From: Bradyrhizobium algeriense
GTDB taxonomy: Bacteria > Pseudomonadota > Alphaproteobacteria > Rhizobiales > Xanthobacteraceae
DNA: 64,000 nt
NCBI RefSeq assembly: GCF_036924595.1
Contig: NZ_JAZHRV010000001.1
Span: 7,343,501 to 7,407,500 of the forward strand
Direction of reading: 5' to 3'
The position numbers and the translations under genes are program-made. The notes beneath the pieces were generated by a model that saw only the letters and a program-made list of their open reading frames with translations, had not been told where the DNA came from and made no database searches. Positions 1 through 64,000 of the stretch are shown here, one piece after another; the stretch's first letter is position 1; every line of letters starts with the position of its first letter.

Positions 1-63
1 CACCGGCACGCCGCGGCCATTTGCGAGGCCTGCGTCACGCCGCGGGCACTCAGCGCGTGAAAC

Positions 64-90
64 AAAAAAAGGCCGGGATTGCTCCCGGCC
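64..90 (-). terminator. Rho-independent terminator of the OmpA-family gene
   Basis: Read on the minus strand, an 8-bp perfect stem (GGCCGGGA / TCCCGGCC) with a 4-nt loop is followed by a run of seven T. It lies 25 bp beyond the stop codon of the minus-strand OmpA-family gene. On the plus strand the T-tract is weak. Confidence 0.85.
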
Positions 91-114
91 ATTTTCATTT
101 GGTGACGAGCCGCC

Positions 115-2169
115 TCAGCGCGGCGGCGCGGTGCCGGGCGGGGGCGGCGGCAGCGAGGCCTGCCCGCCATTGAGCAGCGGCGTGATGTTGCGGATGGTGA
201 CGCGCCGGTTGATCTCGCTCGGCCCGTCGATCTGCTCCTTCGGATACTGCTCGCCATAACCCTGCGAGGTCAGGTTCTCCGCCGGCACGTTGAACTGCTG
301 CGTCAGCAGCGTTGCGGCGGATTCCGCGCGGCGGTCCGACAGCGACAGATTGTCGACGTCGGAGCCCACCTTGTCGGTGTGACCTTCGATTAGGAACACT
401 GCGCGCGGGTTGGCCTGGATCGCCTGGTTCAGGCCGTCGGCGATCACCTGCAGCTTCGCCGCCTGGTCCGGCGGGATCTCCCACGAACCGGTCGCGAAGT
501 TGATGGAGTTGACGTCGATGCTCGGCATCTGCATCCGCACATTTGGGCTGTAGCGGATTTCGTCGAGCGAGTAGCGCCGGTTGATCCGTTGCACCGGCGG
601 CGCCCTCAGGGTTTCGTAGATCACTTCCGGGGGTGCTTCGTCCGCGGCGACGATGTAGCGGTCGTATGGCATGTTGACCACTGGCGGCGGCAGATCGACA
701 TAGAAGCCGCCGACTGCTTGCGGATCGCGGTAGCTGTTGTCGATGATGATGATCTCACGGCCACGGTCGTCCCGGCGGATGCGGCGCAGCAGCCGCCCGT
801 CACTGCCGACCACGGTGATGATCTGGCTGCCATCCGGCCGGACTACGACGGTGCGGGTTTCGCCGCCGACGGTCTGGGTCTGGATGTCGCGCGCACCATA
901 GCGGAAGCGATAGAGATCGTTGCCGCGGACGTATTGTTGTCCGCTCGGGTCACGGATGATGACGCGGTCCGGCTCATAGTAGACCGTGCGGCCGCCCTCG
1001 GTGACCTCCCGTCGCTGGCTGTGCATGTTGGCGATGGTCGCGCCGGCCACGGCGCCTGCGACGACGCCCGCGCCGATCGCGAGCGGCGTCAGGTTTTCAC
1101 GCCGTGGCTGTGGCGGTGGCGGTAGTGGCGTTGTGACCGTGGGTGCGGCCCGGAACGCCGGTGCAACCGTCGGCGGAGCGAATTGCGCCCTGCCGGGCGG
1201 GGGCGCTGCGGCTGGCGTGCCGGGGACGACACTTGGCGCCGCGGCGCCGGCGGGAGCCGCGGGTGGAGTTCCCGCGGCGGGCGGCGCGGCTGGAGCCCCC
1301 GCAGCCGGCGGCGCTGTCGGCGCACCGGGTCGCGCCGGTGGCGCTCCGGCGGCCGGAGGCGTCGGAGTGGCTTGGCCCGCAGCTGGGGGCGCGCCGGGGC
1401 GGCCAGTCGGGGCGGTTGGCGCGGCCGTCGGGGCACCCGCGGCCGGAGGTGTTGCGGTCGGTGCGCCAGGCGGTGTCGCACCGGGACGCGGCGGCGCGGC
1501 TGTGCTTCCGCCGGGCGGAGGCGCGGTCGTCGGCGATGCCGCTGGCGCGGGTGCCGCCGGTGTGGCGGCAGGCGCGGGTGGCTGCCTGGTGCCGGCGGCC
1601 GGTGGCGGCACAGGCGAAGGCGTCGCCTTCTGGGATGAAGGCGGCGGCGGGGTCGGAGCCGGTGCCGGTGCGGCCGGTTGCTTCGGCGCCGCAGGCGCTG
1701 CTGCTGGCGGCGGAGGTGGCGTCGGCGTCGGGCGCGAAGGTGCGGCCGCCGGGGGCGGCGGAGGCGGAGTCGGGGCCTTCGGCGCGGCAGCCGGGGGCGG
1801 AGGCGGAGGCGTCGGCCGCGGAGGCGCAGCCGCTGGAGGCGGAGGAGGCGGTGTCGGGCGTGGGGGCGCGGCCGCCGGAGGCGGCGGGGGTGGCGTCGGG
1901 CGCGGTGGCGGAGCCGCAGCAGGCGGGGGCGGCGGCGCTGCTGGACGCGGAGGTGCTGCGGCCGGGGGCGGTGGAGGAGCCGGCGCCTTCGGCGCGGCAG
2001 CCGGCGGCGGAGCGCCCTTCGGCGGCGCCTTGGGTCTGCCGTCGGGGCCGACCTCTTCCTTGGCTTGCGCCACGACGAGCGGTGCGGTCTGCGCATGCGA
2101 TGCGGAGGTCGCGAGCTGCGTCGCCGTCAAGGCAGTCGTGGCGAGCAGCAGGATGCGGAGGTTTGTCAT
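115..2169 (-). CDS. Proline-rich OmpA-domain outer-membrane protein
   Basis: The 684-aa product has an N-terminal signal peptide (probable cleavage after SHA, near residue 26). Residues about 40-340 are an extreme Pro/Ala low-complexity region built from PPPPPAAAPPRPT-like units. A Gly/Ala-rich hydrophobic patch (LAIGAGVVAGAVAGATIA) follows, then a region of unknown fold, then a C-terminal OmpA/MotB peptidoglycan-binding domain (about 545-660) with GHTDKVGSDVDN and LSDRRAES. Proteins of this build are thought to tether the outer membrane to the cell wall, the Pro-rich part acting as spacer or adhesive. It appears monocistronic with its own terminator. The Pro-rich half creates long Gly/Ala-rich open frames on the other strand that are not genes. 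Confidence 0.9.
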   Translation of the reverse strand: MTNLRILLLATTALTATQLATSASHAQTAPLVVAQAKEEVGPDGRPKAPPKGAPPPAAAPKAPAPPPPPAAAPPRPAAPPPPPAAAPPPRPTPPPPPPAAAPPRPTPPPPPPAAAPPRPTPPPPPPAAAPKAPTPPPPPPAAAPSRPTPTPPPPPAAAPAAPKQPAAPAPAPTPPPPSSQKATPSPVPPPAAGTRQPPAPAATPAAPAPAASPTTAPPPGGSTAAPPRPGATPPGAPTATPPAAGAPTAAPTAPTGRPGAPPAAGQATPTPPAAGAPPARPGAPTAPPAAGAPAAPPAAGTPPAAPAGAAAPSVVPGTPAAAPPPGRAQFAPPTVAPAFRAAPTVTTPLPPPPQPRRENLTPLAIGAGVVAGAVAGATIANMHSQRREVTEGGRTVYYEPDRVIIRDPSGQQYVRGNDLYRFRYGARDIQTQTVGGETRTVVVRPDGSQIITVVGSDGRLLRRIRRDDRGREIIIIDNSYRDPQAVGGFYVDLPPPVVNMPYDRYIVAADEAPPEVIYETLRAPPVQRINRRYSLDEIRYSPNVRMQMPSIDVNSINFATGSWEIPPDQAAKLQVIADGLNQAIQANPRAVFLIEGHTDKVGSDVDNLSLSDRRAESAATLLTQQFNVPAENLTSQGYGEQYPKEQIDGPSEINRRVTIRNITPLLNGGQASLPPPPPGTAPPR

Positions 2170-2355
2170 GATGTCCTTGGTCCCCGGAATAGGCCTGACA
2201 GCAACGGAGCGGCCTTCATTGGCATGTCAGTTGGTCGATTGAACGGCTAATCATTAGGCCGGATTGTGGCGGCCTACAAATGGTCGGATGGTTTTTATTT
2301 CATAAGCACAATGGGTTGCATGCAGCATTATTCATTGCGCGTTCAGGCGAAGTAT

Positions 2356-2586
2356 TCATCCGGCACCCGGATCGGTGGCAGGATTGGGTGTGTGGGGGCC
2401 ATTCGGCCCGCGTATCGGTAACTCATCCGGCATCTTGCCCGGCAGCTCCTCCGGTTGTGGTGGTTGGCCGGGTTCGCGGAATGGTGGTGGCACCTCCGGG
2501 CGAGGATTACCCGGAGGGTTCTCCGGCGGCGGCTCGGTTGGTTGTCCCGGTGTCGCCGGCGGTATTTCCGGCGGTTCGATCGGCAT
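2356..2586 (-). CDS. Small proline-rich hypothetical protein
   Basis: This 76-aa product is dominated by Pro, Glu and Gly (PPEIPPATPGQPTEPPPENPPG). It has no signal peptide or membrane segment and is probably disordered. The ATG has a good ribosome binding site (GGGAGA, 5-nt spacing), which favours this frame over an overlapping minus-strand frame of 97 codons. The function is unknown. Low complexity limits certainty that it is translated. Confidence 0.55.
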   Translation of the reverse strand: MPIEPPEIPPATPGQPTEPPPENPPGNPRPEVPPPFREPGQPPQPEELPGKMPDELPIRGPNGPHTPNPATDPGAG

Positions 2587-2678
2587 CGCGTCTCCCGAAG
2601 TTTCAACTCCAGCAATGACAACGGCGAGGTCGGCACGAAGTTCCCGTGCCCCTCGCCAATGGAACCGGCCGGAACCGG

Positions 2679-3065
2679 CTATGTCGGCGTGTGGCAGACG
2701 GCCTCGATGTTGTGGCCGTCGGGGTCGAGCACGAAGGCGCCGTAATAGTTCGGGTGGTAGTGCGCGCGAATTCCCGGCGCGCCGTTGTCGCGCCCGCCGG
2801 CCGCCATCGCGGCCTTATAGAAGGCGTCCACCGTGGCGCGGTCCTTGGCCAGGATCGCGACGTGCAACGGCTTGTCCAACCCGCCTTCGCCACCGATCCA
2901 GAAATCGGGCTTTCCATTGGCGCCGAAGCCTGCCGCGGGATCGTGGCCGTGTCGTTCCTGGGTGACTTCCATCACGAGGGTGTAGTCGAGCGGCGCCAGG
3001 GCTTTCAGATAGAAGGTCTTGGAACGTTCGTAATCCGAAACCGGAAATCCGACGTGGTCGATCAT
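2679..3065 (-). CDS. VOC-superfamily (glyoxalase/dioxygenase-like) protein
   Basis: The 128-aa protein has the single-domain vicinal-oxygen-chelate pattern: MIDHVGFPVSDYERSKTFY at the start, a central HVAIL strand, and YYGAFVLDPDGHNIEAVCH at the end, where H and E are likely metal ligands. The frame extends upstream to a TTG, but the ATG used here has a GGAG ribosome binding site 8 nt upstream. The substrate cannot be read from the sequence. Members of this subgroup are usually annotated as glyoxalase or bleomycin-resistance-like proteins. Confidence 0.85.
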   Translation of the reverse strand: MIDHVGFPVSDYERSKTFYLKALAPLDYTLVMEVTQERHGHDPAAGFGANGKPDFWIGGEGGLDKPLHVAILAKDRATVDAFYKAAMAAGGRDNGAPGIRAHYHPNYYGAFVLDPDGHNIEAVCHTPT

Positions 3066-3107
3066 CAAGCTCTCCTTCGGTTTGAGCAATGGCCGGGTAA
3101 GGGAAAT

Positions 3108-3968
3108 TCAGCCTCGCGCCAGCAGGGTGTTGCTGCGGGTCTTGCCGGTGTCGATATAGCCTCGCGCGCGCATGTCGGCGATGCAGTCGTCCAGCCACTC
3201 GTCCTTCGACAGATGCTCGATCACGATCGCGCGGGGCCACAATGCCTGCGGTGCTTCGGCGAAGAAGCCGGTCAGCACGCGATCCTCAAAACCTTCGACA
3301 TCGATCTTGAGCGCGTCGACATGCGAGACGCCGGCTTCTTCGAGGATGCGCTGCAGCCGCAGTGACGGTGCCTTGATCGCCTTGGCGGAGGCGTCGCTCG
3401 ACACGATGTGGCTGGCGCCGAGATTGTCGCCGTCGGTTTCAATCAGCAATTCGCCATCGGCCGGGCCGGCGGCGGCCGCGACCAGTCGCACCTGGGTGAA
3501 GCCGGAGGCTGTGTTGTTGAAGGCGAGGCGCGCATGGGTGACCGGATGCGGCTCGATCGCGATCACCTTGCCGCCGGCGCCGACATGGCGCGCCAGCGCA
3601 AGCGCATAGGTGCCGACATTGGCGCCGACATCGACGAATACCCCGCCCACGGCAACATGCGCGCGCAAGAAATCCAGCTCCTCGATGTTGTAGGCGGGGT
3701 TGAACAGCGCGCCGCGCTCGGTGGCGCTGGCCTGATGGTAGAAGCGGAACGAGGCGCCTTGATATGGCACGTCGACGGGACCCGCGCGCAGCAGATTCAC
3801 CAGCCGCGACAGCCAGGGCCGGAACGCGCCGCGCTTCAGCCGGGTGCGGTGGGCAAGCCGAATGATCGCGGCCTGTGCGGCATTCGGGGCGAATGCGCCG
3901 AACGGCGCAGGAGACGGATCGTTGTCGGGCGTCAAGCAAAAGTCCTCGGGTAGAAGCGTCGCATGCAT
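3108..3968 (-). CDS. FkbM-family SAM-dependent methyltransferase
   Basis: About 286 aa. The SAM-binding motif I is FVDVGANVGTYALALA, followed by the acidic post-I motif VIAIEPHP and the FkbM signature DALKIDVEGFEDRVLTGF. The family O-methylates sugars or small molecules, often in polysaccharide or secondary-metabolite pathways; the substrate here is unknown. An upstream TTG at 3998 would add 10 residues. The ATG at 3968 is preferred, but neither has a strong ribosome binding site. No glycan gene cluster flanks it. Confidence 0.85.
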   Translation of the reverse strand: MHATLLPEDFCLTPDNDPSPAPFGAFAPNAAQAAIIRLAHRTRLKRGAFRPWLSRLVNLLRAGPVDVPYQGASFRFYHQASATERGALFNPAYNIEELDFLRAHVAVGGVFVDVGANVGTYALALARHVGAGGKVIAIEPHPVTHARLAFNNTASGFTQVRLVAAAAGPADGELLIETDGDNLGASHIVSSDASAKAIKAPSLRLQRILEEAGVSHVDALKIDVEGFEDRVLTGFFAEAPQALWPRAIVIEHLSKDEWLDDCIADMRARGYIDTGKTRSNTLLARG

Positions 3969-4066
3969 AGCCGGTTTTGCGGTAGTGAAATAGGCCAATC
4001 GTAGTCATGCTCGACCGGCCTGTCGTGCCACGAATGGGGTGTGTCCAGCACGCCGCGGCCCATCCA

Positions 4067-4144
4067 CGTCATTGCGAGCGAAGCGAAGCAATCCATAGCG
4101 CGGCAAGTGGAGAGGTGGATTGCTTCGCTGTGCTCGCAATGACG
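4067..4144. repeat. Dispersed palindromic repeat (CGTCATTGCGAGCG family)
   Basis: Two inverted arms, CGTCATTGCGAGCG...GCAATCCA and TGGATTGC...GCTCGCAATGACG, surround a short variable centre. The same unit recurs at 37062-37140 and 40996-41080, and a half copy ends near 6241. It behaves like a REP/MITE-type intergenic element. Confidence 0.85.
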
Positions 4145-4168
4145 GCTGGATGGATCGTGCGCATTCCT

Positions 4169-6166
4169 CTACCACGCCGCCTTCTTGGCAGCTTTCCGAT
4201 GGCGCAGGAAGCGGCCGAGCAGGCGTCGCCTGTCCTTGCGCGGGATCAGGTTGACGTCGCTGACGAGCTTGGCGCCGCCCTTGCGTCGCTCCAGCACGAT
4301 CTTGCGGCTGTGAAACGCCTCCAGCTCGGCGCGGTGGGCGACGCTGACGATGGTGGCCTTCGGCAGCTCCTTGATGACGATCTCCATCATCTTCTCCTGG
4401 CTCTTCTCGTCGAGCGCGGAAGTGGCCTCGTCCAGCACCACGATATCGGGGTTGTGCAGCAACAACCGTGCGAACGCCAGCCGCTGCTTTTCGCCGCCCG
4501 ACAGCGTCTGGTCCCACGGTCCTTCTTCCTCGATCTTGTCCTTGAGGTGATCGAGGCCGACCTTGTGCAGCGCGTCGCAGATCTGCTCAGTGAGCCAGTC
4601 GTCGGCCGCGCCGGGATAGGTGATCGCGCGCCGCAGCGTGCCGGACGGAATGTAGGACTTCTGTGGCAGCATGAAGAGCCGGCGATCGGGATGGAAGTTG
4701 ACGCTGCCGCCGCCCCATGGCCACAGCCCCGCCAGCGCGCGAACCAACGTGCTCTTGCCGGTGCCGGATTCACCCGCCACCAACAGGCGCTCGCCGGGTT
4801 CGATCGCCACTTCGGTTTCATCGACCACCGCTGTGCCGTCGTCGAGCGTTACCGACAGATCGTTGAGGCTGAGCATGGTTTCGCCCTTGGTTTCACCGCG
4901 TTGGATGCGCCCGATGCCGTCGCCCTGCTCGGCGCGTTCGAGGCCGTCGAGCGACATCATCAGCGAGGCGATGCGGCGGGCGCAGGCGTTCCAGTCGGCA
5001 AGTCGCGGATAATTGTCGACCAGCCAGCCGAACGCGGTCTGCACGATGGTGAAGGCGGAAGCCGCCTGCATCACCTGTCCGAGGCTCATGCTGCCGTCGA
5101 GGAATTTCGGCGCGCACAGCAATAGCGGCACCACGGGTGCAATGAGATGCGATCCTTGCGATACCAGCGTGGTGCGCATGTGCTGGCCGGCGAGCCGCGC
5201 CCATTGCCGCAGAGCTTTTGTAAAGGTCTTGTCGATGCCGTCGCGCTCTTCCTCCTCACCGCCGAGCAGCGCGATGCTTTCGCCGTTCTCGCGCACGCGC
5301 GTCAGCGCATAGCGATATTCGGCCTCGGCCTGGTTCTTGTCCTCGGACACCTGCACGAAGCTTCGTCCGATCGCCGTGATCGAGCCGGAGGCGATCGCCG
5401 CGTAAACGATCGCAGCGACCACGAGGAAGCCGGGGATGGTGACGGTCGAGCCGCCCAATGTCAGCGTCAGCGCACCGCCGATGGTCCAGAGCACGACAAT
5501 GAAGGTCGCGGCCGAGAGGAACGCCGATGTGACGCCCGCGACGAAATCCACCGGTGAGTCGGTCGCAATCCTCAAATCCTCAGCGATGCGGTATTCCGGA
5601 TTCTGGTGATCGCCGCCGACCAGATTGAGCTGATAGTAGCGGCCGCTGGCCAGCCAGCGCGAGATCACCGCATTCGTCAGCCAGGCGCGCCAGCGGCGCT
5701 GGATGCCCATGCGGGCGAACACCTGCGTCACGCCGAGCAGAACGCTGCCGATCGCCAGCGGAAAAAACACGGCGGTGAGGTAATAGACGGTCGCGGCATC
5801 GCGCTTCTCGATCGCATCGAAGATCGCGCGATTCCAGACATTGATGCCGTATTGAAAGCCGACATTGGCGACGATCAGGAGCAATAGCCCGATCGAAAAC
5901 AGCCACGCCAGCCGGTCGCCGTTCCTGCCCCAGTAGCCGCGCGCACTGATCCAGAACCGCGTCAGCAGATAATCCTTGCGCGCTTGCTCGGCCTCTTGCG
6001 GCGATAATTCCGGATCGGTCTCTACGACCTCCGGCGGCGGCGGTTCGACCTGATCGCCACCTTCGGCAACGACTTCAGCAAATTCCGATTTTGTTTCTGA
6101 TTCAGCGGACTTCTTCGCGTCGGATTTATTGACGCGCGGTTTGAGCTTTGCATCTCCCTTGGCCAT
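4169..6166 (-). CDS. BacA/SbmA-like ABC transporter, permease fused to ATPase
   Basis: This 665-aa half-transporter has a charged N-terminus (about 1-75), an SbmA/BacA-type membrane domain (ABC_membrane_2, about 80-400, several hydrophobic helices) and a C-terminal ATPase with Walker A GESGTGKST, signature LSGGEKQR and Walker B IVVLDEATSALDE. It therefore resembles E. coli YddA and the BclA proteins of Bradyrhizobium, which import peptides including legume NCR peptides, rather than ATPase-less BacA. Rhizobial genomes carry several paralogues, so a symbiotic role cannot be assumed. ATG start at 6166; it stands alone between repeat-containing gaps. Confidence 0.88.
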   Translation of the reverse strand: MAKGDAKLKPRVNKSDAKKSAESETKSEFAEVVAEGGDQVEPPPPEVVETDPELSPQEAEQARKDYLLTRFWISARGYWGRNGDRLAWLFSIGLLLLIVANVGFQYGINVWNRAIFDAIEKRDAATVYYLTAVFFPLAIGSVLLGVTQVFARMGIQRRWRAWLTNAVISRWLASGRYYQLNLVGGDHQNPEYRIAEDLRIATDSPVDFVAGVTSAFLSAATFIVVLWTIGGALTLTLGGSTVTIPGFLVVAAIVYAAIASGSITAIGRSFVQVSEDKNQAEAEYRYALTRVRENGESIALLGGEEEERDGIDKTFTKALRQWARLAGQHMRTTLVSQGSHLIAPVVPLLLCAPKFLDGSMSLGQVMQAASAFTIVQTAFGWLVDNYPRLADWNACARRIASLMMSLDGLERAEQGDGIGRIQRGETKGETMLSLNDLSVTLDDGTAVVDETEVAIEPGERLLVAGESGTGKSTLVRALAGLWPWGGGSVNFHPDRRLFMLPQKSYIPSGTLRRAITYPGAADDWLTEQICDALHKVGLDHLKDKIEEEGPWDQTLSGGEKQRLAFARLLLHNPDIVVLDEATSALDEKSQEKMMEIVIKELPKATIVSVAHRAELEAFHSRKIVLERRKGGAKLVSDVNLIPRKDRRRLLGRFLRHRKAAKKAAW

Positions 6167-6254
6167 GCCCCGATAACGCTAGGGGAAATCAGATGGTTCC
6201 TTGTGGCTTCAGCCTGCTCGCATCCTTCGCTCGCAATGACGGGAAGTGGCGGGA

Positions 6255-8399
6255 TCAAATTACTTCGTTGGCGCGCCTCACCTTGCGCAAGCGGCCCATC
6301 CCGTGCAGCACGCGCGAGAGCTGCTCGACGGAATAGGGCTTTTGCAGCAACTCGAAACCGTGGCTGCCATGTTCCGACAGCACGTGACTGTAACCGCTGG
6401 TCAGCACGACCGGCAGGTCGGCGTGCCGGCGACGGATTTCCTGGGCGAGTTCGAGGCCGGTCATGCCCGGCATGACCACGTCGGTGAACACCACATCGAA
6501 ACGATCGGCGCCGACGGCCAGCTCTTCGAGCGCATGCGCGGCGCTGCCGACCAGTCGGGTGGTGTAGCCGAGATCGGCCAGTGCGTCGGTGGCGAATTGC
6601 CCGACCTCGGAATTGTCTTCGACCACCAGCACCGACATCCCGCTCCCGGCGATCGCCGAGGCGTCCGCCGCCGGCGTCTGTCGCGATTTCCCGCTGCCGG
6701 CGGTGCGCGGCAGGTACAGCGTGAAAATACTGCCCTTGCCGACTTCGCTGGCGACGGCCACTTCGCCGCCGGATTGCCTGGCGAAGCCGAACACCTGCGA
6801 CAGGCCGAGCCCGGTGCCATGGCCGGCCTGCTTGGTCGTGAAGAAGGGTTCGAAGATACGTTCGAACTGATCCGGCGGGATGCCGCTGCCGGTGTCGGCG
6901 ACGGATACGGCAACATAGCCATAGGGATTTTGCGACAGGGGCGCGGCGTTGGGCAGACTGGCCGCCATGCCCACCGCAATCGTCAGCCGTCCGCGGCCCT
7001 CCATGGCATCCCGCGCGTTCACGGCCATGTTGATGATGGCGGTTTCGAACTGGCCGGCGTCGGCGTTGACCAGGCACGGTTCTTCCGGGCCAAGGATGAC
7101 GATCTCGATGCGCGAACCGATCAGGGTGCCGATCATTTCGGCCAGCGTCTGCACGCTTCGCCCGACCTCGAACACCTCCGGCTTCAATGTCTGCCGCCGC
7201 GCGAAGGCCAGCAACTGCCCGGTCAGCTTGGCGGCGCGGGTCACGGTATCGGAGATCGCATCGATATAGCGCAACCGGCGCGGCTCCGGCAGGTCGGGCC
7301 GCCGCAACAGGTCCACCGAAGCGCGGATCACCGTGAGCAGATTGTTGAAGTCATGCGCGACGCCGCCGGTGAGCTGGCCCAGCGCCTCCAGCCGCTGGCC
7401 GTGCTTGAGCGCTTCTTCGGCCACCTGCCGCTTCTCGGCCTCGAAATAGAGATGGCGCGTCCGGCGCAAGGCCAGCCCCAACAGGGCAAACAGCAGCGCG
7501 GTGGCCGGCGCGCCGAAGATCAGATGCTGGCTCATGGTGGACAGCCAGCGCGCGCGGATCGCCGAGGTCTCGAGGCCGGCGCCGACATAGATCGGGTATT
7601 CGGCGAGCCGCCGGTAGCCCAGGCGGCGTTCGATGCCGTCGGTCGGCGATGTCACCGTGATGAGGCCGGGCGTTGGACTGGCGGCGATTGTTTTCCCGAT
7701 CGGGCCCTTGGGGTCGAGACGGATGTCGCGGTCGACGGTCGGGAAACGCGCCAGCACGGTGCCGTCCGTCCGGCCGAGCATGAAGTAGCTGCCGGGCTCG
7801 CGGCCGATCCGGGCGTAGTAATTCTCGAAATATTCCGGGAACACGGAAGCCTGCAGCACGCCGGCGAAGCCGCTATCCTCGCTCGGCCGTCGTCGGCTGA
7901 CGCCGAAGAACGCGGCGCCCTGATAGGGCGGCCGCGGCTTCAGCGCTTCACCGATATAGGTTCCGATATCGCCGGCCGCCGCATGGGCCCTGAAATAATC
8001 CCGGTCGGAAAAATCGATCCCGGGTGCCGGCACCACCAGGCTGTTGACGAGGGCATGGCCCTTGGCGTCGAAAATCCAGGCCGATTTCACCTGCGGCAGC
8101 GAAGCGACCAGTTGTTTCAGCCGCAGATGCAGCAATTGCTCGCGCGCAACGATCTCGGCGTCGGGAACGTCGCGGATGATCTCGGCCATCTCCGACAGGC
8201 TGCGGTCGATGGTCTCGAACACTTTCAGCGCATGTTCGTGCGCGACATCCAGAGCGCGTTCGATTTCGCGGTCGGCGGTTTCGCGGATCGAGACCCAGGA
8301 GACGGCGGATGCAAATACAAACAGGGCCAACGGGAGGGCCAGCGAAGCGACCATCATCCATTGCAGCAGTCTCAGCGAATTACGTTGCTCGATCCGCAC
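6255..8399 (-). CDS. Hybrid sensor histidine kinase with C-terminal receiver
   Basis: The 714-aa protein has a transmembrane helix near residues 12-36, a long periplasmic sensor region (about 40-285, probably Cache-like), a second helix (about 288-308), a HisKA domain with the phospho-acceptor in GGVAHDFNNLL, an HATPase domain (N box INMAVNARDAM, G boxes DTGSGIP and GTGLGLS), and a receiver domain (about 585-700) with VVFTDVVMPGMTG as phosphorylation site. The start is a GTG with GGAG 5 nt upstream. No separate response regulator or output gene is adjacent, so signal and targets are unknown. Confidence 0.92.
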   Translation of the reverse strand: MRIEQRNSLRLLQWMMVASLALPLALFVFASAVSWVSIRETADREIERALDVAHEHALKVFETIDRSLSEMAEIIRDVPDAEIVAREQLLHLRLKQLVASLPQVKSAWIFDAKGHALVNSLVVPAPGIDFSDRDYFRAHAAAGDIGTYIGEALKPRPPYQGAAFFGVSRRRPSEDSGFAGVLQASVFPEYFENYYARIGREPGSYFMLGRTDGTVLARFPTVDRDIRLDPKGPIGKTIAASPTPGLITVTSPTDGIERRLGYRRLAEYPIYVGAGLETSAIRARWLSTMSQHLIFGAPATALLFALLGLALRRTRHLYFEAEKRQVAEEALKHGQRLEALGQLTGGVAHDFNNLLTVIRASVDLLRRPDLPEPRRLRYIDAISDTVTRAAKLTGQLLAFARRQTLKPEVFEVGRSVQTLAEMIGTLIGSRIEIVILGPEEPCLVNADAGQFETAIINMAVNARDAMEGRGRLTIAVGMAASLPNAAPLSQNPYGYVAVSVADTGSGIPPDQFERIFEPFFTTKQAGHGTGLGLSQVFGFARQSGGEVAVASEVGKGSIFTLYLPRTAGSGKSRQTPAADASAIAGSGMSVLVVEDNSEVGQFATDALADLGYTTRLVGSAAHALEELAVGADRFDVVFTDVVMPGMTGLELAQEIRRRHADLPVVLTSGYSHVLSEHGSHGFELLQKPYSVEQLSRVLHGMGRLRKVRRANEVI

Positions 8400-8540
8400 G
8401 GGCGCTCCGGCTCCGCGCCGAGCTTAACGCAATCTTTCGTTGAGAACAAAGTTGGGCGACGAAGGGAACTTCCTTCCAGACGGATCGATCATAATCGATT
8501 CAAATATCGCCACCCGGCGATTCTCACGGCCGGATAAACC

Positions 8541-8578
8541 TGTCCCGGATTTCGCTTCGCTCCATCCGGGCTACGGGA
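8541..8578. repeat. Short dispersed inverted repeat (CCCGGAT...ATCCGGG)
   Basis: CCCGGATTTCGCTTCGCTCC is followed by ATCCGGGCTACGGG, making an imperfect hairpin between the sensor-kinase start and the sdhB stop. A half copy, GTAGCCCGGATGGAGC, occurs at 24648-24663. This is a common intergenic element style in these genomes. Confidence 0.6.
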
Positions 8579-8590
8579 CAGCGCCAGCCC

Positions 8591-9376
8591 CTAGATCTGG
8601 CGCTCGACCATCTTCAGCTTGAGCTCGGCGATGGCTTGCGACGGGTTCAGGCCCTTCGGGCAGGCCTTGGCGCAGTTCATGATGGTGTGGCAGCGGTAGA
8701 GCCGGAACGGGTCTTCGAGGTTGTCGAGCCGTTCGCCGGTGGCCTCATCGCGGGAGTCCGACACCCAGCGATTCGCCTGCAGCAGCGCCGCCGGCCCCAG
8801 GAAGCGGTCGCTGTTCCACCAATAGCTCGGGCAGGAGGTCGAGCAGCAGGCGCAGAGGATGCACTCGTAGAGGCCGTCGAGCTTTTCGCGGTCCTCGTGG
8901 CTCTGCTTCCATTCCTTCTGCGGCGTCGGCGTAGTGGTCTTCAGCCACGGCTCGATGGAAGCGTATTGCGCGTAGAAATTGGTGAGGTCGGGCACCAGGT
9001 CCTTCACGACCGGCTGGTGCGGCAGCGGGTTGACCTTGACGGCGCCGCCCGCGGCCACGTCGTGCATCGACTTGGTGCAGGCCAGCGTGTTCTGGCCGTC
9101 GATATTCATGGCGCAGGAGCCGCAGACGCCTTCGCGGCAGGAGCGGCGGAAGGTCAGCGTCGGATCGATATGGTTCTTGATCCAGATCAGGCCGTCCAGC
9201 ACCATCGGCCCGCAGTCGTTGATGTCGACGTGATAGGTGTCGACGCTCGGGTTCTTGCCGTCGTCAGGATTCCAGCGATACACCCTGAACTCGCGCGTCT
9301 CGGTCGCGCCCGCCGGCATCGGCCAGGTCTTGCCGCCGGTGATCCTCGAGTTCTTGGGAAGTGCGAATTCAGCCAT
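8591..9376 (-). CDS. sdhB: Succinate dehydrogenase iron-sulfur subunit
   Basis: This 261-aa subunit passes electrons from FAD to quinone. It has the plant-type ferredoxin motif [13 protein letters not shown]...LACT for [2Fe-2S] and two bacterial-ferredoxin-type clusters, [16 protein letters not shown] and [14 protein letters not shown]. The open frame runs 33 codons further upstream into a repeat. The ATG at 9376 with AGGACAT just upstream gives the usual family length. It is last in the sdhC-sdhD-sdhA-sdhB operon. Confidence 0.97.
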
Positions 9377-9400
9377 ATGTCCTGCCTCTGCCGTTCTTCT

Positions 9401-9445
9401 CGTCATTGCCGGGCTTGACCCGGCAATCCATCCTCTTTTGAAGCC
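9401..9445. repeat. Dispersed palindromic repeat between sdhA and sdhB
   Basis: CGTCATTGCCGGGCTTGACC followed by CGGCAATCCATCCTCTTTTG, a second repeat family (GGGCTTGACCCG core). It is inserted in the operon between sdhA and sdhB. The same family is the target of the transposon-like insertion at 38.5 kb. Confidence 0.75.
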
Positions 9446-9481
9446 GGATGCGCGGAACAAGTCCGCACATGACAAGTACGA

Positions 9482-11353
9482 TCAATAAACCCGCGCCTTC
9501 GGCGGGATGTACTGGACGTCGTTCGTCATCGTGTAGTCGTGCACCGGGCGATAATCGATCGTGGTGTTGCCGCCATTGTCGATCCACGCCAGCGTATGCT
9601 TCATCCAGTTCTTGTCGTCGCGCTCGGAGAAGTCCTCGCGCGCATGGGCGCCGCGGCTTTCGGTGCGGTTCGCCGCTGAATCCATCGTCACGACCGCCTG
9701 CGCGATCAGATTGTCGAATTCGAGCGTTTCGATCAGGTCGGAATTCCAGACCAGCGAGCGGTCGGTGGTGGCGACGTCGCCGATGCCGCCATGGACCTTG
9801 TGGATCAGGTTCTGGCCTTCGTGCAGGATCTCGCCGGTGCGGAACACCGCGCAATTGCTCTGCATGACGTGCTGCATGCCCTCGCGCAGCTTCGCGGTCG
9901 GCGTGCCGCCGGAGGCGTAGCGATAGCGGTCGAGCCGGCCGAGCGCCAGATCGGAAGAATCCGCCGGCAGGTCCGGCTGCTTGCCGCCCGGCGTCAGTTT
10001 TTCCGCAAGCCGCAGCGCAGCCGCGCGGCCGAACACGACGAGGTCGATCAGCGAGTTGGAGCCGAGGCGGTTGGCGCCGTGCACGGACACGCAGGCGGCT
10101 TCGCCGATCGCCATCAGGCCGGGCACCACCGCATTGTCGTCGCCGTTGATCTTGGTCAGCACTTCGGCGTGATAATTGGTGGGGATGCCGCCCATGTTGT
10201 AGTGCACGGTCGGCACGATCGGGATCGGCTCGCGGGTGACGTCGACATTGGCGAAGATTTTTGCCGATTCGGAAATGCCCGGCAGCCGTTCATTCAGCAC
10301 CTTCGGGTCGAGATGGTCGAGGTGCAGGTAGATGTGGTCCTTCTTCTTGCCGACGCCGCGGCCCTCGCGGATTTCGATCGTCATCGAGCGCGAGACGACG
10401 TCGCGGGAGGCGAGGTCCTTGGCGGAGGGCGCGTAACGCTCCATGAAGCGTTCGCCCTCGGAATTGACGAGATAGCCGCCTTCGCCGCGGGCGCCCTCGG
10501 TGACGAGGCAGCCCGAACCGTAGATGCCGGTCGGGTGGAACTGGATGAATTCCATGTCCTGCAGCGGAAGACCGGCGCGCAGCACCATGCCGCCGCCGTC
10601 GCCGGTGCAGGTATGCGCCGAAGTGCAGGAAGCGTAGGCGCGGCCGTAGCCGCCGGTCGCGAGGATCGTGGTCTGCGCGCGGAAACGATGCAGCGTGCCG
10701 TCGTCGAGCTTGAGCGCGATCACGCCGCGGCAGACGCCCTGGTCGTCCATGATCAGGTCGATGGCGAAGAACTCGATGTAGAATTCGGCCGAATGGCGCA
10801 GCGCCTGGCCGTACATCGTGTGCAGCATGGCGTGGCCGGTGCGGTCGGCCGCGGCACAGGTGCGCTGCGCCTGGCCCTTGCCGTAGTCCATGGTCATGCC
10901 GCCGAACGGGCGCTGATAGATCTTGCCGTCCTCGGTGCGCGAGAACGGCACGCCCCAATGCTCGAGCTCGTAGACGGCTTCCGGCGCGTTGCGCACCATG
11001 TATTCGATCGCGTCCTGGTCGCCGAGCCAGTCCGACCCCTTGACGGTGTCGTACATGTGCCAGCGCCAGTCGTCCGGATGCATGTTGCCGAGCGAAGCCG
11101 AAATGCCGCCTTGCGCCGCAACCGTATGCGAGCGGGTCGGAAACACTTTGGTGATGCAGGCGGTGCGCAGGCCGGCTTCCGAGCAGCCGACCACGGCGCG
11201 CAGGCCGGCGCCGCCGGCGCCGACCACCACCACGTCGTAGGTGTGGTCCTCGATCGGATAGGATTTACCGTTGGTGGCAGGACTACTTCCGATTCCGCCA
11301 CTGCCGTTGGTGGCCTTGCCGTTGCCTTGAGCAGCCGTCCTTTGAGTAGCCAT
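9482..11353 (-). CDS. sdhA: Succinate dehydrogenase flavoprotein subunit
   Basis: The 623-aa catalytic subunit oxidises succinate to fumarate in the TCA cycle. Visible features are the dinucleotide fold [13 protein letters not shown], the covalent-FAD histidine in [10 protein letters not shown], the substrate-site segment [19 protein letters not shown], and the C-terminal [19 protein letters not shown] region. An extra N-terminal segment of about 35 residues rich in Gly, Ser and Thr is typical of Bradyrhizobium. ATG start at 11353, 3 bp after the sdhD stop codon. Confidence 0.97.
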
Positions 11354-11356
11354 GGG

Positions 11357-11749
11357 TTACACTCCCGATGACAATTTAAGGATCGCGTAAATCGAGGCCA
11401 AGGCCACCGCGATACAGAAGAAATTATTGGCCATCACGCTGGCGAGCTTCAGCTTCTCGTGGTGCACATAGTCCTCGATCACGATCTGCATGCCGATCCG
11501 CATATGCCAGGTGCTGGCGATGATGAAGAGGACCAGGATGATCGCGATCGGCAGCGAACCGAGAATTTGCGCGGCGCCGGCCTGATTGCGGCCGATCAGC
11601 ATCAGGACGATCACGATGACGGGCATGATCAGGAGCACCATCGCCACCGCCGTCAGGCGCTGGCGCCAGAAATCGGTGGTGCCGGAATGCGAGGAACCGA
11701 GATTGCGGACGCGGCCGAGCGGCGTGCGCATCGAGCGAGGGCCGCTCAT
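11357..11749 (-). CDS. sdhD: Succinate dehydrogenase membrane anchor subunit D
   Basis: This 130-aa protein has three predicted membrane helices. The second carries TWHMRIGMQIVIEDYVHHEKLK, where the His residues are likely heme b and quinone-site ligands. It anchors SdhAB to the inner membrane. It overlaps sdhC by 4 bp and is followed 3 bp later by sdhA, indicating translational coupling. Confidence 0.93.
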   Translation of the reverse strand: MSGPRSMRTPLGRVRNLGSSHSGTTDFWRQRLTAVAMVLLIMPVIVIVLMLIGRNQAGAAQILGSLPIAIILVLFIIASTWHMRIGMQIVIEDYVHHEKLKLASVMANNFFCIAVALASIYAILKLSSGV

Positions 11750-12144
11750 CGTCCGCCTCCGACCGTGTAGGCGATGATCCAGACCAGCACGGTCAGCGAA
11801 ATTCCCGCGATCAGCGCGCCCCAGGTCAGCGCCTCGCGCTCATTGGCCTTGAACCCATAGCCGAGGTCCCAGAAGAGGTATCGGATACCGCTGCACAGAT
11901 GATGCAGCAGCGCCCACGTGTAGCCGAACACGATCAGCTTGCCGATAATGCTGCCGGTAAAGGCCTGGACATTGGCGTAGGCCCCCGGGCCGGACGCCGC
12001 GGCAATCAGCCACCAGGAGAGCAGCAGGGTGCCGAAATAGAGCGCGATTCCCGTGGCGCGATGGATGATGGAAAGCGCCATCGTCAGGGTGACGCGATAG
12101 GTCTGCAAATGGGGCGATAGCGGTCGTTCGATCCTGGCGGTCAT
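11746..12144 (-). CDS. sdhC: Succinate dehydrogenase cytochrome b556 subunit
   Basis: This 132-aa, three-helix subunit has the family signatures SPHLQTYR...SIIHRATGIALY and LLHHLCSGIRYLFWDLG; the latter holds the heme ligand. It is first in sdhCDAB. The 212 bp upstream (12145-12356) should contain the operon promoter; that stretch is AT-richer than its surroundings, but I could not assign a clear box. Confidence 0.94.
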   Translation of the reverse strand: MTARIERPLSPHLQTYRVTLTMALSIIHRATGIALYFGTLLLSWWLIAAASGPGAYANVQAFTGSIIGKLIVFGYTWALLHHLCSGIRYLFWDLGYGFKANEREALTWGALIAGISLTVLVWIIAYTVGGGR

Positions 12145-12356
12145 TCGGCGGCTTCATGTTGTGTGGAACCGCGGCCGGCCCATGGGGATGCGCGGTAGAT
12201 GAATTCTATTTACGTAGTCGCACTAGTCCGCGCAACGATCAAATCGCTTGAAATGGAACTAACGTTCATTGCTAGGAGGCTATGAAACGCGATTAATCAG
12301 CGGCTTGGTATACCACGACCATTTGGCACGATTTAAGAATTGAATATTGATTCTGT

Positions 12357-12690
12357 TTATCGATCAACGCGGGCTTGCGCACCTGGCGGATCGACGACGC
12401 GCCAGTGCTCGACGAGGTAGTCGACGAAGGCCCTGATCTTCGGCGAAGCGAGCCGCGACGGCTGAAACATCAGGTGCAATGGCGTCGGTGCCGGCTCGTA
12501 GCCGGCGAGCAACCGCACCAAGTGGCCGGCGGCCAGATCGGCCTGGCCTGCCACGACGGCACCCGCACGACGCCGGCGCCTTCCCTCGGCAGCAGTGGCG
12601 AGCGCGTCGAGGCTATTCATCCAGAGCCGACCCGATATGCGGATTTTGCGGCCCGCTTCGAAGCAGCTAAGTCTCGCGGAACGGCCATCC
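12357..12690 (-). pseudogene. Remnant of a LysR-family transcriptional regulator
   Basis: Only the last third of a CrgA-type LysR protein remains. One frame gives RKIRISGRLWMNSLDALATAAEG. A second frame supplies GAGVVRVPSWQA. The first frame resumes with DLAAGHLVRLLAGYEP and ends SPKIRAFVDYLVEHW. Two compensating frame changes near 12545-12585, plus loss of the helix-turn-helix and the first effector subdomain, mark it as decayed. The missing 5' part would lie where the TauE/SafE gene now begins. Confidence 0.75.
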
Positions 12691-12720
12691 AGACGCGCGG
12701 CCGCAGGTTCTGAACGTGGG

Positions 12721-13593
12721 ATGCTCACAGACATGGTGGCCGGCCTCGATCCCCAGGAACTCATCGAACTCGCCTTGCTCCTGATCGCGGTGGGGGCGTT
12801 GTCGGGATTTCTGGCCGGCGTGTTCGGCATCGGCGGCGGCGCCATCCTGGTGCCGGTGTTCTACGAATGCTTCCGGCTGGCCGGCGTGCCACTGGAGGTG
12901 CGGATGCCACTCTGCATCGGCACCTCGCTTGCGATCATCATCCCGACCTCGCTCTCTTCGTTTCGCGCTCATTACAACAGGGGCGCGGTCGACCTGGACA
13001 TCCTCAGGCGCTGGTGGCTGCCGGTCGTGCTCGGTGTTACGGCCGGCAGCGTCACTGCACGCTTTGCGCCGGAGCGCCTGTTCAAGATCGTGTTCGTGAT
13101 AGTGGCGTGGTCGGCGGCGGCGCGGCTGTTGCTGGCGCGGGACACCTGGAAGCTCGGCGACGACGTGCCGAAGGGCTTTCTGATGCGCGTCTACGGCTTC
13201 TTCGTCGGCTTATTGTCGACCTTGATGGGCGTCGGCGGCGGCCTGTTCGCGAACCTCTTGATGACCTTCTACGGCCGCCCGATCCATCAGGCGGTCGCGA
13301 CCTCGTCTGCGATTGCGGTGTTGATCTCGATCCCCGGCGCGATCGGCTATGTCTATGCCGGCTGGCCCGCCGCGGCGCGCTTTCCCGACGTCACCGCGCT
13401 GCAGGCGCCATTTGCGCTCGGTTATGTCTCGCTGATCGGCGCCGTGCTCGTGATGCCGACCACGCTGATCACGGCGCCGCTTGGGGTGCGCGCCGCGCAT
13501 GCGATGTCGAAGCGCGCGCTGGAGATGGCGTTCGGCACGTATATGTTCATCGTTGGCGGAAGGTTTGCGATCAGCCTTTTGAACGGGCAGTAG
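12721..13593 (+). CDS. TauE/SafE (TSUP) family membrane permease
   Basis: The 290-aa protein has about eight hydrophobic segments and the duplicated TSUP hallmark: GFLAGVFGIGGGAILVP in the first half and GLLSTLMGVGGGLFANLL in the second. The family exports sulfite, sulfoacetate or other organosulfonates; no sulfur-metabolism gene is adjacent, so the substrate is open. ATG at 12721 is chosen over an upstream start that would run back through the LysR remnant; ATG 12733 is also possible. The ribosome binding site is weak. Confidence 0.88.
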   Translation: MLTDMVAGLDPQELIELALLLIAVGALSGFLAGVFGIGGGAILVPVFYECFRLAGVPLEVRMPLCIGTSLAIIIPTSLSSFRAHYNRGAVDLDILRRWWLPVVLGVTAGSVTARFAPERLFKIVFVIVAWSAAARLLLARDTWKLGDDVPKGFLMRVYGFFVGLLSTLMGVGGGLFANLLMTFYGRPIHQAVATSSAIAVLISIPGAIGYVYAGWPAAARFPDVTALQAPFALGYVSLIGAVLVMPTTLITAPLGVRAAHAMSKRALEMAFGTYMFIVGGRFAISLLNGQ

Positions 13594-13611
13594 CCGTTCG
13601 GCGCAGGCGGC

Positions 13612-13917
13612 CTAGTCCTTCAGTCGCACTTCGCTATGACGCCATTTGCGGAGATCGCCGGCGCCTTCGATCCGATCAGACTCGGCTAACGCCCCGATGC
13701 GGGCGCCGAGGATCTCCTCATTGATTGCCAGATCGAGCTCCTCGCATCGCTTCATTGCCCTGGCGATGATCATCGCGGTCTTCTGCAACCGTGAGGTCAT
13801 GACCGAAAAGATGAGCTGGTCGAGATCAGCTTCGGATATCGAATCTGGAAGAGAAACCTCTTCCCATCGAAGCGTGCTGCTAATGGCGGGAATTTCACCG
13901 GAAGGTGTCTTGCCCAT
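13612..13917 (-). CDS. Small hypothetical protein with C-terminal WRHSEVRLKD
   Basis: 101 aa, soluble, mostly helical. The middle (LDQLIFSVMTSRLQKTAMIIARAMKRCEE) and the conserved-looking end (LAESDRIEGAGDLRKWRHSEVRL) resemble a family of roughly 100-residue proteins of unknown function common in Bradyrhizobium, possibly the DUF3658-like group. It lies 26 bp downstream of matB on the same strand and may be read from it. No catalytic motif is visible. Confidence 0.7.
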   Translation of the reverse strand: MGKTPSGEIPAISSTLRWEEVSLPDSISEADLDQLIFSVMTSRLQKTAMIIARAMKRCEELDLAINEEILGARIGALAESDRIEGAGDLRKWRHSEVRLKD

Positions 13918-13943
13918 TGTCCGTCACCCCAGGCCTACGGCCC

Positions 13944-15470
13944 CTACTTCGCGTATATCTTCGCGTAGGTATCGCGCAAAATATTCTTCTGCACCTTGCC
14001 CATGGCGTTGCGCGGCAGTTCGTCGACCACGAACACGCGCTTCGGCATCTTGAACTTCGCGAGCCTGCCGTCGAGCGCGTTCAGCACGCCCGCTTCGGTG
14101 ATATCGGCGCCCTTGTTGCAGACCACCACGGCGGTAACGCCTTCGCCGAAATCGGCATGCGGGACGCCGATCACGGCGGATTCGATCACGCCCGGCATGG
14201 CGTCGATCTCGCTCTCGATTTCCTTGGGGTAGACGTTGAAGCCGCCGGAGATCACGAGATCCTTGCCGCGGCCGAGGATGTGTACGTAGCCCTTGGGATC
14301 GATCTTGCCGAGATCGCCGGTGATGAAGAAGCCGTCGCCGCGGAATTCGGATTTGGTCTTTTCCGGCATCCGCCAGTAGCCCTTGAACACGTTCGGGCCC
14401 TTGACCTCGATCATGCCGATCTCGTCGCGCGCAATCTCCTTGCCGGTCTCGGGATCGGTGACGCGAATGGAAACGCCGGGCAGCGGATGGCCGACCGCGC
14501 CGGGCACGCGCTCGCCATCATACGGGTTCGAGGTGTTCATGTTGGTTTCGGTCATGCCGTAGCGCTCGAGCACGGCGTGGCCGGTGCGCGCGGCCCATTC
14601 GCGGTGGGTATCGGCGAGCAGCGGCGCGGAGCCCGAAATGAACAGCCGCATGTGCTTGGTCGATTGCTTCGAAAGCGACGGGCTCTGCAACAGCCGAGTG
14701 TAGAAGGTCGGCACGCCCATCAGCACGGTGGCGCGCGCCATCAGCTTGATGATCATTTCGGGATCGAACTTCGGCAGGAAGATCATCGAGGCGCGGGCGA
14801 ACAGGGTGACGTTGCTCGCCACGAACAGGCCGTGGGTGTGGTAGATCGGCAGCGCGTGGATCAGCGCGTCCTTATTCGTGAAGCGCCAGTAGTCGACCAG
14901 GCTGTAGGAGTTCGACGCCAGATTGTCGTGCGTCAGCATCGCGCCCTTGGAACGGCCTGTCGTGCCCGAGGTGTAGAGGATCGCCGCGAGGTCGTCATTG
15001 GCGCGCGCGACGGTCGCAAACGCCGAATCCGCTTTGGCGGCGGCATCCGTGAGCGATCCCGTTCCGTCGGGCCCAAGCGTTTCGACTTTTGCCTTCACCT
15101 TCGCCGCGATCGCGCCGATGCCTTCCGCCTTCGAGGGATCGCACACGACCAGCGACGGTTCGGCGTCGGAGATGAAGTAGTCGAGTTCGTTCAGCGTATA
15201 GGCGGTGTTGAGCGGCAGGTAGACCGCGCCCGCGCGCACGGTCGCAAGATACAGCACCAGCGCCGGCACTGATTTCTCGGTCTGGGCTGCGACGCGGTCA
15301 CCGGGCTTGACGCCGCGCGACACCAGCACGTTCGCCATCTGCCCGGCGCGGGCAATCAGATCGCCATAGCTGATATGCGTGCCATCGAGCATTTCGATCG
15401 CGAGCCGGTTCGGATCGTCGAGCGTGTCGAACAGGCGGGAAAACAGGTTGGCGTTGGCGGTCGTGTTCAT
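13944..15470 (-). CDS. matB: Malonyl-CoA synthetase
   Basis: This 508-aa acyl-adenylate-forming enzyme converts malonate, ATP and CoA to malonyl-CoA. It has the AMP-binding loop YTSGTTGRSKG, RYGMTETNM, the hinge GRGKDLVISGGFNVYPKEIE and the catalytic lysine in GKVQKN. The size and the VLMGVPTFYTRLLQ segment match characterised rhizobial and Rhodopseudomonas MatB proteins rather than longer acetyl-CoA synthetases. It is divergent from the broken SDR gene across a 90-bp gap. No malonate decarboxylase or transporter is next to it. Confidence 0.88.
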   Translation of the reverse strand: MNTTANANLFSRLFDTLDDPNRLAIEMLDGTHISYGDLIARAGQMANVLVSRGVKPGDRVAAQTEKSVPALVLYLATVRAGAVYLPLNTAYTLNELDYFISDAEPSLVVCDPSKAEGIGAIAAKVKAKVETLGPDGTGSLTDAAAKADSAFATVARANDDLAAILYTSGTTGRSKGAMLTHDNLASNSYSLVDYWRFTNKDALIHALPIYHTHGLFVASNVTLFARASMIFLPKFDPEMIIKLMARATVLMGVPTFYTRLLQSPSLSKQSTKHMRLFISGSAPLLADTHREWAARTGHAVLERYGMTETNMNTSNPYDGERVPGAVGHPLPGVSIRVTDPETGKEIARDEIGMIEVKGPNVFKGYWRMPEKTKSEFRGDGFFITGDLGKIDPKGYVHILGRGKDLVISGGFNVYPKEIESEIDAMPGVIESAVIGVPHADFGEGVTAVVVCNKGADITEAGVLNALDGRLAKFKMPKRVFVVDELPRNAMGKVQKNILRDTYAKIYAK

Positions 15471-15560
15471 GCATCATTCCCTTAAGAGGGCGCTGGCCTG
15501 CGGAATTTCGCCGGCTGGAATAGCAAGAACGCCCTTCATAAAGCAACGGAGACAGTTTGC

Positions 15561-16323
15561 ATGACAAATAGCGGGAAACGCGTGGCCTGGGTGACGGGCG
15601 GTGGCAGCGGAATCGGCGCGTCAGGGGCGGAATTCCTGGCGGCGGATGGCTGGATCGTGGTGGTTTCGGGCCGGCGCAAGGACGCGCTGGACAAGGTGGC
15701 GGCAAACATCGCCAAAAAGGGCGGCAAGGCCGAGGCGATCGCGCTCGATGTCAGCAACAAGGCCGACGTGGACAAGGCGGCGGAACAGATTCTCGCCAAT
15801 CACGGCCGGATCGATCTCTTGGTCAACAGCGCCGGCATTAACGTGCCGAAGCGAAGCTGGGCCGACATGGAAGTGGACGGCTGGGACAAGGTCGTCGATA
15901 TCAACCTGAACGGCGTGCTCTACTGCATGCGCGCGGTGCTGCCGGCGATGCGGAAGCAGCAGGACGGTTGCCATCATCAACGTCGCGTCCTGGGCCGGCC
16001 GTCACGTCTCGAAAATGCCGGGCCCGGCCTACACCACCACAAAACATGCGGTGCTGGCGCTGACCCATTCCTTCAACATGGATGAATGCGTCAATGGCCT
16101 GCGCGCCTGCTGTCTGTCGCCCGGAGAGGTCGCGACCCCGATCCTCAAATCGCGCCCCGTCGTGCCGTCGGAGGAGGAGCAGGCGAAAATGCTGCAGCCG
16201 GAAGATTGCGGCCGCACCATCGCCTTCGTCGCCAGCATGCCGCCTCGCGTGTGCATGAACGAGATACTGATCAGCCCGACGCATAATCGCGGCTTCATCC
16301 AGACGCCGCATAATCGGGATTAG
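15561..16323 (+). pseudogene. Short-chain dehydrogenase/reductase interrupted by a frameshift
   Basis: The first frame encodes the Rossmann half: TGGGSGIG cofactor motif, a VVSGRRKDAL strand, and NSAG. Near 15963-15967, after KQQD, the reading shifts by +1 (or loses 2 nt). The second frame continues without a gap as VAIINVASWAGRHVS, then YTTTK (the YxxxK active site) and the C-terminus to 16323. Joined, this is a normal SDR of about 253 aa. Either a recent null mutation or a sequence error explains it. The catalytic residues are otherwise intact. It lies opposite matB and next to the class IV aminotransferase; the substrate is unknown. Confidence 0.85.
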
Positions 16324-16339
16324 GACGAACTCCCTCCAT

Positions 16340-16377
16340 CGTCGTCCCTGCGAAAGCATGCGAAAGCAGGGACGACG
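16340..16377. repeat. Hairpin repeat between SDR and aminotransferase genes
   Basis: Perfect 12-bp arms CGTCGTCCCTGC and GCAGGGACGACG enclose a 14-nt loop, between two convergent genes. It could serve as a bidirectional transcription stop, though it lacks a T-run; the style matches a dispersed intergenic repeat. Confidence 0.7.
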
Positions 16378-16390
16378 AGAGAGATGGGGC

Positions 16391-16447
16391 GTCACGGCAC
16401 GGCTCGGGCTCTCAAAAGTTTCGCAAATCACGATAATTCATTCGCCG
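16391..16447. repeat. 57-bp repeat, copy A (matches 18169-18225)
   Basis: An ungapped comparison with 18169-18225 gives 46 of 57 identical positions, including CAAAAGTTTC and ATCACGATAATT. Copy A covers the stop codon of the class IV aminotransferase gene. Confidence 0.6.
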
Positions 16448-17361
16448 GCCTCGGCCTCCAGGGGGCGGACCGGCGTCCGGTGCCAGCCTTCCTCGTGCTT
16501 GCGCCAGTAGGCATCCTTGAGCCGCATTGAGATCGGCCCCGGCCGGTCGTTGCCGAGGATGCGTCCGCCGATGCGCGACGCGGGCATGACGCCGCCGGCC
16601 GTCGTCGCCAGGAAGACCTCGTCCGCGTGGTCGAGCGCCGATCGGGGGATCGGTTCAACCGCAGCCTCGATGCCGAGTTCGGCGCAGAGCTCCAGCACCG
16701 ATCGGCGCGTGATGCCGTGCAGGCTGCCGCGATCTGATGTCGTCACCCTTCCGTCCTTCACGACGAAGACGTTGAAGCCCGGCCCTTCCGTCAGGAAACC
16801 TTGCGTGTCGCACAGTACCGCGGTGTCGAAATTGGCGTCGTGCGCCTCCAGCAGGCCCGAGGTCAGATCGTTCCACTGATAGTTCTTGACCGTGGGATCG
16901 ACCGAGGCGTCGGGCACGCGCGGCGTCGAGGCGACCCAGACATGGGCCCCGCGCGCCTGCACCTCCTTGGGAACGACATCGATCCAGGGCAGCGCGTAGG
17001 CGATCAGGTGGTTCTCGCAATCGGCCGGCCGGCGTGATCCCGCAACGCGCGGCCGTCCGCGCGAGGCCACCATCGCGACATAGGCGTCGGAAAGGCCGGT
17101 CAGTGCCACGCAGCGATGCAGGATCGCCTCGATCGCGGCGCGGTCTTCCGGCGGCCGGATCCGGCGCTGCGCCATCGAGCGCTCGAAGCGATCGAGATGG
17201 TTGACCAGCCGGAAGAAGCCGCCCTTGAACACATGCACGACGTCGTAGACAACATCGGACCGCGTAAAACCCCAATCCGTGACGGGCAGCGTCGCTTCGG
17301 CGATCGGGACGAAGCGCCCCCTGACATAGCCGGCACCCTCGGCGAAGATCGAGTCCTTCAT
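16438..17361 (-). CDS. Class IV (BCAT/D-amino-acid type) aminotransferase
   Basis: The 307-aa PLP enzyme of fold type IV has the Schiff-base lysine in TVKNYQWNDL, the phosphate-binding segment LTEGPGFNVFVVKDG, and HGITRRSVLELCAELGI. It could be a branched-chain amino acid transaminase, a D-amino acid transaminase or an R-selective amine transaminase; the sequence alone does not decide. The ATG has GGGAGA upstream. It converges on the SDR pseudogene. No ilv or leu gene adjoins it, which argues mildly against a housekeeping BCAT role. Confidence 0.85.
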   Translation of the reverse strand: MKDSIFAEGAGYVRGRFVPIAEATLPVTDWGFTRSDVVYDVVHVFKGGFFRLVNHLDRFERSMAQRRIRPPEDRAAIEAILHRCVALTGLSDAYVAMVASRGRPRVAGSRRPADCENHLIAYALPWIDVVPKEVQARGAHVWVASTPRVPDASVDPTVKNYQWNDLTSGLLEAHDANFDTAVLCDTQGFLTEGPGFNVFVVKDGRVTTSDRGSLHGITRRSVLELCAELGIEAAVEPIPRSALDHADEVFLATTAGGVMPASRIGGRILGNDRPGPISMRLKDAYWRKHEEGWHRTPVRPLEAEAGE

Positions 17362-17659
17362 GCGTCATCTCCCAAGCATCACACAGGTATCGCAAGGGCT
17401 CCAGCCATCCCAAGCCGTTGCGCAGCGCCACAGTAATGCCAGTTATTGGTAACCGTACAATTCCACATTCATTGCAGCGCTCCGAAGCCAGCTCGGAAAT
17501 GTCAGGCTCACCCTTGAGCCGCGTCGATTGTGCCTCTATACAAGCAATCTCGCGCGACTGGCGATCGCAGATGGAGCACCATCGGGAAGCGCGAGGAATT
17601 GAGCCGCGCGCCTGGGCAATCGGATAATCCGATCCACCTTCTCATGAAGGAGCGGCCCA

Positions 17660-18070
17660 ATGTTGACGACCATCCAGATCGCCGGATTGCAGACCTTCGG
17701 ATACCATGGCTTGTTCGAGGAAGAACGCAGCCTCGGCCAGAAATTCACCTTCGACATCGACGCGACGTTGAATCCGGCTCCAACGCACCGGGACGACAGA
17801 TTGGATGCATCGATCCGCTACGATGCCGTGGTGGACGCCGCGGTGAGCCTCGCCGGCGCGATGAAATATCAAACGCTGGAAGCGCTTGGGGAGGCCGTTG
17901 CGATCGGCCTGCTGCGACGCTTTGCATTGATCGACACCATCACCGTTGGCGTGTCCAAGTTCAGCCCCCCAATCCCGCATACGCTCAGCAAGGTCGGAAT
18001 CGCGGTGCGCCTGGCGCGATCCGATCTGGCGAATTCGCCGACGGCGGAGGCGCTGGAAGTACTTGTCTAG
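17660..18070 (+). CDS. Dihydroneopterin aldolase (FolB)-like protein
   Basis: This 136-aa protein fits the FolB/FolX tunnelling fold: GYHGLFEEERSLGQKFTFDIDA at the N-terminus, RYDAVVDAAVSLAGA in the middle and a catalytic-type Glu in TLEALGEAVA. The usual KP segment before the last strand is replaced by SKFSPPIP. It has a GGAG ribosome binding site and stands alone, away from folP and folK, so a divergent pteridine enzyme cannot be excluded. The 298-bp gap upstream shows no further gene. Confidence 0.8.
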   Translation: MLTTIQIAGLQTFGYHGLFEEERSLGQKFTFDIDATLNPAPTHRDDRLDASIRYDAVVDAAVSLAGAMKYQTLEALGEAVAIGLLRRFALIDTITVGVSKFSPPIPHTLSKVGIAVRLARSDLANSPTAEALEVLV

Positions 18071-18168
18071 ATTGTTGCGTTAGCTTCGTAGATCCTCCGG
18101 GTGGTTGGGTGGTCGCAAACTCAGCTTACCCCTGACCACCTGCCACCCCATAGGATCTACGGGTGCCC

Positions 18169-18225
18169 GTCACCGCACGGCCCGCCCCCGCAAAAGTTTC
18201 AGCCATCACGATAATTTATTCGCCG
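18169..18225. repeat. 57-bp repeat, copy B (matches 16391-16447)
   Basis: Second copy of the 57-bp segment, in the 286-bp gap upstream of the fasciclin gene. The best-conserved part is ATCACGATAATTTATTCGCC. The gap holds no gene that I can support. Confidence 0.6.
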
Positions 18226-18356
18226 AAACCGGCCGAAAAACCTCCCGTAGCTCGGCCCAACGACGACGAAATCAACCCGGTCAATCGGCCTGGCGTCGTT
18301 GTTTTCAGCACCGGCGGATGCCCCGCCGGCCATCGCAATCCTCGGGAGAAGATTCC

Positions 18357-18911
18357 ATGTCCAAACGTATTGCACTTCTGTCCGCCGCCGTGTTCAGCGC
18401 ACTGGCTTTCACTGCCACCATCACCGCGCCCGCCAGCGCGGAAGAAAAGACCGTCATGGTCGGCGGCGCGGCGATGTTCCCCTCCAAGAATATCGTCCAG
18501 AACGCCGTCAACTCGAAGGATCACACCACGCTGGTTGCCGCGGTGAAGGCTGCCGGCCTGGTCGAAACCCTCGAAAGCAAGGGCCCGTTCACGGTGTTCG
18601 CGCCGACCAACACCGCCTTCGGCAAGCTGCCGGCCGGCACCGTCGAGACGCTGGTGAAGCCTGAGAACAAGGCGACCCTGACCAAGATCCTCACCTACCA
18701 CGTCGTGCCCGGCAAGCTCACCGCGTCCGACCTGAAGGACGGCATGAAGCTCAAGACCGCTGAAGGCGAGCAACTCTCGGTCAAGCTCCAGGACGGCAAG
18801 GTCTGGATCATCGACGCCAAGGGCGGAACCTCGATGGTCACGATCTCGAACGTCAATCAGTCCAACGGCGTGATCCATGTGGTCGACACCGTGCTGATGC
18901 CGGCGTCCTGA
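18357..18911 (+). CDS. Secreted fasciclin (FAS1) domain protein
   Basis: The 184-aa product has a signal peptide (cleavage near ASA-EE, residue 29) and one FAS1 domain. The hallmarks are FTVFAPTNTAFGKLPAGTVETL, the YH box ILTYHVVPGKL, and the end motif NGVIHVVDTVLMP. Such small periplasmic or extracellular proteins act in adhesion or stress response, and in rhizobia some are linked to symbiosis (Nex18 type). The ATG has GGGAGA upstream and a strong terminator follows, so it is a single-gene unit. Confidence 0.93.
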   Translation: MSKRIALLSAAVFSALAFTATITAPASAEEKTVMVGGAAMFPSKNIVQNAVNSKDHTTLVAAVKAAGLVETLESKGPFTVFAPTNTAFGKLPAGTVETLVKPENKATLTKILTYHVVPGKLTASDLKDGMKLKTAEGEQLSVKLQDGKVWIIDAKGGTSMVTISNVNQSNGVIHVVDTVLMPAS

Positions 18912-18955
18912 GCTCCCGCGCGCCCCTGACTGGTCCCAACAGGGCGTGTGGATTG

Positions 18956-18985
18956 GCGAGCCGGGGCAACCCGGCTCGCTTTTTT
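18956..18985 (+). terminator. Rho-independent terminator of the fasciclin gene
   Basis: A perfect 10-bp stem GCGAGCCGGG / CCCGGCTCGC with GCAA loop is followed by six T, 45 bp after the stop codon. Confidence 0.93.
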
Positions 18986-19089
18986 GTGAACCCGATACGC
19001 GCCGTGCATCGATCTGATAGCGTCATGGCAGTAACGGAAAGCCGGTTCCCGGCGTATAATTGGTAGCGAATTGCAAGCGGGGAAGAGCC

Positions 19090-19719
19090 ATGTCGGCCGT
19101 AACAGTCAGCGACGAACACGCCGCGTCAACCAAGGCCAAGGTCATTCAGCCGGCCTGGGTGCGGGCGCTGCATTGGACCAACGCCTTCGCGATGGTTTTG
19201 ATGATCATGTCGGGGTGGCAGATCTACAATGCCTCGCCGCTGTTCGATTTCCGCTTCTCCCCGAGCATCACGCTGGGCGGCTGGCTCGGCGGCGCGCTGC
19301 TCTGGCATTTCGCCGCGATGTGGCTGTTGATGGTCAACGGCCTGATCTATCTGACTGTGGGTCTTGCCACCGGCCGCTTCCGCAAGAAGCTGCTGCCGAT
19401 CACGCCGGAGGGCGTGATCTCGGATACCAAGGCGGCGCTTACCGGAAAACTATCACACGACGATCTCACCAAATACAATTATGTGCAAAAATTGCTTTAC
19501 GCCGGAATCATCGTCGTCGGCATCCTCATCGTGCTGTCGGGGCTTGCGATCTGGAAACCTGTCCAGTTGCAATATTTGACGGCGCTGTTCGGCGGCTACG
19601 AGGCCGCCCGCTACGTCCATTTCTTCTGCATGGCTGGCATCGTCGCTTTCATGGTGGTTCATGTCGCGCTCGCGCTTCTGGTGCCGAAGAGCCTGCGCGC
19701 CATGATCATCGGCCGCTAA
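19090..19719 (+). CDS. Cytochrome b561-type membrane subunit
   Basis: The 209-aa protein has four predicted membrane helices. Candidate heme-ligand histidines are in VRALHWTNAFAM, LLWHFAAMW and YVHFFCMAGIVAFMVVHVALA. It is the diheme cytochrome b domain found in Ni-Fe hydrogenase and formate dehydrogenase b subunits. The next gene, 11 bp downstream, is an exported molybdopterin protein, so this is probably the membrane electron partner of that enzyme, an arrangement analogous to MsrPQ (YedYZ). ATG at 19090, behind GGGGAAGAG. Confidence 0.9.
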   Translation: MSAVTVSDEHAASTKAKVIQPAWVRALHWTNAFAMVLMIMSGWQIYNASPLFDFRFSPSITLGGWLGGALLWHFAAMWLLMVNGLIYLTVGLATGRFRKKLLPITPEGVISDTKAALTGKLSHDDLTKYNYVQKLLYAGIIVVGILIVLSGLAIWKPVQLQYLTALFGGYEAARYVHFFCMAGIVAFMVVHVALALLVPKSLRAMIIGR

Positions 19720-19730
19720 TTCAAGGGAGT

Positions 19731-20522
19731 ATGACCATGGGCCGCATGCGCAACCTCCTCATCCCCGGCGTCGACAAGACGCTCCTCATCAGGGACGCGG
19801 TGAAGACGATGCCGGATCTCACGCGCCGGCGCTTTATCTCGGGCGGCGCCAGCCTCGGTGCGCTGACGCTGCTGACGGGTTGCGACGTGACCGACAGTTT
19901 TTCAGCCGAGGAGATGCTGAAGCAGGTCTCGAAGTTCAATGACGGCGTGCAGGCGTTGATCTTCAACCCCCATGCCATGGCGCCGACCTTCCCGGAAAGC
20001 GCCATCACAAAACCGTTCCCGTTCAACGCCTATTACGACCTCGAGGAAGCGCCTACGGTCGACGGCAAGAGCTGGAAGCTCGAGGTGCGCGGTCTGGTCG
20101 AAAACAAGAAGTCCTGGACGCTGGAAGAACTCTATCAATTGCCGCAGGTCAAGCAGGTCACGCGCCACATCTGCGTCGAAGGCTGGAGCGCGATCGGAAG
20201 CTGGACCGGCACGCCGCTGCGCGATTTCCTGAAAGTGATCGGCGCGGATACCCGCGCGAAGTATGTCTGGTTCCAGTGCGCCGACAAGGACGGCTACAAC
20301 TCGCCGCTCGACATGGCGACCGCGCTGCATGCGCAGACCCAGATGACCTTCAAGTTCGGCGACGAGATCCTGCCGCGCGCCTACGGTTTTCCGATGAAGA
20401 TCAGGGTGCCGACCAAGCTCGGCTTCAAGAATCCGAAATACGTGATGTCGATGGAAGTCACCAACGACTACAAGGGCGGCTTCTGGGAAGACCAGGGGTA
20501 TAATTCGTTCAGCGGGAGTTGA
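19731..20522 (+). CDS. Tat-exported molybdopterin-dependent oxidoreductase lipoprotein
   Basis: This 263-aa sulfite-oxidase-fold protein begins with a twin-arginine signal (LTRRRFISGG) running into a lipobox (LLTGC), so it should be Tat-exported and lipid-anchored. The molybdenum-ligand cysteine is in RHICVEGWSAIGSWTG. Only the SUOX Mo-co domain is present, with no dimerisation domain, as in MsrP/YedY. The physiological substrate is unknown. The start is ATG with AGGGAGT. It is co-transcribed with the cytochrome b561 gene. Confidence 0.92.
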   Translation: MTMGRMRNLLIPGVDKTLLIRDAVKTMPDLTRRRFISGGASLGALTLLTGCDVTDSFSAEEMLKQVSKFNDGVQALIFNPHAMAPTFPESAITKPFPFNAYYDLEEAPTVDGKSWKLEVRGLVENKKSWTLEELYQLPQVKQVTRHICVEGWSAIGSWTGTPLRDFLKVIGADTRAKYVWFQCADKDGYNSPLDMATALHAQTQMTFKFGDEILPRAYGFPMKIRVPTKLGFKNPKYVMSMEVTNDYKGGFWEDQGYNSFSGS

Positions 20523-20532
20523 GAGAGCATAG

Positions 20533-20620
20533 GTGGGCCAAGCGCAGCGTGCCCCCTCTCGAGCATGCTGATTGAGGTGGCGCGGCGCAAGCGCGCCTTT
20601 GCCCGACCACGGAGCTGGAC
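20533..20620. repeat. Dispersed repeat, degenerate copy (GTGGGC..GCGCCTTTGCCC family)
   Basis: GTGGGCCAAGCGCAGCGTGC ... GGCGCAAGCGCGCCTTTGCC is a decayed relative of the better copy at 21047-21133. Confidence 0.6.
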
Positions 20621-20678
20621 ATAATCTGTAATGGCATTATTTTATCGTACGACGTGAGGTTGGAATTCGGCGAAAAAT

Positions 20679-21038
20679 ATGAACAGAAAGAAATGGCTGA
20701 TCGTTTCACTCATCAGCATTTCGACGATTTCCGCACTGTTTGAGGCCCTTTTCTATCAGCGCGGCCTCCCTTCAACGCCGGCTACCGCAACTCTTGCAGG
20801 CGTTTTGTCACCGTTTCTGCTCGTCCTGTGGATCGACGCCGATGACAAGGATCATCGGCAAGTGAGACGACCTTTCGATTATGGTTTCCTCGTACTGATA
20901 TTCTTGGTGCCGTATTTGCCTTACTACCTGTGGCGTACGAGAGGTGCAGCCGGACTATTGATGTGCGCTGGTTTCCTTGGCTTGTTCTTGATGGGGTTTC
21001 TCGTTCAGTTGCTGATCTATTGTTTCTATTATTTGTAA
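20679..21038 (+). CDS. Small hypothetical membrane protein
   Basis: The 119-aa protein has about four hydrophobic segments (residues near 8-27, 38-52, 68-84 and 93-117). It contains DADDKDHRQVRRPFDYG in a cytoplasmic-type loop and has an aromatic C-terminus. Its base composition is clearly lower in GC than neighbouring genes, and it is bracketed by two copies of one palindromic repeat, which could mean acquisition by transfer. I recognise no family. Confidence 0.65.
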   Translation: MNRKKWLIVSLISISTISALFEALFYQRGLPSTPATATLAGVLSPFLLVLWIDADDKDHRQVRRPFDYGFLVLIFLVPYLPYYLWRTRGAAGLLMCAGFLGLFLMGFLVQLLIYCFYYL

Positions 21039-21046
21039 GCAGTGCG

Positions 21047-21133
21047 GTAGGGTGGGCAAAGCGAAGCGTGCCCACCATAACAACGCGCAAGATCATGGTG
21101 GGCACGGCGCAAGTGCGCCTTTGCCCACCCTAC
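21047..21133. repeat. Dispersed palindromic repeat (GTAGGGTGGGCAAAG)
   Basis: The arms GTAGGGTGGGCAAAGCGAAG and CGCCTTTGCCCACCCTAC form a near-perfect inverted repeat. The right end covers the stop codon of the MFS transporter gene on the minus strand, so the repeat supplies that stop. Confidence 0.85.
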
Positions 21134-22317
21134 GCCTTCGGCCCGACCTTCCTTTGAAACGCCGACAGCACTGCGCCCAGCGCCAGCATCGCCGCGGATA
21201 CATTCAGCGCAAACGACAGGCTGCCGACCGCGTCCGTGATCGCGCCGACCACGATCGGTCCGAGCGTCTGGCCGATGCCGAATGAAATCGTCAGGGCTGC
21301 AATCGCCGTCGGCCAGGCCTGCGGCGGATAGTTGAAGCGGACGAAAGCGGTGGTGGAGCCGACCACCGCGAAGAAGGCGACGCCGAACACCAGTGCCGAG
21401 ATCGCGAGCAGCCAAACCGAGTGCCCGAAGATCGGCAGCGCCGCGCCGACGGCGTTGGTGCCGAGGATGATGGTGGTGGCGAGTCCGCCGCGGTCGAGCG
21501 CCAGCACGCGCCGCCACACCCATGGGGTCACAAATGCGCTGAGGCCGATCAGGCCCCAGAATGCGCTCTGTGCCAGCGCGCCGCCGCCGGCGTCGCGGAC
21601 ATAGGCGATCATGAAGGTCATGTAGGCGATGTAGCCGGCGCCGAACAGGAAGTAGCCGATCAGATAGACCAGCACCGGCCGGATGGAGAATTTGGCCGGC
21701 GCCGCGCTGTCGATCGCAGCACCGCTGCCGAGCGGCGCCAGCAACAGCGGCAGGATCAGGACGGCGCAGAGCAGCGTCATGGCCCACCACACGATCCACC
21801 ACGATCCGGGCCCAAAGCCCTGCAGCACGAAAGGCGCGATCAGCCCCGATGAGATAATGCCGAGCCCCGGCCCGGCATAATACAGGCTGAGCAGGAAGTT
21901 GGCGCGTTCGGGGCGCGTTTGCGCGATCGTGGCGGCCAGTGCCGCGCCGCCGACGAACCCGCCCGCGGCGCCGACACCCGCCAGTAATCGCGCAAAGCTC
22001 AGCACGAAAAAATTGCCGGAGACGGCGCATAGCGTCAGCGAGGCGATGGCGGCAAGCGTTCCCCAGCGGACGGTTTGCGGCAGCCCGAAGCGCCGAATCA
22101 TCCGTGAGGCAAGCAACGCGCCCGCCAGGTAACCGACGGCGTTGATCGTGTTCATGAAGCCGGCCGCGGAATAGGACCACCCGAGCGCGTCGCGCATGTC
22201 GGGCAGCACCAGCGCGTAGGCGAAGCGGCCGATTCCGAGACCGATCGTTGGCGCAAGCGATAGAATGAGGATCAGCCACGCAGGGTGCGCGTAGATGTGT
22301 TGGTCGGGGGCTTTCAC
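21130..22317 (-). CDS. YbfB/YjiJ-type MFS transporter
   Basis: The 395-aa permease has 12 predicted membrane helices. The N-terminus LAPTIGLGIGRFAYALVLPDMRDALGWSY and the interior RLLAGVGAAGGFVGGAALA fit the MFS_4 (YbfB/YjiJ) group, whose substrates are unknown. The frame is open far upstream, but that extension overlaps the next transporter antiparallel to its real reading. GTG 22317 with GGAG upstream is the sensible start. It lies in tandem with a DMT permease, 92 bp apart. Confidence 0.88.
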   Translation of the reverse strand: MKAPDQHIYAHPAWLILILSLAPTIGLGIGRFAYALVLPDMRDALGWSYSAAGFMNTINAVGYLAGALLASRMIRRFGLPQTVRWGTLAAIASLTLCAVSGNFFVLSFARLLAGVGAAGGFVGGAALAATIAQTRPERANFLLSLYYAGPGLGIISSGLIAPFVLQGFGPGSWWIVWWAMTLLCAVLILPLLLAPLGSGAAIDSAAPAKFSIRPVLVYLIGYFLFGAGYIAYMTFMIAYVRDAGGGALAQSAFWGLIGLSAFVTPWVWRRVLALDRGGLATTIILGTNAVGAALPIFGHSVWLLAISALVFGVAFFAVVGSTTAFVRFNYPPQAWPTAIAALTISFGIGQTLGPIVVGAITDAVGSLSFALNVSAAMLALGAVLSAFQRKVGPKA

Positions 22318-22409
22318 AAAATTCTCCGGCGGCGGCCATTCTGGCAGGCAAAGCGGCCGTTGCACAGCGGCACGGGGAGCAACGGTGTCTTGCCAATCCC
22401 GCAACGGGA

Positions 22410-23273
22410 TCAGCCAATCAGCACCAGGGCTACGCCGAGCACCGTCAGTGCAGATCCCGCCACGATGCGTGCGGTGATCTCGATGTGCTTGAGCAGCATC
22501 GCGCTCAGCGCCACCGTGACCAGCGGATAGATCGCGGCCAGCGGCGCCACCAGCGTGATCGGACCGTTGCGGACCGCGGCGAACAGCGTCAGCGCGCTGA
22601 GGCCGTTGCTGATCCCCGTCATCGCAAACCAAAAGAGACCGGCACGCGGCGCCTGCACCAGAAAGCTGCCCTTGCGGACGCGCTGCACCGTCAGCACCAC
22701 CAGCGAGGACATGACGTAGCCGATCAGGCAGGCCCAGAGCGGACTTGGCCAGACCGCAAGCCCGAGCTTGACGATCGGCGGCACGACGCCGCGGATCAGC
22801 GCGCTGCACAGCGGCAACAGCAGCGCCCAGCTTCGCCAATGGCCGAGGTCGCGCGGGCGGGTCACGGTGATGATCGCAGCCCCGGCGACCGCCACGACGA
22901 GGCCGAGGAGTTGCGGCGGATGCAGCGGCTCGTGCAGCAGGATCACCGCCGTTGCCACCGCAAACAGCGGCGCGAGGTTGCCGAGGGTGGAGGTGATCAC
23001 GGGCCCGAGCGACCGGTTCGAAGCAAAGGTCAGCAGCGTCAGCGAAGCCGGGAAGAACAGGCCGATGGCGATGAAAATGGGCAGGCCGTGCCAAACCACC
23101 GGCTCGTCCTGGAGGATCAGCGGCGACAGCAGCAGGAACAGCACCGTGAAGGAGGGGACGCTAATCGCGGCCCCCGACAGCGGCTCGACGGTCCGCAAGC
23201 CGAGCTGTGCCAGGACGACCCCGGCGCCCAGGAAGAAGGCCGAGGCGAAGGCGTAAATGATGGCTGATGTCAT
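22410..23273 (-). CDS. EamA/DMT-superfamily transporter
   Basis: This 287-aa protein has ten hydrophobic segments arranged as two EamA repeats, each ending in a TFxxxNRxLGPVITSTLGNLAPLF or GPITLVAPLAAIYPLVTVAL-type motif. DMT exporters move metabolites or amino acids outward; the substrate cannot be read. The frame opens 27 codons earlier, but the ATG at 23273 begins the first helix directly and is preferred. Probably transcribed together with the downstream MFS gene. Confidence 0.87.
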   Translation of the reverse strand: MTSAIIYAFASAFFLGAGVVLAQLGLRTVEPLSGAAISVPSFTVLFLLLSPLILQDEPVVWHGLPIFIAIGLFFPASLTLLTFASNRSLGPVITSTLGNLAPLFAVATAVILLHEPLHPPQLLGLVVAVAGAAIITVTRPRDLGHWRSWALLLPLCSALIRGVVPPIVKLGLAVWPSPLWACLIGYVMSSLVVLTVQRVRKGSFLVQAPRAGLFWFAMTGISNGLSALTLFAAVRNGPITLVAPLAAIYPLVTVALSAMLLKHIEITARIVAGSALTVLGVALVLIG

Positions 23274-23400
23274 GAGGTCCGTCTGGGTGCCTTCTTGAGG
23301 GGGCGCGGGTTGCTCGTTCCCTGCCTTTTTGGCCTGCCTGCGATGCCTTGCCAATCCGCTTCCGGCGTTTTAGCACTCCGCCCGGAATTCACATTTTCCG

Positions 23401-23506
23401 TCATGCCCGGCCTTGTGCCGGGCATCCACGTCTTACTGCCAACGCAAACGGGACGTGGATGGCCGGGACATTTGGGCGAAGACGCGCTTCGCGCTTTTGC
23501 CCGGCA
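23401..23506. repeat. Dispersed repeat upstream of leuB
   Basis: CGTCATGCCCGGCCTTGTGC...CATCCACGTCTT is answered by GACGTGGATGGCCGGGACA, followed by a small hairpin GCGAAGACGCGCTTCGC. It ends 24 bp before the leuB start, within its leader. Confidence 0.7.
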
Positions 23507-23529
23507 TTGACGAACTGGAGGTAAACGAC

Positions 23530-24642
23530 ATGGCGACCCATAAACTGCTGCTTCTCCCCGGCGACGGCATCGGCCCCGAAGTGATGGCCGAGGTGCAACG
23601 CCTGATCGACTGGCTGAACAAGCAGGGCATCGCGTCATTCGAGACCGAGCAGGGTCTGGTCGGCGGCTCGGCCTATGACGCACATAAGGTGTCGATCTCG
23701 GAAGGTGACATGGCCAAGGCTGTGGCTGCGGACGCCATCATCTTCGGCGCCGTCGGCGGGCCGAAGTGGGACAGCGTGCCCTACGAGGTGCGCCCCGAGG
23801 CGGGTCTCCTGCGGCTGCGCAAGGATCTCGGCCTGTTCGCCAATTTGCGCCCTGCGGTGTGTTACCCGGCGCTGGCGGATGCCTCCAGCCTTAAGCGCGA
23901 GGCGGTCGAAGGCCTCGACATCATGATCGTGCGCGAACTCACCGGCGGCGTCTATTTCGGCGAGCCGAAGACGATCACTGATCTGGGCAACGGCCAGAAG
24001 CGCGCCGTCGACACGCAAGTCTACGACACCTATGAAATCGAGCGCATCGGCCGCGTCGCCTTCGATCTGGCGCGCAAGCGCCGCAACATGGTGACCTCGA
24101 TGGAAAAGCGCAACGTCATGAAGTCGGGCGTGCTTTGGAACGAGGTCATGACGGCGGTGCATGGGCGCGAATACAAGGACGTGACGCTGGAACATCAGCT
24201 CGCCGATTCCGGCGGCATGATGCTGGTGAAGGCGCCGAAACAGTTCGACGTCATTGTAACCGACAATCTGTTCGGCGACATGCTGTCAGACATCGCGGCG
24301 ATGCTGACCGGTTCGCTCGGCATGCTGCCCTCGGCCTCGCTCGGCGAGGTCGATGCCAAGACCAAAAAGCGCCGCTCGCTGTTCGAGCCGGTGCACGGCT
24401 CGGCGCCCGATATCGCAGGCCAAGGCCTCGCCAATCCGATCGCGATGATCTCCTCGTTCGGCATGGCGCTGCGCTATTCCTTCGACATGGGCGCGCTGGC
24501 CGACAAGGTCGATGCGGCGATTGCAGCCGTGCTCGCCAGCGGACTGCGTACCGCTGATATCAAGTCTGAGGGCACGACGGCGGCCTCAACCACGCAGATG
24601 GGCGAGGCGATTTTGAAGGAATTGCAGAAGCTGCACAGCTAG
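23530..24642 (+). CDS. leuB: 3-isopropylmalate dehydrogenase
   Basis: The 370-aa enzyme catalyses the oxidative decarboxylation step of leucine synthesis. Seen motifs: [11 protein letters not shown] at the N-terminus, [12 protein letters not shown], the substrate/metal site [17 protein letters not shown], and [18 protein letters not shown] for NAD. The length is typical. The ATG has GGAGG 8 nt upstream. leuD lies at 31.7 kb and leuC at 35.4 kb, so the leucine genes are near each other but not in one operon. Confidence 0.97.
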
Positions 24643-24668
24643 AGTCGTAGCCCGGATGGAGCAGTCTG

Positions 24669-25313
24669 ATGGACACCTCGCATCGCCCCAAGCTGGCGGA
24701 AACAATTGTCCATGAAACGGTGCGGCTGCGTGAGGCGCAGATCGGCCGGCGTTGCGAAGTCCTGTGCAACACGCGCATCGAATATTCCTCGCTCGGCGAC
24801 TACTCCTATCTCGGGGAGAATTGCGAGGTCGCCGACGCCGTGATCGGGAAGTTCACGGCGATCGCCAATTCGGTCCGGATCGGTGCGCCGAACCATCCGA
24901 TGGATCGGCCATCGCAGCATCGCTTCACCTATTGCCCGGAATATTACGAGGCGACGGCCAGCCGCGACCGCGACTTCTTTGCAGAGCGCCGCGGCGACCG
25001 GGTGATCGTCGGCAACGATTGCTGGATCGGCCATGCCGCCATCCTGCTGCCGGGCGTGACGGTCGGCGACGGTGCGGTCATTGCTGCGGGCGCCGTCGTC
25101 AGCCGCAGCGTGCCGCCCTATACGATCGTCGGCGGCGTTCCCGCGCGAGCGATCCGCAAGCGCTTTCCGGATGCGGTTGCCGAAAGCCTGCGCCGCATCG
25201 CCTGGTGGGACTGGCCGGATGAGATCATCTTCGAGCGCCTGGGCGATTTCCGCTCCGAGGCGATCGAACAATTTTGCGAGCGGTATGACCCGGCTCTGCC
25301 TCCGAGCAGGTAG
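24669..25313 (+). CDS. Hexapeptide-repeat acyltransferase, phosphonate-metabolism type
   Basis: This 214-aa left-handed beta-helix protein has hexapeptide turns ([23 protein letters not shown]) and the xenobiotic-acetyltransferase loop [14 protein letters not shown] with the likely catalytic His. [33 protein letters not shown] and a C-terminal helical cap ([18 protein letters not shown]) follow. The cap and loop fit the transferase family found with phn genes. No phn gene is present here, so the substrate is open. It follows leuB by 26 bp. Confidence 0.87.
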
Positions 25314-25526
25314 ATCGAAGGGGCGGAATCGGCGAGCGCGAACTCGCTGTCGTCCCGGCCCGTAAACGCAACTGCGCACCAGGGCGCGTGCTCATAAAGC
25401 GAATGTCGGCACTCGCGGCCCAGCGGATCCTAAAAAATAAGTTATAGCGTTACCGCTCGTGACCCAGAACGGCCCTCAGGCCATAACGCCACCATCACGG
25501 TGCGCGCGTGTATCTCGGCGTGCTAT

Positions 25527-25793
25527 TCAGTACCACGCCGAAATATATATCTCTTGATTTCCATAGCGTATCACCGGCGCTACGGGCGGGCCGTATGGAT
25601 CGACCCGGTCGTCCTGAGGGCGGTACCGATATCGTGGAACGATATTATAATCCCAGTAAGGCGTTGTCGTTACCACGGGTACCCTGACGAGTTCACGAAC
25701 GACTTTGGCCTTCCGCGCATGCGCTGCAGCACTGAACGTCCCCAGGTTACACAGGATCAGGGCCGTTCCGAGAGCTACGGTCATTATCCTCAT
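25527..25793 (-). CDS. Small secreted Tyr/Pro-rich hypothetical protein
   Basis: 88 aa with a signal peptide (cleavage near HA-RK, residue 23) and a mature part containing YWDYNIVPRYRYRPQDDRVDPYGPPV. The ATG is preceded by AGGAGG at good spacing, which supports translation. No family is recognised; it is one of several small exported proteins rich in aromatic and charged residues in this window. The 213-bp gap between it and the hexapeptide gene holds nothing recognised. Confidence 0.75.
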   Translation of the reverse strand: MRIMTVALGTALILCNLGTFSAAAHARKAKVVRELVRVPVVTTTPYWDYNIVPRYRYRPQDDRVDPYGPPVAPVIRYGNQEIYISAWY

Positions 25794-25943
25794 GCCTCGA
25801 CCTCCTTGCCGCAGATGCAAATTAACAAGCACCTGCTCATAACCGTTCCGGGTGATTAAAGGCGACGACGCGCCCTGACTGGGCCGCGGGTTTATGAGTA
25901 CACATCCTGGTTCGAGACGACGCGGGATTGCTCTTCCGCTAAA

Positions 25944-26327
25944 TCAATACAGCGGGAATTGGGTCGGCTGGCCGCCCAAATCTGACGGTGGATTGAGCGG
26001 CTGGCGGTCGATCGGGCGATTCAGGTTTTCGCGCGCGAACGTTGGGTACCCGTATGGCGACGGGAAGGCGTAGTCCAGGAACTTGCGGTCGCCTGGCAGC
26101 ACCTCGGTGCCGGCATCGAGCCATGAGCGCGTAGTGACGAAGACGCGGGTGCGCGGGCCCTGCTGGTAGGAACGGTTGGGACCGTTCGCCCCGTAATAAG
26201 GGCGGCCGTCCCGGTCATATCGCTGCTGCTTGGACTGGGCGTTGGCGGAAGCCGAGCCAATCGCGACGAGGGCAGCCGCGGCAAGCAACATCGCGAGCTT
26301 GCTCGCAGCGGGGAATTTTCGGGTCAT
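25944..26327 (-). CDS. Secreted hypothetical protein
   Basis: 127 aa with a clear signal peptide (ANA-QS, residue 29) and a mature region containing RYDRDGRPYYGANGPNRSYQQGPRTRVFVTTRSWLDAGTEVLPGDR. The ATG has GAGGA upstream. No known domain is seen. The LDAGTEVLPGDRKFLDY portion has the look of a family conserved in Bradyrhizobium; the function is unknown. Confidence 0.78.
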   Translation of the reverse strand: MTRKFPAASKLAMLLAAAALVAIGSASANAQSKQQRYDRDGRPYYGANGPNRSYQQGPRTRVFVTTRSWLDAGTEVLPGDRKFLDYAFPSPYGYPTFARENLNRPIDRQPLNPPSDLGGQPTQFPLY

Positions 26328-26545
26328 TGCATCCTCGTCATTGTCCGCCCTTACAGGTTGGCGGATCGTCAGATCTGATTACAGACATTGTAGCCATGGC
26401 GGGACCATCGTCGCTAGGTCAATTGCGCCACACCGCGCCGGAATAATGCGGCGCGAAGCGAAAAAGTTTCATGAAAACCAGTGTCTTGGCTGCTTGTTGC
26501 CACAATTGTGAGGGGCCGCGGAAGCAGACCCCGCCAAACGCCGGA

Positions 26546-27349
26546 TTACAGGGCGCCGCGCAAATGCGGGTTATCGGCGCCCGTCACCCAATCCGCTGAC
26601 AGGAGCGGCGCGCCCGATGTCGCGCAATCGCTGCGCCTCACTTCTGCATGGGCGAACAATTCCGTCAGTTTTGCATCGTTTCCGGCCGTCAGCAGAATCA
26701 ACCGGTTCAGCACGCAGCCGATCGCGGTGCGGCGGGCCGGCAAATCCTCGCCCAGGCATGACCAGCCGGAGAGACGGAATTTCGGCTCATCGACATGCCT
26801 ATAAAACCGGAGGCAGGCGCGGGCGGCCTCGGTGCCGCCGACCCGGCGAAACAGAGTGACGGGGCCGAACTTGCTGTCGACGATTCCGGCCGCCTCCAAC
26901 TCGCGCGTACCCGCCGGGTCCATCCTTGCGGCAAGGTAGCCGGCCGCCGAGCCGACCTGATCGATTTCTTCACCCGGACGATAGATTTCGAGCTCGGCGA
27001 CCGGCGTGCCGCCGATGCCGCTCCAGCGGAACACGTCCTTGCGACCACCCTCGGGATGCCGAAAAACTTCGTAAGTCTCTGTCTTGCCTGGAAAAATGAG
27101 CTGGCTTACCGCGAACGCAGGCGCTGTGCGTCCGGCCTGGCTCCAGGTTTTCGGCGACGTCTCAATCGCCGTCACATCGGGCAAATGGTGCCATAGCGCG
27201 GTACCGCAAATGGCCATCAGCGCCAGCGTCATCAGATAGGCGCAGAGCCGTGCCAGCGTGCCGCAGACCTCGTCAACGAAGCTTGCCAGCGCCGGGTGAA
27301 TTCTCGTCGTATAAGGGGAATTGGCCGAACCGGCCGGAAACGAATGCAT
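26546..27349 (-). CDS. Hypothetical membrane-anchored protein
   Basis: The product is about 267 aa with one transmembrane helix near residues 33-55 (LARLCAYLMTLALMAICGTALW). A large presumably periplasmic domain follows, containing CLRFYRHVDEPKFRLSGWSCLGED and several cysteines that could pair. No known domain is recognised. ATG 27349 is preferred to a TTG eight codons upstream. It is divergent from asd, with 117 bp between. Confidence 0.78.
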   Translation of the reverse strand: MHSFPAGSANSPYTTRIHPALASFVDEVCGTLARLCAYLMTLALMAICGTALWHHLPDVTAIETSPKTWSQAGRTAPAFAVSQLIFPGKTETYEVFRHPEGGRKDVFRWSGIGGTPVAELEIYRPGEEIDQVGSAAGYLAARMDPAGTRELEAAGIVDSKFGPVTLFRRVGGTEAARACLRFYRHVDEPKFRLSGWSCLGEDLPARRTAIGCVLNRLILLTAGNDAKLTELFAHAEVRRSDCATSGAPLLSADWVTGADNPHLRGAL

Positions 27350-27466
27350 CAAACGCCCAAACACAGCCGTCAAACGTTGTCATATCGGTGTTTCTCGCAT
27401 AGAAGCGCTGCCTTCTCCCTTTCCGCTTGACGCGGCGGGGCGGCATTTTTCCTCGGAGAGTGAACG

Positions 27467-28501
27467 ATGGGTTACAAAGTCGCTGTCGTCGGTGCGACCG
27501 GCAATGTCGGGCGCGAAATGCTCAATATTCTCGACGAGCGCAAATTCCCCGCCGACGAGGTCGTGGTGCTGGCCTCGCGCCGCAGCGTCGGCGTCGAAGT
27601 GTCCTATGGTGACCGCACCCTGAAGGTCAAAGCGCTCGAGCACTATGACTTCTCCGATGTCGATATCTGCCTGATGTCGGCCGGCGGTTCGGTGTCGAAG
27701 GAATGGTCGCCGAAGATCGGCGCTGCCGGTGCGGTGGTGATCGACAACTCATCCGCCTTTCGGATGGATCCGGACGTGCCGCTGATCGTTCCGGAAGTGA
27801 ACGCGGATGCGACCGCGGGCTTTGCCAAGAAGAACATCATCGCCAACCCGAACTGCTCGACCGCGCAGCTCGTGGTCGCGCTGAAGCCGCTGCACGACAA
27901 GGCCACCATCAAGCGCGTCGTGGTTTCGACCTATCAATCGGTCTCGGGCGCCGGCAAGGACGCGATGGACGAGCTGTTTTCGCAGACCAAGGCCGTCTAC
28001 ACCAACAGCGAACTCATCAACAAGAAGTTCCCCAAGCGCATCGCCTTCAACGTCATCCCGCACATCGACGTCTTCATGGAGGACGGCTACACCAAGGAAG
28101 AGTGGAAGATGATGATGGAGACCAAGAAGATTCTTGATCCCAAAATCAGGCTGACCGCCACCTGCGTGCGCGTGCCGGTGTTTGTCGGCCATTCCGAGGC
28201 CGTCAACATCGAGTTCGAGAATCCGATCACGGCTGATGAGGCGCGCAACATCCTGCGCAATGCGCCGGGTTGCCTGGTGATCGACAAGCAGGAGCCCGGC
28301 GGTTACGTCACGCCCTACGAGGCGGCCGGCGAAGACGCGACCTATATCAGCCGCATCCGCGAGGACGCCACGGTGGAAAACGGCCTGGTGCTGTGGTGCG
28401 TCTCCGACAATCTGCGCAAGGGCGCGGCGCTGAACGCCGTGCAGATCGCCGAATGCCTGATCAACCGCAAGCTGATCACCGCGAAGAAGAAGGCGGCGTG
28501 A
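27467..28501 (+). CDS. asd: Aspartate-semialdehyde dehydrogenase
   Basis: The 344-aa enzyme makes aspartate semialdehyde from aspartyl phosphate with NADPH, feeding lysine/DAP, threonine and methionine synthesis. Seen: VGATGNVGREML nucleotide motif, the catalytic cysteine in NPNCSTAQLV, SVSGAGKDAMDEL, and RVPVFVGHSEAVNIEFE near the active-site His. The ATG has GGAGAG. dapF, which acts later in the DAP branch, is at 54 kb. Confidence 0.97.
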   Translation: MGYKVAVVGATGNVGREMLNILDERKFPADEVVVLASRRSVGVEVSYGDRTLKVKALEHYDFSDVDICLMSAGGSVSKEWSPKIGAAGAVVIDNSSAFRMDPDVPLIVPEVNADATAGFAKKNIIANPNCSTAQLVVALKPLHDKATIKRVVVSTYQSVSGAGKDAMDELFSQTKAVYTNSELINKKFPKRIAFNVIPHIDVFMEDGYTKEEWKMMMETKKILDPKIRLTATCVRVPVFVGHSEAVNIEFENPITADEARNILRNAPGCLVIDKQEPGGYVTPYEAAGEDATYISRIREDATVENGLVLWCVSDNLRKGAALNAVQIAECLINRKLITAKKKAA

Positions 28502-28530
28502 GTTAAGCGCGTCGAGGAGCCGGGATTGTC

Positions 28531-29085
28531 ATGACGAAAGAGCCGGCTCCCTATCGCCACAATCCGCAGCTCAAGCGCGCCGAGCGCGGCTTCGAGAGCC
28601 TGCTCTTCAACAGCCGCTGGTTGATGGCGCCGTTCTATTTCGGCCTCGTCGTCAGCCTTGCGGTGCTGTTGTTCAAATTCTGCGCGGTGCTGTGGGAGTT
28701 CATCGTCCACGCGCCGGGCTCCAAGGAATCCGATATCATCCTCGGCGCGCTGGCGCTGATCGATCTCTCGCTAACGGGCAATCTGATCCTGATCGTGGTG
28801 TTCTCGGGCTACGAGAATTTCGTCTCCAAGATCGATCCGGGCAGCCATCCGGACTGGCCGGAATGGATGACCAAGGTCAGTTTCGGCGGGCTCAAGCAAA
28901 AGCTGATGGCCTCGATCGTCGCGATCTCGGCGATCCAGGTGCTGAAGGCCTTCATGAACATCGACGCCGCCTTCGATCCGACAAAGCTCGCCTGGCTGGT
29001 CGGCGTCCATCTGGCGTTCGTGGTTTCGGCCTTCATGCTGGCGATATCCGACCGATGGGGCGGCGGCGACCACGGCGGAGAGTAG
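28531..29085 (+). CDS. UPF0114/YqhA-family membrane protein
   Basis: This 184-aa protein has four hydrophobic helices and the UPF0114 signatures FESLLFNSRWLMAPFYFGL and DLSLTGNLILIVVFSGYENFVSKID. The molecular function of the family is not established. It follows asd by 29 bp and may be co-transcribed. It converges on the carbonic anhydrase gene across a hairpin. Confidence 0.9.
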   Translation: MTKEPAPYRHNPQLKRAERGFESLLFNSRWLMAPFYFGLVVSLAVLLFKFCAVLWEFIVHAPGSKESDIILGALALIDLSLTGNLILIVVFSGYENFVSKIDPGSHPDWPEWMTKVSFGGLKQKLMASIVAISAIQVLKAFMNIDAAFDPTKLAWLVGVHLAFVVSAFMLAISDRWGGGDHGGE

Positions 29086-29090
29086 GATTG

Positions 29091-29148
29091 GCGAATGGTG
29101 AGTAGCGAATGTCGAATTGGATTGTTCCATTCGCTACTCGCCATTCGC
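29091..29148. repeat. Hairpin between convergent genes
   Basis: The arms GCGAATGGTGAGTAGCGAAT(G) at 29091-29111 and CATTCGCTACTCGCCATTCG(C) at 29128-29148 pair with a single mismatch over 21 bp. It sits between the convergent YqhA and carbonic anhydrase genes and touches the latter's stop codon, so it may serve both as a transcription stop. Confidence 0.8.
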
Positions 29149-29798
29149 TATTCGCGCACAAGCTCCGTCACGCTGCGGAATTCCTTCGCTTCCGGGTCGA
29201 GCACGAACAGCGAGCCTTCGGCGACGCCGAAATAGGCGCCGTGCAATTCCATCTCGCCGCGCTCGACGCGGCTGCGCACGAACGGAAACGTCATCAGGTT
29301 TTCGAGTGAGCGGAACACCGCGGCCTTCTCGATCCGCGTGGTGAAATCCTGCCTTGTCTCGTGCTCGCGCTGGCCGACCTTTTCGCCCGGCTTGATGAAC
29401 ATCGCCATCCAGCGGCCGATGAAATCGCCCGGCGACAGCGGGTCGATATCGTCGATGAAGGCGCGGATGCCGCCGCACTGCGCATGGCCGAGCACCACGA
29501 TGTGCTTGATGTGCAGCACCTGTACCGCGTATTCCAGCGCCGCCGACACGCCGTGGGCGCCGCCGTCCGGCTGGAAGACCGGTACCAGATTGGCGACGTT
29601 GCGTACCACGAAGAGTTCACCGGGGCCGGCGTCGAAAATCACTTCCGGCGAGACGCGCGAATCGCAGCAGCCGATCACCATCACGGCGGGCGACTGGCCG
29701 CGCTCGGAAAGTTCCCGGTAGCGCGTCTGTTCGGTCGGCAGCCGCTGCGAGGTAAAGGCCCGGTAGCCGTCGAGCAGGTGTTGCGGGAATGGAGCCAT
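29148..29798 (-). CDS. Beta-class carbonic anhydrase
   Basis: The 216-aa enzyme interconverts CO2 and bicarbonate. Zinc ligands are visible as VIGCCDSRVSPE (Cys plus the Asp-Arg dyad) and VVLGHAQCGGIRAF (His, Cys). EYAVQVLHIKHIVV is the usual helix-strand. The start could be eight codons upstream at 29822, but ATG 29798 has AGGACACC and begins at the conserved region. It is single; no cyanate lyase or bicarbonate transporter is adjacent. Confidence 0.93.
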   Translation of the reverse strand: MAPFPQHLLDGYRAFTSQRLPTEQTRYRELSERGQSPAVMVIGCCDSRVSPEVIFDAGPGELFVVRNVANLVPVFQPDGGAHGVSAALEYAVQVLHIKHIVVLGHAQCGGIRAFIDDIDPLSPGDFIGRWMAMFIKPGEKVGQREHETRQDFTTRIEKAAVFRSLENLMTFPFVRSRVERGEMELHGAYFGVAEGSLFVLDPEAKEFRSVTELVRE

Positions 29799-29915
29799 GG
29801 TGTCCTGTCTGTACCCGCGCATGGCTAACCATAAGCCGATGACGGGAACAAGGCTTTCGGACCCCGGTTTGAAATGTTAGGGCGTGGGGCTCGAAGCCTC
29901 CAGAGGAACCAGCCC

Positions 29916-30794
29916 ATGATCCGTCCGCGCCGCAGCCTGCTGTTCATGCCGGGGTCGAACGCGCGGGCGCTGGAAAAGGCGCGCAGCCTGCTGGCCGACG
30001 GCATCATTCTCGACCTCGAGGATTCGGTGGCGCCGGACGCCAAGGCGATGGCCCGCGACCAGATCGCAAAAGCCATTGCGGCCGGCGGGTTCGGCAAGCG
30101 CGAGGTGCTGATCCGCGTCAACAGCCTCGATACGTCGTGGTGGGTCGACGACGTCACCATGGCCGGCAAGGCCCGGCCCGACGGTATCCTGGTTCCCAAG
30201 GTTTCCACCGTGGCCGATCTCAACGCCATCGCCAACCGCCTGAGCGACATCAATGCCGATATGTCCATTCGGGTCTGGGCCATGCTCGAAACCGCGCGCG
30301 GGGTGCTGGACGCCGACAAGCTCGCGGCGGCATCGAAGGATTCCGAGACCCGGCTTGCGGGCTTCGTGTTCGGGCCCAATGATATCTCGCGGGAGACGCG
30401 GATCCGCATGCAGCCCGGCCGCGCGGCGATGATCCCGATGATTACGCACTGCATCCTGGCGACGCGCGCGCACGGGCTCGAAATTCTCGACGGGCCCTAC
30501 AGCGACATCAGCAATATTGATGGCTTTGCGACCGAATGCGCGCAGGGCCGCGATCTCGGCTTCGACGGCAAGACGCTGATCCATCCGAGCCATATCGAGG
30601 CGTGCAACGCCATTTTCACGCCGCCGGCCGAGGAGGTCGAGCAGGCGCGCAAGATCATCGCGGCATTCGAGAAGCCGGAAAACGCCTCACGGGGCGCCAT
30701 CCAACTCGACGGGCGGATGGTGGAGCGGCTGCATGCCGACATGGCGAAGCGGACGATCGCGATTGCGGACGCCATCGCGGCGATGGGGCATTGA
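29916..30794 (+). CDS. CitE-like HpcH/HpaI-family lyase
   Basis: This 292-aa TIM-barrel protein has the CitE pattern: RPRRSLLFMPGSNARALEKA, LDLEDSVAPDAKAMAR with the acidic metal ligands, VRVNSLDT-like RVNSLDTSWW, a MLETARGVL segment and the C-terminal GFDGKTLIHPSHIE. Homologues cleave citramalyl-CoA, malyl-CoA or related esters, or act as thioesterases; no citrate lyase alpha or gamma genes are present, so it is a stand-alone member. ATG at 29916 with AGAGGAA; an upstream start at 29874 is less likely. Confidence 0.87.
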   Translation: MIRPRRSLLFMPGSNARALEKARSLLADGIILDLEDSVAPDAKAMARDQIAKAIAAGGFGKREVLIRVNSLDTSWWVDDVTMAGKARPDGILVPKVSTVADLNAIANRLSDINADMSIRVWAMLETARGVLDADKLAAASKDSETRLAGFVFGPNDISRETRIRMQPGRAAMIPMITHCILATRAHGLEILDGPYSDISNIDGFATECAQGRDLGFDGKTLIHPSHIEACNAIFTPPAEEVEQARKIIAAFEKPENASRGAIQLDGRMVERLHADMAKRTIAIADAIAAMGH

Positions 30795-30816
30795 AATCTT
30801 TGCTCGACGGCGTTTC

Positions 30817-30845
30817 TTCCTTCTCCCCTTGTGGGAGAAGGGAAG
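30817..30845. repeat. Hairpin repeat (CTTCTCCCCTTGTGGGAGAAG)
   Basis: TTCTCCC...GGGAGAA around CTTGT forms a short hairpin, a single arm of the larger element at 56337-56465. It lies between the convergent CitE-like and glycosyltransferase genes. Confidence 0.7.
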
Positions 30846-30859
30846 ACAGCACGCTGCGG

Positions 30860-31648
30860 CTACGAGCCGAATCTCTCTGCCGCCCAGGCATAAAGGCTGC
30901 CGGGCATCGGCTTTTCGCCGCCGCGGCCTTTCGGCGAGATGTGCAGGCCGACGATCTCGGGATCGGCGAGCAGGCCTGAAAAATCCGCCGGCTCGAAGAA
31001 CAGTTTCGGCTCGGCATGCACAGCGTAGAAGGATTGCTTCGGCAGCGCGTGCTGCAATTCACCCGAGCGGCGCGCGAGCGCAGTCAGCGCCGCCGGGCCG
31101 TAGATCGCGACGCGGATGTCGGAGAGGCGGCTCGACCGGTGTCGCAACTGGCGCAGCATGAAGGTGAGGCGATGACGCAGCGCCAGCCAGTCCGGCGTCA
31201 GATCCTCCTGCTCCATCAGCTCCTCAAACGCCAGCACGATTGGATCATTCGCAGGCAGGTACAAAACCGAGTTGCCGAGCTGGCGCCGGCGCTCCCACGC
31301 GAAGTAAGGCTTCGCCGGATCGATCTCGACCGGCTTCAGCAACAGCACATCGGCGTCGAGCCAGAGGCCGGCCTTTTCGGCCATCAGCCGCATCCGGAAA
31401 AAGTCGCTGAACTGCAAAATGGTCCAGTCGCGCCAGCTTCCGTCCGGCTCGGGCGGGCGCAGCCGTTCGGAAAACGAATGCGGCAGGATCGCGTCCGCCT
31501 CGGCATTGCCGACGCCGTCGGGCAGGCCCGGCAATGGATCGAAACTGTAGACGGTGACCTTGTGGCCGGCGGCAACCTGCGACCGCAGGCAGGTCAGCCG
31601 CAGCCCGTCGAGCGGGCCATGCCAGAAAGTGACGACGTCAGGCCGCAT
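30860..31648 (-). CDS. DXD-motif glycosyltransferase (GT32-like)
   Basis: The 262-aa protein has the sugar-nucleotide DXD motif in FFRMRLMAEKAGLWLDADVLLLKPV, preceded by FWHGPLDGLRLTCLRSQVAAGHKVTVYSF. This is the layout of small GT32/Gly_transf_sug (capsular-polysaccharide-type) transferases. There is no signal peptide or membrane segment, so it is probably cytoplasmic, modifying a surface glycan precursor. No other glycan genes adjoin it. The ATG has GGAG 9 nt upstream. Confidence 0.82.
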   Translation of the reverse strand: MRPDVVTFWHGPLDGLRLTCLRSQVAAGHKVTVYSFDPLPGLPDGVGNAEADAILPHSFSERLRPPEPDGSWRDWTILQFSDFFRMRLMAEKAGLWLDADVLLLKPVEIDPAKPYFAWERRRQLGNSVLYLPANDPIVLAFEELMEQEDLTPDWLALRHRLTFMLRQLRHRSSRLSDIRVAIYGPAALTALARRSGELQHALPKQSFYAVHAEPKLFFEPADFSGLLADPEIVGLHISPKGRGGEKPMPGSLYAWAAERFGS

Positions 31649-31670
31649 CCGCGTCGCCTCCGCTTAAACG

Positions 31671-31696
31671 AAAGAGCCCCGATGTGATCGGGGCTC
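31671..31696 (-). terminator. Terminator of leuD
   Basis: A perfect 10-bp stem GAGCCCCGAT / ATCGGGGCTC with 3-nt loop, followed on the minus strand by TTT, 25 bp after the leuD stop codon and before the next minus-strand gene. Confidence 0.8.
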
Positions 31697-31720
31697 TCGT
31701 AACACGATCAGCTAACAAGA

Positions 31721-32326
31721 TCAGGCCCAGGCGCGCTCTTTCTTCAGCTTCGCCTCGTAATCGTCGATCGACGACTTCTTTTCCATGGTCAGGCCGATGT
31801 CATCGAGGCCGTTCATCAGGCAGTGCTTGCGGAACGGATCGATCTCGAACTTCACCTTGCCGCCGTCGGGGCCGCGGATTTCCTGGTTGGCGAGGTCGAT
31901 GGTCAGCGTCGCGTTGGCGCCGCGCTCGGCGTCGTCGAACAGCTTGTCGAGGTTTTCCTGGGTGACGCGGATCGGCAGAATGCCGTTCTTGAAGCAGTTG
32001 TTGTAGAAGATGTCGCCGAACGAGGTCGAGATCACGCAACGGATGCCGAAATCGAGCAGCGCCCACGGCGCGTGCTCGCGGCTGGAACCGCAGCCGAAAT
32101 TGTCGCCGGCGACCAGCACCTTGGCGTTGCGATAGGCCGGCTGGTTGAGCACGAAGTCCGGGTTCTCGCTGCCGTCATCCTTGTAGCGCTGTTCGGAGAA
32201 GAGACCCTTGCCGAGGCCGGTGCGCTTGATGGTCTTCAAATACTGCTTCGGGATGATCATGTCGGTGTCGACATTGATGATCTTCAGCGGCGCTGCGACG
32301 CCTTCCAGTGTGGTGAACTTTTCCAT
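31721..32326 (-). CDS. leuD: 3-isopropylmalate dehydratase small subunit
   Basis: This 201-aa subunit pairs with LeuC to isomerise 2- to 3-isopropylmalate. The swivelling-domain motif [22 protein letters not shown] and [16 protein letters not shown] are diagnostic. A GTG three codons upstream (32335) overlaps the ribosome binding site, so ATG 32326 is the start. It is transcribed alone, 3.1 kb from leuC on the same strand. Confidence 0.97.
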
Positions 32327-32463
32327 CGATCGCACTTCCCGGTTGAAATGGGGGCAAGGCCGATAATTTATCGCGAATATGGCCCCTGCAAAAGGCCGAT
32401 TTGCGCATAGGCCGCCTGTTCTGGCGCGATTGGGCGAACGGCCCCTGGTCGCCCGAAAACGCC

Positions 32464-32862
32464 TTAGCCCGCGGAGGCCTCGATCGCCTCCATATCGGCG
32501 TCCGACAGGCCGAAATGGTGCCCGATTTCGTGGATCAGGACGTGGCGGACGATATGGCCCAGCGTTTCCTCATGTTCGGCCCAGTAGTCGAGGATCGGCC
32601 GCCGGTAGAGCCAGACCATGTTGGGCAGGCGGGCGACGTCGTCGTTGCTCTGCTGCGGCAGGCCGATGCCCTGGAATAAGCCGAGCAGGTCGAATTCGCT
32701 CTGCGCCTGCATCTCGTCCAGGACCTCGTCGGTCGGAAAATCGTCGACGCGGATGATCACGCCCTGGCACAGGGTTCGAAACGTCTTTGGCAGGCGCTCG
32801 AACACCTCATGCGCCATGGCTTCCATCTCGGCGAGCGAGGGGGCTTTTGCTTCGGTCCACAT
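32464..32862 (-). CDS. Zincin-like metallopeptidase-family protein
   Basis: The 132-aa protein has [11 protein letters not shown], an HExxH zinc motif with a downstream acidic residue, and [18 protein letters not shown], fitting the small Zincin_1 (PF06262-type) family. Substrates are unknown, and peptidase activity has not generally been shown. The open frame continues 23 codons upstream to 32931, but family length supports ATG 32862. The gap to leuD (137 bp) shows no gene. Confidence 0.9.
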
Positions 32863-32973
32863 CAGGACGTATTTAGCGTGTGTTATGCCCGTGCGCATCC
32901 TGGTTTTGCGGAGTTGACCTCGGCGCGCCAATCGGGGACCGTACGGGGGATATCAGGCGTGGGTGGACTGTAG

Positions 32974-33300
32974 ATGAAGCGGATTGTGACGGTCGCAGCA
33001 TGGGCTGCTTTTGCCGGGCTCCTGCTCCCCGGTACGATGGCGCAGGCGCAGACGGCATTGCCGGAGCTGCGGGTCGGGGTGGCGCTGAAGCCGGTCGTCA
33101 CGGATGTGTCCGCGCAGCGCCGGCGGCCGCTGCGGCGGGTGCCGATCTATCGGCAGGAGGAATGGGCGCCCGACGTCTACCCGCGCTACAACCCCGGCCC
33201 CAACGCCGTGCGCTCTTGCACCGCGCATTACGTGCAGGAGTACCGGCCGAGCGGCACGGTGATCACCCCGCGCATGAACTGCTACTGGCGGCCGGGCTAG
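32974..33300 (+). CDS. Small secreted hypothetical protein
   Basis: 108 aa with a signal peptide (AQA-QT, residue 26). The mature part has PIYRQEEWAPDVYPRYNPGPNAVRSCTAHYVQEYRPSGTV, including two cysteines that could form a disulfide. No family is recognised, though proteins with RSC.AHYVQE(Y/H)RPSGTVI-type ends are frequent in Bradyrhizobium. First of a run of small exported proteins. Confidence 0.8.
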   Translation: MKRIVTVAAWAAFAGLLLPGTMAQAQTALPELRVGVALKPVVTDVSAQRRRPLRRVPIYRQEEWAPDVYPRYNPGPNAVRSCTAHYVQEYRPSGTVITPRMNCYWRPG

Positions 33301-33543
33301 ATTTTTTCTTCCATTTTTTTGACGCGCCCTGACGCGACGGGGGTTCGGCTTTTGCGCTGAAGTCGCGACGGCGTCCTGCGCCGGTTGGCGTGCGCAAGGG
33401 ATTGCGGCGAGCCGCAGCCGTCATCCGTTCATCTTCGTGACGCATTCATTCAGAGCCCATTCAAGTCGCTCGCGTCAGATTGCGTACAGCGTTGCGGCGA
33501 GCGATTCGGCGCAGACGTGGACACCGACCCAAGGAGAGCATTC

Positions 33544-33783
33544 ATGCAGTTCACGAAAGTTTTGGGGCTCGCCGCCGTTGGCGCGTTGCTCGCGCTCGCA
33601 GCTCCAGCCGAGCGCGCCAATGCGCTGTCGCTCAGCAATCCCGGCGCCGCCGCAGCGGTTCAGGAAGACGCCAGGCTGGCGACCACGGAAGTGCATTGGC
33701 GGCATCGTCACCATCATCGGTGGCACCGCTGGCACCATCACCACGGCCATCACCACCATCACCGCCACTGGCACCGCTGGTAA
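33544..33783 (+). CDS. Secreted His/Trp-rich mini-protein
   Basis: 79 aa: signal peptide (cleavage near ANA, residue 27), then the motif LSLSNPGAAAAVQ, then a C-terminal third made almost only of His, Arg and Trp (HHRWHRWHHHHGHHHHH). The ATG has AAGGAGA upstream and a strong terminator follows. The His-rich tail would bind metals such as Ni, Cu or Zn; that is an inference. It shares the ALSL..PGAA motif with the protein at 34382. Confidence 0.8.
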   Translation: MQFTKVLGLAAVGALLALAAPAERANALSLSNPGAAAAVQEDARLATTEVHWRHRHHHRWHRWHHHHGHHHHHRHWHRW

Positions 33784-33810
33784 GTGCGACAGCTTGGCGC
33801 AGATATCGCA

Positions 33811-33844
33811 CAGGCCCGCTTCATTGCGGGCCTGTTTTCGTTTT
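33811..33844 (+). terminator. Terminator of the His-rich protein gene
   Basis: A 9-bp stem CAGGCCCGC / GCGGGCCTG with 6-nt loop, followed by TTTTCGTTTT, 27 bp after the stop. Confidence 0.88.
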
Positions 33845-33913
33845 GGCTGGGCCTTGAAACTGGCGGGATTGCTGCGCGTATTTGATGGTCGTGATCAACG
33901 AGAGGAGTCCGTC

Positions 33914-34207
33914 ATGAAGAGCTTGATCGGGGCAGCCTTTGTCGCAAGCGCGCTCGTGGTTGCCGGATCGGCCGCGATCGGTCCGGTCGTCGCGGCGCCG
34001 CAGACGAAGGCGCAGAGCGCCGGCACATCCGACGTCACTGATTTCAGCGCGCACCGCTATAACAGGCGCTACTATCGTCATTACGGCTACTATCGTCCGT
34101 ACGACCGTCCCTATTACTACAATCGGCCGGTCTACTATCGGCCGTATCCCTATGACTCGCCGGCGCCGTTCACCTTCGGCATCGGGTTCGGGCCGTTCTG
34201 GTGGTGA
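33914..34207 (+). CDS. Secreted Tyr/Arg/Pro-rich mini-protein
   Basis: 97 aa with signal peptide (cleavage near VAA-PQ, residue 28). The mature part is dominated by Tyr with Arg and Pro (YNRRYYRHYGYYRPYDRP) and ends FTFGIGFGPFWW. GAGGAG lies 8 nt before the ATG. No known domain; composition suggests a disordered or cell-envelope-associated protein. Confidence 0.75.
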   Translation: MKSLIGAAFVASALVVAGSAAIGPVVAAPQTKAQSAGTSDVTDFSAHRYNRRYYRHYGYYRPYDRPYYYNRPVYYRPYPYDSPAPFTFGIGFGPFWW

Positions 34208-34381
34208 GCGTGCACAACTTCGGTCAGCCGCAAAAAATCTCTTCAGCGCTCCTTCCTGCGCATTCATGGCGCGTTCACGTGCCTGTCTCTAATTTCACAT
34301 TGGGAGCGATCGCAAAGGGATGCGACGGGGCCAACCGCAGTGCGGCGCAAGGCACCGTTGCCGGTTAGGGAGGATTCATCC

Positions 34382-35014
34382 ATGTCGATATCGAATCCCG
34401 GACGCGGCCTGGTCCGCTGTCTGGGCGTTACTGCTGCGGCGGTATTCGCGCTCGCAGCGACATCACAACAGCGCGCCGAGGCGCTCTCGCTTGCAAGTCC
34501 CGGCGCGGCGCCTTCAGTAAAATACGCAACCGACGGACTGACGACCCAGGTTCAACACCGCGGTGGGATGGGCGGCGGCGGCTTTCGCGGCGGTGGCGGC
34601 GGCGGCTTCCGTGGCGGCGGTGGCGGCGGCTTTCATGGCGGTGGCTTCCGCGGCGGCGGAGCGGCATTTCATGGCGGCGGTTTCCGCGGTGGCGGCGCGG
34701 CCATTCACGGCGACGGATTCAGAGGTGGTGGGATGGCGATCCACCGTGGCGGTTTTCGTGCGGCGCCGGTCTTCCATGGCGGCGGCCACCGCTTCGCACA
34801 TCGTCACGCGTTCCTCCGGCCTCACGTCTTCCATCGGCCGCACTTCCACCACCGGCGCCACTTCCACAGCCGCTTCTACTTCGCGCCGGCCTACTACACG
34901 TACCCGGCTTACTATTATCCGCGCCGCTGCCGCGTGATCTTGACCTATTATGGGCCGCGCAAGATCTGCCGTCCGTGGTGGCGCCACCGCTATTACGCAT
35001 ACCGGTATTGGTAA
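34382..35014 (+). CDS. Secreted Gly/His-rich protein with ALSL..PGAA motif
   Basis: 210 aa: signal peptide (AEA, residue 34), then LSLASPGAAPSVK, a Gly-rich array with repeated GGGFRGGG and FHGGGFRGGGAA units (about 60-125), a His/Arg/Phe-rich stretch (FHRPHFHHRRHFHSRFYF), and a Tyr-rich tail with a Cys pair (RRCRVILTYYGPRKICRPWW). AGGGAGG lies upstream of the ATG, and a strong terminator follows. It shares the post-signal motif with the 33544 protein and resembles GH-rich proteins widespread in rhizobia, function unknown. Confidence 0.8.
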   Translation: MSISNPGRGLVRCLGVTAAAVFALAATSQQRAEALSLASPGAAPSVKYATDGLTTQVQHRGGMGGGGFRGGGGGGFRGGGGGGFHGGGFRGGGAAFHGGGFRGGGAAIHGDGFRGGGMAIHRGGFRAAPVFHGGGHRFAHRHAFLRPHVFHRPHFHHRRHFHSRFYFAPAYYTYPAYYYPRRCRVILTYYGPRKICRPWWRHRYYAYRYW

Positions 35015-35032
35015 GATCAGGCTGAAACGAAA

Positions 35033-35061
35033 CAGGCGCCCCGTTCGGCGCCTGTTTTTTT
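35033..35061 (+). terminator. Terminator of the Gly/His-rich protein gene
   Basis: An 8-bp stem CAGGCGCC / GGCGCCTG with a 6-nt loop and seven T. Confidence 0.92.
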
Positions 35062-35079
35062 GAGCTGCAAACGCTCAGT

Positions 35080-35289
35080 TCAATCCCAATCCTTGCCTTC
35101 CCAAGGCTTGATCTTCCAAGGGGTCAGCTTCGCCAGCCGCCACTGTGCCCAATGTTCCGGCGGCCAGTGACTGAGGCGCGAGGTTTCCTTGGCGACGGGC
35201 TGCAGGTCGACGATGCGCGGCGCCATGCGCCGCCGCACCTGCCGCGTCGCCTCGCTGATCATATCGACAAATTCAGGCTTGTCCGTCAC
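35080..35289 (-). CDS. Small hypothetical protein rich in Trp and Pro
   Basis: Starting from a GTG at 35289 with GAGGGA upstream gives 69 aa: MTDKPEFVDMISEATRQVRR at the start, and Trp-rich HWPPEHWAQWRLAKLTPWKIKPWEGKDWD at the end. A TTG ten codons upstream also opens the frame. No motif is recognised, but the biased yet non-repetitive sequence and the position just after the terminator make it a plausible gene. Confidence 0.6.
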   Translation of the reverse strand: MTDKPEFVDMISEATRQVRRRMAPRIVDLQPVAKETSRLSHWPPEHWAQWRLAKLTPWKIKPWEGKDWD

Positions 35290-35389
35290 GGCCAGGTCCC
35301 TCGCGAACGCGCTTCGCAAGGGACCACTCTGCGCTCTGCCTGTTAACGTGGCGTTGCCAGAACGTCTCGCTATCTAGGCAAAGGGAGGA

Positions 35390-36796
35390 TTAACGCCACT
35401 CCCTGATGTCGACGAAGTGCCCGGCGATCGCCGCCGCTGCTGCCATGGCCGGCGACACCAGATGGGTGCGGCCCTTAAAGCCCTGACGGCCCTCGAAATT
35501 GCGGTTCGAGGTCGAGGCGCAGCGCTCTTCCGGGGACAGCTTGTCGGGGTTCATCGCCAGACACATCGAGCAACCCGGCTCGCGCCATTCGAAGCCGGCC
35601 TTGATGAAGATCTTGTCGAGGCCCTCGGCTTCGGCCTGTTCCTTCACGATGCCCGAGCCCGGCACGATCATCGCGTTGACGTGGGCGTTGACCGTCTTGC
35701 CCTCGGCGACCTTTGCGGCGGCGCGCAGATCCTCGATGCGGCCGTTGGTGCAGGAGCCGATGAAGACGCGGTCGAGCTTGATGTCGGTGATCTTCGTCCC
35801 CGCCGCCAGGCCCATATATTTCAGGGCGCGGTGCTTCGACAGCCGCTTGGCCTCGTCCGCGATCTTGTCGGGATCCGGCACGAAGCCTGTGATCGACACC
35901 ACGTCCTCGGGCGAGGTGCCCCAGGTCACGATCGGCGGCAGCTTTGCCGCGTCCAGCCGGATCTCGTGGTCGAAATGCGCGCCGTCGTCGGAGCGCAGCT
36001 TTTCCCAATAGCGCATCGCGGCGTCCCAGTCGGCGCCCTTCGGCGACTTCGGGCGGCCTTTCAGGAACTCGAACGCCTTTTCGTCCGGCGCGATCAGGCC
36101 GGCGCGGGCGCCGCCCTCGATCGACATGTTGCAGACCGTCATGCGGCCTTCCATCGAGAGCGCACGGATGGCGTCGCCGGCATATTCCAGCACATAGCCG
36201 GTGCCGCCGGCGGTGCCGATCTCGCCGATGATCGCCAGGATGATGTCCTTGCCGGTGACGCCGTCGGGCAATTTGCCGTCGACCACCGCGCGCATGTTTT
36301 TTGCTTTTTTCTGGATCAGCGTTTGCGTCGCCAGCACGTGTTCGACTTCCGACGTGCCGATGCCGTGCGCCAGCGCGCCGAACGCGCCATGGGTTGAGGT
36401 GTGGCTGTCACCGCAGACGATGGTGGTGCCGGGCAGCGTGAAGCCCTGCTCGGGGCCGATCACGTGGACGATGCCCTGGCGCTTGTCGAATTCGTTGAAA
36501 TATTCGACGCCGAACTCCTTGGCGTTGTCCGCCAGCGCCCGGATCTGCTCGATGCTTTCAGGGTCGGGATTGGGTTTGCTGCGGTCGGTGGTCGGGACGT
36601 TGTGATCCACGACGGCCAGCGTCTTTTCCGGCGCGCGAACCTTGCGCCCCGTCGCGCGCAGGCCTTCGAACGCCTGCGGCGAGGTCACTTCGTGCACCAG
36701 ATGGCGATCGATATAGAGCAGGCATGTGCCGTCATCGGCTTCGTGCACCAGATGGTCGTTCCAGATCTTGTCGTACAGTGTGGTCGGCTTGGACAT
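35390..36796 (-). CDS. leuC: 3-isopropylmalate dehydratase large subunit
   Basis: The 468-aa aconitase-family subunit carries the [4Fe-4S] ligands in FIGSCTNGR and [10 protein letters not shown], plus [21 protein letters not shown] and the end segment [13 protein letters not shown]. The ATG at 36796 has GGAGC upstream; the frame opens only five codons earlier. It works with LeuD (31.7 kb) and is not operonic with it. The 265 bp between leuC and the rplS terminator are mostly occupied by a dispersed repeat. Confidence 0.97.
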
Positions 36797-37061
36797 GAGC
36801 GTAAGCTCCAAAATGAAATTCTGTGTGAGCGGTCAAGCGCGGATACGCGCAAGCAACGGACGTCGGCGCAGCATCAAGCTGCGCGCGTAAGCTCGGATGT
36901 CGCCGACGTCGCGAATCGTCCGAAGAACCGGCCGGGCAGCCGCGAGCGATCGTCGATGACGATGGGTGCGACGCGCGAGCCCGCAGAATTCGTCCGATCT
37001 AGAACCATTCCAGCCTCATAGCACATGAGGTATCTAAGGGCGATATGCGTTTGTGACCACC

Positions 37062-37140
37062 CGTCATTGCGAGCGCAGCCAAGCAATCCACCTTCCCGCC
37101 CGGGGATAGATGGATTGCTTCGCTGCGCTCGCAATGACGG
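37062..37140. repeat. Dispersed palindromic repeat (CGTCATTGCGAGCG family)
   Basis: CGTCATTGCGAGCGCAGCCA...AATCCA and TGGATTGCTTCGCTGCGCTC...AATGACG form an inverted pair. Same element as at 4067 and 40996. Confidence 0.85.
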
Positions 37141-37151
37141 GGAGGCGCAAC

Positions 37152-37180
37152 AAAAAAGCGCGGGGCAAAACCCCGCGCTT
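37152..37180 (-). terminator. Terminator of the rplS transcript
   Basis: On the minus strand AAGCGCGGGG / CCCCGCGCTT form a perfect 10-bp stem followed by TTTTTT, 25 bp after the rplS stop codon. This should end the trmD-rplS message. Confidence 0.92.
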
Positions 37181-37205
37181 TTCGTCACATCTCCTGGGAG
37201 ACGAA

Positions 37206-37586
37206 TTACTCGCCGACGGCGGTCGCGCGATCCTGCTTCTCGACGATGCGGGCCGACTTGCCGCGCAGTTGGCGCAGGTAATACAGCTTGGCGCGACGCA
37301 CCTTGCCGCGGCGCACCACCTTGATCGAGTCGATCATCGGCGACATCACCGGGAACACGCGCTCCACGCCTTCGCCGTAGGAAATCTTGCGGACGGTGAA
37401 GCTCTCGTTGAGCCCGCCGCCGGAACGGCCGATGCAGACGCCTTCATAGGCCTGCACGCGGGTGCGCTCGCCTTCGACCACCTTGACGTTGACGATCACG
37501 GTGTCGCCGGGGCCGAATTCCGGAATCGACTTGGTCGCCGACAGCTTTTCGAATTGCTCTTTTTCGAGCTGTTGAATGAGGTTCAT
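37206..37586 (-). CDS. rplS: 50S ribosomal protein L19
   Basis: The 126-aa ribosomal protein sits at the 30S-50S interface. Seen: [47 protein letters not shown] and [20 protein letters not shown], with a short basic C-terminal extension usual in this group. The long open frame upstream is ignored because ATG 37586 has GGAGA at the proper distance. It follows trmD by 112 bp on the same strand. Confidence 0.97.
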
Positions 37587-37698
37587 TGAAATCTCCATCG
37601 GCGGCGCGCCCAGCCAGTCCAGCGCGGGCTGCGCGAACGTCCTAGTATCCTGCCATTGCGCGGATTTGGCGCCCGTATAAGGCATAGGCGGGCGCTTG

Positions 37699-38418
37699 TC
37701 ACCCGTCTGTCGTTCTTTTTGTGCCTTTTTGGCCGGGCCTCGCGGCCCATAAATCCGGCCGGCGCGTCCGGGTCAGGGCCTCGGCTTCGGCCCGGCGCCA
37801 GGCCGCCACCTTGGCATGGTCGCCTGAGATCAGGATTTCCGGGATGCCAAGGCCCTCGAACTCCTGCGGGCGGGTGAATTGGGGGTACTCCAGTAGTCCT
37901 TCGGAAAAGCTTTCGTCCTCACCCGAGGCCTGCTTGCCCATCACACCCGGCAAAAGCCGCACGCAGGCGTCGATCAGGGTCATCGCGGCGATCTCGCCAC
38001 CGGACAACACATAGTCTCCGATCGAGACCTCCTCGAGGTGCCGGGCTTCGATGACCCGCTGATCGACCCCCTCGAACCTCCCGCAGACGACCAGCGGCCC
38101 GGGGCCAGCGGCGAGTTCCGCCACAAGCGACTGGGTCAATGGCCGACCCCGCGGGCTCATCAGGAGGCGCGGACGGCTTTGGTCGATATCCGCAGCATCG
38201 ATCGCCGCCGCCAGCACGTCGGCGCGCAACACCATCCCCGGGCCGCCGCCGGCCGGGGTGTCATCGACGCTGCGGTGGCGGTCGGTGGCGGAGTCCCTGA
38301 TGTCGCGCGCCTCCAGCTCCCACAGGCCTGAAGTCAGCGCCTTGCCCGCCAGGCTGACGCCGAGCGGCCCGGGAAACATCTCGGGGAACAGTGTGAGGAC
38401 GGTAGCGCGCCAGGTCAT
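37699..38418 (-). CDS. trmD: tRNA (guanine-N1)-methyltransferase
   Basis: This 239-aa SPOUT-class enzyme makes m1G37 in tRNA. Seen: [51 protein letters not shown] (trefoil-knot SAM site) and [19 protein letters not shown]. In most relatives trmD directly follows rimM. Here a 1.48-kb transposon-like insertion separates them, so the gene now needs read-through or a new promoter. The ATG has only a weak ribosome binding site. Confidence 0.96.
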
Positions 38419-38446
38419 GGTCGTATGATCGCCATTGGATTTAGAC

Positions 38447-38476
38447 CGTCATACTCGGGCTTGACCCGCGTATCCA
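38447..38476. repeat. Left half of a GGGCTTGACCCG-family repeat split by an insertion
   Basis: CGTCATACTCGGGCTTGACC then CGCGTATCCA. The continuation expected from other copies (ATCCATC.TCTTTTGAA) is found only at 39954 onward, on the far side of the inserted element. The last 8 bp (CGTATCCA) are the left target-site duplication. Confidence 0.8.
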
Positions 38477-38834
38477 CGGCATTAGGTAGCGAACTCGCCT
38501 TGTCGCTATCGGTCGATGCTGCCGTTGGAGGCCAGCGGTGTCCGGTTTGTTCTTGACCATCAAGGCGGGGCATCGTGGATAACCCTTGCCAAACCTTAAG
38601 GTCCGGCGCTGTAGACGTGATTCGTGAGGGCTGATAGATTTAAAGAAATTACCGCGCCGGAGTGATCCGACGCGGTAAATCGAGCCAAGGTCGCGTTGGC
38701 GAGGGCTTAGCCCTTCCGATTATCTTCTGACGGCTTGCCACATGGGTTTCTCTGGGTCCGGCGCGGCCGGGGTTTGAGTGGCCTTGCGAAGGGAAGTGTT
38801 CCGCAAAAAACTGTCTTCCCTCTGCGGTGATACG

Positions 38835-38871
38835 AACGGCGACGGCCTCATTGGGCGTCGCCGTTTTGTTT
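38835..38871 (+). terminator. Plus-strand terminator-like hairpin inside the inserted element
   Basis: AACGGCGACG / CGTCGCCGTT form a perfect 10-bp stem with 11-nt loop followed by TTGTTT on the plus strand. It overlaps the 3' end of the DUF5343-like gene, which runs the other way. It would end a plus-strand transcript from the element's non-coding left part (38500-38835), where a further hairpin (GAAGGGAAG...CTTCCCTC) occurs; whether an RNA is made there is unknown. Confidence 0.55.
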
Positions 38872-39600
38872 AGCTGCGTCTTCTTTGATTATCGGAAAAC
38901 AGAAATCGAGAACTGCGCTGAACGTTGTCACGAACTTTGCGCGGTCATCGGCCGTCCAACCCTCGCCGGCTGCTGGCAGGCTAGCCAGTAGACCCGCCAG
39001 CGCAGGCGGCAAGCCACTATGCGCGGTGCTAGCAGTAGGCCTGGCAACGGCTTTCAGAAAGCTGCTGCGCTTGGCCGCCGCCGGGGCCGTTGGTTTCGGA
39101 AGAATGCGCAGGACCGATCGATTCTGCTGTGCCTTTGGCTTTTCCGGCGCAAGTCCGGCGGCGGCACACAATCCCTGAAAGAGCGTGATCATTCGATCTC
39201 GCTGGCCAGCTGGCTGGTAGCTTCGAAAGGCGTCGCGAATGGCGACATCGTCATCCTGGGAAGGATCAGCGAACGCAAACACGTCGGCGTATGCGCCCTT
39301 GAGCCAGTCCTCAAGGCGCTTCTTATATTCAGCCTCCGGAGCCAGACGGATACCTTCGAAGGTGGGCGTTGGCCTGCCCGCCTCGTCAATCAAATCGAGC
39401 GCCTGCAGCGCGTACAGGGTCCGAGGGATCAAGCTCTCCGAAATGCTCGCGCGGGCGAGAACCTCTGCATTGATAGGCGGCGGCAAGCCACGATTGCGGT
39501 GACGATCAACCAGATCAAGGATTGCGCTTGCCGGCGCATAGGGACAGGGCTTATCTGCTGTAACGGCCACGTCGGCCTCCGTTTCAGTCGCTTGTACCAT
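38848..39600 (-). CDS. DUF5343-like protein carried by the inserted element
   Basis: About 250 aa. The N-terminal half (PYAPASAILDLVDRHRNRG... LIPRTLYALQALDLIDEAGRPT... SYQPAGQRDRMITLFQGLCAAAG) matches the DUF5343 pattern and looks like a winged-helix region followed by helices. The C-terminal part is Ala/Pro-rich, then a helix bundle with DDRAKFVTTFSAVLDFCFPII. Starting at 39609 would add three residues (MCF). There is no clear ribosome binding site; a palindromic AT-rich control region abuts the start. It is oriented with the host operon. The molecular function of the family is unknown; a DNA-binding or regulatory role is an inference from the fold-like pattern. Confidence 0.8.
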   Translation of the reverse strand: MVQATETEADVAVTADKPCPYAPASAILDLVDRHRNRGLPPPINAEVLARASISESLIPRTLYALQALDLIDEAGRPTPTFEGIRLAPEAEYKKRLEDWLKGAYADVFAFADPSQDDDVAIRDAFRSYQPAGQRDRMITLFQGLCAAAGLAPEKPKAQQNRSVLRILPKPTAPAAAKRSSFLKAVARPTASTAHSGLPPALAGLLASLPAAGEGWTADDRAKFVTTFSAVLDFCFPIIKEDAAKQNGDAQ

Positions 39601-39610
39601 AAAACACATC

Positions 39611-39660
39611 GTACAGATAAAGTAAATAGCGTCCTGTTATCTGTACTGCAGGTACTGTAC
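39611..39660 (-). promoter_or_regulatory. Palindromic operator-like region of the DUF5343-like gene
   Basis: GTACAGATAA (39611-39620) and TTATCTGTAC (39637-39646) are a perfect 10-bp inverted repeat with 16-bp spacing, and a further CTGTAC sits at 39655-39660. On the minus strand TATATAGTAC just upstream could hold a -10 box. The half-sites therefore overlap promoter, leader and start codon, as expected for repression, possibly autoregulation. Confidence 0.6.
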
Positions 39661-39967
39661 TATATAACTATTTGAATTTGCTAATAAAAATAATTTAGAT
39701 ACGCGTGTGTACTAAAACATGGTGTAGAAAAATGAACTTATCGGTGGAAACGCGAGTGAAATCCGCCCCGATCTGATTCGCCGAACGCGCGGCGGATGGC
39801 TAGCAGCTGCGCCTAGCGGGGCTTTTCTGTCTTGGGAGTGACAGCGCTTACGGAAGAGCTGGCGCGGCAAAATTCTGTTCTGTGTTCAAACGGTGGGTAG
39901 AGATACTCGAAAGCGAGCCAAAATAGGCTTGGTGAGTTTGCTACCTAATGCTGCGTATCCATCTTAT

Positions 39968-40010
39968 TTGAAAAGGATGGATCGTCTTCTTTGAAAAGGA
40001 TGGATCGTCG
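39968..40010. repeat. 20-bp tandem direct repeat beside the insertion
   Basis: TTTGAAAAGGATGGATCGTC occurs twice with 3 bp between (39968-39987 and 39991-40010). It is the right half of the split dispersed repeat, locally duplicated. The remaining 60 bp to the rimM stop codon hold nothing recognised. Confidence 0.85.
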
Positions 40011-40071
40011 GGGCGCAGACAAGTTTACGTAGCCTTGCGCAAGGCAGACCACTTGGCCCGGCGACGACAAG

Positions 40072-40596
40072 TCAGGGCTGGGCGTCGTCGCCTTCGATTT
40101 CGATTTCCTGCGGCAGTTCGATCACCACGCGGCCGCCCGCGAGGTCGACCGTCGGCACCACCGCATTGGTGAACGGCAGCAGCATGGTCGGCCCCTGCGG
40201 CGGCGCGATCTCGATGATGTCGCCGGCGCCGAAATTATGGATCGCAGTGACGCGGCCGAGCGGCTCATCCGCGGCATTGACCGCCGCAAGCCCGATCAGG
40301 TCGGCGTGATAATATTCGTCCTCATCGGTCTCAGGCAGTTTTTCGCGCGCGACATAGAGCTCGATGCCGTTGAGCCGTTCGGCGTCCTCGCGGGTGGCGA
40401 TGCCCTTCAGCGTCGCCACCAGATGGTCCCTGGCCTCGCGGACATGCGTCACCTCGAACTGGCGCGCGCCGTCTTTCGTCATCAGCGGGCCGTAATGTTT
40501 TACGGCCAGCGGATCTTCGGTGAACGTCCACAGTTTCACCGCGCCGCGCACGCCGTGCGCAGCGCCGATACGGGCGACGCAAATCGGTGCTGCCAC
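40072..40596 (-). CDS. rimM: Ribosome maturation factor RimM
   Basis: This 174-aa protein helps assemble the 30S head. Seen: [23 protein letters not shown] at the N-terminal RimM domain, [36 protein letters not shown] at the PRC-barrel start and [15 protein letters not shown]. The start is GTG at 40596, 19 bp after rpsP. Downstream the transposon-like element separates it from trmD. Confidence 0.95.
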
Positions 40597-40615
40597 CGTC
40601 GTGCGCCGCTACGCT

Positions 40616-40948
40616 TTACGCCTTTGCGGCGGCTTCGGCGCGCGCCTTGCGCTCCTTGCGCGGCACGGCCTTTTCCGGGTTGCTGCGGGCGGGGCGCTTG
40701 ACGATGCCGGCGGCATCCAGGAAGCGGGTCACGCGATCCGACGGCTGCGCGCCCTTGGCGAGCCAGGACTTCACCTTGTCCATGTCGAGCTTCAGCCGCG
40801 ACTCATTATCTTTCGGCAGCAACGGGTTGAAATGACCGAGCCGCTCGATGAAGCGGCCGTCACGGGGAAAGCGCGAGTCGGCGACGACGACGTGATAGAC
40901 CGGGCGCTTCTTGGTGCCTGCGCGAGCGAGGCGGATAACGACTGACAT
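40616..40948 (-). CDS. rpsP: 30S ribosomal protein S16
   Basis: The 110-aa protein begins [42 protein letters not shown], the diagnostic S16 pattern, with [17 protein letters not shown] and an Ala/Lys-rich tail. ATG 40948 has GGAG; the open frame upstream runs through a dispersed repeat and is not coding. First gene of the rpsP-rimM-trmD-rplS set. Confidence 0.97.
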
Positions 40949-40995
40949 TTGGTTCTCCTGAGTGTGGGTTAATTGAAAGTCTGTTTGGTCGAATT

Positions 40996-41080
40996 CGTCA
41001 TTGCGAGGAGCGAAGCGACGAAGCAATCCAGCTTGGTTCTTGGCGAAGGGTGGATTGCTTCGCTGCGCTCGCAATGACGG
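40996..41080. repeat. Dispersed palindromic repeat (CGTCATTGCGAG family)
   Basis: CGTCATTGCGAGGAGCGAAG...AGCAATCCA and TGGATTGCTTCGCTGCGCTC...AATGACG. It lies in the rpsP leader, between ffh and rpsP on the same strand. Confidence 0.85.
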
Positions 41081-41086
41081 AAGAGG

Positions 41087-42634
41087 TCATTTCTTCTTCC
41101 CGGGAAAGCCGCCGAGGCCCGGCAAGGTCGGCTTGCCGCTGAGGCCTGTAAGGCCCGGCACATTCGGCAGTCCCTGACGCAGGCCGACCGGAAGATCCTT
41201 CGGCAAATTCGGCAGGCCGCCTCCGGCGCCGCCCTGCATCTTGTCGGCCAGCGCCTTCATCTCTTCCGGCGAGGGCGGCTTCATGCCGCCGCCAAAGCCC
41301 ATCGCCTGCGCGATGCCGGCCATCGGGCCGCGCTTGCCCGAACCCATGGCCTTCATCATGTCGGCCATGTTCCGGTGCATCTTCAGGAGCTTGTTGACCT
41401 GCTCGACATTCTGGCCGGCGCCGGCGGCAATGCGCTTCTTGCGGCTGGCTTTCAGGATGTCGGGGTTCTTGCGTTCGGCCCGCGTCATCGAATCGATGAT
41501 CGCGACCTGGCGCTTCAAAATCTTGTCGTCGATCCCGGCGGCGGCGATCTGGTTCTTCATCTTGGCAACGCCGGGCATCATGCCCATCAACCCGCTGATG
41601 CCGCCCATGTTCGCCATCTGCAGCAACTGCTCGCGCATATCGGTCAGGTCGAACTGGCCCTTGCGCATCCGCTCGGCGGTGCGCGCGGCCTTTTCGGCGT
41701 CGATATTCGCCGCCGCGCGTTCGACCAGCGACACCACGTCGCCCATGCCGAGGATGCGGCCGGCGATGCGGCTCGGATGAAAATCTTCCAGCGCGTCGGT
41801 TTTTTCGCCGGTGCCGATCAGTTTGATCGGCTTGCCGGTGACCGCGCGCATCGACAGCGCGGCGCCGCCGCGGCCATCGCCGTCGACGCGCGTCAGTACG
41901 ATGCCGGTGAGGCCGACGCGCTGATCGAAGGCGCGCGCGAGATTGACCGCGTCCTGGCCGGTCAGGGAATCCGCGACCAGCAGCACTTCATGCGGATTGG
42001 CCGTGGTTTTGATCTCGGCCGCTTCGCTCATCATCTCTTCGTCGAGCGTGGTGCGGCCGGCGGTGTCGAGCAGCACCACGTCATAGCCGCCGAGCTTGCC
42101 GGCTTCGAGGGCGCGTTTGGCGATCTGCGCCGGCTTCTGGCCGGCCACGATCGGCAGCGTCGGAATATCGAGGTCGCGGCCGAGCACGGCCAATTGCTCC
42201 ATCGCCGCCGGGCGGTAGATGTCGAGCGAGGCCATCAGCACCTTGCGCTTGTCGCGCTGGGTCATGCGGCGGGCGAGTTTTGCGGTGGTGGTGGTTTTGC
42301 CGGAGCCTTGCAGACCGACCATCATGATGGCGACCGGCGGCACCGCATTGAGGTCGATGGTCTGGCCGTCGGAACCAAGCGTGGCGATCAGTTCGTCATG
42401 GACAATCTTGACCACCATCTGGCCGGGCGTCACCGACTTGACGACGGTGGCGCCGACCGCCTGCTCGCGGACGCGGTCGGTGAAGCCTCTGACCACGTCG
42501 AGCGAGACGTCGGCTTCCAGCAGCGCGCGGCGCACCTCGCGCATCGCGGCGTCGACATCGGCCTCCGACAGCGAACCGCGGCCCGTCAGCCGATCGAGTA
42601 TCCCACCAAGCTTTTCCGACAGATTGTCGAACAA
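41087..42634 (-). CDS. ffh: Signal recognition particle protein
   Basis: The 515-aa SRP54 homologue delivers ribosomes making membrane proteins to FtsY. An N-domain helix bundle is followed by the GTPase domain (G1 GLQGSGKTTTTAKLA, G3 DTAGRT, VLTRVDGDGRGG), then the Met-rich M domain (GGISGLMGMMPGVAKM ... MRKGQFDLTDMREQLLQM) and a Gly/Pro-rich tail with repeated LPGL units. Its receptor gene ftsY is at 57.3 kb. Confidence 0.97.
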   Translation of the reverse strand: MFDNLSEKLGGILDRLTGRGSLSEADVDAAMREVRRALLEADVSLDVVRGFTDRVREQAVGATVVKSVTPGQMVVKIVHDELIATLGSDGQTIDLNAVPPVAIMMVGLQGSGKTTTTAKLARRMTQRDKRKVLMASLDIYRPAAMEQLAVLGRDLDIPTLPIVAGQKPAQIAKRALEAGKLGGYDVVLLDTAGRTTLDEEMMSEAAEIKTTANPHEVLLVADSLTGQDAVNLARAFDQRVGLTGIVLTRVDGDGRGGAALSMRAVTGKPIKLIGTGEKTDALEDFHPSRIAGRILGMGDVVSLVERAAANIDAEKAARTAERMRKGQFDLTDMREQLLQMANMGGISGLMGMMPGVAKMKNQIAAAGIDDKILKRQVAIIDSMTRAERKNPDILKASRKKRIAAGAGQNVEQVNKLLKMHRNMADMMKAMGSGKRGPMAGIAQAMGFGGGMKPPSPEEMKALADKMQGGAGGGLPNLPKDLPVGLRQGLPNVPGLTGLSGKPTLPGLGGFPGKKK

Positions 42635-43054
42635 TGCCGTTGTCCTTTGTCCTGCTGTTCGCAGGCGCTATATCGATTCATCCACCACTGTCATCGCCCG
42701 CCTTGTACGCAATTGCGCACAAGGCGGGGTATGACGACCTACATATGTCTCGGCGGAACACGCCGAAACGATCGTCCAAACACTTTCGCGCCCGAGGGCG
42801 CATCGCGCTGTCGGGCGTTGGCCTCCGGTCTCATGGGCCGGGCGGCGGGTCGAAAAGAACGTCTTTCCGAGAAAGTGCGCGGGTTAAACGCCGGGAAGGG
42901 GCGGAAGTCAAGGAGAAACTGGGGTATAATGCCCCGCGAGCTTAGTTCTAAGACTCTGAAGCATCGACGCTTTTAGCGTTTAGGACAAGTCGGAGCGCGC
43001 GTGCCCTTTTACCGCAGGTTCCAAGTTGAGCCATGACACGCCATATAAAGCACC
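42635..43054. other. 420-bp gap between ffh and the MBL-fold gene
   Basis: A divergent intergenic region that should hold both promoters. It contains the palindrome at 42697-42728 and no open frame with convincing coding character; a 103-codon plus-strand frame (42634-42945) lacks a ribosome binding site and any recognisable pattern. Confidence 0.6.
42697..42728. repeat. 32-bp near-perfect palindrome
   Basis: CCCGCCTTGTACGCAA joined to TTGCGCACAAGGCGGG; only one base pair of the symmetry (A/C) is broken. It lies in the divergent ffh/MBL promoter region. A related core (CGCAACTGCGCAC) is at 25367-25379, so it is probably another dispersed element, though an operator is possible. Confidence 0.8.
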
Positions 43055-44155
43055 ATGTCATCCACTCTCTCCCGCCCTTCGCGATCTTCCGTGCCCATCA
43101 CCCGCCGCCGTGTCTTTACAGTGCTTGCTGGCGCCGCCGCAGCCATCGGTGCGCCCTCGATCTGGATCAGCAATATGAAGACCTATGACGGCCCCGTTTC
43201 CGATCATTTCGACGGAACCCGCTTCTTCGATCCCGATGGCGCGCCGCCGAAATCATTGGCCGAGGTGCTGCGCTGGCAGTTCGGCACCGATCGCAAACGC
43301 GCGAGCTGGCCGGATTGGGTGCCGAATGCGCACAGCGATACGCCGCCGCCGCGCGTCGGCGGTGACAAGGTGCGGCTGTCCTATGTCGGCCACGTCACCT
43401 GGCTGATCCAGACCCGGGATCTGAACATCCTCATCGATCCCGTGTGGTCGATGCGGGCCTCGCCGGTTTCCTTTGCCGGGCCGCGGCGGCACAACGATCC
43501 CGGCATCGCCTTCGACGCGCTGCCCAAGATCGACGTCGTGCTGGTCTCGCACGGTCATTACGACCATCTCGACATCGCGACGCTGTCGAAGCTCGCAGAA
43601 AAGTTTTCGCCGCGCGTGATCACGCCGCTCGGCAACGACGTCACCATGCGTGATACGGACAGCGCGATCAAAGCCGAGGGATTCGACTGGCAGGATCGCG
43701 TCGAACTCGGCAACGGCATCGCGGTGACGCTGGTGCCGACGCGGCACTGGTCGGCGCGCGGATTGTTCGATCGCAACAAGGCGCTGTGGGCGAGTTTTGT
43801 GCTGGAGACGCCCGCGGGGAAACTCTACATCGTCTGCGACTCTGGTTACGGCGAGGGCAAGCATTTCCGCCGCGTCGCCGAGAAGCACGGGCCGCTGCGG
43901 CTGGCGATATTGCCGATCGGCGCCTATGAGCCGCGCTGGTTCATGAAGGACCAGCACATGAATCCGTCCGATGCGGTGAAGGCGCTCGCCGATTGCGGCG
44001 CGCAAGAAGCGCTGGCGCATCATCACGGCACGTTCCAGCTGACGGATGAAGCGATCGACGAGCCGGTCAATGCGCTGGCCGATGCGCTCAAGGAGGCGAA
44101 GATTCCGCCCGAGCGGTTCGCGGCGCTGAAGCCGGGGCAGGTGGTGGAGATTTAA
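43055..44155 (+). CDS. Exported MBL-fold metallohydrolase (NAPE-PLD/UlaG-like)
   Basis: The 366-aa protein has a Tat-type leader (ITRRRVFTVLAGAAAAIG) and a metallo-beta-lactamase fold with the zinc motif VSHGHYDHLD, plus YVGHVTWLIQTRDLNILIDPVWS, RHWSARGLFDRNKALWASF and the late HHHGTFQL. This arrangement matches L-ascorbate-6-phosphate lactonase/N-acyl-phosphatidylethanolamine phospholipase D-like hydrolases; the bacterial substrate is unknown. It converges on the regulator gene at 44207. Confidence 0.88.
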   Translation: MSSTLSRPSRSSVPITRRRVFTVLAGAAAAIGAPSIWISNMKTYDGPVSDHFDGTRFFDPDGAPPKSLAEVLRWQFGTDRKRASWPDWVPNAHSDTPPPRVGGDKVRLSYVGHVTWLIQTRDLNILIDPVWSMRASPVSFAGPRRHNDPGIAFDALPKIDVVLVSHGHYDHLDIATLSKLAEKFSPRVITPLGNDVTMRDTDSAIKAEGFDWQDRVELGNGIAVTLVPTRHWSARGLFDRNKALWASFVLETPAGKLYIVCDSGYGEGKHFRRVAEKHGPLRLAILPIGAYEPRWFMKDQHMNPSDAVKALADCGAQEALAHHHGTFQLTDEAIDEPVNALADALKEAKIPPERFAALKPGQVVEI

Positions 44156-44206
44156 AGCCGTGTTCAAGCGAAGTGGGTTCGCGAAGAAAGCGCGTCAAAC
44201 AAATTC

Positions 44207-45820
44207 CTAGTCCAGACCGGCCCGCCGAAGACCTTCCAGATAATGTTCGAGGTCGGCCGCGTGCTGGATCGGCACGTGATCCCTGACCCAGGCGAGCGAA
44301 ACACTGGGCTGCGCGCGACGCAATTCCTGGAGCGCAGCAGTGGCGATCTCCGGAGACGCGGTCATGCCGGCGGCAGCGGTCAGCACACGGTGGGCGGCGG
44401 CGTAATCGCTGCGGAGGCGGACGGCGGTCCGCGCCATCTGCAACGCCTCGTCGTAATTGCGTCCGATATATTGGGCCATGCAGGCAGAGCCGTAGTAAAG
44501 CGCCAGGAACGGATCGCGCGGGCTGAGCCGGATCGCGCGGCGGGCCGCCTCGACGCCTTCTTGCCAGCGGCCGCAAAATCCCAATCCGGCGGCATAATAG
44601 TTTTGGACCTGCGAAAAATTCGGATTGAGGCGCAGCGCCAGTTCGAATTCGGCCAGCGAATCGTCGAAGCGTCGCGTGATCAGATAGACCGCGCCGAGCG
44701 CAAAATGCGCCCATGCGTCCTCGCTGTCGGCCCGGATCGCCGCCAGCGCCGTACTTTCGGCGATTGGCACGATGTCCTTTAACTCGACCCATCCCATGTG
44801 GGCGCCGAATGTATAACTGGCGCCGAGCACGCCGAGCGCCTGCCCGTTGTTGGGATCGATGCCAATCGCCTTCTGCAACAGATCTTGCGCGATGGCGTGA
44901 TCCTGCTGCGTCACGCGCCAGTAATAAGAAAGCCCGCGCATCACCAGGTCCCAGGCGTCGAGGTTGCCAGGCGGCTTGCGCCGGGCACGAAAATTCTCGG
45001 CTGCGTAGAGCTGCGGCTCGATCGCAGCGACAATCGCCTCAGTGATCTCGTCCTGCACAGCGAATATATCGGCGACGTCGCGGTCGTAACGTTCCGCCCA
45101 AACGTGGCTTCCGTTGGCGACGTCGTTGAGCTGCGCGGTAATACGTACGCGCCCGCCGCTTTTGCGCACGCTGCCTTCGAGCACATAGCCGACGCCAAGA
45201 TCCTTGCCCACTTGCTTCAAATGGACGGCCCTGCCCTTGTAGACGAACGAAGAGTTGCGCGCGATGACGAAGAACCAGCGCAGCTTCGATAGCGCGGCGA
45301 TGATATCTTCACTGATGCCGTCGGAAAAATAATCCTGCTCCGGATCACCGCTCATGTTGCTGAAGGGCAGCACGGCGATGGCAGGACGATCAGGAAGCGG
45401 CGGAGCGGGTTGCGAGAGCTTGCCCGCTGCATCCGGAGGCGAATCGATTGCGTGGGGCGCCTGGTCTGCTTGTGTGCGTACCTCGCCAATGAAGCGGAGA
45501 CCCTTGCGCGCGATGGTGCGGATCAGCTTCTGATCGCGGCCGTTGTCGCCGATTGCCCTTCGCGCCGCGTAGATGCGGCTTGTCAGCGTCGTGTCCGATG
45601 CGCTGCGTCCGCGCCAGACAGATGCGATGAGGTCATCCTTGGTGACGACGCGATCGCGATTCTGGATCAGGTAAATCAGCAGATCGAGCACTTGCGGTTC
45701 GACCTCAATCGATTCCGGTCCGCGGTGTAATTCGCGAAGATCAGTATCGAGGATGTGATCGACAAGAATGAATCGCACGTTGGTGACCCAGCCGGCGGTG
45801 GTCACCGGGTCGTGAACCAT
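44207..45820 (-). CDS. CadC-type winged-helix regulator with TolB-like and TPR domains
   Basis: About 537 aa. The N-terminal OmpR/CadC-like DNA-binding domain (about 15-105: EVEPQVLDLLIYLIQNRDRVVTKDDLIASVWRGR... LIRTIARKGLRFIGEV) is followed by a TolB/adenylate-cyclase-associated domain (IAVLPFSNMSGDPEQDYFSDGISEDIIAALSKL ... YVLEGSVRKSGGRVRITAQL) and TPR-like helices (about 290-500). There is no membrane helix, so it is soluble, unlike CadC. An alternative start lies 14 codons inward (GTG 45778). It is divergent from the RTX/T1SS operon with 135 bp between, suggesting it controls that operon. Confidence 0.87.
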   Translation of the reverse strand: MVHDPVTTAGWVTNVRFILVDHILDTDLRELHRGPESIEVEPQVLDLLIYLIQNRDRVVTKDDLIASVWRGRSASDTTLTSRIYAARRAIGDNGRDQKLIRTIARKGLRFIGEVRTQADQAPHAIDSPPDAAGKLSQPAPPLPDRPAIAVLPFSNMSGDPEQDYFSDGISEDIIAALSKLRWFFVIARNSSFVYKGRAVHLKQVGKDLGVGYVLEGSVRKSGGRVRITAQLNDVANGSHVWAERYDRDVADIFAVQDEITEAIVAAIEPQLYAAENFRARRKPPGNLDAWDLVMRGLSYYWRVTQQDHAIAQDLLQKAIGIDPNNGQALGVLGASYTFGAHMGWVELKDIVPIAESTALAAIRADSEDAWAHFALGAVYLITRRFDDSLAEFELALRLNPNFSQVQNYYAAGLGFCGRWQEGVEAARRAIRLSPRDPFLALYYGSACMAQYIGRNYDEALQMARTAVRLRSDYAAAHRVLTAAAGMTASPEIATAALQELRRAQPSVSLAWVRDHVPIQHAADLEHYLEGLRRAGLD

Positions 45821-45871
45821 ACCACAGTTGGGAAAACAATCAGAAAATCTGGACCACAATTCAAGGCCGCC

Positions 45872-45907
45872 TGAAGCGAAGCTTCAAGTCTGGCACGCGA
45901 GCTGCGG
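45872..45907 (+). promoter_or_regulatory. Sigma-54-like promoter and adjacent inverted repeat before the RTX gene
   Basis: TGGCACG-N4-CTGC at 45891-45905 fits the RpoN -24/-12 consensus TGGCACG-N4-TTGC with one mismatch; the GG and GC doublets have exactly 10 bp between them. It lies 50 bp before the RTX start codon. Just upstream, TGAAGC-GAA-GCTTCA (45872-45886) is a 6-bp inverted repeat that could bind the divergent regulator. Confidence 0.5.
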
Positions 45908-45955
45908 CTAGGCGTGACGCTGAGGGGCTTATCTCTTCGGAAGGAATTTTTTAGC

Positions 45956-48790
45956 ATGGCTATCAAGGCGTCATTTTCTCCCAACGGCTTTCTCTCGGTC
46001 TTCGGCGACGTAGCCACCAACAGCGTTAAATTAAGTCGCGATGCGGCAGGTAACATTCTCGTCAACGGCGGTACTGTCCCGATCACGGGAGGTAAAGCAA
46101 CCGTCGCCAACACCATCAAAATCCAGGTGTTCGGTCTCGACGGCAACGACACGCTCACGATCGACGAAGCCAACGGCGCAATGCCTGCTGCCGAGATGTT
46201 CGGTGGCGCTGGCAACGACACGCTCACCGGCGGCTCGGGCAACGACCAGCTGTTCGGCCAGAATGGCAACGACATCCTGCTCGGCAAGGGCGGCAGCGAC
46301 CTGCTGTTCGGCGGCGCCGGCAACGATACGCTCACCGGCGGCGACGCGGACGACCAGATATTCGGCGGTGCCGGCGACGATCGCATGATCTGGAATCCGG
46401 GCGACGACAGCGACCTGCTCGAAGGCGGCGACGGCACCGATACTGCCGAGGTCAATGGCGGCAACGGCGCCGAAACGTTCACGATCACCGCCAACGGTAC
46501 CCGCGTGCGCTTCGATCGCATCACCCCCGCGCCCTTCTTCCTCGATATCGGCACCACCGAGAACATCGTGGTCAACGCCAATGGCGGCGACGACGTCATC
46601 ACGGCCGGCAACGGTCTCGCCGTCCACGTGAAGCTGACCCTGGACGGCGGCGCGGGCAACGACACCATCACCGGCAGCGACGGCGCGGATATGCTGATCG
46701 GCGGCGATGGCAATGACCTTATCATTGGCGGTCGGGGTAATGACACGGCCATGCTTGGTGCCGGCGACGACACGTTCGTCTGGAATCCCGGCGATGGCAA
46801 CGACACCGTCGAGGGCCAGGACGGCACCGATACGCTGCAGTTCAACGGCGCCAACATCGCCGAGAATATCAACATCACGGCCAATGGCGCCCGCGGACGC
46901 TTCACCCGCGACGTCGCCAATATCACGATGGACACCAACGGCGTCGAGCGCGTCAACTTCGCGGCCCTCGGCGGCGCCGACAACATCACGGTCGGCGATC
47001 TGAGCAATACCGGCATCAAGCAGGTTGCGCTCGACCTGAGCGCGACGCTCGGCAGCGGCACCGGCGACGGTGCGGCCGATCAGGTGACGGTCACCGGCAC
47101 CGGCTGCAACGACCAGATCCAGGTGGTGGCCGGTGCCGGCAGTTCCGTGACGGTCAGCGGATTGGCGGCGCAGGTTTCCATCACCGGCGTGGAAAGCGCC
47201 AACGACGTGCTGACGGTCAACGCCGGCGCCGGCAACGACGTCATCAATGCCCAGACCGCATCCATCAAGCTCGTCATCGACGGCGGTGCCGGCAACGACA
47301 CCATCACCGGCGGCCGAGGCGCCGACACTTTTATCGGCGGCACCGGCAACGACACCGTTGTCTGGAATCCCGGCGAGGGCAGCGATGTCGTCGAAGGCGG
47401 AACGGGTACGGACACGCTGGTCTTCAACGGCTCCAACGCCGGCGAGCTGATGGACATCTCGGCCAATGGCGGCCGGACGCGGCTTATCCGCGACGTCGGC
47501 GGCATCGTCATGGATCTCAACGCCGTCGAGAAAATACAGCTCAACGCCCTGGGAAGCGCCGACACCATCACGGTCAACGATCTGGCCGGCACCGGCGTCA
47601 CGCAGGTGGCGATCGACCTCGGCGCCACGCCCGGTGCCCCGGGTGGTGACAGCCAGCCGGACACCGTGATCGTCAACGGCACCGTCGGCAACAACGCCAT
47701 CAGCGTCGTCAAGAGCGGCGGATCGCTGGTTGTGAATGGCCTGGCCGAGCAGGTAACGATCGCGAACGCCGAAGCCGGCGACGCGCTGGTGATCAACGGC
47801 GGCCAGGGCAACGACACCATCGATGCCTCCACGATCGCGGCCGGCGCGGTCAAGTTGACGCTCAACGGCGGCGTCGGCGACGATGTCATCAAGGGCAGCG
47901 CCGGCGATGACCTCGTCTTCGGCGGTAGCGGCAACGACACGGCGTTGCTGGGCGCCGGCAACGACACCTTCGTCTGGAATCCAGGCGACGGCAACGATAC
48001 CGTCGAGGGTCAGGCCGGTATGGATACGCTCTTGTTCAACGGCGCAAACATCAGCGAGAACATTGATATCTCGGCCAATGGCAGCCGCGCGCGGCTGACA
48101 CGTAACGTCGCCGGCATCGTCATGGACCTCAACGGTGTCGAGAACATCCAGCTCAATACGTTGGCTGGTGTCGACCTCATCACGGTCAACGATCTGACCG
48201 GAACCAACGTCACTCAGGTCAATCTCGACCTGGGCGGCAATGACGGGGCGGAGGACACGGTCGTCATCAACGCAACCAACAGCGACGATGTGATCACAGT
48301 CACCAACAATAATGGTGTCATCACGGTGTCAGGTCTCGCGGAGGACGTGACGATCAAGGGGTTCGAGGCCAATGATCGCATCGTGATCAATGGCCTCGGC
48401 GGCGACGATATCATTGAGGCGTCGGGAATGGGAACGGGCATCTTGCTCACCGCCAATGGTGGCGACGGCGATGACGTCCTGGTTGGCGGTCCCGGCAATG
48501 ACATTCTGACAGGTGGCGCGGGCGACGATGTCCTGCTTGGCGGCGCCGGGCAGGACGTGCTCGACGGCGGGCCTGGCGACAACATCGTCATTCAGGATAG
48601 CGGCTTCAGCTTCCTGCCTCCGGCCGCTCCGGCGGAGAGCGCTTCGATGTCGGATGCCGCGAGTGCCGCTCTGCTCGGGCAGTTCATGGCATCGAGCTTC
48701 GTCACGGCGGGCGAGGGCCATGGTGAGATGCCGATTGCCGATCCGCAAGCCGGTCAGCAGCCGGCGTTGGCAATGCCGCAGCACGCGTAA
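45956..48790 (+). CDS. RTX-like calcium-binding protein, type I secretion substrate
   Basis: The 944-aa acidic protein has no N-terminal signal peptide. Many GGxGxDxLxG nonapeptides form several blocks (about 75-140, 220-275, 440-470, 640-675, 835-880). Between them lies a larger module beginning [19 protein letters not shown] at residues 146, 276, 470 and 674, so the core is a fourfold tandem duplication. The unit includes [12 protein letters not shown] and [13 protein letters not shown] strands. The last 60 residues lack repeats and should hold the C-terminal export signal. Exporter genes follow directly. No enzymatic domain is seen; an adhesin or surface-layer-like role is possible. GGAAGGA precedes the ATG. 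Confidence 0.9.
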
Positions 48791-48817
48791 GCACGACGCT
48801 GCCCTGGAGAAATAGTG

Positions 48818-50959
48818 ATGAGCGCTGAAACCAACAGCACGCGACGAGTCGACTCGGGACTCGAAGCTCTCGTGACGTTGTTGCATTTCCAGGGCGTCGC
48901 GGCCGATCGCCAGCAGATCAGGCATCGGTTCGGAACGGACAAGATTGGCGCATCGGAGATTCTCCGGTGCGCCAAGGCTCTCGGATTGAAGGCCCGGGCC
49001 TGCCGCACCGATTGGTCGCGGCTTGCCAGGATGCCCTTGCCCGCGATTGCGAGCTTGCGCGACGGCGGCTTCATGGTGGTTGCCAAGGCCGACGACGAGA
49101 AAGTTCTGGTTCAGTCGCCGACGGAATCCAGGCCCACCTTGATGACGAAGGCCGAGCTTCTCGCCATCTGGGACGGCGGCTTGATCCTGATGACACGCCG
49201 CGCCGGATTATCCGATGTCACCCGACGCTTCGACATCACCTGGTTTCTCGGTGCGATCCACAAATACCGGCATCTTTTGGGGGAAGTGCTGGTCGCGTCG
49301 TTCTTCTTGCAGATATTCGCGCTGGTATCGCCGCTGTTCTTCCAGGTGGTCATCGACAAGGTGCTGGTGCATCGCTCGCTGAGCACCCTCGACGTGCTGA
49401 TCATCGGCCTGGTGGCGATCTCGATGTTCGAGACCGTGCTGGGCATCCTGCGAACCTATCTGTTCTCACATACCACCAACCGCATCGACGTCGAACTCGG
49501 AGCGCGCCTGTTCAATCATCTGCTGGCCCTGCCGATGGCCTATTTCCAGGCGCGTCGCGTCGGCGATTCGGTCGCGCGGGTGCGCGAACTTGAGAACATC
49601 CGCAATTTCCTTACCAGTTCGGCCCTGACGCTGGCGATCGACCTGCTGTTCACCTTCGTATTTCTGGCGGTCATGTTCGCCTATTCGCCGCTGCTGACCT
49701 GGATCGTGCTCGGCTCGTTCCCGTTTTACATCGCGATCTCGGCCGGCGTGACGCCGCTGTTCAGGCGGAGGCTCGACGAGAAATTTCGGCGCGGCGCCGA
49801 GAATCAGGCTTTTCTGGTCGAGAGCGTGACCGGGATCGAAACGCTCAAGGCGATGGCGGTCGAGCCGCAGATGCAGCGGCACTGGGAAGAACAGCTTGCC
49901 GGTTACGTCGCGGCGAGCTTCCGGGTCTTGTGTCTCGGCAATACTGCTAGCCAGATGGTGCAGTTCGTCAGCAAGGTCGCCAGCGCGGGTATTCTGTATT
50001 TCGGTGCCAGGCAGGTGATCGACGGCGGCCTGTCGGTCGGTGAACTCGTGGCCTTCAGCATGCTGTCCGGGCGGGTCAGCGCGCCGGTATTGCGTCTCGC
50101 GCAGGTTTGGCAAGATTTTCACCAGGCGCGGCTGTCGGTCCTCAGACTGGGCGACATCCTCAACACGACGGCTGAACCGACCTATTCGGCTGGGCGCACC
50201 CAGTTGCCCGCGATCCGCGGCAACATCACCTTCGACCACGTGACATTCCGCTATCGCGTCGACGGACAGCAGGTGCTGCATGACGTCAGTTTCGATGTGC
50301 CGGCCGGGCAAATGGTCGGCATCGTCGGGCCTTCAGGATCTGGCAAGAGCACGTTCGCGAAGCTGGTGCAGCGGCTCTATGTGCCGGAAAGCGGGCGCGT
50401 CCTGATTGACGGCATGGATCTCGCGATGGCGGACCCCGCCGGGCTACGCCGCCAGATAGGCGTCGTCCTGCAGGAAAACGTGCTGTTCAACCGCTCGGTG
50501 CGCGAGAATATCGCGCTCAGCGATCCGGCCATGCCGATGGAGCGCGTCATCGCTGCGGCGACGCTGGCGGGGGCGCATGAGTTCATCCTCGAACTGCCTG
50601 AAGGCTACGATACCATTGTCGGTGAGCGGGGCTCGACCCTCTCCGGCGGCCAGCGCCAGCGTATTGCGATAGCCCGCGCGCTGATCGCCGATCCGCGCAT
50701 CCTGATCTTCGACGAGGCCACAAGTGCGCTCGACTACGAGAGTGAGCGCATCATTCAGCAGAACATGAAAGAGATCGCCAAGGGACGAACCGTTTTGATC
50801 ATCGCGCATCGGCTCTCCACCGTGCGATCAGCGGATCGCATCGTCACGATCGAACGCGGTCGCCTGGTCGAGGACGGCACCCACGACGCTCTGGTCAAGA
50901 CCGGCGGCCGTTATGCGGCGCTGCATCGGATGCAGGGAGGAATCTATGAAGTCGGTTAG
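48818..50959 (+). CDS. Type I secretion ABC transporter (HlyB-like)
   Basis: 713 aa. The N-terminal C39-like domain (about 12-125) lacks the catalytic Cys (DSGLEALVTLLHFQG) and the His, so it is a degenerate docking domain as in HlyB. Membrane helices span about 155-430, and the ATPase has Walker A GPSGSGKST, signature LSGGQRQR and Walker B ILIFDEATSALD. It should export the RTX-like protein through the inner membrane together with the HlyD homologue and an external TolC. ATG 48818 with GGAG is preferred to GTG 48815. Confidence 0.95.
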   Translation: MSAETNSTRRVDSGLEALVTLLHFQGVAADRQQIRHRFGTDKIGASEILRCAKALGLKARACRTDWSRLARMPLPAIASLRDGGFMVVAKADDEKVLVQSPTESRPTLMTKAELLAIWDGGLILMTRRAGLSDVTRRFDITWFLGAIHKYRHLLGEVLVASFFLQIFALVSPLFFQVVIDKVLVHRSLSTLDVLIIGLVAISMFETVLGILRTYLFSHTTNRIDVELGARLFNHLLALPMAYFQARRVGDSVARVRELENIRNFLTSSALTLAIDLLFTFVFLAVMFAYSPLLTWIVLGSFPFYIAISAGVTPLFRRRLDEKFRRGAENQAFLVESVTGIETLKAMAVEPQMQRHWEEQLAGYVAASFRVLCLGNTASQMVQFVSKVASAGILYFGARQVIDGGLSVGELVAFSMLSGRVSAPVLRLAQVWQDFHQARLSVLRLGDILNTTAEPTYSAGRTQLPAIRGNITFDHVTFRYRVDGQQVLHDVSFDVPAGQMVGIVGPSGSGKSTFAKLVQRLYVPESGRVLIDGMDLAMADPAGLRRQIGVVLQENVLFNRSVRENIALSDPAMPMERVIAAATLAGAHEFILELPEGYDTIVGERGSTLSGGQRQRIAIARALIADPRILIFDEATSALDYESERIIQQNMKEIAKGRTVLIIAHRLSTVRSADRIVTIERGRLVEDGTHDALVKTGGRYAALHRMQGGIYEVG

Positions 50960-52400
50960 CCGCGCCTTGCCCGTCAAGCAGACGCAAATCGTCGTTCCGT
51001 TCAAGCGCGTGCAGGAGCGGCGCGGTGACGAACTCGCGTTCCTGCCGGCCGCACTGGAGATCATGGAGACGCCGCCATCGCCGGTCGGCCGTTTGACCGT
51101 GATAATCATCATTTTTCTGTTCGGCGCGGCGGTGATCTGGTCCTGGTGGGGAACGATCGACATCGTGGCGTCGGCGACCGGCAAAATCGTGCCGAGCGGC
51201 CGCACCAAGGTGATCCAGCCGTTCGAGACCGGCGTGGTCCGCGCCATTCGGGTGCAGGACGGACAGGCCGTCAAAGCCGGCGAGGTGCTGATCGAGCTCG
51301 ATCCGACCGTCAACGCGGCTGAGCGCGACCACCTGCACAACGATCTCCTCGCCGAAAAACTCAACACTGCGCGGCTGCGCGCGGCGCTCGCGGCCGTGGA
51401 CGATCGCGAGGCCGACTTCACGCCGCCTGCCGGCGCGGACCCGATACTGGTCAGCGCGCAGCGCCAACTCTTGCTCAACCAGGTGACGGAGCACCGCGCC
51501 AAGATCGCCGCGCTGGCGCGGCAGCAGGCGCAGAAGGAAGCCGAACAGGCCACCACGGGGGCCACCATCCACAAGCTCGAGGCCATGATCCCGGTGGTCC
51601 AGCAGCGCGTCGATATTCGCAAGACCTTGATGGAAAAGGAGCTGAGTTCGAAGATCAGCTATTTCGAGGTTTTGCAGTTGCTGGTCGAACAGCAGGAGGA
51701 ACTCAGCGTTCAGAAGAGTCATCTGCAGGAAGCCGAGGCCGCCGTGGCGGCTATTCGCGAGACGCGCGGCCAGGCGGTGGCAGAATACCGTCGCGCGTTA
51801 TCAGACGAACTCGCAAAGGCCGAGCAAAAGGCAAGCGGGCTTGCCCAGGACCTGATCAAGGCTGAACGGAAGACCGGACTTCAGCAGCTTGCTTCACCGG
51901 TTGATGGCGTGGTGCAGCAGCTCGCGATCCACACGGTCGGCGGCGTCGTCACGCCCGCACAGGCCCTGCTGGTGATCGTTCCCCGCGATAGCCGGCTCGA
52001 AATCGAGGCGATGGTCTCGAACCGCGACATCGGCTTTGTCCATCCCGGCCAGCAAGCCGAGATCAAGATCGATACCTTCAATTTCACCCGCTATGGCCTG
52101 CTGCGCGGTGAGGTTCTCGGCGTTTCGCAGGACGCCATCATCCGCGACCAGCCACAGGACCGCCCCGGCGATCGACGGGTAGGAGCACAGAACGACACCA
52201 GCGAACCGAAGGGGCAGGAGCTGAACTACAGCGCGCGCGTATCGCTCGACCGTGCCAAAATGCGGGTCGACGACCGGATGGTCGATTTGTCGCCGGGCAT
52301 GGCAGTGACGGTGGAAATCAAGACGGGATCGCGCACCATCCTGAGCTATCTGCTCTCGCCGCTACTTCGCTATCAGCAGGATGTTCTGCGCGAACGGTGA
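50946..52400 (+). CDS. HlyD-family type I secretion adaptor
   Basis: The 484-aa membrane-fusion protein has a short cytoplasmic segment, one transmembrane helix (about 52-72) and a lipoyl/barrel-sandwich half (ATGKIVPSGRTKVIQPFETGVVRAI). A long coiled coil (about 130-315) and a C-terminal beta-barrel (GLQQLASPVDGVVQQLAIHTVGGVVTP ... MAVTVEIKTGSRTILSYLLSPL) follow. It overlaps the exporter gene by 14 bp and has its own GGGAGGA. No tolC-like outer-membrane gene is nearby. Confidence 0.95.
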   Translation: MKSVSRALPVKQTQIVVPFKRVQERRGDELAFLPAALEIMETPPSPVGRLTVIIIIFLFGAAVIWSWWGTIDIVASATGKIVPSGRTKVIQPFETGVVRAIRVQDGQAVKAGEVLIELDPTVNAAERDHLHNDLLAEKLNTARLRAALAAVDDREADFTPPAGADPILVSAQRQLLLNQVTEHRAKIAALARQQAQKEAEQATTGATIHKLEAMIPVVQQRVDIRKTLMEKELSSKISYFEVLQLLVEQQEELSVQKSHLQEAEAAVAAIRETRGQAVAEYRRALSDELAKAEQKASGLAQDLIKAERKTGLQQLASPVDGVVQQLAIHTVGGVVTPAQALLVIVPRDSRLEIEAMVSNRDIGFVHPGQQAEIKIDTFNFTRYGLLRGEVLGVSQDAIIRDQPQDRPGDRRVGAQNDTSEPKGQELNYSARVSLDRAKMRVDDRMVDLSPGMAVTVEIKTGSRTILSYLLSPLLRYQQDVLRER

Positions 52401-52414
52401 GGACGCTGAAACAA

Positions 52415-53119
52415 CTATTCCTTCGGCTTGATCGCCCAGGACACGTTCACCGTCACCGAAAGCGTCTCCTCGCCTTGCGCGACCGGTGCGCCGGCGGCCA
52501 TGGGCGCGGCCACCTTGCCACGGTGTAACGGCACGGGCGCGCCTTCCTCGGAAATGCTGATCGGCTCACCGAGCGTCACGCCGGCAGCCTTGGCATAGAT
52601 CTCGGCCTTGCGGCGCGCGTCCGCGATCGCTTTCTCGCGGGCCTCGTCCAGATGTTTTGAGGTCTGCGTTACTGTAAAATTGATGCCGCCGATCTCGTTG
52701 GCGCCGGCGCCGACCAGCACGTCGATGATGTTAGCGACCTTGGCCACATCGCGAATCCTGACCGTGACACGGTTGCTGGCGCGGAAGCTTACGATACCTG
52801 GTGTGCGCTCCGAGGCCTTGGACGACGTCGCAAATTGCGGTTGCAGCGACAGCCGCGAGGTCTGGTAGTCCTTTTCCTCGATGCCGGCGCCCTTGAGCGC
52901 CGCCAGCACCTTGCCCATCGCCGCGTTGTTGGCATCTGACGCCTCGCGCGCGGTCTTGGCGTCCGACGTCACGCCGCCGTCGATCTGGGCCTGATCCGGC
53001 GGCACCGACACATTCGCTTCGCCGGTCACGGAAATCGCAGGCGGCGGCATCGTCTGCGCCAATGCGGGCACAGCGGGCCACGTGGCGGCCACGGCCGCAA
53101 GGACGAGCGAATACTTCAT
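52415..53119 (-). CDS. SIMPL-domain (DUF541) periplasmic protein
   Basis: The 234-aa protein has a signal peptide (ALA-QT, residue 22) and a SIMPL domain: PPAISVTGEANVSVPPDQAQIDGGVTSDAKTA at the start and AIADARRKAEIYAKAAGVTLGEPISISEEG near the end. The family is known from mouse SIMPL and bacterial homologues implicated in oxidative stress; its molecular role is unclear. It lies 5 bp after the GyrI-like gene, so the two form an operon. It converges on the T1SS operon. Confidence 0.9.
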   Translation of the reverse strand: MKYSLVLAAVAATWPAVPALAQTMPPPAISVTGEANVSVPPDQAQIDGGVTSDAKTAREASDANNAAMGKVLAALKGAGIEEKDYQTSRLSLQPQFATSSKASERTPGIVSFRASNRVTVRIRDVAKVANIIDVLVGAGANEIGGINFTVTQTSKHLDEAREKAIADARRKAEIYAKAAGVTLGEPISISEEGAPVPLHRGKVAAPMAAGAPVAQGEETLSVTVNVSWAIKPKE

Positions 53120-53124
53120 CCTTC

Positions 53125-53835
53125 TTACCTCAGCGGCACGTAGACGTTGATCACCAGCTTGTCCTCTGCCGTCTTCAGGGGGTCGGTGATGTATTCCTCG
53201 ATGAAAGTATCCTTGGCCTCGAGCTTCTTGTCGTCGAGGTGGTTGGTGATCGCCTCGTAGGTATTGTCCATGTTGTCGTAGGAGCCGCGATGGACGAACT
53301 TCAGCGCCTTGCCGTCGGGCGACTTGCCCATGCTCATGTCCTTGGTCAGGTTCTTGACGTCCTGATCGACCGGAATCTGGGCCAGGAACGTAAAACCGGT
53401 ATCGTCGGTCGAGGTGTAGACGATCATCGAATTGCCCGTGGCCTTGATGCCCTGCTTGTCGAGCACGGCGGTCAGCGCCTTGAACGCATCGATCAGGGTG
53501 TCGAAGGCCGCGTCCCAATTCGCGGTGCCCTTGATGATAACCACTTTCTTGGGCTCGAGGGCGAACTCCTCGCCGAAGGGGTCGGCGGCCTGGACGCCGG
53601 CGGCGGGAGGAGGGGGCGCGGGCAACGGGGCCTTTTCCGCCGTGGGGGCATCCGCGGGCGACTTGGTTTCGGCCGGCGGCGGGACCGGAACCGCTGATGG
53701 TGCGGGGCTGGGCACAGCCGACGGGCTCGCGGCCGGCGAGGCTGAGGGCGCCGGCGATTGCGCCAGGGTGGCCCCGCCAAACGCAACCATGGAGAGTGCG
53801 ACCAAGGCCGCACGGAAAGTGCTGATACGGTTCAT
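53125..53835 (-). CDS. Secreted GyrI-like small-molecule-binding protein
   Basis: 236 aa: signal peptide (LAQ, residue 26), a Pro/Ala/Ser linker (about 27-80), and a domain (about 90-236) with GyrI/AraC-effector-like features such as KFVHRGSYDNMDNTYEAITNHLDDKKLEAKDTFIEEYITDP and a final VINVYVPLR strand. GyrI-like domains usually bind ligands in the cytoplasm; an exported version paired with a SIMPL protein suggests a periplasmic sensor or binding pair, which is inference. ATG 53835 with GGAGA upstream. Confidence 0.85.
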   Translation of the reverse strand: MNRISTFRAALVALSMVAFGGATLAQSPAPSASPAASPSAVPSPAPSAVPVPPPAETKSPADAPTAEKAPLPAPPPPAAGVQAADPFGEEFALEPKKVVIIKGTANWDAAFDTLIDAFKALTAVLDKQGIKATGNSMIVYTSTDDTGFTFLAQIPVDQDVKNLTKDMSMGKSPDGKALKFVHRGSYDNMDNTYEAITNHLDDKKLEAKDTFIEEYITDPLKTAEDKLVINVYVPLR

Positions 53836-53966
53836 TTCAGGTATTCTCCATCCCACCCCACCCTGGCGGCGGCATGTCCCGGTCCGCGCCCGCCAGAATG
53901 GTGCCATTTTCTAACACGCAAGGCCCGCTTTCGTCCCATGACAGATGCGTCATACGCCCCTGCGTA

Positions 53967-54043
53967 CTGGTGCTCCAATTCCGAAGCTCGCAAGTGTATG
54001 CGGCAGGCGCTTATGCGAGCTTCGGAATTAAGAGGAGCACCAG
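53967..54043. repeat. Long hairpin 1 upstream of dapF
   Basis: Left arm CTGGTGCTCC + AATTCCGAAGCTCGCA (53967-53992) pairs with TGCGAGCTTCGGAATT (54014-54029) and GGAGCACCAG (54034-54043). That is 26 bp of stem with one 4-nt bulge and a 21-nt loop. The adjacent sequence back to 53836 holds nothing recognised. Confidence 0.9.
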
Positions 54044-54061
54044 CAAGTTTGTCGTTTCCTG

Positions 54062-54130
54062 GTGAGGTGAATTTGCAGTTCCTATGAAGTAGTTACGGCG
54101 AAACTGATAGGAACTGCAAATTCACCTCAC
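54062..54130. repeat. Long hairpin 2 upstream of dapF
   Basis: The 24-bp arms at 54062-54085 (GTGAGGTGAATTTGCAG...) and 54107-54130 (...CTGCAAATTCACCTCAC) pair perfectly around a 21-nt loop that itself contains AGTT/AACT. It begins 19 bp after hairpin 1 and ends 53 bp before the dapF start. Confidence 0.92.
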
Positions 54131-54183
54131 TAGCCAATTGGCCATCATTCGCCATATAAGGCAGGCAGAATTTGGGAAATTTC

Positions 54184-55056
54184 ATGAGCGCGCTCGCCAA
54201 CCACGCATTTGCCAAGATGAACGGCATCGGCAACGAAATTGTCGTGGTGGATCTGCGCGATTCCAAGGCCGCCGTGACCGCTGAGGAGGCGCGTGCGGTG
54301 GCCTCCCCTGCGGGCGTGCCCTATGACCAATTGATGGTATTGCAGCCGCCGCGGCTGCAGGGCACCGAGGCCTTCATCCGCATCTACAACAATGACGGCT
54401 CGGAGGCCGGCGCCTGCGGCAACGGCATGCGCTGCGTGGTGCGCCGCCTGTTCGAGGAGACCGGCCAGACCGCCGTGACGTTTGAGACCCGCGCCGGCCT
54501 GTTGAACTGCTGGCAGGGCCCGGCGCCCGATCTCTACACCGTCGACATGGGCGCGCCGAAATTTGCCTGGCAGGATATCCCGCTGGCGGAAGAATTTCGC
54601 GACACCCGCTATATTGAACTGCAGGTTGGGCCGATCGATGCGCCGGTGCTGCATTCGCCGTCGGTGGTCTCGATGGGCAATCCGCACGCGATCTTCTGGG
54701 TCGACGACGTCAACGCCTATGACCTCGACCGCTTCGGGCCGCTTCTGGAAAACCATCCGATCTTTCCCGAGCGCGCCAACATCACGCTGGCCCATATCGT
54801 CGACCGCGACCACATCACGATCCGCACCTGGGAGCGCGGCGCCGGCCTGACCCGGGCCTGCGGCTCGGCGGCCTGCGCTACCGCCGTCGCGGCGGCGCGG
54901 CTGAAGCGCGCCAACCGCAGCGTCGAAATCACGCTGCCCGGCGGCAAGCTTGCGATCGAATGGCGCGAGCGCGACGACCATGTGCTGATGACCGGCACCG
55001 CCGATTTCGAATATGAAGGCCGCTTCGATCCCGCGCTGTTCGCCAGCGTCGCCTAG
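54184..55056 (+). CDS. dapF: Diaminopimelate epimerase
   Basis: This 290-aa enzyme interconverts LL- and meso-DAP for peptidoglycan and lysine. The two catalytic cysteines are visible in [17 protein letters not shown] and [31 protein letters not shown] and [15 protein letters not shown] are family signatures. A TTG four codons upstream is less likely than ATG 54184. mtaB follows 5 bp later, so the two are co-transcribed. Confidence 0.97.
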
Positions 55057-55061
55057 GAGCC

Positions 55062-56327
55062 ATGAGCGTCGACGTCCTCACCTTCGGCTGCCGTCTCAAC
55101 GCGTTCGAATCCGAGGTGATCGCCCGCGAGGCGGAGCGCGCCGGCCTTTCCGATACTGTCGTCATCAATAGCTGCGCGGTCACCAACGAGGCGGTGGCAC
55201 AGGCGCGGCAATCGATCCGGCGGCTGAAGCGCCAGCGGCCGGATGTGCGCATCGTCGTCACCGGCTGCGCGGCGCAGACCCAGCCGGAAATGTTCGCCGA
55301 AATGACCGAGGTCGATCGCGTCGTCGGCAATGACGACAAGATGCGCGGCGAGGCGTGGCGCGACACGCGCGCGGCGTTCGATGCCGGTTTTGGTGTCGAG
55401 ACAAGTGAAAAGATCGCCGTCGCCGACATCATGGCGGTGCGCGAGATGGCGCCGCATCTGCTCGACGGCTTCAAGGCCGGCTTGCCGCGCGTATTCGTGC
55501 AAGTGCAAAATGGCTGCGACCATCGCTGCACCTTCTGCATCATTCCCTATGGCCGCGGCAATTCGCGCTCGGTGCCGATGGGCGCCGTCGTCGAACAGGT
55601 GCGCGCGCTGGCCGAACGCGGTCATGCCGAGATCGTGCTGACCGGTGTTGACCTTACGAGCTACGGCGCCGATCTGCCGGGGACGCCGAAGCTTGGGCAA
55701 TTGACCCGGCAAATCCTGCGGCATGTACCGGAACTGAAGCGCTTGCGGATTTCATCGATCGATTCCATCGAAGCCGATCGCGATCTGCTAGACGTCATCG
55801 CCGATGATGAGCGGCTGATGCCACATCTGCATCTGTCGCTGCAATCAGGTGACGATCTCATTCTGAAGCGGATGAAGCGCCGGCATTCGCGGCAAGACGC
55901 AATCGAGTTCTGCGCCCAGGTGCGGCGGCTCCGGCCGGACATCACGCTCGGCGCCGATATCATTGCGGGCTTCCCGACCGAGACTGACGAAATGTTCGCG
56001 CGCTCGGAAGATCTGGTCGCGGAATGCGATCTCACCTTCCTGCACGTGTTTCCCTACTCGCCGCGGCCGGGTACCCCGGCAGCGCGGATGCCGCAGGTCG
56101 TGGGCGGCGAGATCAAGGAGCGCGCGAAGCGATTGCGCGCGGCGGGTGAGGCGGCGTTGCAAAGGCGACTGACGTCGGAGATCGGTGCGACGCGTCAAGT
56201 CTTGATCGAAAGCGCGACGCAAGGGCGGACGGAGCATTTCCTGCCGGTGGCGATAGCGGGCGGAACATCGGGAGCGGTGATGACGCTCGCGATCAACGGC
56301 CACGATGGTGCGCGGTTGACGGTGTGA
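55062..56327 (+). CDS. mtaB: tRNA t6A37 methylthiotransferase MtaB
   Basis: 421 aa. The N-terminal MTTase domain has cysteines in TFGCRLNAFESE, INSCAVTNEA and VTGCAAQTQPE. The radical-SAM domain has CDHRCTFCIIPYGRGNSRS, and a C-terminal region with TRQVLIESATQGRTEHFLPV completes the TRAM-like part. It makes ms2t6A37 in tRNA. The MtaB-type sequence and size separate it from MiaB. AGGAG overlaps the end of dapF. Confidence 0.93.
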   Translation: MSVDVLTFGCRLNAFESEVIAREAERAGLSDTVVINSCAVTNEAVAQARQSIRRLKRQRPDVRIVVTGCAAQTQPEMFAEMTEVDRVVGNDDKMRGEAWRDTRAAFDAGFGVETSEKIAVADIMAVREMAPHLLDGFKAGLPRVFVQVQNGCDHRCTFCIIPYGRGNSRSVPMGAVVEQVRALAERGHAEIVLTGVDLTSYGADLPGTPKLGQLTRQILRHVPELKRLRISSIDSIEADRDLLDVIADDERLMPHLHLSLQSGDDLILKRMKRRHSRQDAIEFCAQVRRLRPDITLGADIIAGFPTETDEMFARSEDLVAECDLTFLHVFPYSPRPGTPAARMPQVVGGEIKERAKRLRAAGEAALQRRLTSEIGATRQVLIESATQGRTEHFLPVAIAGGTSGAVMTLAINGHDGARLTV

Positions 56328-56336
56328 GCCGCCCTT

Positions 56337-56465
56337 CCTTCTCCCCTTGTGGGAGAAGGTGGCGCGAAGCGCCGGATGAGGGGTTCTTTCCGCGGAGACA
56401 GACCCCTCATCCGTCTCGCCGCCGCTTCGCGTCAGCGATCCACCTTCTCCCACAAGGGGAGAAGG
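56337..56465. repeat. Long inverted-repeat element (CCTTCTCCCCTTGTGGGAG)
   Basis: The outer arms (CCTTCTCCCCTTGTGGGAGA and its complement at 56440-56465) enclose an inner pair GGATGAGGGG/CCCCTCATCC around a short centre. A single arm is found at 30817. It separates mtaB from the convergent pseudouridine synthase gene. Confidence 0.88.
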
Positions 56466-56473
56466 GAAGAAAG

Positions 56474-57238
56474 TCACTCGCCGTTCCAACCACACGCCCT
56501 GAGCCGCTCGCGCATATGCTCCGGCGCCGGCGCGGTCACGCGCACCGGTTCCTTGTTCTTCGAAATCGGAATCACGATCTCGCGGGAATGCAGATGCAGG
56601 ATCGGCTCGCCAAAACGAGGTCCGTTGCCGTAGATATTGTCGCCGACGATCGGCCAGCCCATGGCTGACGTGTGCACGCGCAATTGATGGGTGCGGCCGG
56701 TCACCGGTTCCAGTGCGAGCCAGCAAAGGCCGTCGCCGCGGCCGCGCACTTTCCAGTTGGTGACGGCCTTCTGCCCGTCCGGATCCGGCTTCTGCCACCA
56801 GCCGCGCTCGACGTTGAGCCGCCCGAGCGGCATGTCGATGGTGCCTTCATCTTCGGCAGGTCCGCCCTCGATCACCGCCCAATAGGTTTTTCCGATCTTG
56901 CCGTGCTTGAACAACAGGCCGAGCGAGGCAGTGGCCTTGCGATGGCGTCCCAGCACGAGACAGCCGGAAGTATCCTTGTCGAGCCGGTGGGCCAGCACCG
57001 GCGGCCGCGGCAGGCCGAATCGCAAGCCGTCGAAGGACGCTTCCAGATTGGCACCGCCCTTGGGGCCGCGATGCACCGGCAGGCCGGCAGGCTTGTCGAT
57101 CACAAGCATCAGCCCGTCGCGGTGGAGCACCCGGGCCTGGATTTCTTCCGCCGTTAATCCGGGGACATCAAGGGATGCCCCGGGAACAGTGAAGGATATC
57201 CCGGGAACAGCGATGGGTTTGTTGTGACTTCCGCTCAT
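56474..57238 (-). CDS. RluA-family RNA pseudouridine synthase
   Basis: The 254-aa enzyme has the catalytic motif VLAHRLDKDTSGCLVLGR (Asp nucleophile), LMLVIDKPAGLPVHRGPKGG, and GRTHQLRVHTSAMGWPIVGD. It lacks an N-terminal S4 domain, like RluA or TruC-type members. The target uridine cannot be read. It is divergent from ftsY across 28 bp, so their promoters overlap or lie in each other's 5' ends. Confidence 0.9.
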   Translation of the reverse strand: MSGSHNKPIAVPGISFTVPGASLDVPGLTAEEIQARVLHRDGLMLVIDKPAGLPVHRGPKGGANLEASFDGLRFGLPRPPVLAHRLDKDTSGCLVLGRHRKATASLGLLFKHGKIGKTYWAVIEGGPAEDEGTIDMPLGRLNVERGWWQKPDPDGQKAVTNWKVRGRGDGLCWLALEPVTGRTHQLRVHTSAMGWPIVGDNIYGNGPRFGEPILHLHSREIVIPISKNKEPVRVTAPAPEHMRERLRACGWNGE

Positions 57239-57266
57239 GGCGCGAAACCGCTAACACGTCCCCGAC

Positions 57267-58214
57267 ATGAGCGATACCACTCCCGGAACCCCCAAACTGA
57301 GCTGGTGGCGGCGGCTTTCGAGCGGCCTGAAGCGGACCTCGAGTTCGCTCGGGTCGGCGGTTGCCGACCTCGTCACCAAGCGCAAGCTCGACCGCGCCAT
57401 GCTCGACGATATCGAGGATGTGCTGCTGCGCGCCGATCTCGGTACTGCCGTGGCGGTGCGGATAGCTGATGCCGTCGGCGCCGGCCGTTACGACAAGGCG
57501 ATTTCGGCCGACGAAGTGAAGACGGTGGTTGCGACCGAAGTCGAAAAGGTGCTGGCGCCGGTGGCGAAGCCGCTGGAGATCGACGCAGCGCAAAAGCCGT
57601 TCGTCATTCTCGTGGTTGGCGTCAACGGCTCGGGCAAGACCACCACCATCGGCAAGCTTGCCGCGAAACTCAGCGCCGAGGGCCGGAAGATCATGATGGC
57701 GGCCGGCGATACGTTCCGCGCCGCGGCGATCGAGCAGCTCAAGGTCTGGGGCGAGCGCACCAGGTCGCCGGTGATATCAGGCGCGCAGGGCTCGGATTCG
57801 GCAAGCCTCGCCTTCAACGCGCTGACCGCGGCGAAGGAACAGAATATCGACGTGCTGCTGGTCGACACCGCCGGGCGGTTGCAGAACAAGGCCGAGCTGA
57901 TGAACGAACTCGAAAAGGTGGTTCGCGTCATCAAGAAGGTCGATGCATCGGCCCCGCATGCGGTGCTGCTCGTGCTCGATGCCACGGTGGGACAAAATGC
58001 GCTGTCGCAGGTCGAGGCATTTCATCGTACCGCTGGCGTCACCGGCCTCGTGATGACGAAGCTCGACGGCACCGCGCGAGGCGGCATCCTGGTGGCGCTG
58101 GCGGAGAAATTCAAACTGCCCGTGCACTTCATCGGCGTCGGCGAAGGCATCGACGATCTCGCGCCGTTCACCGCGCGCGACTTTGCCAACGCGATTGCAG
58201 GAATCGAAAGCTAA
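57267..58214 (+). CDS. ftsY: Signal recognition particle receptor FtsY
   Basis: The 315-aa SRP receptor GTPase has a short N-terminus without the long acidic A domain of E. coli, an NG domain with G1 [40 protein letters not shown] and [10 protein letters not shown], and a C-terminal [11 protein letters not shown]. It docks Ffh-bound ribosomes at the membrane. yciB starts 1 bp after its stop codon, indicating coupled translation. Confidence 0.97.
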
Positions 58215-58215
58215 G

Positions 58216-58818
58216 ATGGACAAGAACCAGCCGCATCCGGTGTTCAAGCTCGCGACCGAACTCGGTCCGCTCATCGTGTTCTTCGTCGCCAACGCGAAGT
58301 TCAACCTGTTCGTGGCGACCGGCGCCTTCATGGTGGCGATCGTGGCCGCGATGATCGCCTCCTATGTGGTGGTGCGGCATGTGCCCATGATGGCGATCGT
58401 CACCGCCGTCATCGTGCTGGTGTTCGGCACGCTGACACTGGTGCTGCACGACGAAACCTTCATCAAGGTCAAGCCGACCATCATCTACGGCCTGTTCGCC
58501 GCGATACTCGGCGGCGGTCTGTTGTTCGGCCGCTCGTTCATCGCGATCCTGTTCAATCAGATGTTCAACCTGACGCCGAAGGGCTGGCGCATCCTGACCA
58601 TGCGCTGGGCGTTGTTCTTTCTGGCGATGGCGGTCCTGAACGAAATCATCTGGCGCACGCAGTCGACCGACTTCTGGGTCACCTTCAAGGCGTTCGGCGC
58701 GGTCCCGCTGACGATGGTCTTTGCGATTTCTCAGATGCCGGTGATCAAGCGCTACCATCTGGAGCCGGCCACGCTCGAGGCGAGCGAGGCGGAAGCGGGC
58801 GATGTGAGCAAGGGCTGA
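58216..58818 (+). CDS. yciB: Inner-membrane septation protein A (YciB/IspZ)
   Basis: 200 aa with about five hydrophobic helices and the family pattern [40 protein letters not shown] and [21 protein letters not shown]. YciB proteins affect cell division and envelope integrity. It is coupled to ftsY. The last 20 residues form a short acidic tail. Confidence 0.93.
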
Positions 58819-58830
58819 TCAAAAAGCAAA

Positions 58831-58861
58831 ACGCACCGGCGCGGGGCGCGCGCCGATGCGT
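58831..58861 (-). terminator. Terminator of the helix-hairpin-helix protein gene
   Basis: ACGCA(C)CGGCGCG and CGCGCCGATGCGT pair almost fully. On the minus strand the stem is followed by TTTTGCTTTTT, 11 bp after the minus-strand stop codon. It lies between convergent genes. Confidence 0.75.
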
Positions 58862-58871
58862 TCGGCGAAGA

Positions 58872-59231
58872 TCAGCTCTTCTGCTTGGCGATGATCTTGT
58901 CCTTGATCTTGTCGTAGGTCGCCTGCGGGACAATGCTCTTCTGCACCAGCTCGTCCTTGCCCTTGTACGGGCGGCCCGCGATGATCTTGGCGGAATAGGC
59001 CTTGCCGACACCCGGCAGCGCGTCGAGCTGGTCGGCGGTCGCCGAGTTGATATCGAGCAGTTCCGCCTTGGGCGCCGGCGCCATCTTCGACTCCGAGGCC
59101 TTCGGCGCGGGCGCCATCTTGCTGTCGGATTTGGTTGCGGGCTGCGCGGTCTGGGCCATCGACGGGGTCGCCGTCAGCATGCCCAGGGTGAGTGCGGTGG
59201 CGAGAAGAGAAGCGAGCGTGAAATGACGCAT
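58872..59231 (-). CDS. Secreted helix-hairpin-helix (ComEA-like) protein
   Basis: The 119-aa product has a signal peptide (SMA-QT, residue 26), a linker with two KMAPAPKA units ([23 protein letters not shown]), and one HhH domain ([39 protein letters not shown]). ComEA uses this module to bind DNA in the periplasm during uptake; small exported HhH proteins like this may do the same, though no other com genes are here. ATG 59231 has GGAGGGA. Confidence 0.88.
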
Positions 59232-59332
59232 AGGGTGTCCCTCCAAGGACGGTTCAGGTAACGCCCTAAAACTAGCTGCGAATTCGTGGCGGCGCCATGG
59301 CTCTAAAATGAACGATAGATAAAAGCCGAGAA

Positions 59333-59926
59333 TTATTTGCTCAATGCCTTCTCGATCTCGACCTTCAGCACACTGTCGAGATTGGCCGGCGTCACCGGCC
59401 CGACCAACTTGTAGACGATGGTGCCGTCGCGGCCGACCACGAAGGTCTCGGGCACGCCGTAGACGCCCCATTCGATCGCGGCGCGGCCGTTGCCATCGAC
59501 GCCGACCATGCTGAACGGGTTGCCGTAGCGGCCGAGGAAGCGGCGGGCGTTATCGGGGGAATCCTTGTAGTTGATGCCGACGATCTGCAGCCGCGTGTCC
59601 TTTGCCAGCGCGGTCAGCAGCGGCGCCTCGTCGTGGCACGGCACGCACCAGGACGCCCAGACATTGACGACGGAGACCTTACCCTTGAAGGCGGCGGGAT
59701 CGAGCCCGGGGACCGGCGCCCCGTTATGGACGAGGCCTTCCAACGCCGGCAGCGCTGTCTGCGGCGCCGGGCGGCCGATCAGGGCGGAGGGGATTTTTGA
59801 GGGATCGCCGCCATACAGCCGCAGCAGGAACAGCGCGGCGACGGCCATGAAGCCGATCAGCGGCAGCGCCACCAGCCAGCGCCGACGGCGCGGCGGCCCA
59901 TCCGACGCTGTGGGCGGCGCGGTCAT
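59333..59926 (-). CDS. cycY: Cytochrome c biogenesis thioredoxin (DsbE/CcmG)
   Basis: The 197-aa protein has one membrane anchor (about 17-39) and a periplasmic thioredoxin-like domain with active site [12 protein letters not shown], followed by [15 protein letters not shown] and [13 protein letters not shown] with the cis-Pro. It reduces the heme-binding cysteines of apocytochrome c. It is called CycY in Bradyrhizobium and CcmG/DsbE elsewhere. It overlaps ccmD by 4 bp. Confidence 0.95.
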
Positions 59927-60102
59927 CGGATGTCCGTCGCCTGGCGGCCGGAGCGCCGGGTCACGCCGCTGGCCTCGAGTTCGCGCAGGCGCTCCTTCTG
60001 GAGGCGATAGTCGATCGCGATCCAGATGATGAGAAGTACCACGACCGCCGCCACCAGCGTGTAGGACGTCACGATAAAGGAAGCGTAGGGTCCGAGCGAC
60101 AT
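59923..60102 (-). CDS. ccmD: Heme exporter protein CcmD
   Basis: This small 59-aa protein reads [20 protein letters not shown], then [20 protein letters not shown], with a basic tail. It has one membrane helix and the CcmD pattern HxxYxxxxY replaced by [11 protein letters not shown]. It stabilises the holo-CcmE release complex with CcmABC. It sits between ccmC (4 bp away) and cycY (ATGA overlap). Confidence 0.92.
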
Positions 60103-60106
60103 CGCG

Positions 60107-60838
60107 TCACGCCGCCTGCTGGCTGGCTTGCAACATCTGCAAGCTGCGCACGCGCCGGCGCAGGATCTCGTTGCGCATCGCCGCCAGATGCAGCGTGACG
60201 AACAATAGCGAGAAACCGACCGCCATCACCAGCAGTGGAAACAGGAACGCCTTGTCGAGCGTAGAACCGCCCATTCGTATCACGGCCGCCGGCTGATGCA
60301 GCGTGTTCCACCAGTCGACCGAGAATTTGATGATCGGCAGGTTGAGCGCGCCGACCAGGGTCAGGACGGCGGCGGCCCGCGCCGCCCGCGCCGGATCGTC
60401 TACTGCGCGCCACAGCGCCATCAGGCCGAGATACATCAGGAATAGGATCAGGACCGAGGTCAGCCGCGCATCCCATTCCCAATAGGTGCCCCACATCGGC
60501 CGTCCCCACAGCGAACCGGTGACCAGTGCGAGAAACGTGAATGCCGCGCCGATCGGCGCGGCGGCCTTGGCCGCGACATCGGCCAGCGGATGCCGCCATA
60601 CCAGCGTGCCCAGCGCGGCAATGCTCATGACGCCCCACACGAACATCGCCAGCCACGCATTGGGTACGTGGATGAACATGATCTTGACGGTGGCGCCCTG
60701 CTGATAGTCGTCGGGCGCCATCGCCGCCTGGTAGAAGCCCACCAGCAGCAGGATCGCGGTCGCGCCCGCCAGCCACGGCAGCACGCGCGCCGTCAGCGAC
60801 AGGAATTTGGTGGGATTGGCGAGGTCGATCAGCGTCAT
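60107..60838 (-). CDS. ccmC: Heme exporter protein CcmC
   Basis: The 243-aa protein has six predicted helices and the tryptophan-rich heme-handling motif [18 protein letters not shown] between two conserved histidines ([18 protein letters not shown]). It loads heme onto CcmE. The 107 bp between ccmB and ccmC show no gene; the ccm genes are probably one transcript. Confidence 0.96.
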
Positions 60839-60945
60839 GGCATCCTGATAGTCGTCAGCGGCGGGGCAGGCAATGCGGCTTGGTTTGTTTCATATGGCCT
60901 CCGCGAGAGTTGATCGGCGTCAAGTCATTGTCAGTCCAGGCCATC

Positions 60946-61614
60946 TCAGTCCAGACCGTGCCGCAGGCTGGCCGCAGCCGCGAACGGCCCGATCACGAAA
61001 CTGACCAGCGAGATCGCGCAGAGAATCGAAAACGGTGTTCCAAACGGCAGTGGGCCTGTGATGGCCGCCTGTGACGCCGCAACGCCGAAGATCAGTACCG
61101 GGATCGACAGCGGCAGCACCAGTACCGCCAGCAGCAAGCCGCCGCGGTGCAGTGTCACGGCCAGCGCCGCGCCGATCATTCCCGTAAAAGTCAGCGCTGG
61201 TGTTCCCACCAGCAGCGTCAGCGCCACCGCCGAGGTCGCCGTGGCGTCGAGATTGAGCATCAGCCCCAGCACAGGGGTTGCCACGATCAGCGGCACGCCG
61301 GCGGCTAGCCAGTGGGCCAGCGCTTTCGCGGCACAGGCCAGTTCCAGCGGCGCCCGGCCCATCACGATCAGGTCGAGCGAACCGTCCTCGTGGTCGGCCG
61401 TGAATAGGCGGTCCAGCGTGAGCAGGCTCGCCAGCAGCGCGCCGAGCCAGAGGATCGCCGGTCCGAGCCGCGTCAGCAGCGCCAGATCGGGCCCGATCGC
61501 GAACGGCATCAGCACCGTGACGGTGAGGAAAAACAGCACCCCGATCAGCGCCCCGCCGCCGACGCGAAGGGCGATCTTGATGTCCCGGCGAATCAATGCG
61601 GCGAGGGCGCTCAC
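60946..61614 (-). CDS. ccmB: Heme exporter protein CcmB
   Basis: The 222-aa permease has six hydrophobic helices: [29 protein letters not shown] at the start, and the CcmB-typical [14 protein letters not shown] near the middle. It starts with GTG overlapping the ccmA stop by 4 bp (GTGA). It forms the membrane part of the CcmAB ABC complex that drives release of holo-CcmE. Confidence 0.95.
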
Positions 61615-62213
61615 TTGGTTTCCCCCATCCGCAGTTCCCTGGCCTCGATCCCGAGCGGGGTATGGGTCGCGGCGATGATGACGCCACCACTGGCGAGATG
61701 ATCGCGCATGACGCCGACGAAAAGGTCTTGCCCGGCGGTATCAAGCGCCGAGGTCGGCTCGTCCAGCAGCCAGACCGGCCGCCGCACCACCAGCAGGCGT
61801 GCGATCGAAAGCCGCCGCCGCTGGCCGGCCGAGAGATACGCCGCCGGCAGATGGGTGGCATGGCCGAGCCCTACAGCTTTGAGGCATTGGCTGAGGTCGC
61901 CGGCCGCGCCGCCGAGAAAATCGCGCCAGAACGCGAGGTTCTCCTGCACGCTCAGCGCAGGCTTCAGCGCGTCGCGATGGCCGAGATAGTGGGATTGCTC
62001 CTGCAAGGTCAGCTCGGCCTCGCTGCCCTCCAGGTCGACCGACCCGCCCGCCGGCACCAGGAGGCCCGCGATCAGGCGCAACAGCGAGGTCTTGCCGGAG
62101 CCGTTCGGGCCGACCACGGCCAACACCTCGCCGGAAGCGGCTTCGAAATCGAGGCCCGAGAACACGCTGCGGCCGCCCCTGATACAGTCGATTTGGCGTC
62201 CGGAGAGCCGCAT
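61611..62213 (-). CDS. ccmA: Cytochrome c biogenesis ATPase CcmA
   Basis: This 200-aa ABC ATPase has Walker [16 protein letters not shown], signature [15 protein letters not shown] and Walker [13 protein letters not shown]. The size is typical for CcmA. First gene of ccmA-ccmB-ccmC-ccmD-cycY. The 225-bp divergent gap to acnA (62214-62438) should hold both promoters and contains a twice-repeated TGGGTACCGC (62242 and 62263 region). Confidence 0.95.
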
Positions 62214-62438
62214 TTTGCTTTGTCACAGCCCTCTGAAATTGATGGGTACCGCGTCAGAATTTGTGGGTACCGCATTGCTGCAGCACGCTTGTCGGTGTGG
62301 CGGCGCTTCTAGAAAGATTCTATAAGCCCGGAACTTGATGCAGCACACAATCGGCGGCTGCAAGCCGATAGGCCAGCCTAACGCTGATGGTGTTTAAATA
62401 CCCTTGCCGGGTATAACTGGAATTTGGGATTTCCTGAC

Positions 62439-64000
<1,562 letters not shown>

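Follow-up and report, generated by a model that had tools for sequence, protein, structure and literature searches.

Elements of the IS1595 family that carry passenger genes (transporter IS, tIS) were reportedly described by Siguier et al. in 2009. MITEs are short, lack coding capacity and usually occur in many copies, and IS231A belongs to the IS4 family. IS elements with passenger genes are a known kind, and so are mobile insertion cassettes (background papers: PMC3913671, PMC8101967, PMC3281130, PMC11578231, PMC7986276, PMC7371123, PMC3129680), the latter being exemplified in the excerpt from PMC3913671 by MIC231 of Bacillus cereus, which is moved by the IS231A transposase, and by mic-qnrD. 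The window considered here, by which we mean the entire analysed stretch of 64,000 nucleotides of the Bradyrhizobium algeriense genome, holds an element of 1,477 bp (38477-39953; GC 0.56 versus 0.636 for the whole window) that falls among the mobile insertion cassettes as portrayed in that excerpt (PMC3913671): it lies between IS inverted repeats and has a passenger gene instead of a transposase, a target duplication and an expected mobilisation in trans, whereas it differs from MIC231 in its IS1595-type ends, its duplication length of 8 bp, its DUF5343 cargo and a relic of the transposase side. With IS1595 passenger elements, as outlined in parts of PMC8101967 and PMC3129680, it shares ends, 8-bp duplication and cargo, but it has neither a transposase of its own, which sets it apart from tIS, nor the 150-aa helper protein described below. 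With MITEs, in the portions drawn on of PMC3281130 and PMC11578231, it shares non-autonomy and IS ends as boundaries, yet it codes for an intact gene and is present as a single copy and thus stands outside that class; a 41-bp form in another genome (G286) comes nearer to it.

We consider it very likely that the insert is a mobile insertion cassette that arose by internal deletion from a passenger-carrying transposon of the IS1595 family. Cognate full-length transposons, the transposase-side relic and relatives without the insert all support the original prediction of a non-autonomous element that brought one gene into a housekeeping operon. With these three components, the locus would be a clear case of a transposon cargo gene turned into a stranded resident of a core ribosomal operon.

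Element ends and the IS1595 transposons that share them

The insert is bounded by 23-bp terminal inverted repeats, of which the left one (CGGCATTAGGTAGCGAACTCGCC, 38477-38499, plus strand) has two differences and the right one (CAGCATTAGGTAGCAAACTCACC, 39931-39953, minus strand, read 39953-39931) one difference relative to CGGCATTAGGTAGCAAACTCACC, the Bradyrhizobium transposon form. Directly outside lie two copies of CGTATCCA, the left at 38469-38476 and identical in 8/8 bases to the right at 39954-39961, which abuts the outer right end. The repeats (20/23 identical), the exact 8-bp duplication and the lack of a transposase within the 1,477 bp had all been claimed from the letters and were confirmed, the last by tblastn with the transposase, helper and DUF6471 proteins of relatives (best E 0.042). 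An 18-base core of the ends gave 5 matches in the 8.1-Mb genome at up to three mismatches versus 14 for a reversed-pattern control, and exact matches were confined to the two ends of the element. Since these are the sole exact matches, and since paired ends with exact 8-bp duplications occur in other genomes, the element ends are not chance resemblances. DNA searches of the own genome and of plasmids returned no second copy of the element, nor did protein searches of plasmids and phages; the family model and a transposase query from the complete transposon L077 gave no IS1595 transposase in the 8.1-Mb genome, and RNA-family models no match at E up to 1. Both ends in the window have changed from the family form, so that the cassette may no longer be movable; no genome carrying it at two places was found, and transposition of this cassette itself was therefore not seen.

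When the genome collection was searched with the 21-base end as pattern, it gave 12 stretches, all in records of Hyphomicrobiales, to which we take some of them to belong by their genus. Three elements bounded by paired ends, of 3,648 bp in Bradyrhizobium sp. BRP22, 3,909 bp in B. betae and 3,744 bp in sp. RD5-C2, all interrupt comM and all have an 8-bp duplication. G022, a genome of the own genus, carries the B. betae element at the L009/L013 coordinates, which places the own genome in Bradyrhizobium. An IS1595 transposase with a zinc ribbon (PF12762, E 1.6e-44; PF12760, E 5.2e-16; NF033547, E 1.4e-44) is encoded in the element of RD5-C2; among the cognate elements, DDE_Tnp_IS1595 together with a zinc ribbon was established for the transposases of L011 and L077. 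An exact 19-base end is present in 9/391 genomes of the family, own genome included, and complete elements were also found in G356 (3,696 bp) and G207 (4,520 bp). With the L077 transposase as query, 36 of 397 genomes of the order were positive at E 1e-60 or better, in 42 places; besides L077, we analysed 36 stretches covering 37 of these places. At most four mismatches between the two 22-base ends combined with an exact 8-bp duplication were found in 27 of the 36 stretches, the other nine, some of which are truncated where a contig stops, being without. Together with L077, L069, L070 and L011 this makes 31 elements of 3,388 to 7,610 bp, whose ends are nearly constant (consensus approximately CGGYATTAKGTAGCAAACGCAC). 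Full-length copies with a transposase between the same ends and with different cargo thus exist in other Hyphomicrobiales and, as the window element shares its ends with complete IS1595 transposons, it is by this measure an IS1595-derived mobile insertion cassette, with mobilisation in trans being a prediction.

A related protein of about 150 aa, which we call the helper, is encoded in 28 of the 31 elements; Pfam gave no match for it in any of three examples examined, and it may contribute to the transposition machinery. Of the other ORFs of at least 80 aa, which are mechanical ORFs and not all genes, most (96) are confined to one element. When the BRP22 and B. betae elements are added, 6 of 33 IS1595 elements interrupt comM, three at one point and three at another, while the originally proposed use of the repeat as a landing site is represented by the single case of the window element. 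The comM insertions are those of L011, L002/L010 and L009/L013 and those of L077, L145 and L153, their hosts belong to different families, and comM thus looks like a repeated target. ISL3, IS66, IS256 and Tn7-like elements were considered on the grounds of the 8-bp duplication or the repeated comM insertions and dropped, the cognate transposase being IS1595. The 41-bp form in G286 (L071:8830-8870) is a minimal one, in which two IS1595 ends adjoin back to back between two copies of the duplication CGAAAGTC.

The DUF5343 cargo gene and the question of defence

The cargo gene (38848-39570, minus strand) would encode a protein of 240 aa from a GTG at 39570 that follows GGAGG; an alignment with 31 homologues makes this the most likely start, and the mechanical ORF begins at 39609 (253 aa). 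The cargo, first noted as DUF5343-like, proved to be a true DUF5343 protein (PF17278, Pfam E 1.2e-24, 87.6 bits against a cut-off of 27), with a nearly full-length domain match and with all 49 invariant columns of a 32-sequence alignment that includes the sequence itself, and it is the sole gene in the element recognised by a family model. The protein collection holds 939 homologues at E 0.001 or better. An AlphaFold2 model reached a mean pLDDT of 76.1, with the highest confidence at about residues 31-150; it had no PDB match by fold at E 0.001 or better, and by sequence none better than E 0.15, so that the predicted fold is uninformative on function. The term DUF5343 was absent from the open-licence PubMed Central papers searched, and among the papers listed, most of them judged by their listing, neither DUF5343 as cargo nor an IS1595-derived cassette came up as a subject.

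Upstream of the gene lies a perfect 10-bp inverted repeat (GTACAGATAA/TTATCTGTAC, spacer 16, 39611-39646), 41-76 nt before the GTG and without any difference in G054, the genome of a second species with the same insertion. It is a possible candidate operator; as a conserved feature it was rejected, having no counterpart upstream of the relatives in G645, G091 and G733. Further out, at approximately 39770-39900 on the plus strand, are the remains of a small divergent ORF, which is in pieces in both the window and G054 when frames are compared by eye. By the same kind of inspection, a small divergent ORF (GGWIAV...IGVTANSEEDARAAF) adjoins DUF5343 in G645, where it is open (L077, about 8530-8730), with a similar reading in G091 and not in G733. 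The small ORF may be a partner of the DUF5343 gene. A stable hairpin overlaps the end of the DUF5343 gene (38828-38875, plus strand, z -5.05); it would act as a plus-strand terminator, and no gene was identified on that strand.

Among the 31 complete IS1595 transposons, one contains DUF5343, namely L077 of G645, a genome from another family of the order. This element measures 5,013 bp, has perfect ends and the duplication GAATTTCC, and contains a transposase, a helper, DUF6471, a PDC-M59A protein, a Fic protein and DUF5343, the last being 54% and 49.8% identical to the window cargo in two comparisons. The gene follows the transposase in L077, whereas in the window it precedes the place where a transposase would have been, so L077 is not the direct ancestor. 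DUF5343 would seem to have been carried as cargo more than once.

The cargo of the other transposons hints at a role of DUF5343 in defence. It is possible, with the balance leaning against it, that the gene is an anti-phage gene and that IS1595 transposons with a 150-aa helper serve as carriers that exchange short defence modules. From the ORFs of the 31 elements we picked by hand a list of 47 cargo proteins, leaving off transposase/helper clusters, shadow- or helper-like ORFs, a second transposase and most ORFs below about 150 aa, and scanned the 30 longest individually. With E 1e-8 as the limit, PADLOC models matched 8 of these 30, which come from 7 of the 21 elements sampled: two methyltransferases, a dCTPase, BstA, PDC-M59A, PDC-S13 twice and PDC-S42. 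Pfam, run on all 47, added AbiEii, Fic, SocA_Panacea, M78 and Mrr_cat, and the window protein itself matches the defence-candidate model PDC-M34A, weakly, at E 8.6e-7 for a model without a curated cut-off. Against this stand the 22 of 30 proteins without a match, the breadth of the methyltransferase models and a neighbour control of 20 host proteins, taken from 31 listed in list order after the first. The control gave one match, a DRT6-like reverse transcriptase adjoining an element, and the difference between cargo and neighbours is borderline (p 0.052 one-sided, 0.067 two-sided). Cassette ends were sought beside the DUF5343 relatives in G645, G091, G733 and G001, the weak matches in G164, G088 and G046 being left out, and were found in G645 only; this, too, speaks against the anti-phage interpretation, although a contig end is no more than 0.4 kb away from the gene in G091 and 2 kb from that in G733. 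We regard as doubtful the wider proposal that a Hyphomicrobiales clade of IS1595 elements, with near-constant ends, transposase and 150-aa helper, swaps short cargo, much of it for phage defence, and repeatedly targets two fixed points in comM, that DUF5343 would be an undescribed defence module, and that the window would show such a module fixed once the transposase was deleted. The comparable IS1595 transposons form a set in whose cargo unknown defence genes can be sought. At L140:4359-5435 an ORF matches DRT6-type reverse transcriptases (E 2.1e-90) and ends 24 bp away from an IS1595 element, which perhaps cuts it short.

The transposase-side relic and probable derivation by internal deletion

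Between the cargo gene and the left end, 225 bp of non-coding sequence (38518-38742, minus strand) match the region upstream of the IS1595 transposase gene in L070 (bases 641-865 of that element; 74.6% over 232 columns, same strand, E 2.5e-35), in which the transposase match starts at 1127. A weaker match was obtained with L152 (68.7% over 131, E 1.5e-12), and no match of more than 35 columns in the remaining 31 of the 33 elements compared. The relic includes a 13-bp hairpin with a T tail (38649-38678, minus strand; z -4.87, 0/200 shuffles as stable), nearly the same as one in L070, which is likely an intrinsic terminator in the operon direction, as predicted from its structure. A role of such a terminator as a general insulator of IS1595 transposases was rejected as a family rule, since 6 of 33 elements have such a hairpin on that strand within 800 bp upstream of the transposase, while five rounds of shuffling gave 0-4 and the opposite strand has one in 16 of 33.

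Viewed from its preserved parts, the element looks like an internal-deletion derivative, and on the simplest reading the transposase and helper would have been lost through a deletion that stopped near the left end. It is unlikely that the DUF5343 gene was instead captured between two solo IS1595 ends: while complete elements share with the insert just the ends and the one 225-bp stretch, and the gene matches a single complete element at 54%, capture is opposed by the relic, which separates the cargo from the end, has the expected strand and includes nearly the L070 terminator, and by the occurrence of DUF5343 as cargo of a complete transposon. Against the deletion model, in turn, stand the gene order in L077 and the presence of the non-coding stretch in just two of 33 other elements. 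According to the deletion model that we prefer, an ancestor with the ends, DUF5343, transposase and helper would have lost the latter two, and the cassette, its ends recognised in trans by an IS1595 transposase, would have entered the dispersed host repeat that lies between rimM and trmD; alternatively, the deletion may have followed the insertion. The trans-acting transposase would later have been lost, or would never have been resident, leaving the cassette stranded, and the cassette would then have spread between Bradyrhizobium species by homologous recombination, not transposition. The cargo would be transcribed from its own AT-rich upstream region, with transcripts ending at the terminator at 38678-38649.

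Insertion site, operon context and probable exchange between species

As claimed at the outset, the element separates trmD (37699-38418, minus strand, the downstream neighbour) from rimM (40072-40596, minus strand, the upstream neighbour), names that come from the original prediction and from gene order. Orthologues of trmD were found in relatives (40 of 41 genomes searched; 30 loci listed, 29 of them from relatives), and orthologues of rimM near trmD in 25 of the 29 relatives' stretches. The conserved order rpsP-rimM-trmD-rplS invoked in the original prediction holds, as regards rimM-trmD, in 24 of 29 relatives, with gaps of 5-199 bp, but in five rimM does not directly precede trmD: one has a gap of 1,276 bp, and four have no rimM within 1.5 kb of trmD and another gene beside it. 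None of these five carries cassette ends at up to six mismatches at the altered junction. Other ORFs lie upstream of trmD in L042, L044, L045, L046 and L049, and by eye L042, L045 and L046 have a dehydrogenase-looking ORF in common; the junction is thus open to change in the genus. Insert-free sites, also proposed as a check at the outset, exist in the four genomes with the most similar TrmD protein (G023, G024, G001, G019), where 13-19 bp, with neither insert nor repeat, lie between rimM and trmD.

The element sits in an apparent dispersed host repeat, the left part of which (38447-38476) matches repeats in other Bradyrhizobium genomes and the right part of which (39962-40068) contains a 23-bp tandem duplication. 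That removal of the insert recreates a dispersed repeat was upheld insofar as a continuous repeat occurs elsewhere in other Bradyrhizobium genomes, but the supposedly intact copy at 9401 is merely distantly related, and the joined 39-mer has no match in the window at up to three mismatches. The joined site is matched in 171 of 195 Bradyrhizobium genomes, many of the matches being short; the best 18 loci, when re-examined, all align across the junction (73-89% identity, small gaps), and one example from another genome shows 86% over 115 columns. An orthologous site with repeat and without insert was not found among the relatives; the repeat probably entered the intergenic space first, followed by insertion of the cassette into it.

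The cargo gene has the orientation of the interrupted operon (rpsP, rimM, element, trmD, rplS), and the hairpin at 38678-38649 faces trmD, in a setting where terminator-like sites are not rare (5 found versus 2.5 expected). If this terminator is functional, trmD and rplS depend on transcription that either passes through it or starts from a promoter between it and trmD. A consensus search gave no sigma-70-like promoter, a result of little weight in this bacterial group. That the insertion was kept as useful to the operon, for example with a terminator uncoupling trmD-rplS from rpsP-rimM, seems very unlikely, since a strong predicted terminator in the operon direction and an insertion common to two species would fit, but the insertion is confined to 2 of 195 genus genomes, own included, and the segment looks recently exchanged rather than old in both species.

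In the second species (G054) the insertion is the same and occupies the same position, and only these two of the 195 genomes have the cargo gene at 99% identity or more, the next best reaching 61%. Between the two, the cargo gene is 99.6% identical (3/762 differences versus 60/720 in trmD), the other two parts of the element 98.9% and 95.9%, and the short flanks about 98%, versus 91.7% for trmD, 94.2% for rimM, 92.8% for rpsP and 95.2% for ffh. Synonymous changes number one in 254 codons of the cargo gene and 41 in 240 codons of trmD (Fisher p 6e-13). This pattern suggests a single insertion followed by recent exchange of the segment through homologous recombination. The rplS gene, at 97.9%, departs from the contrast between element and host genes; as it is outside the segment, low divergence is not confined to the element and could in part be due to selection. 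G054 lacks the 23-bp tandem duplication that the host repeat has at 39962-40007, which indicates that its copy number changed after the two copies parted.
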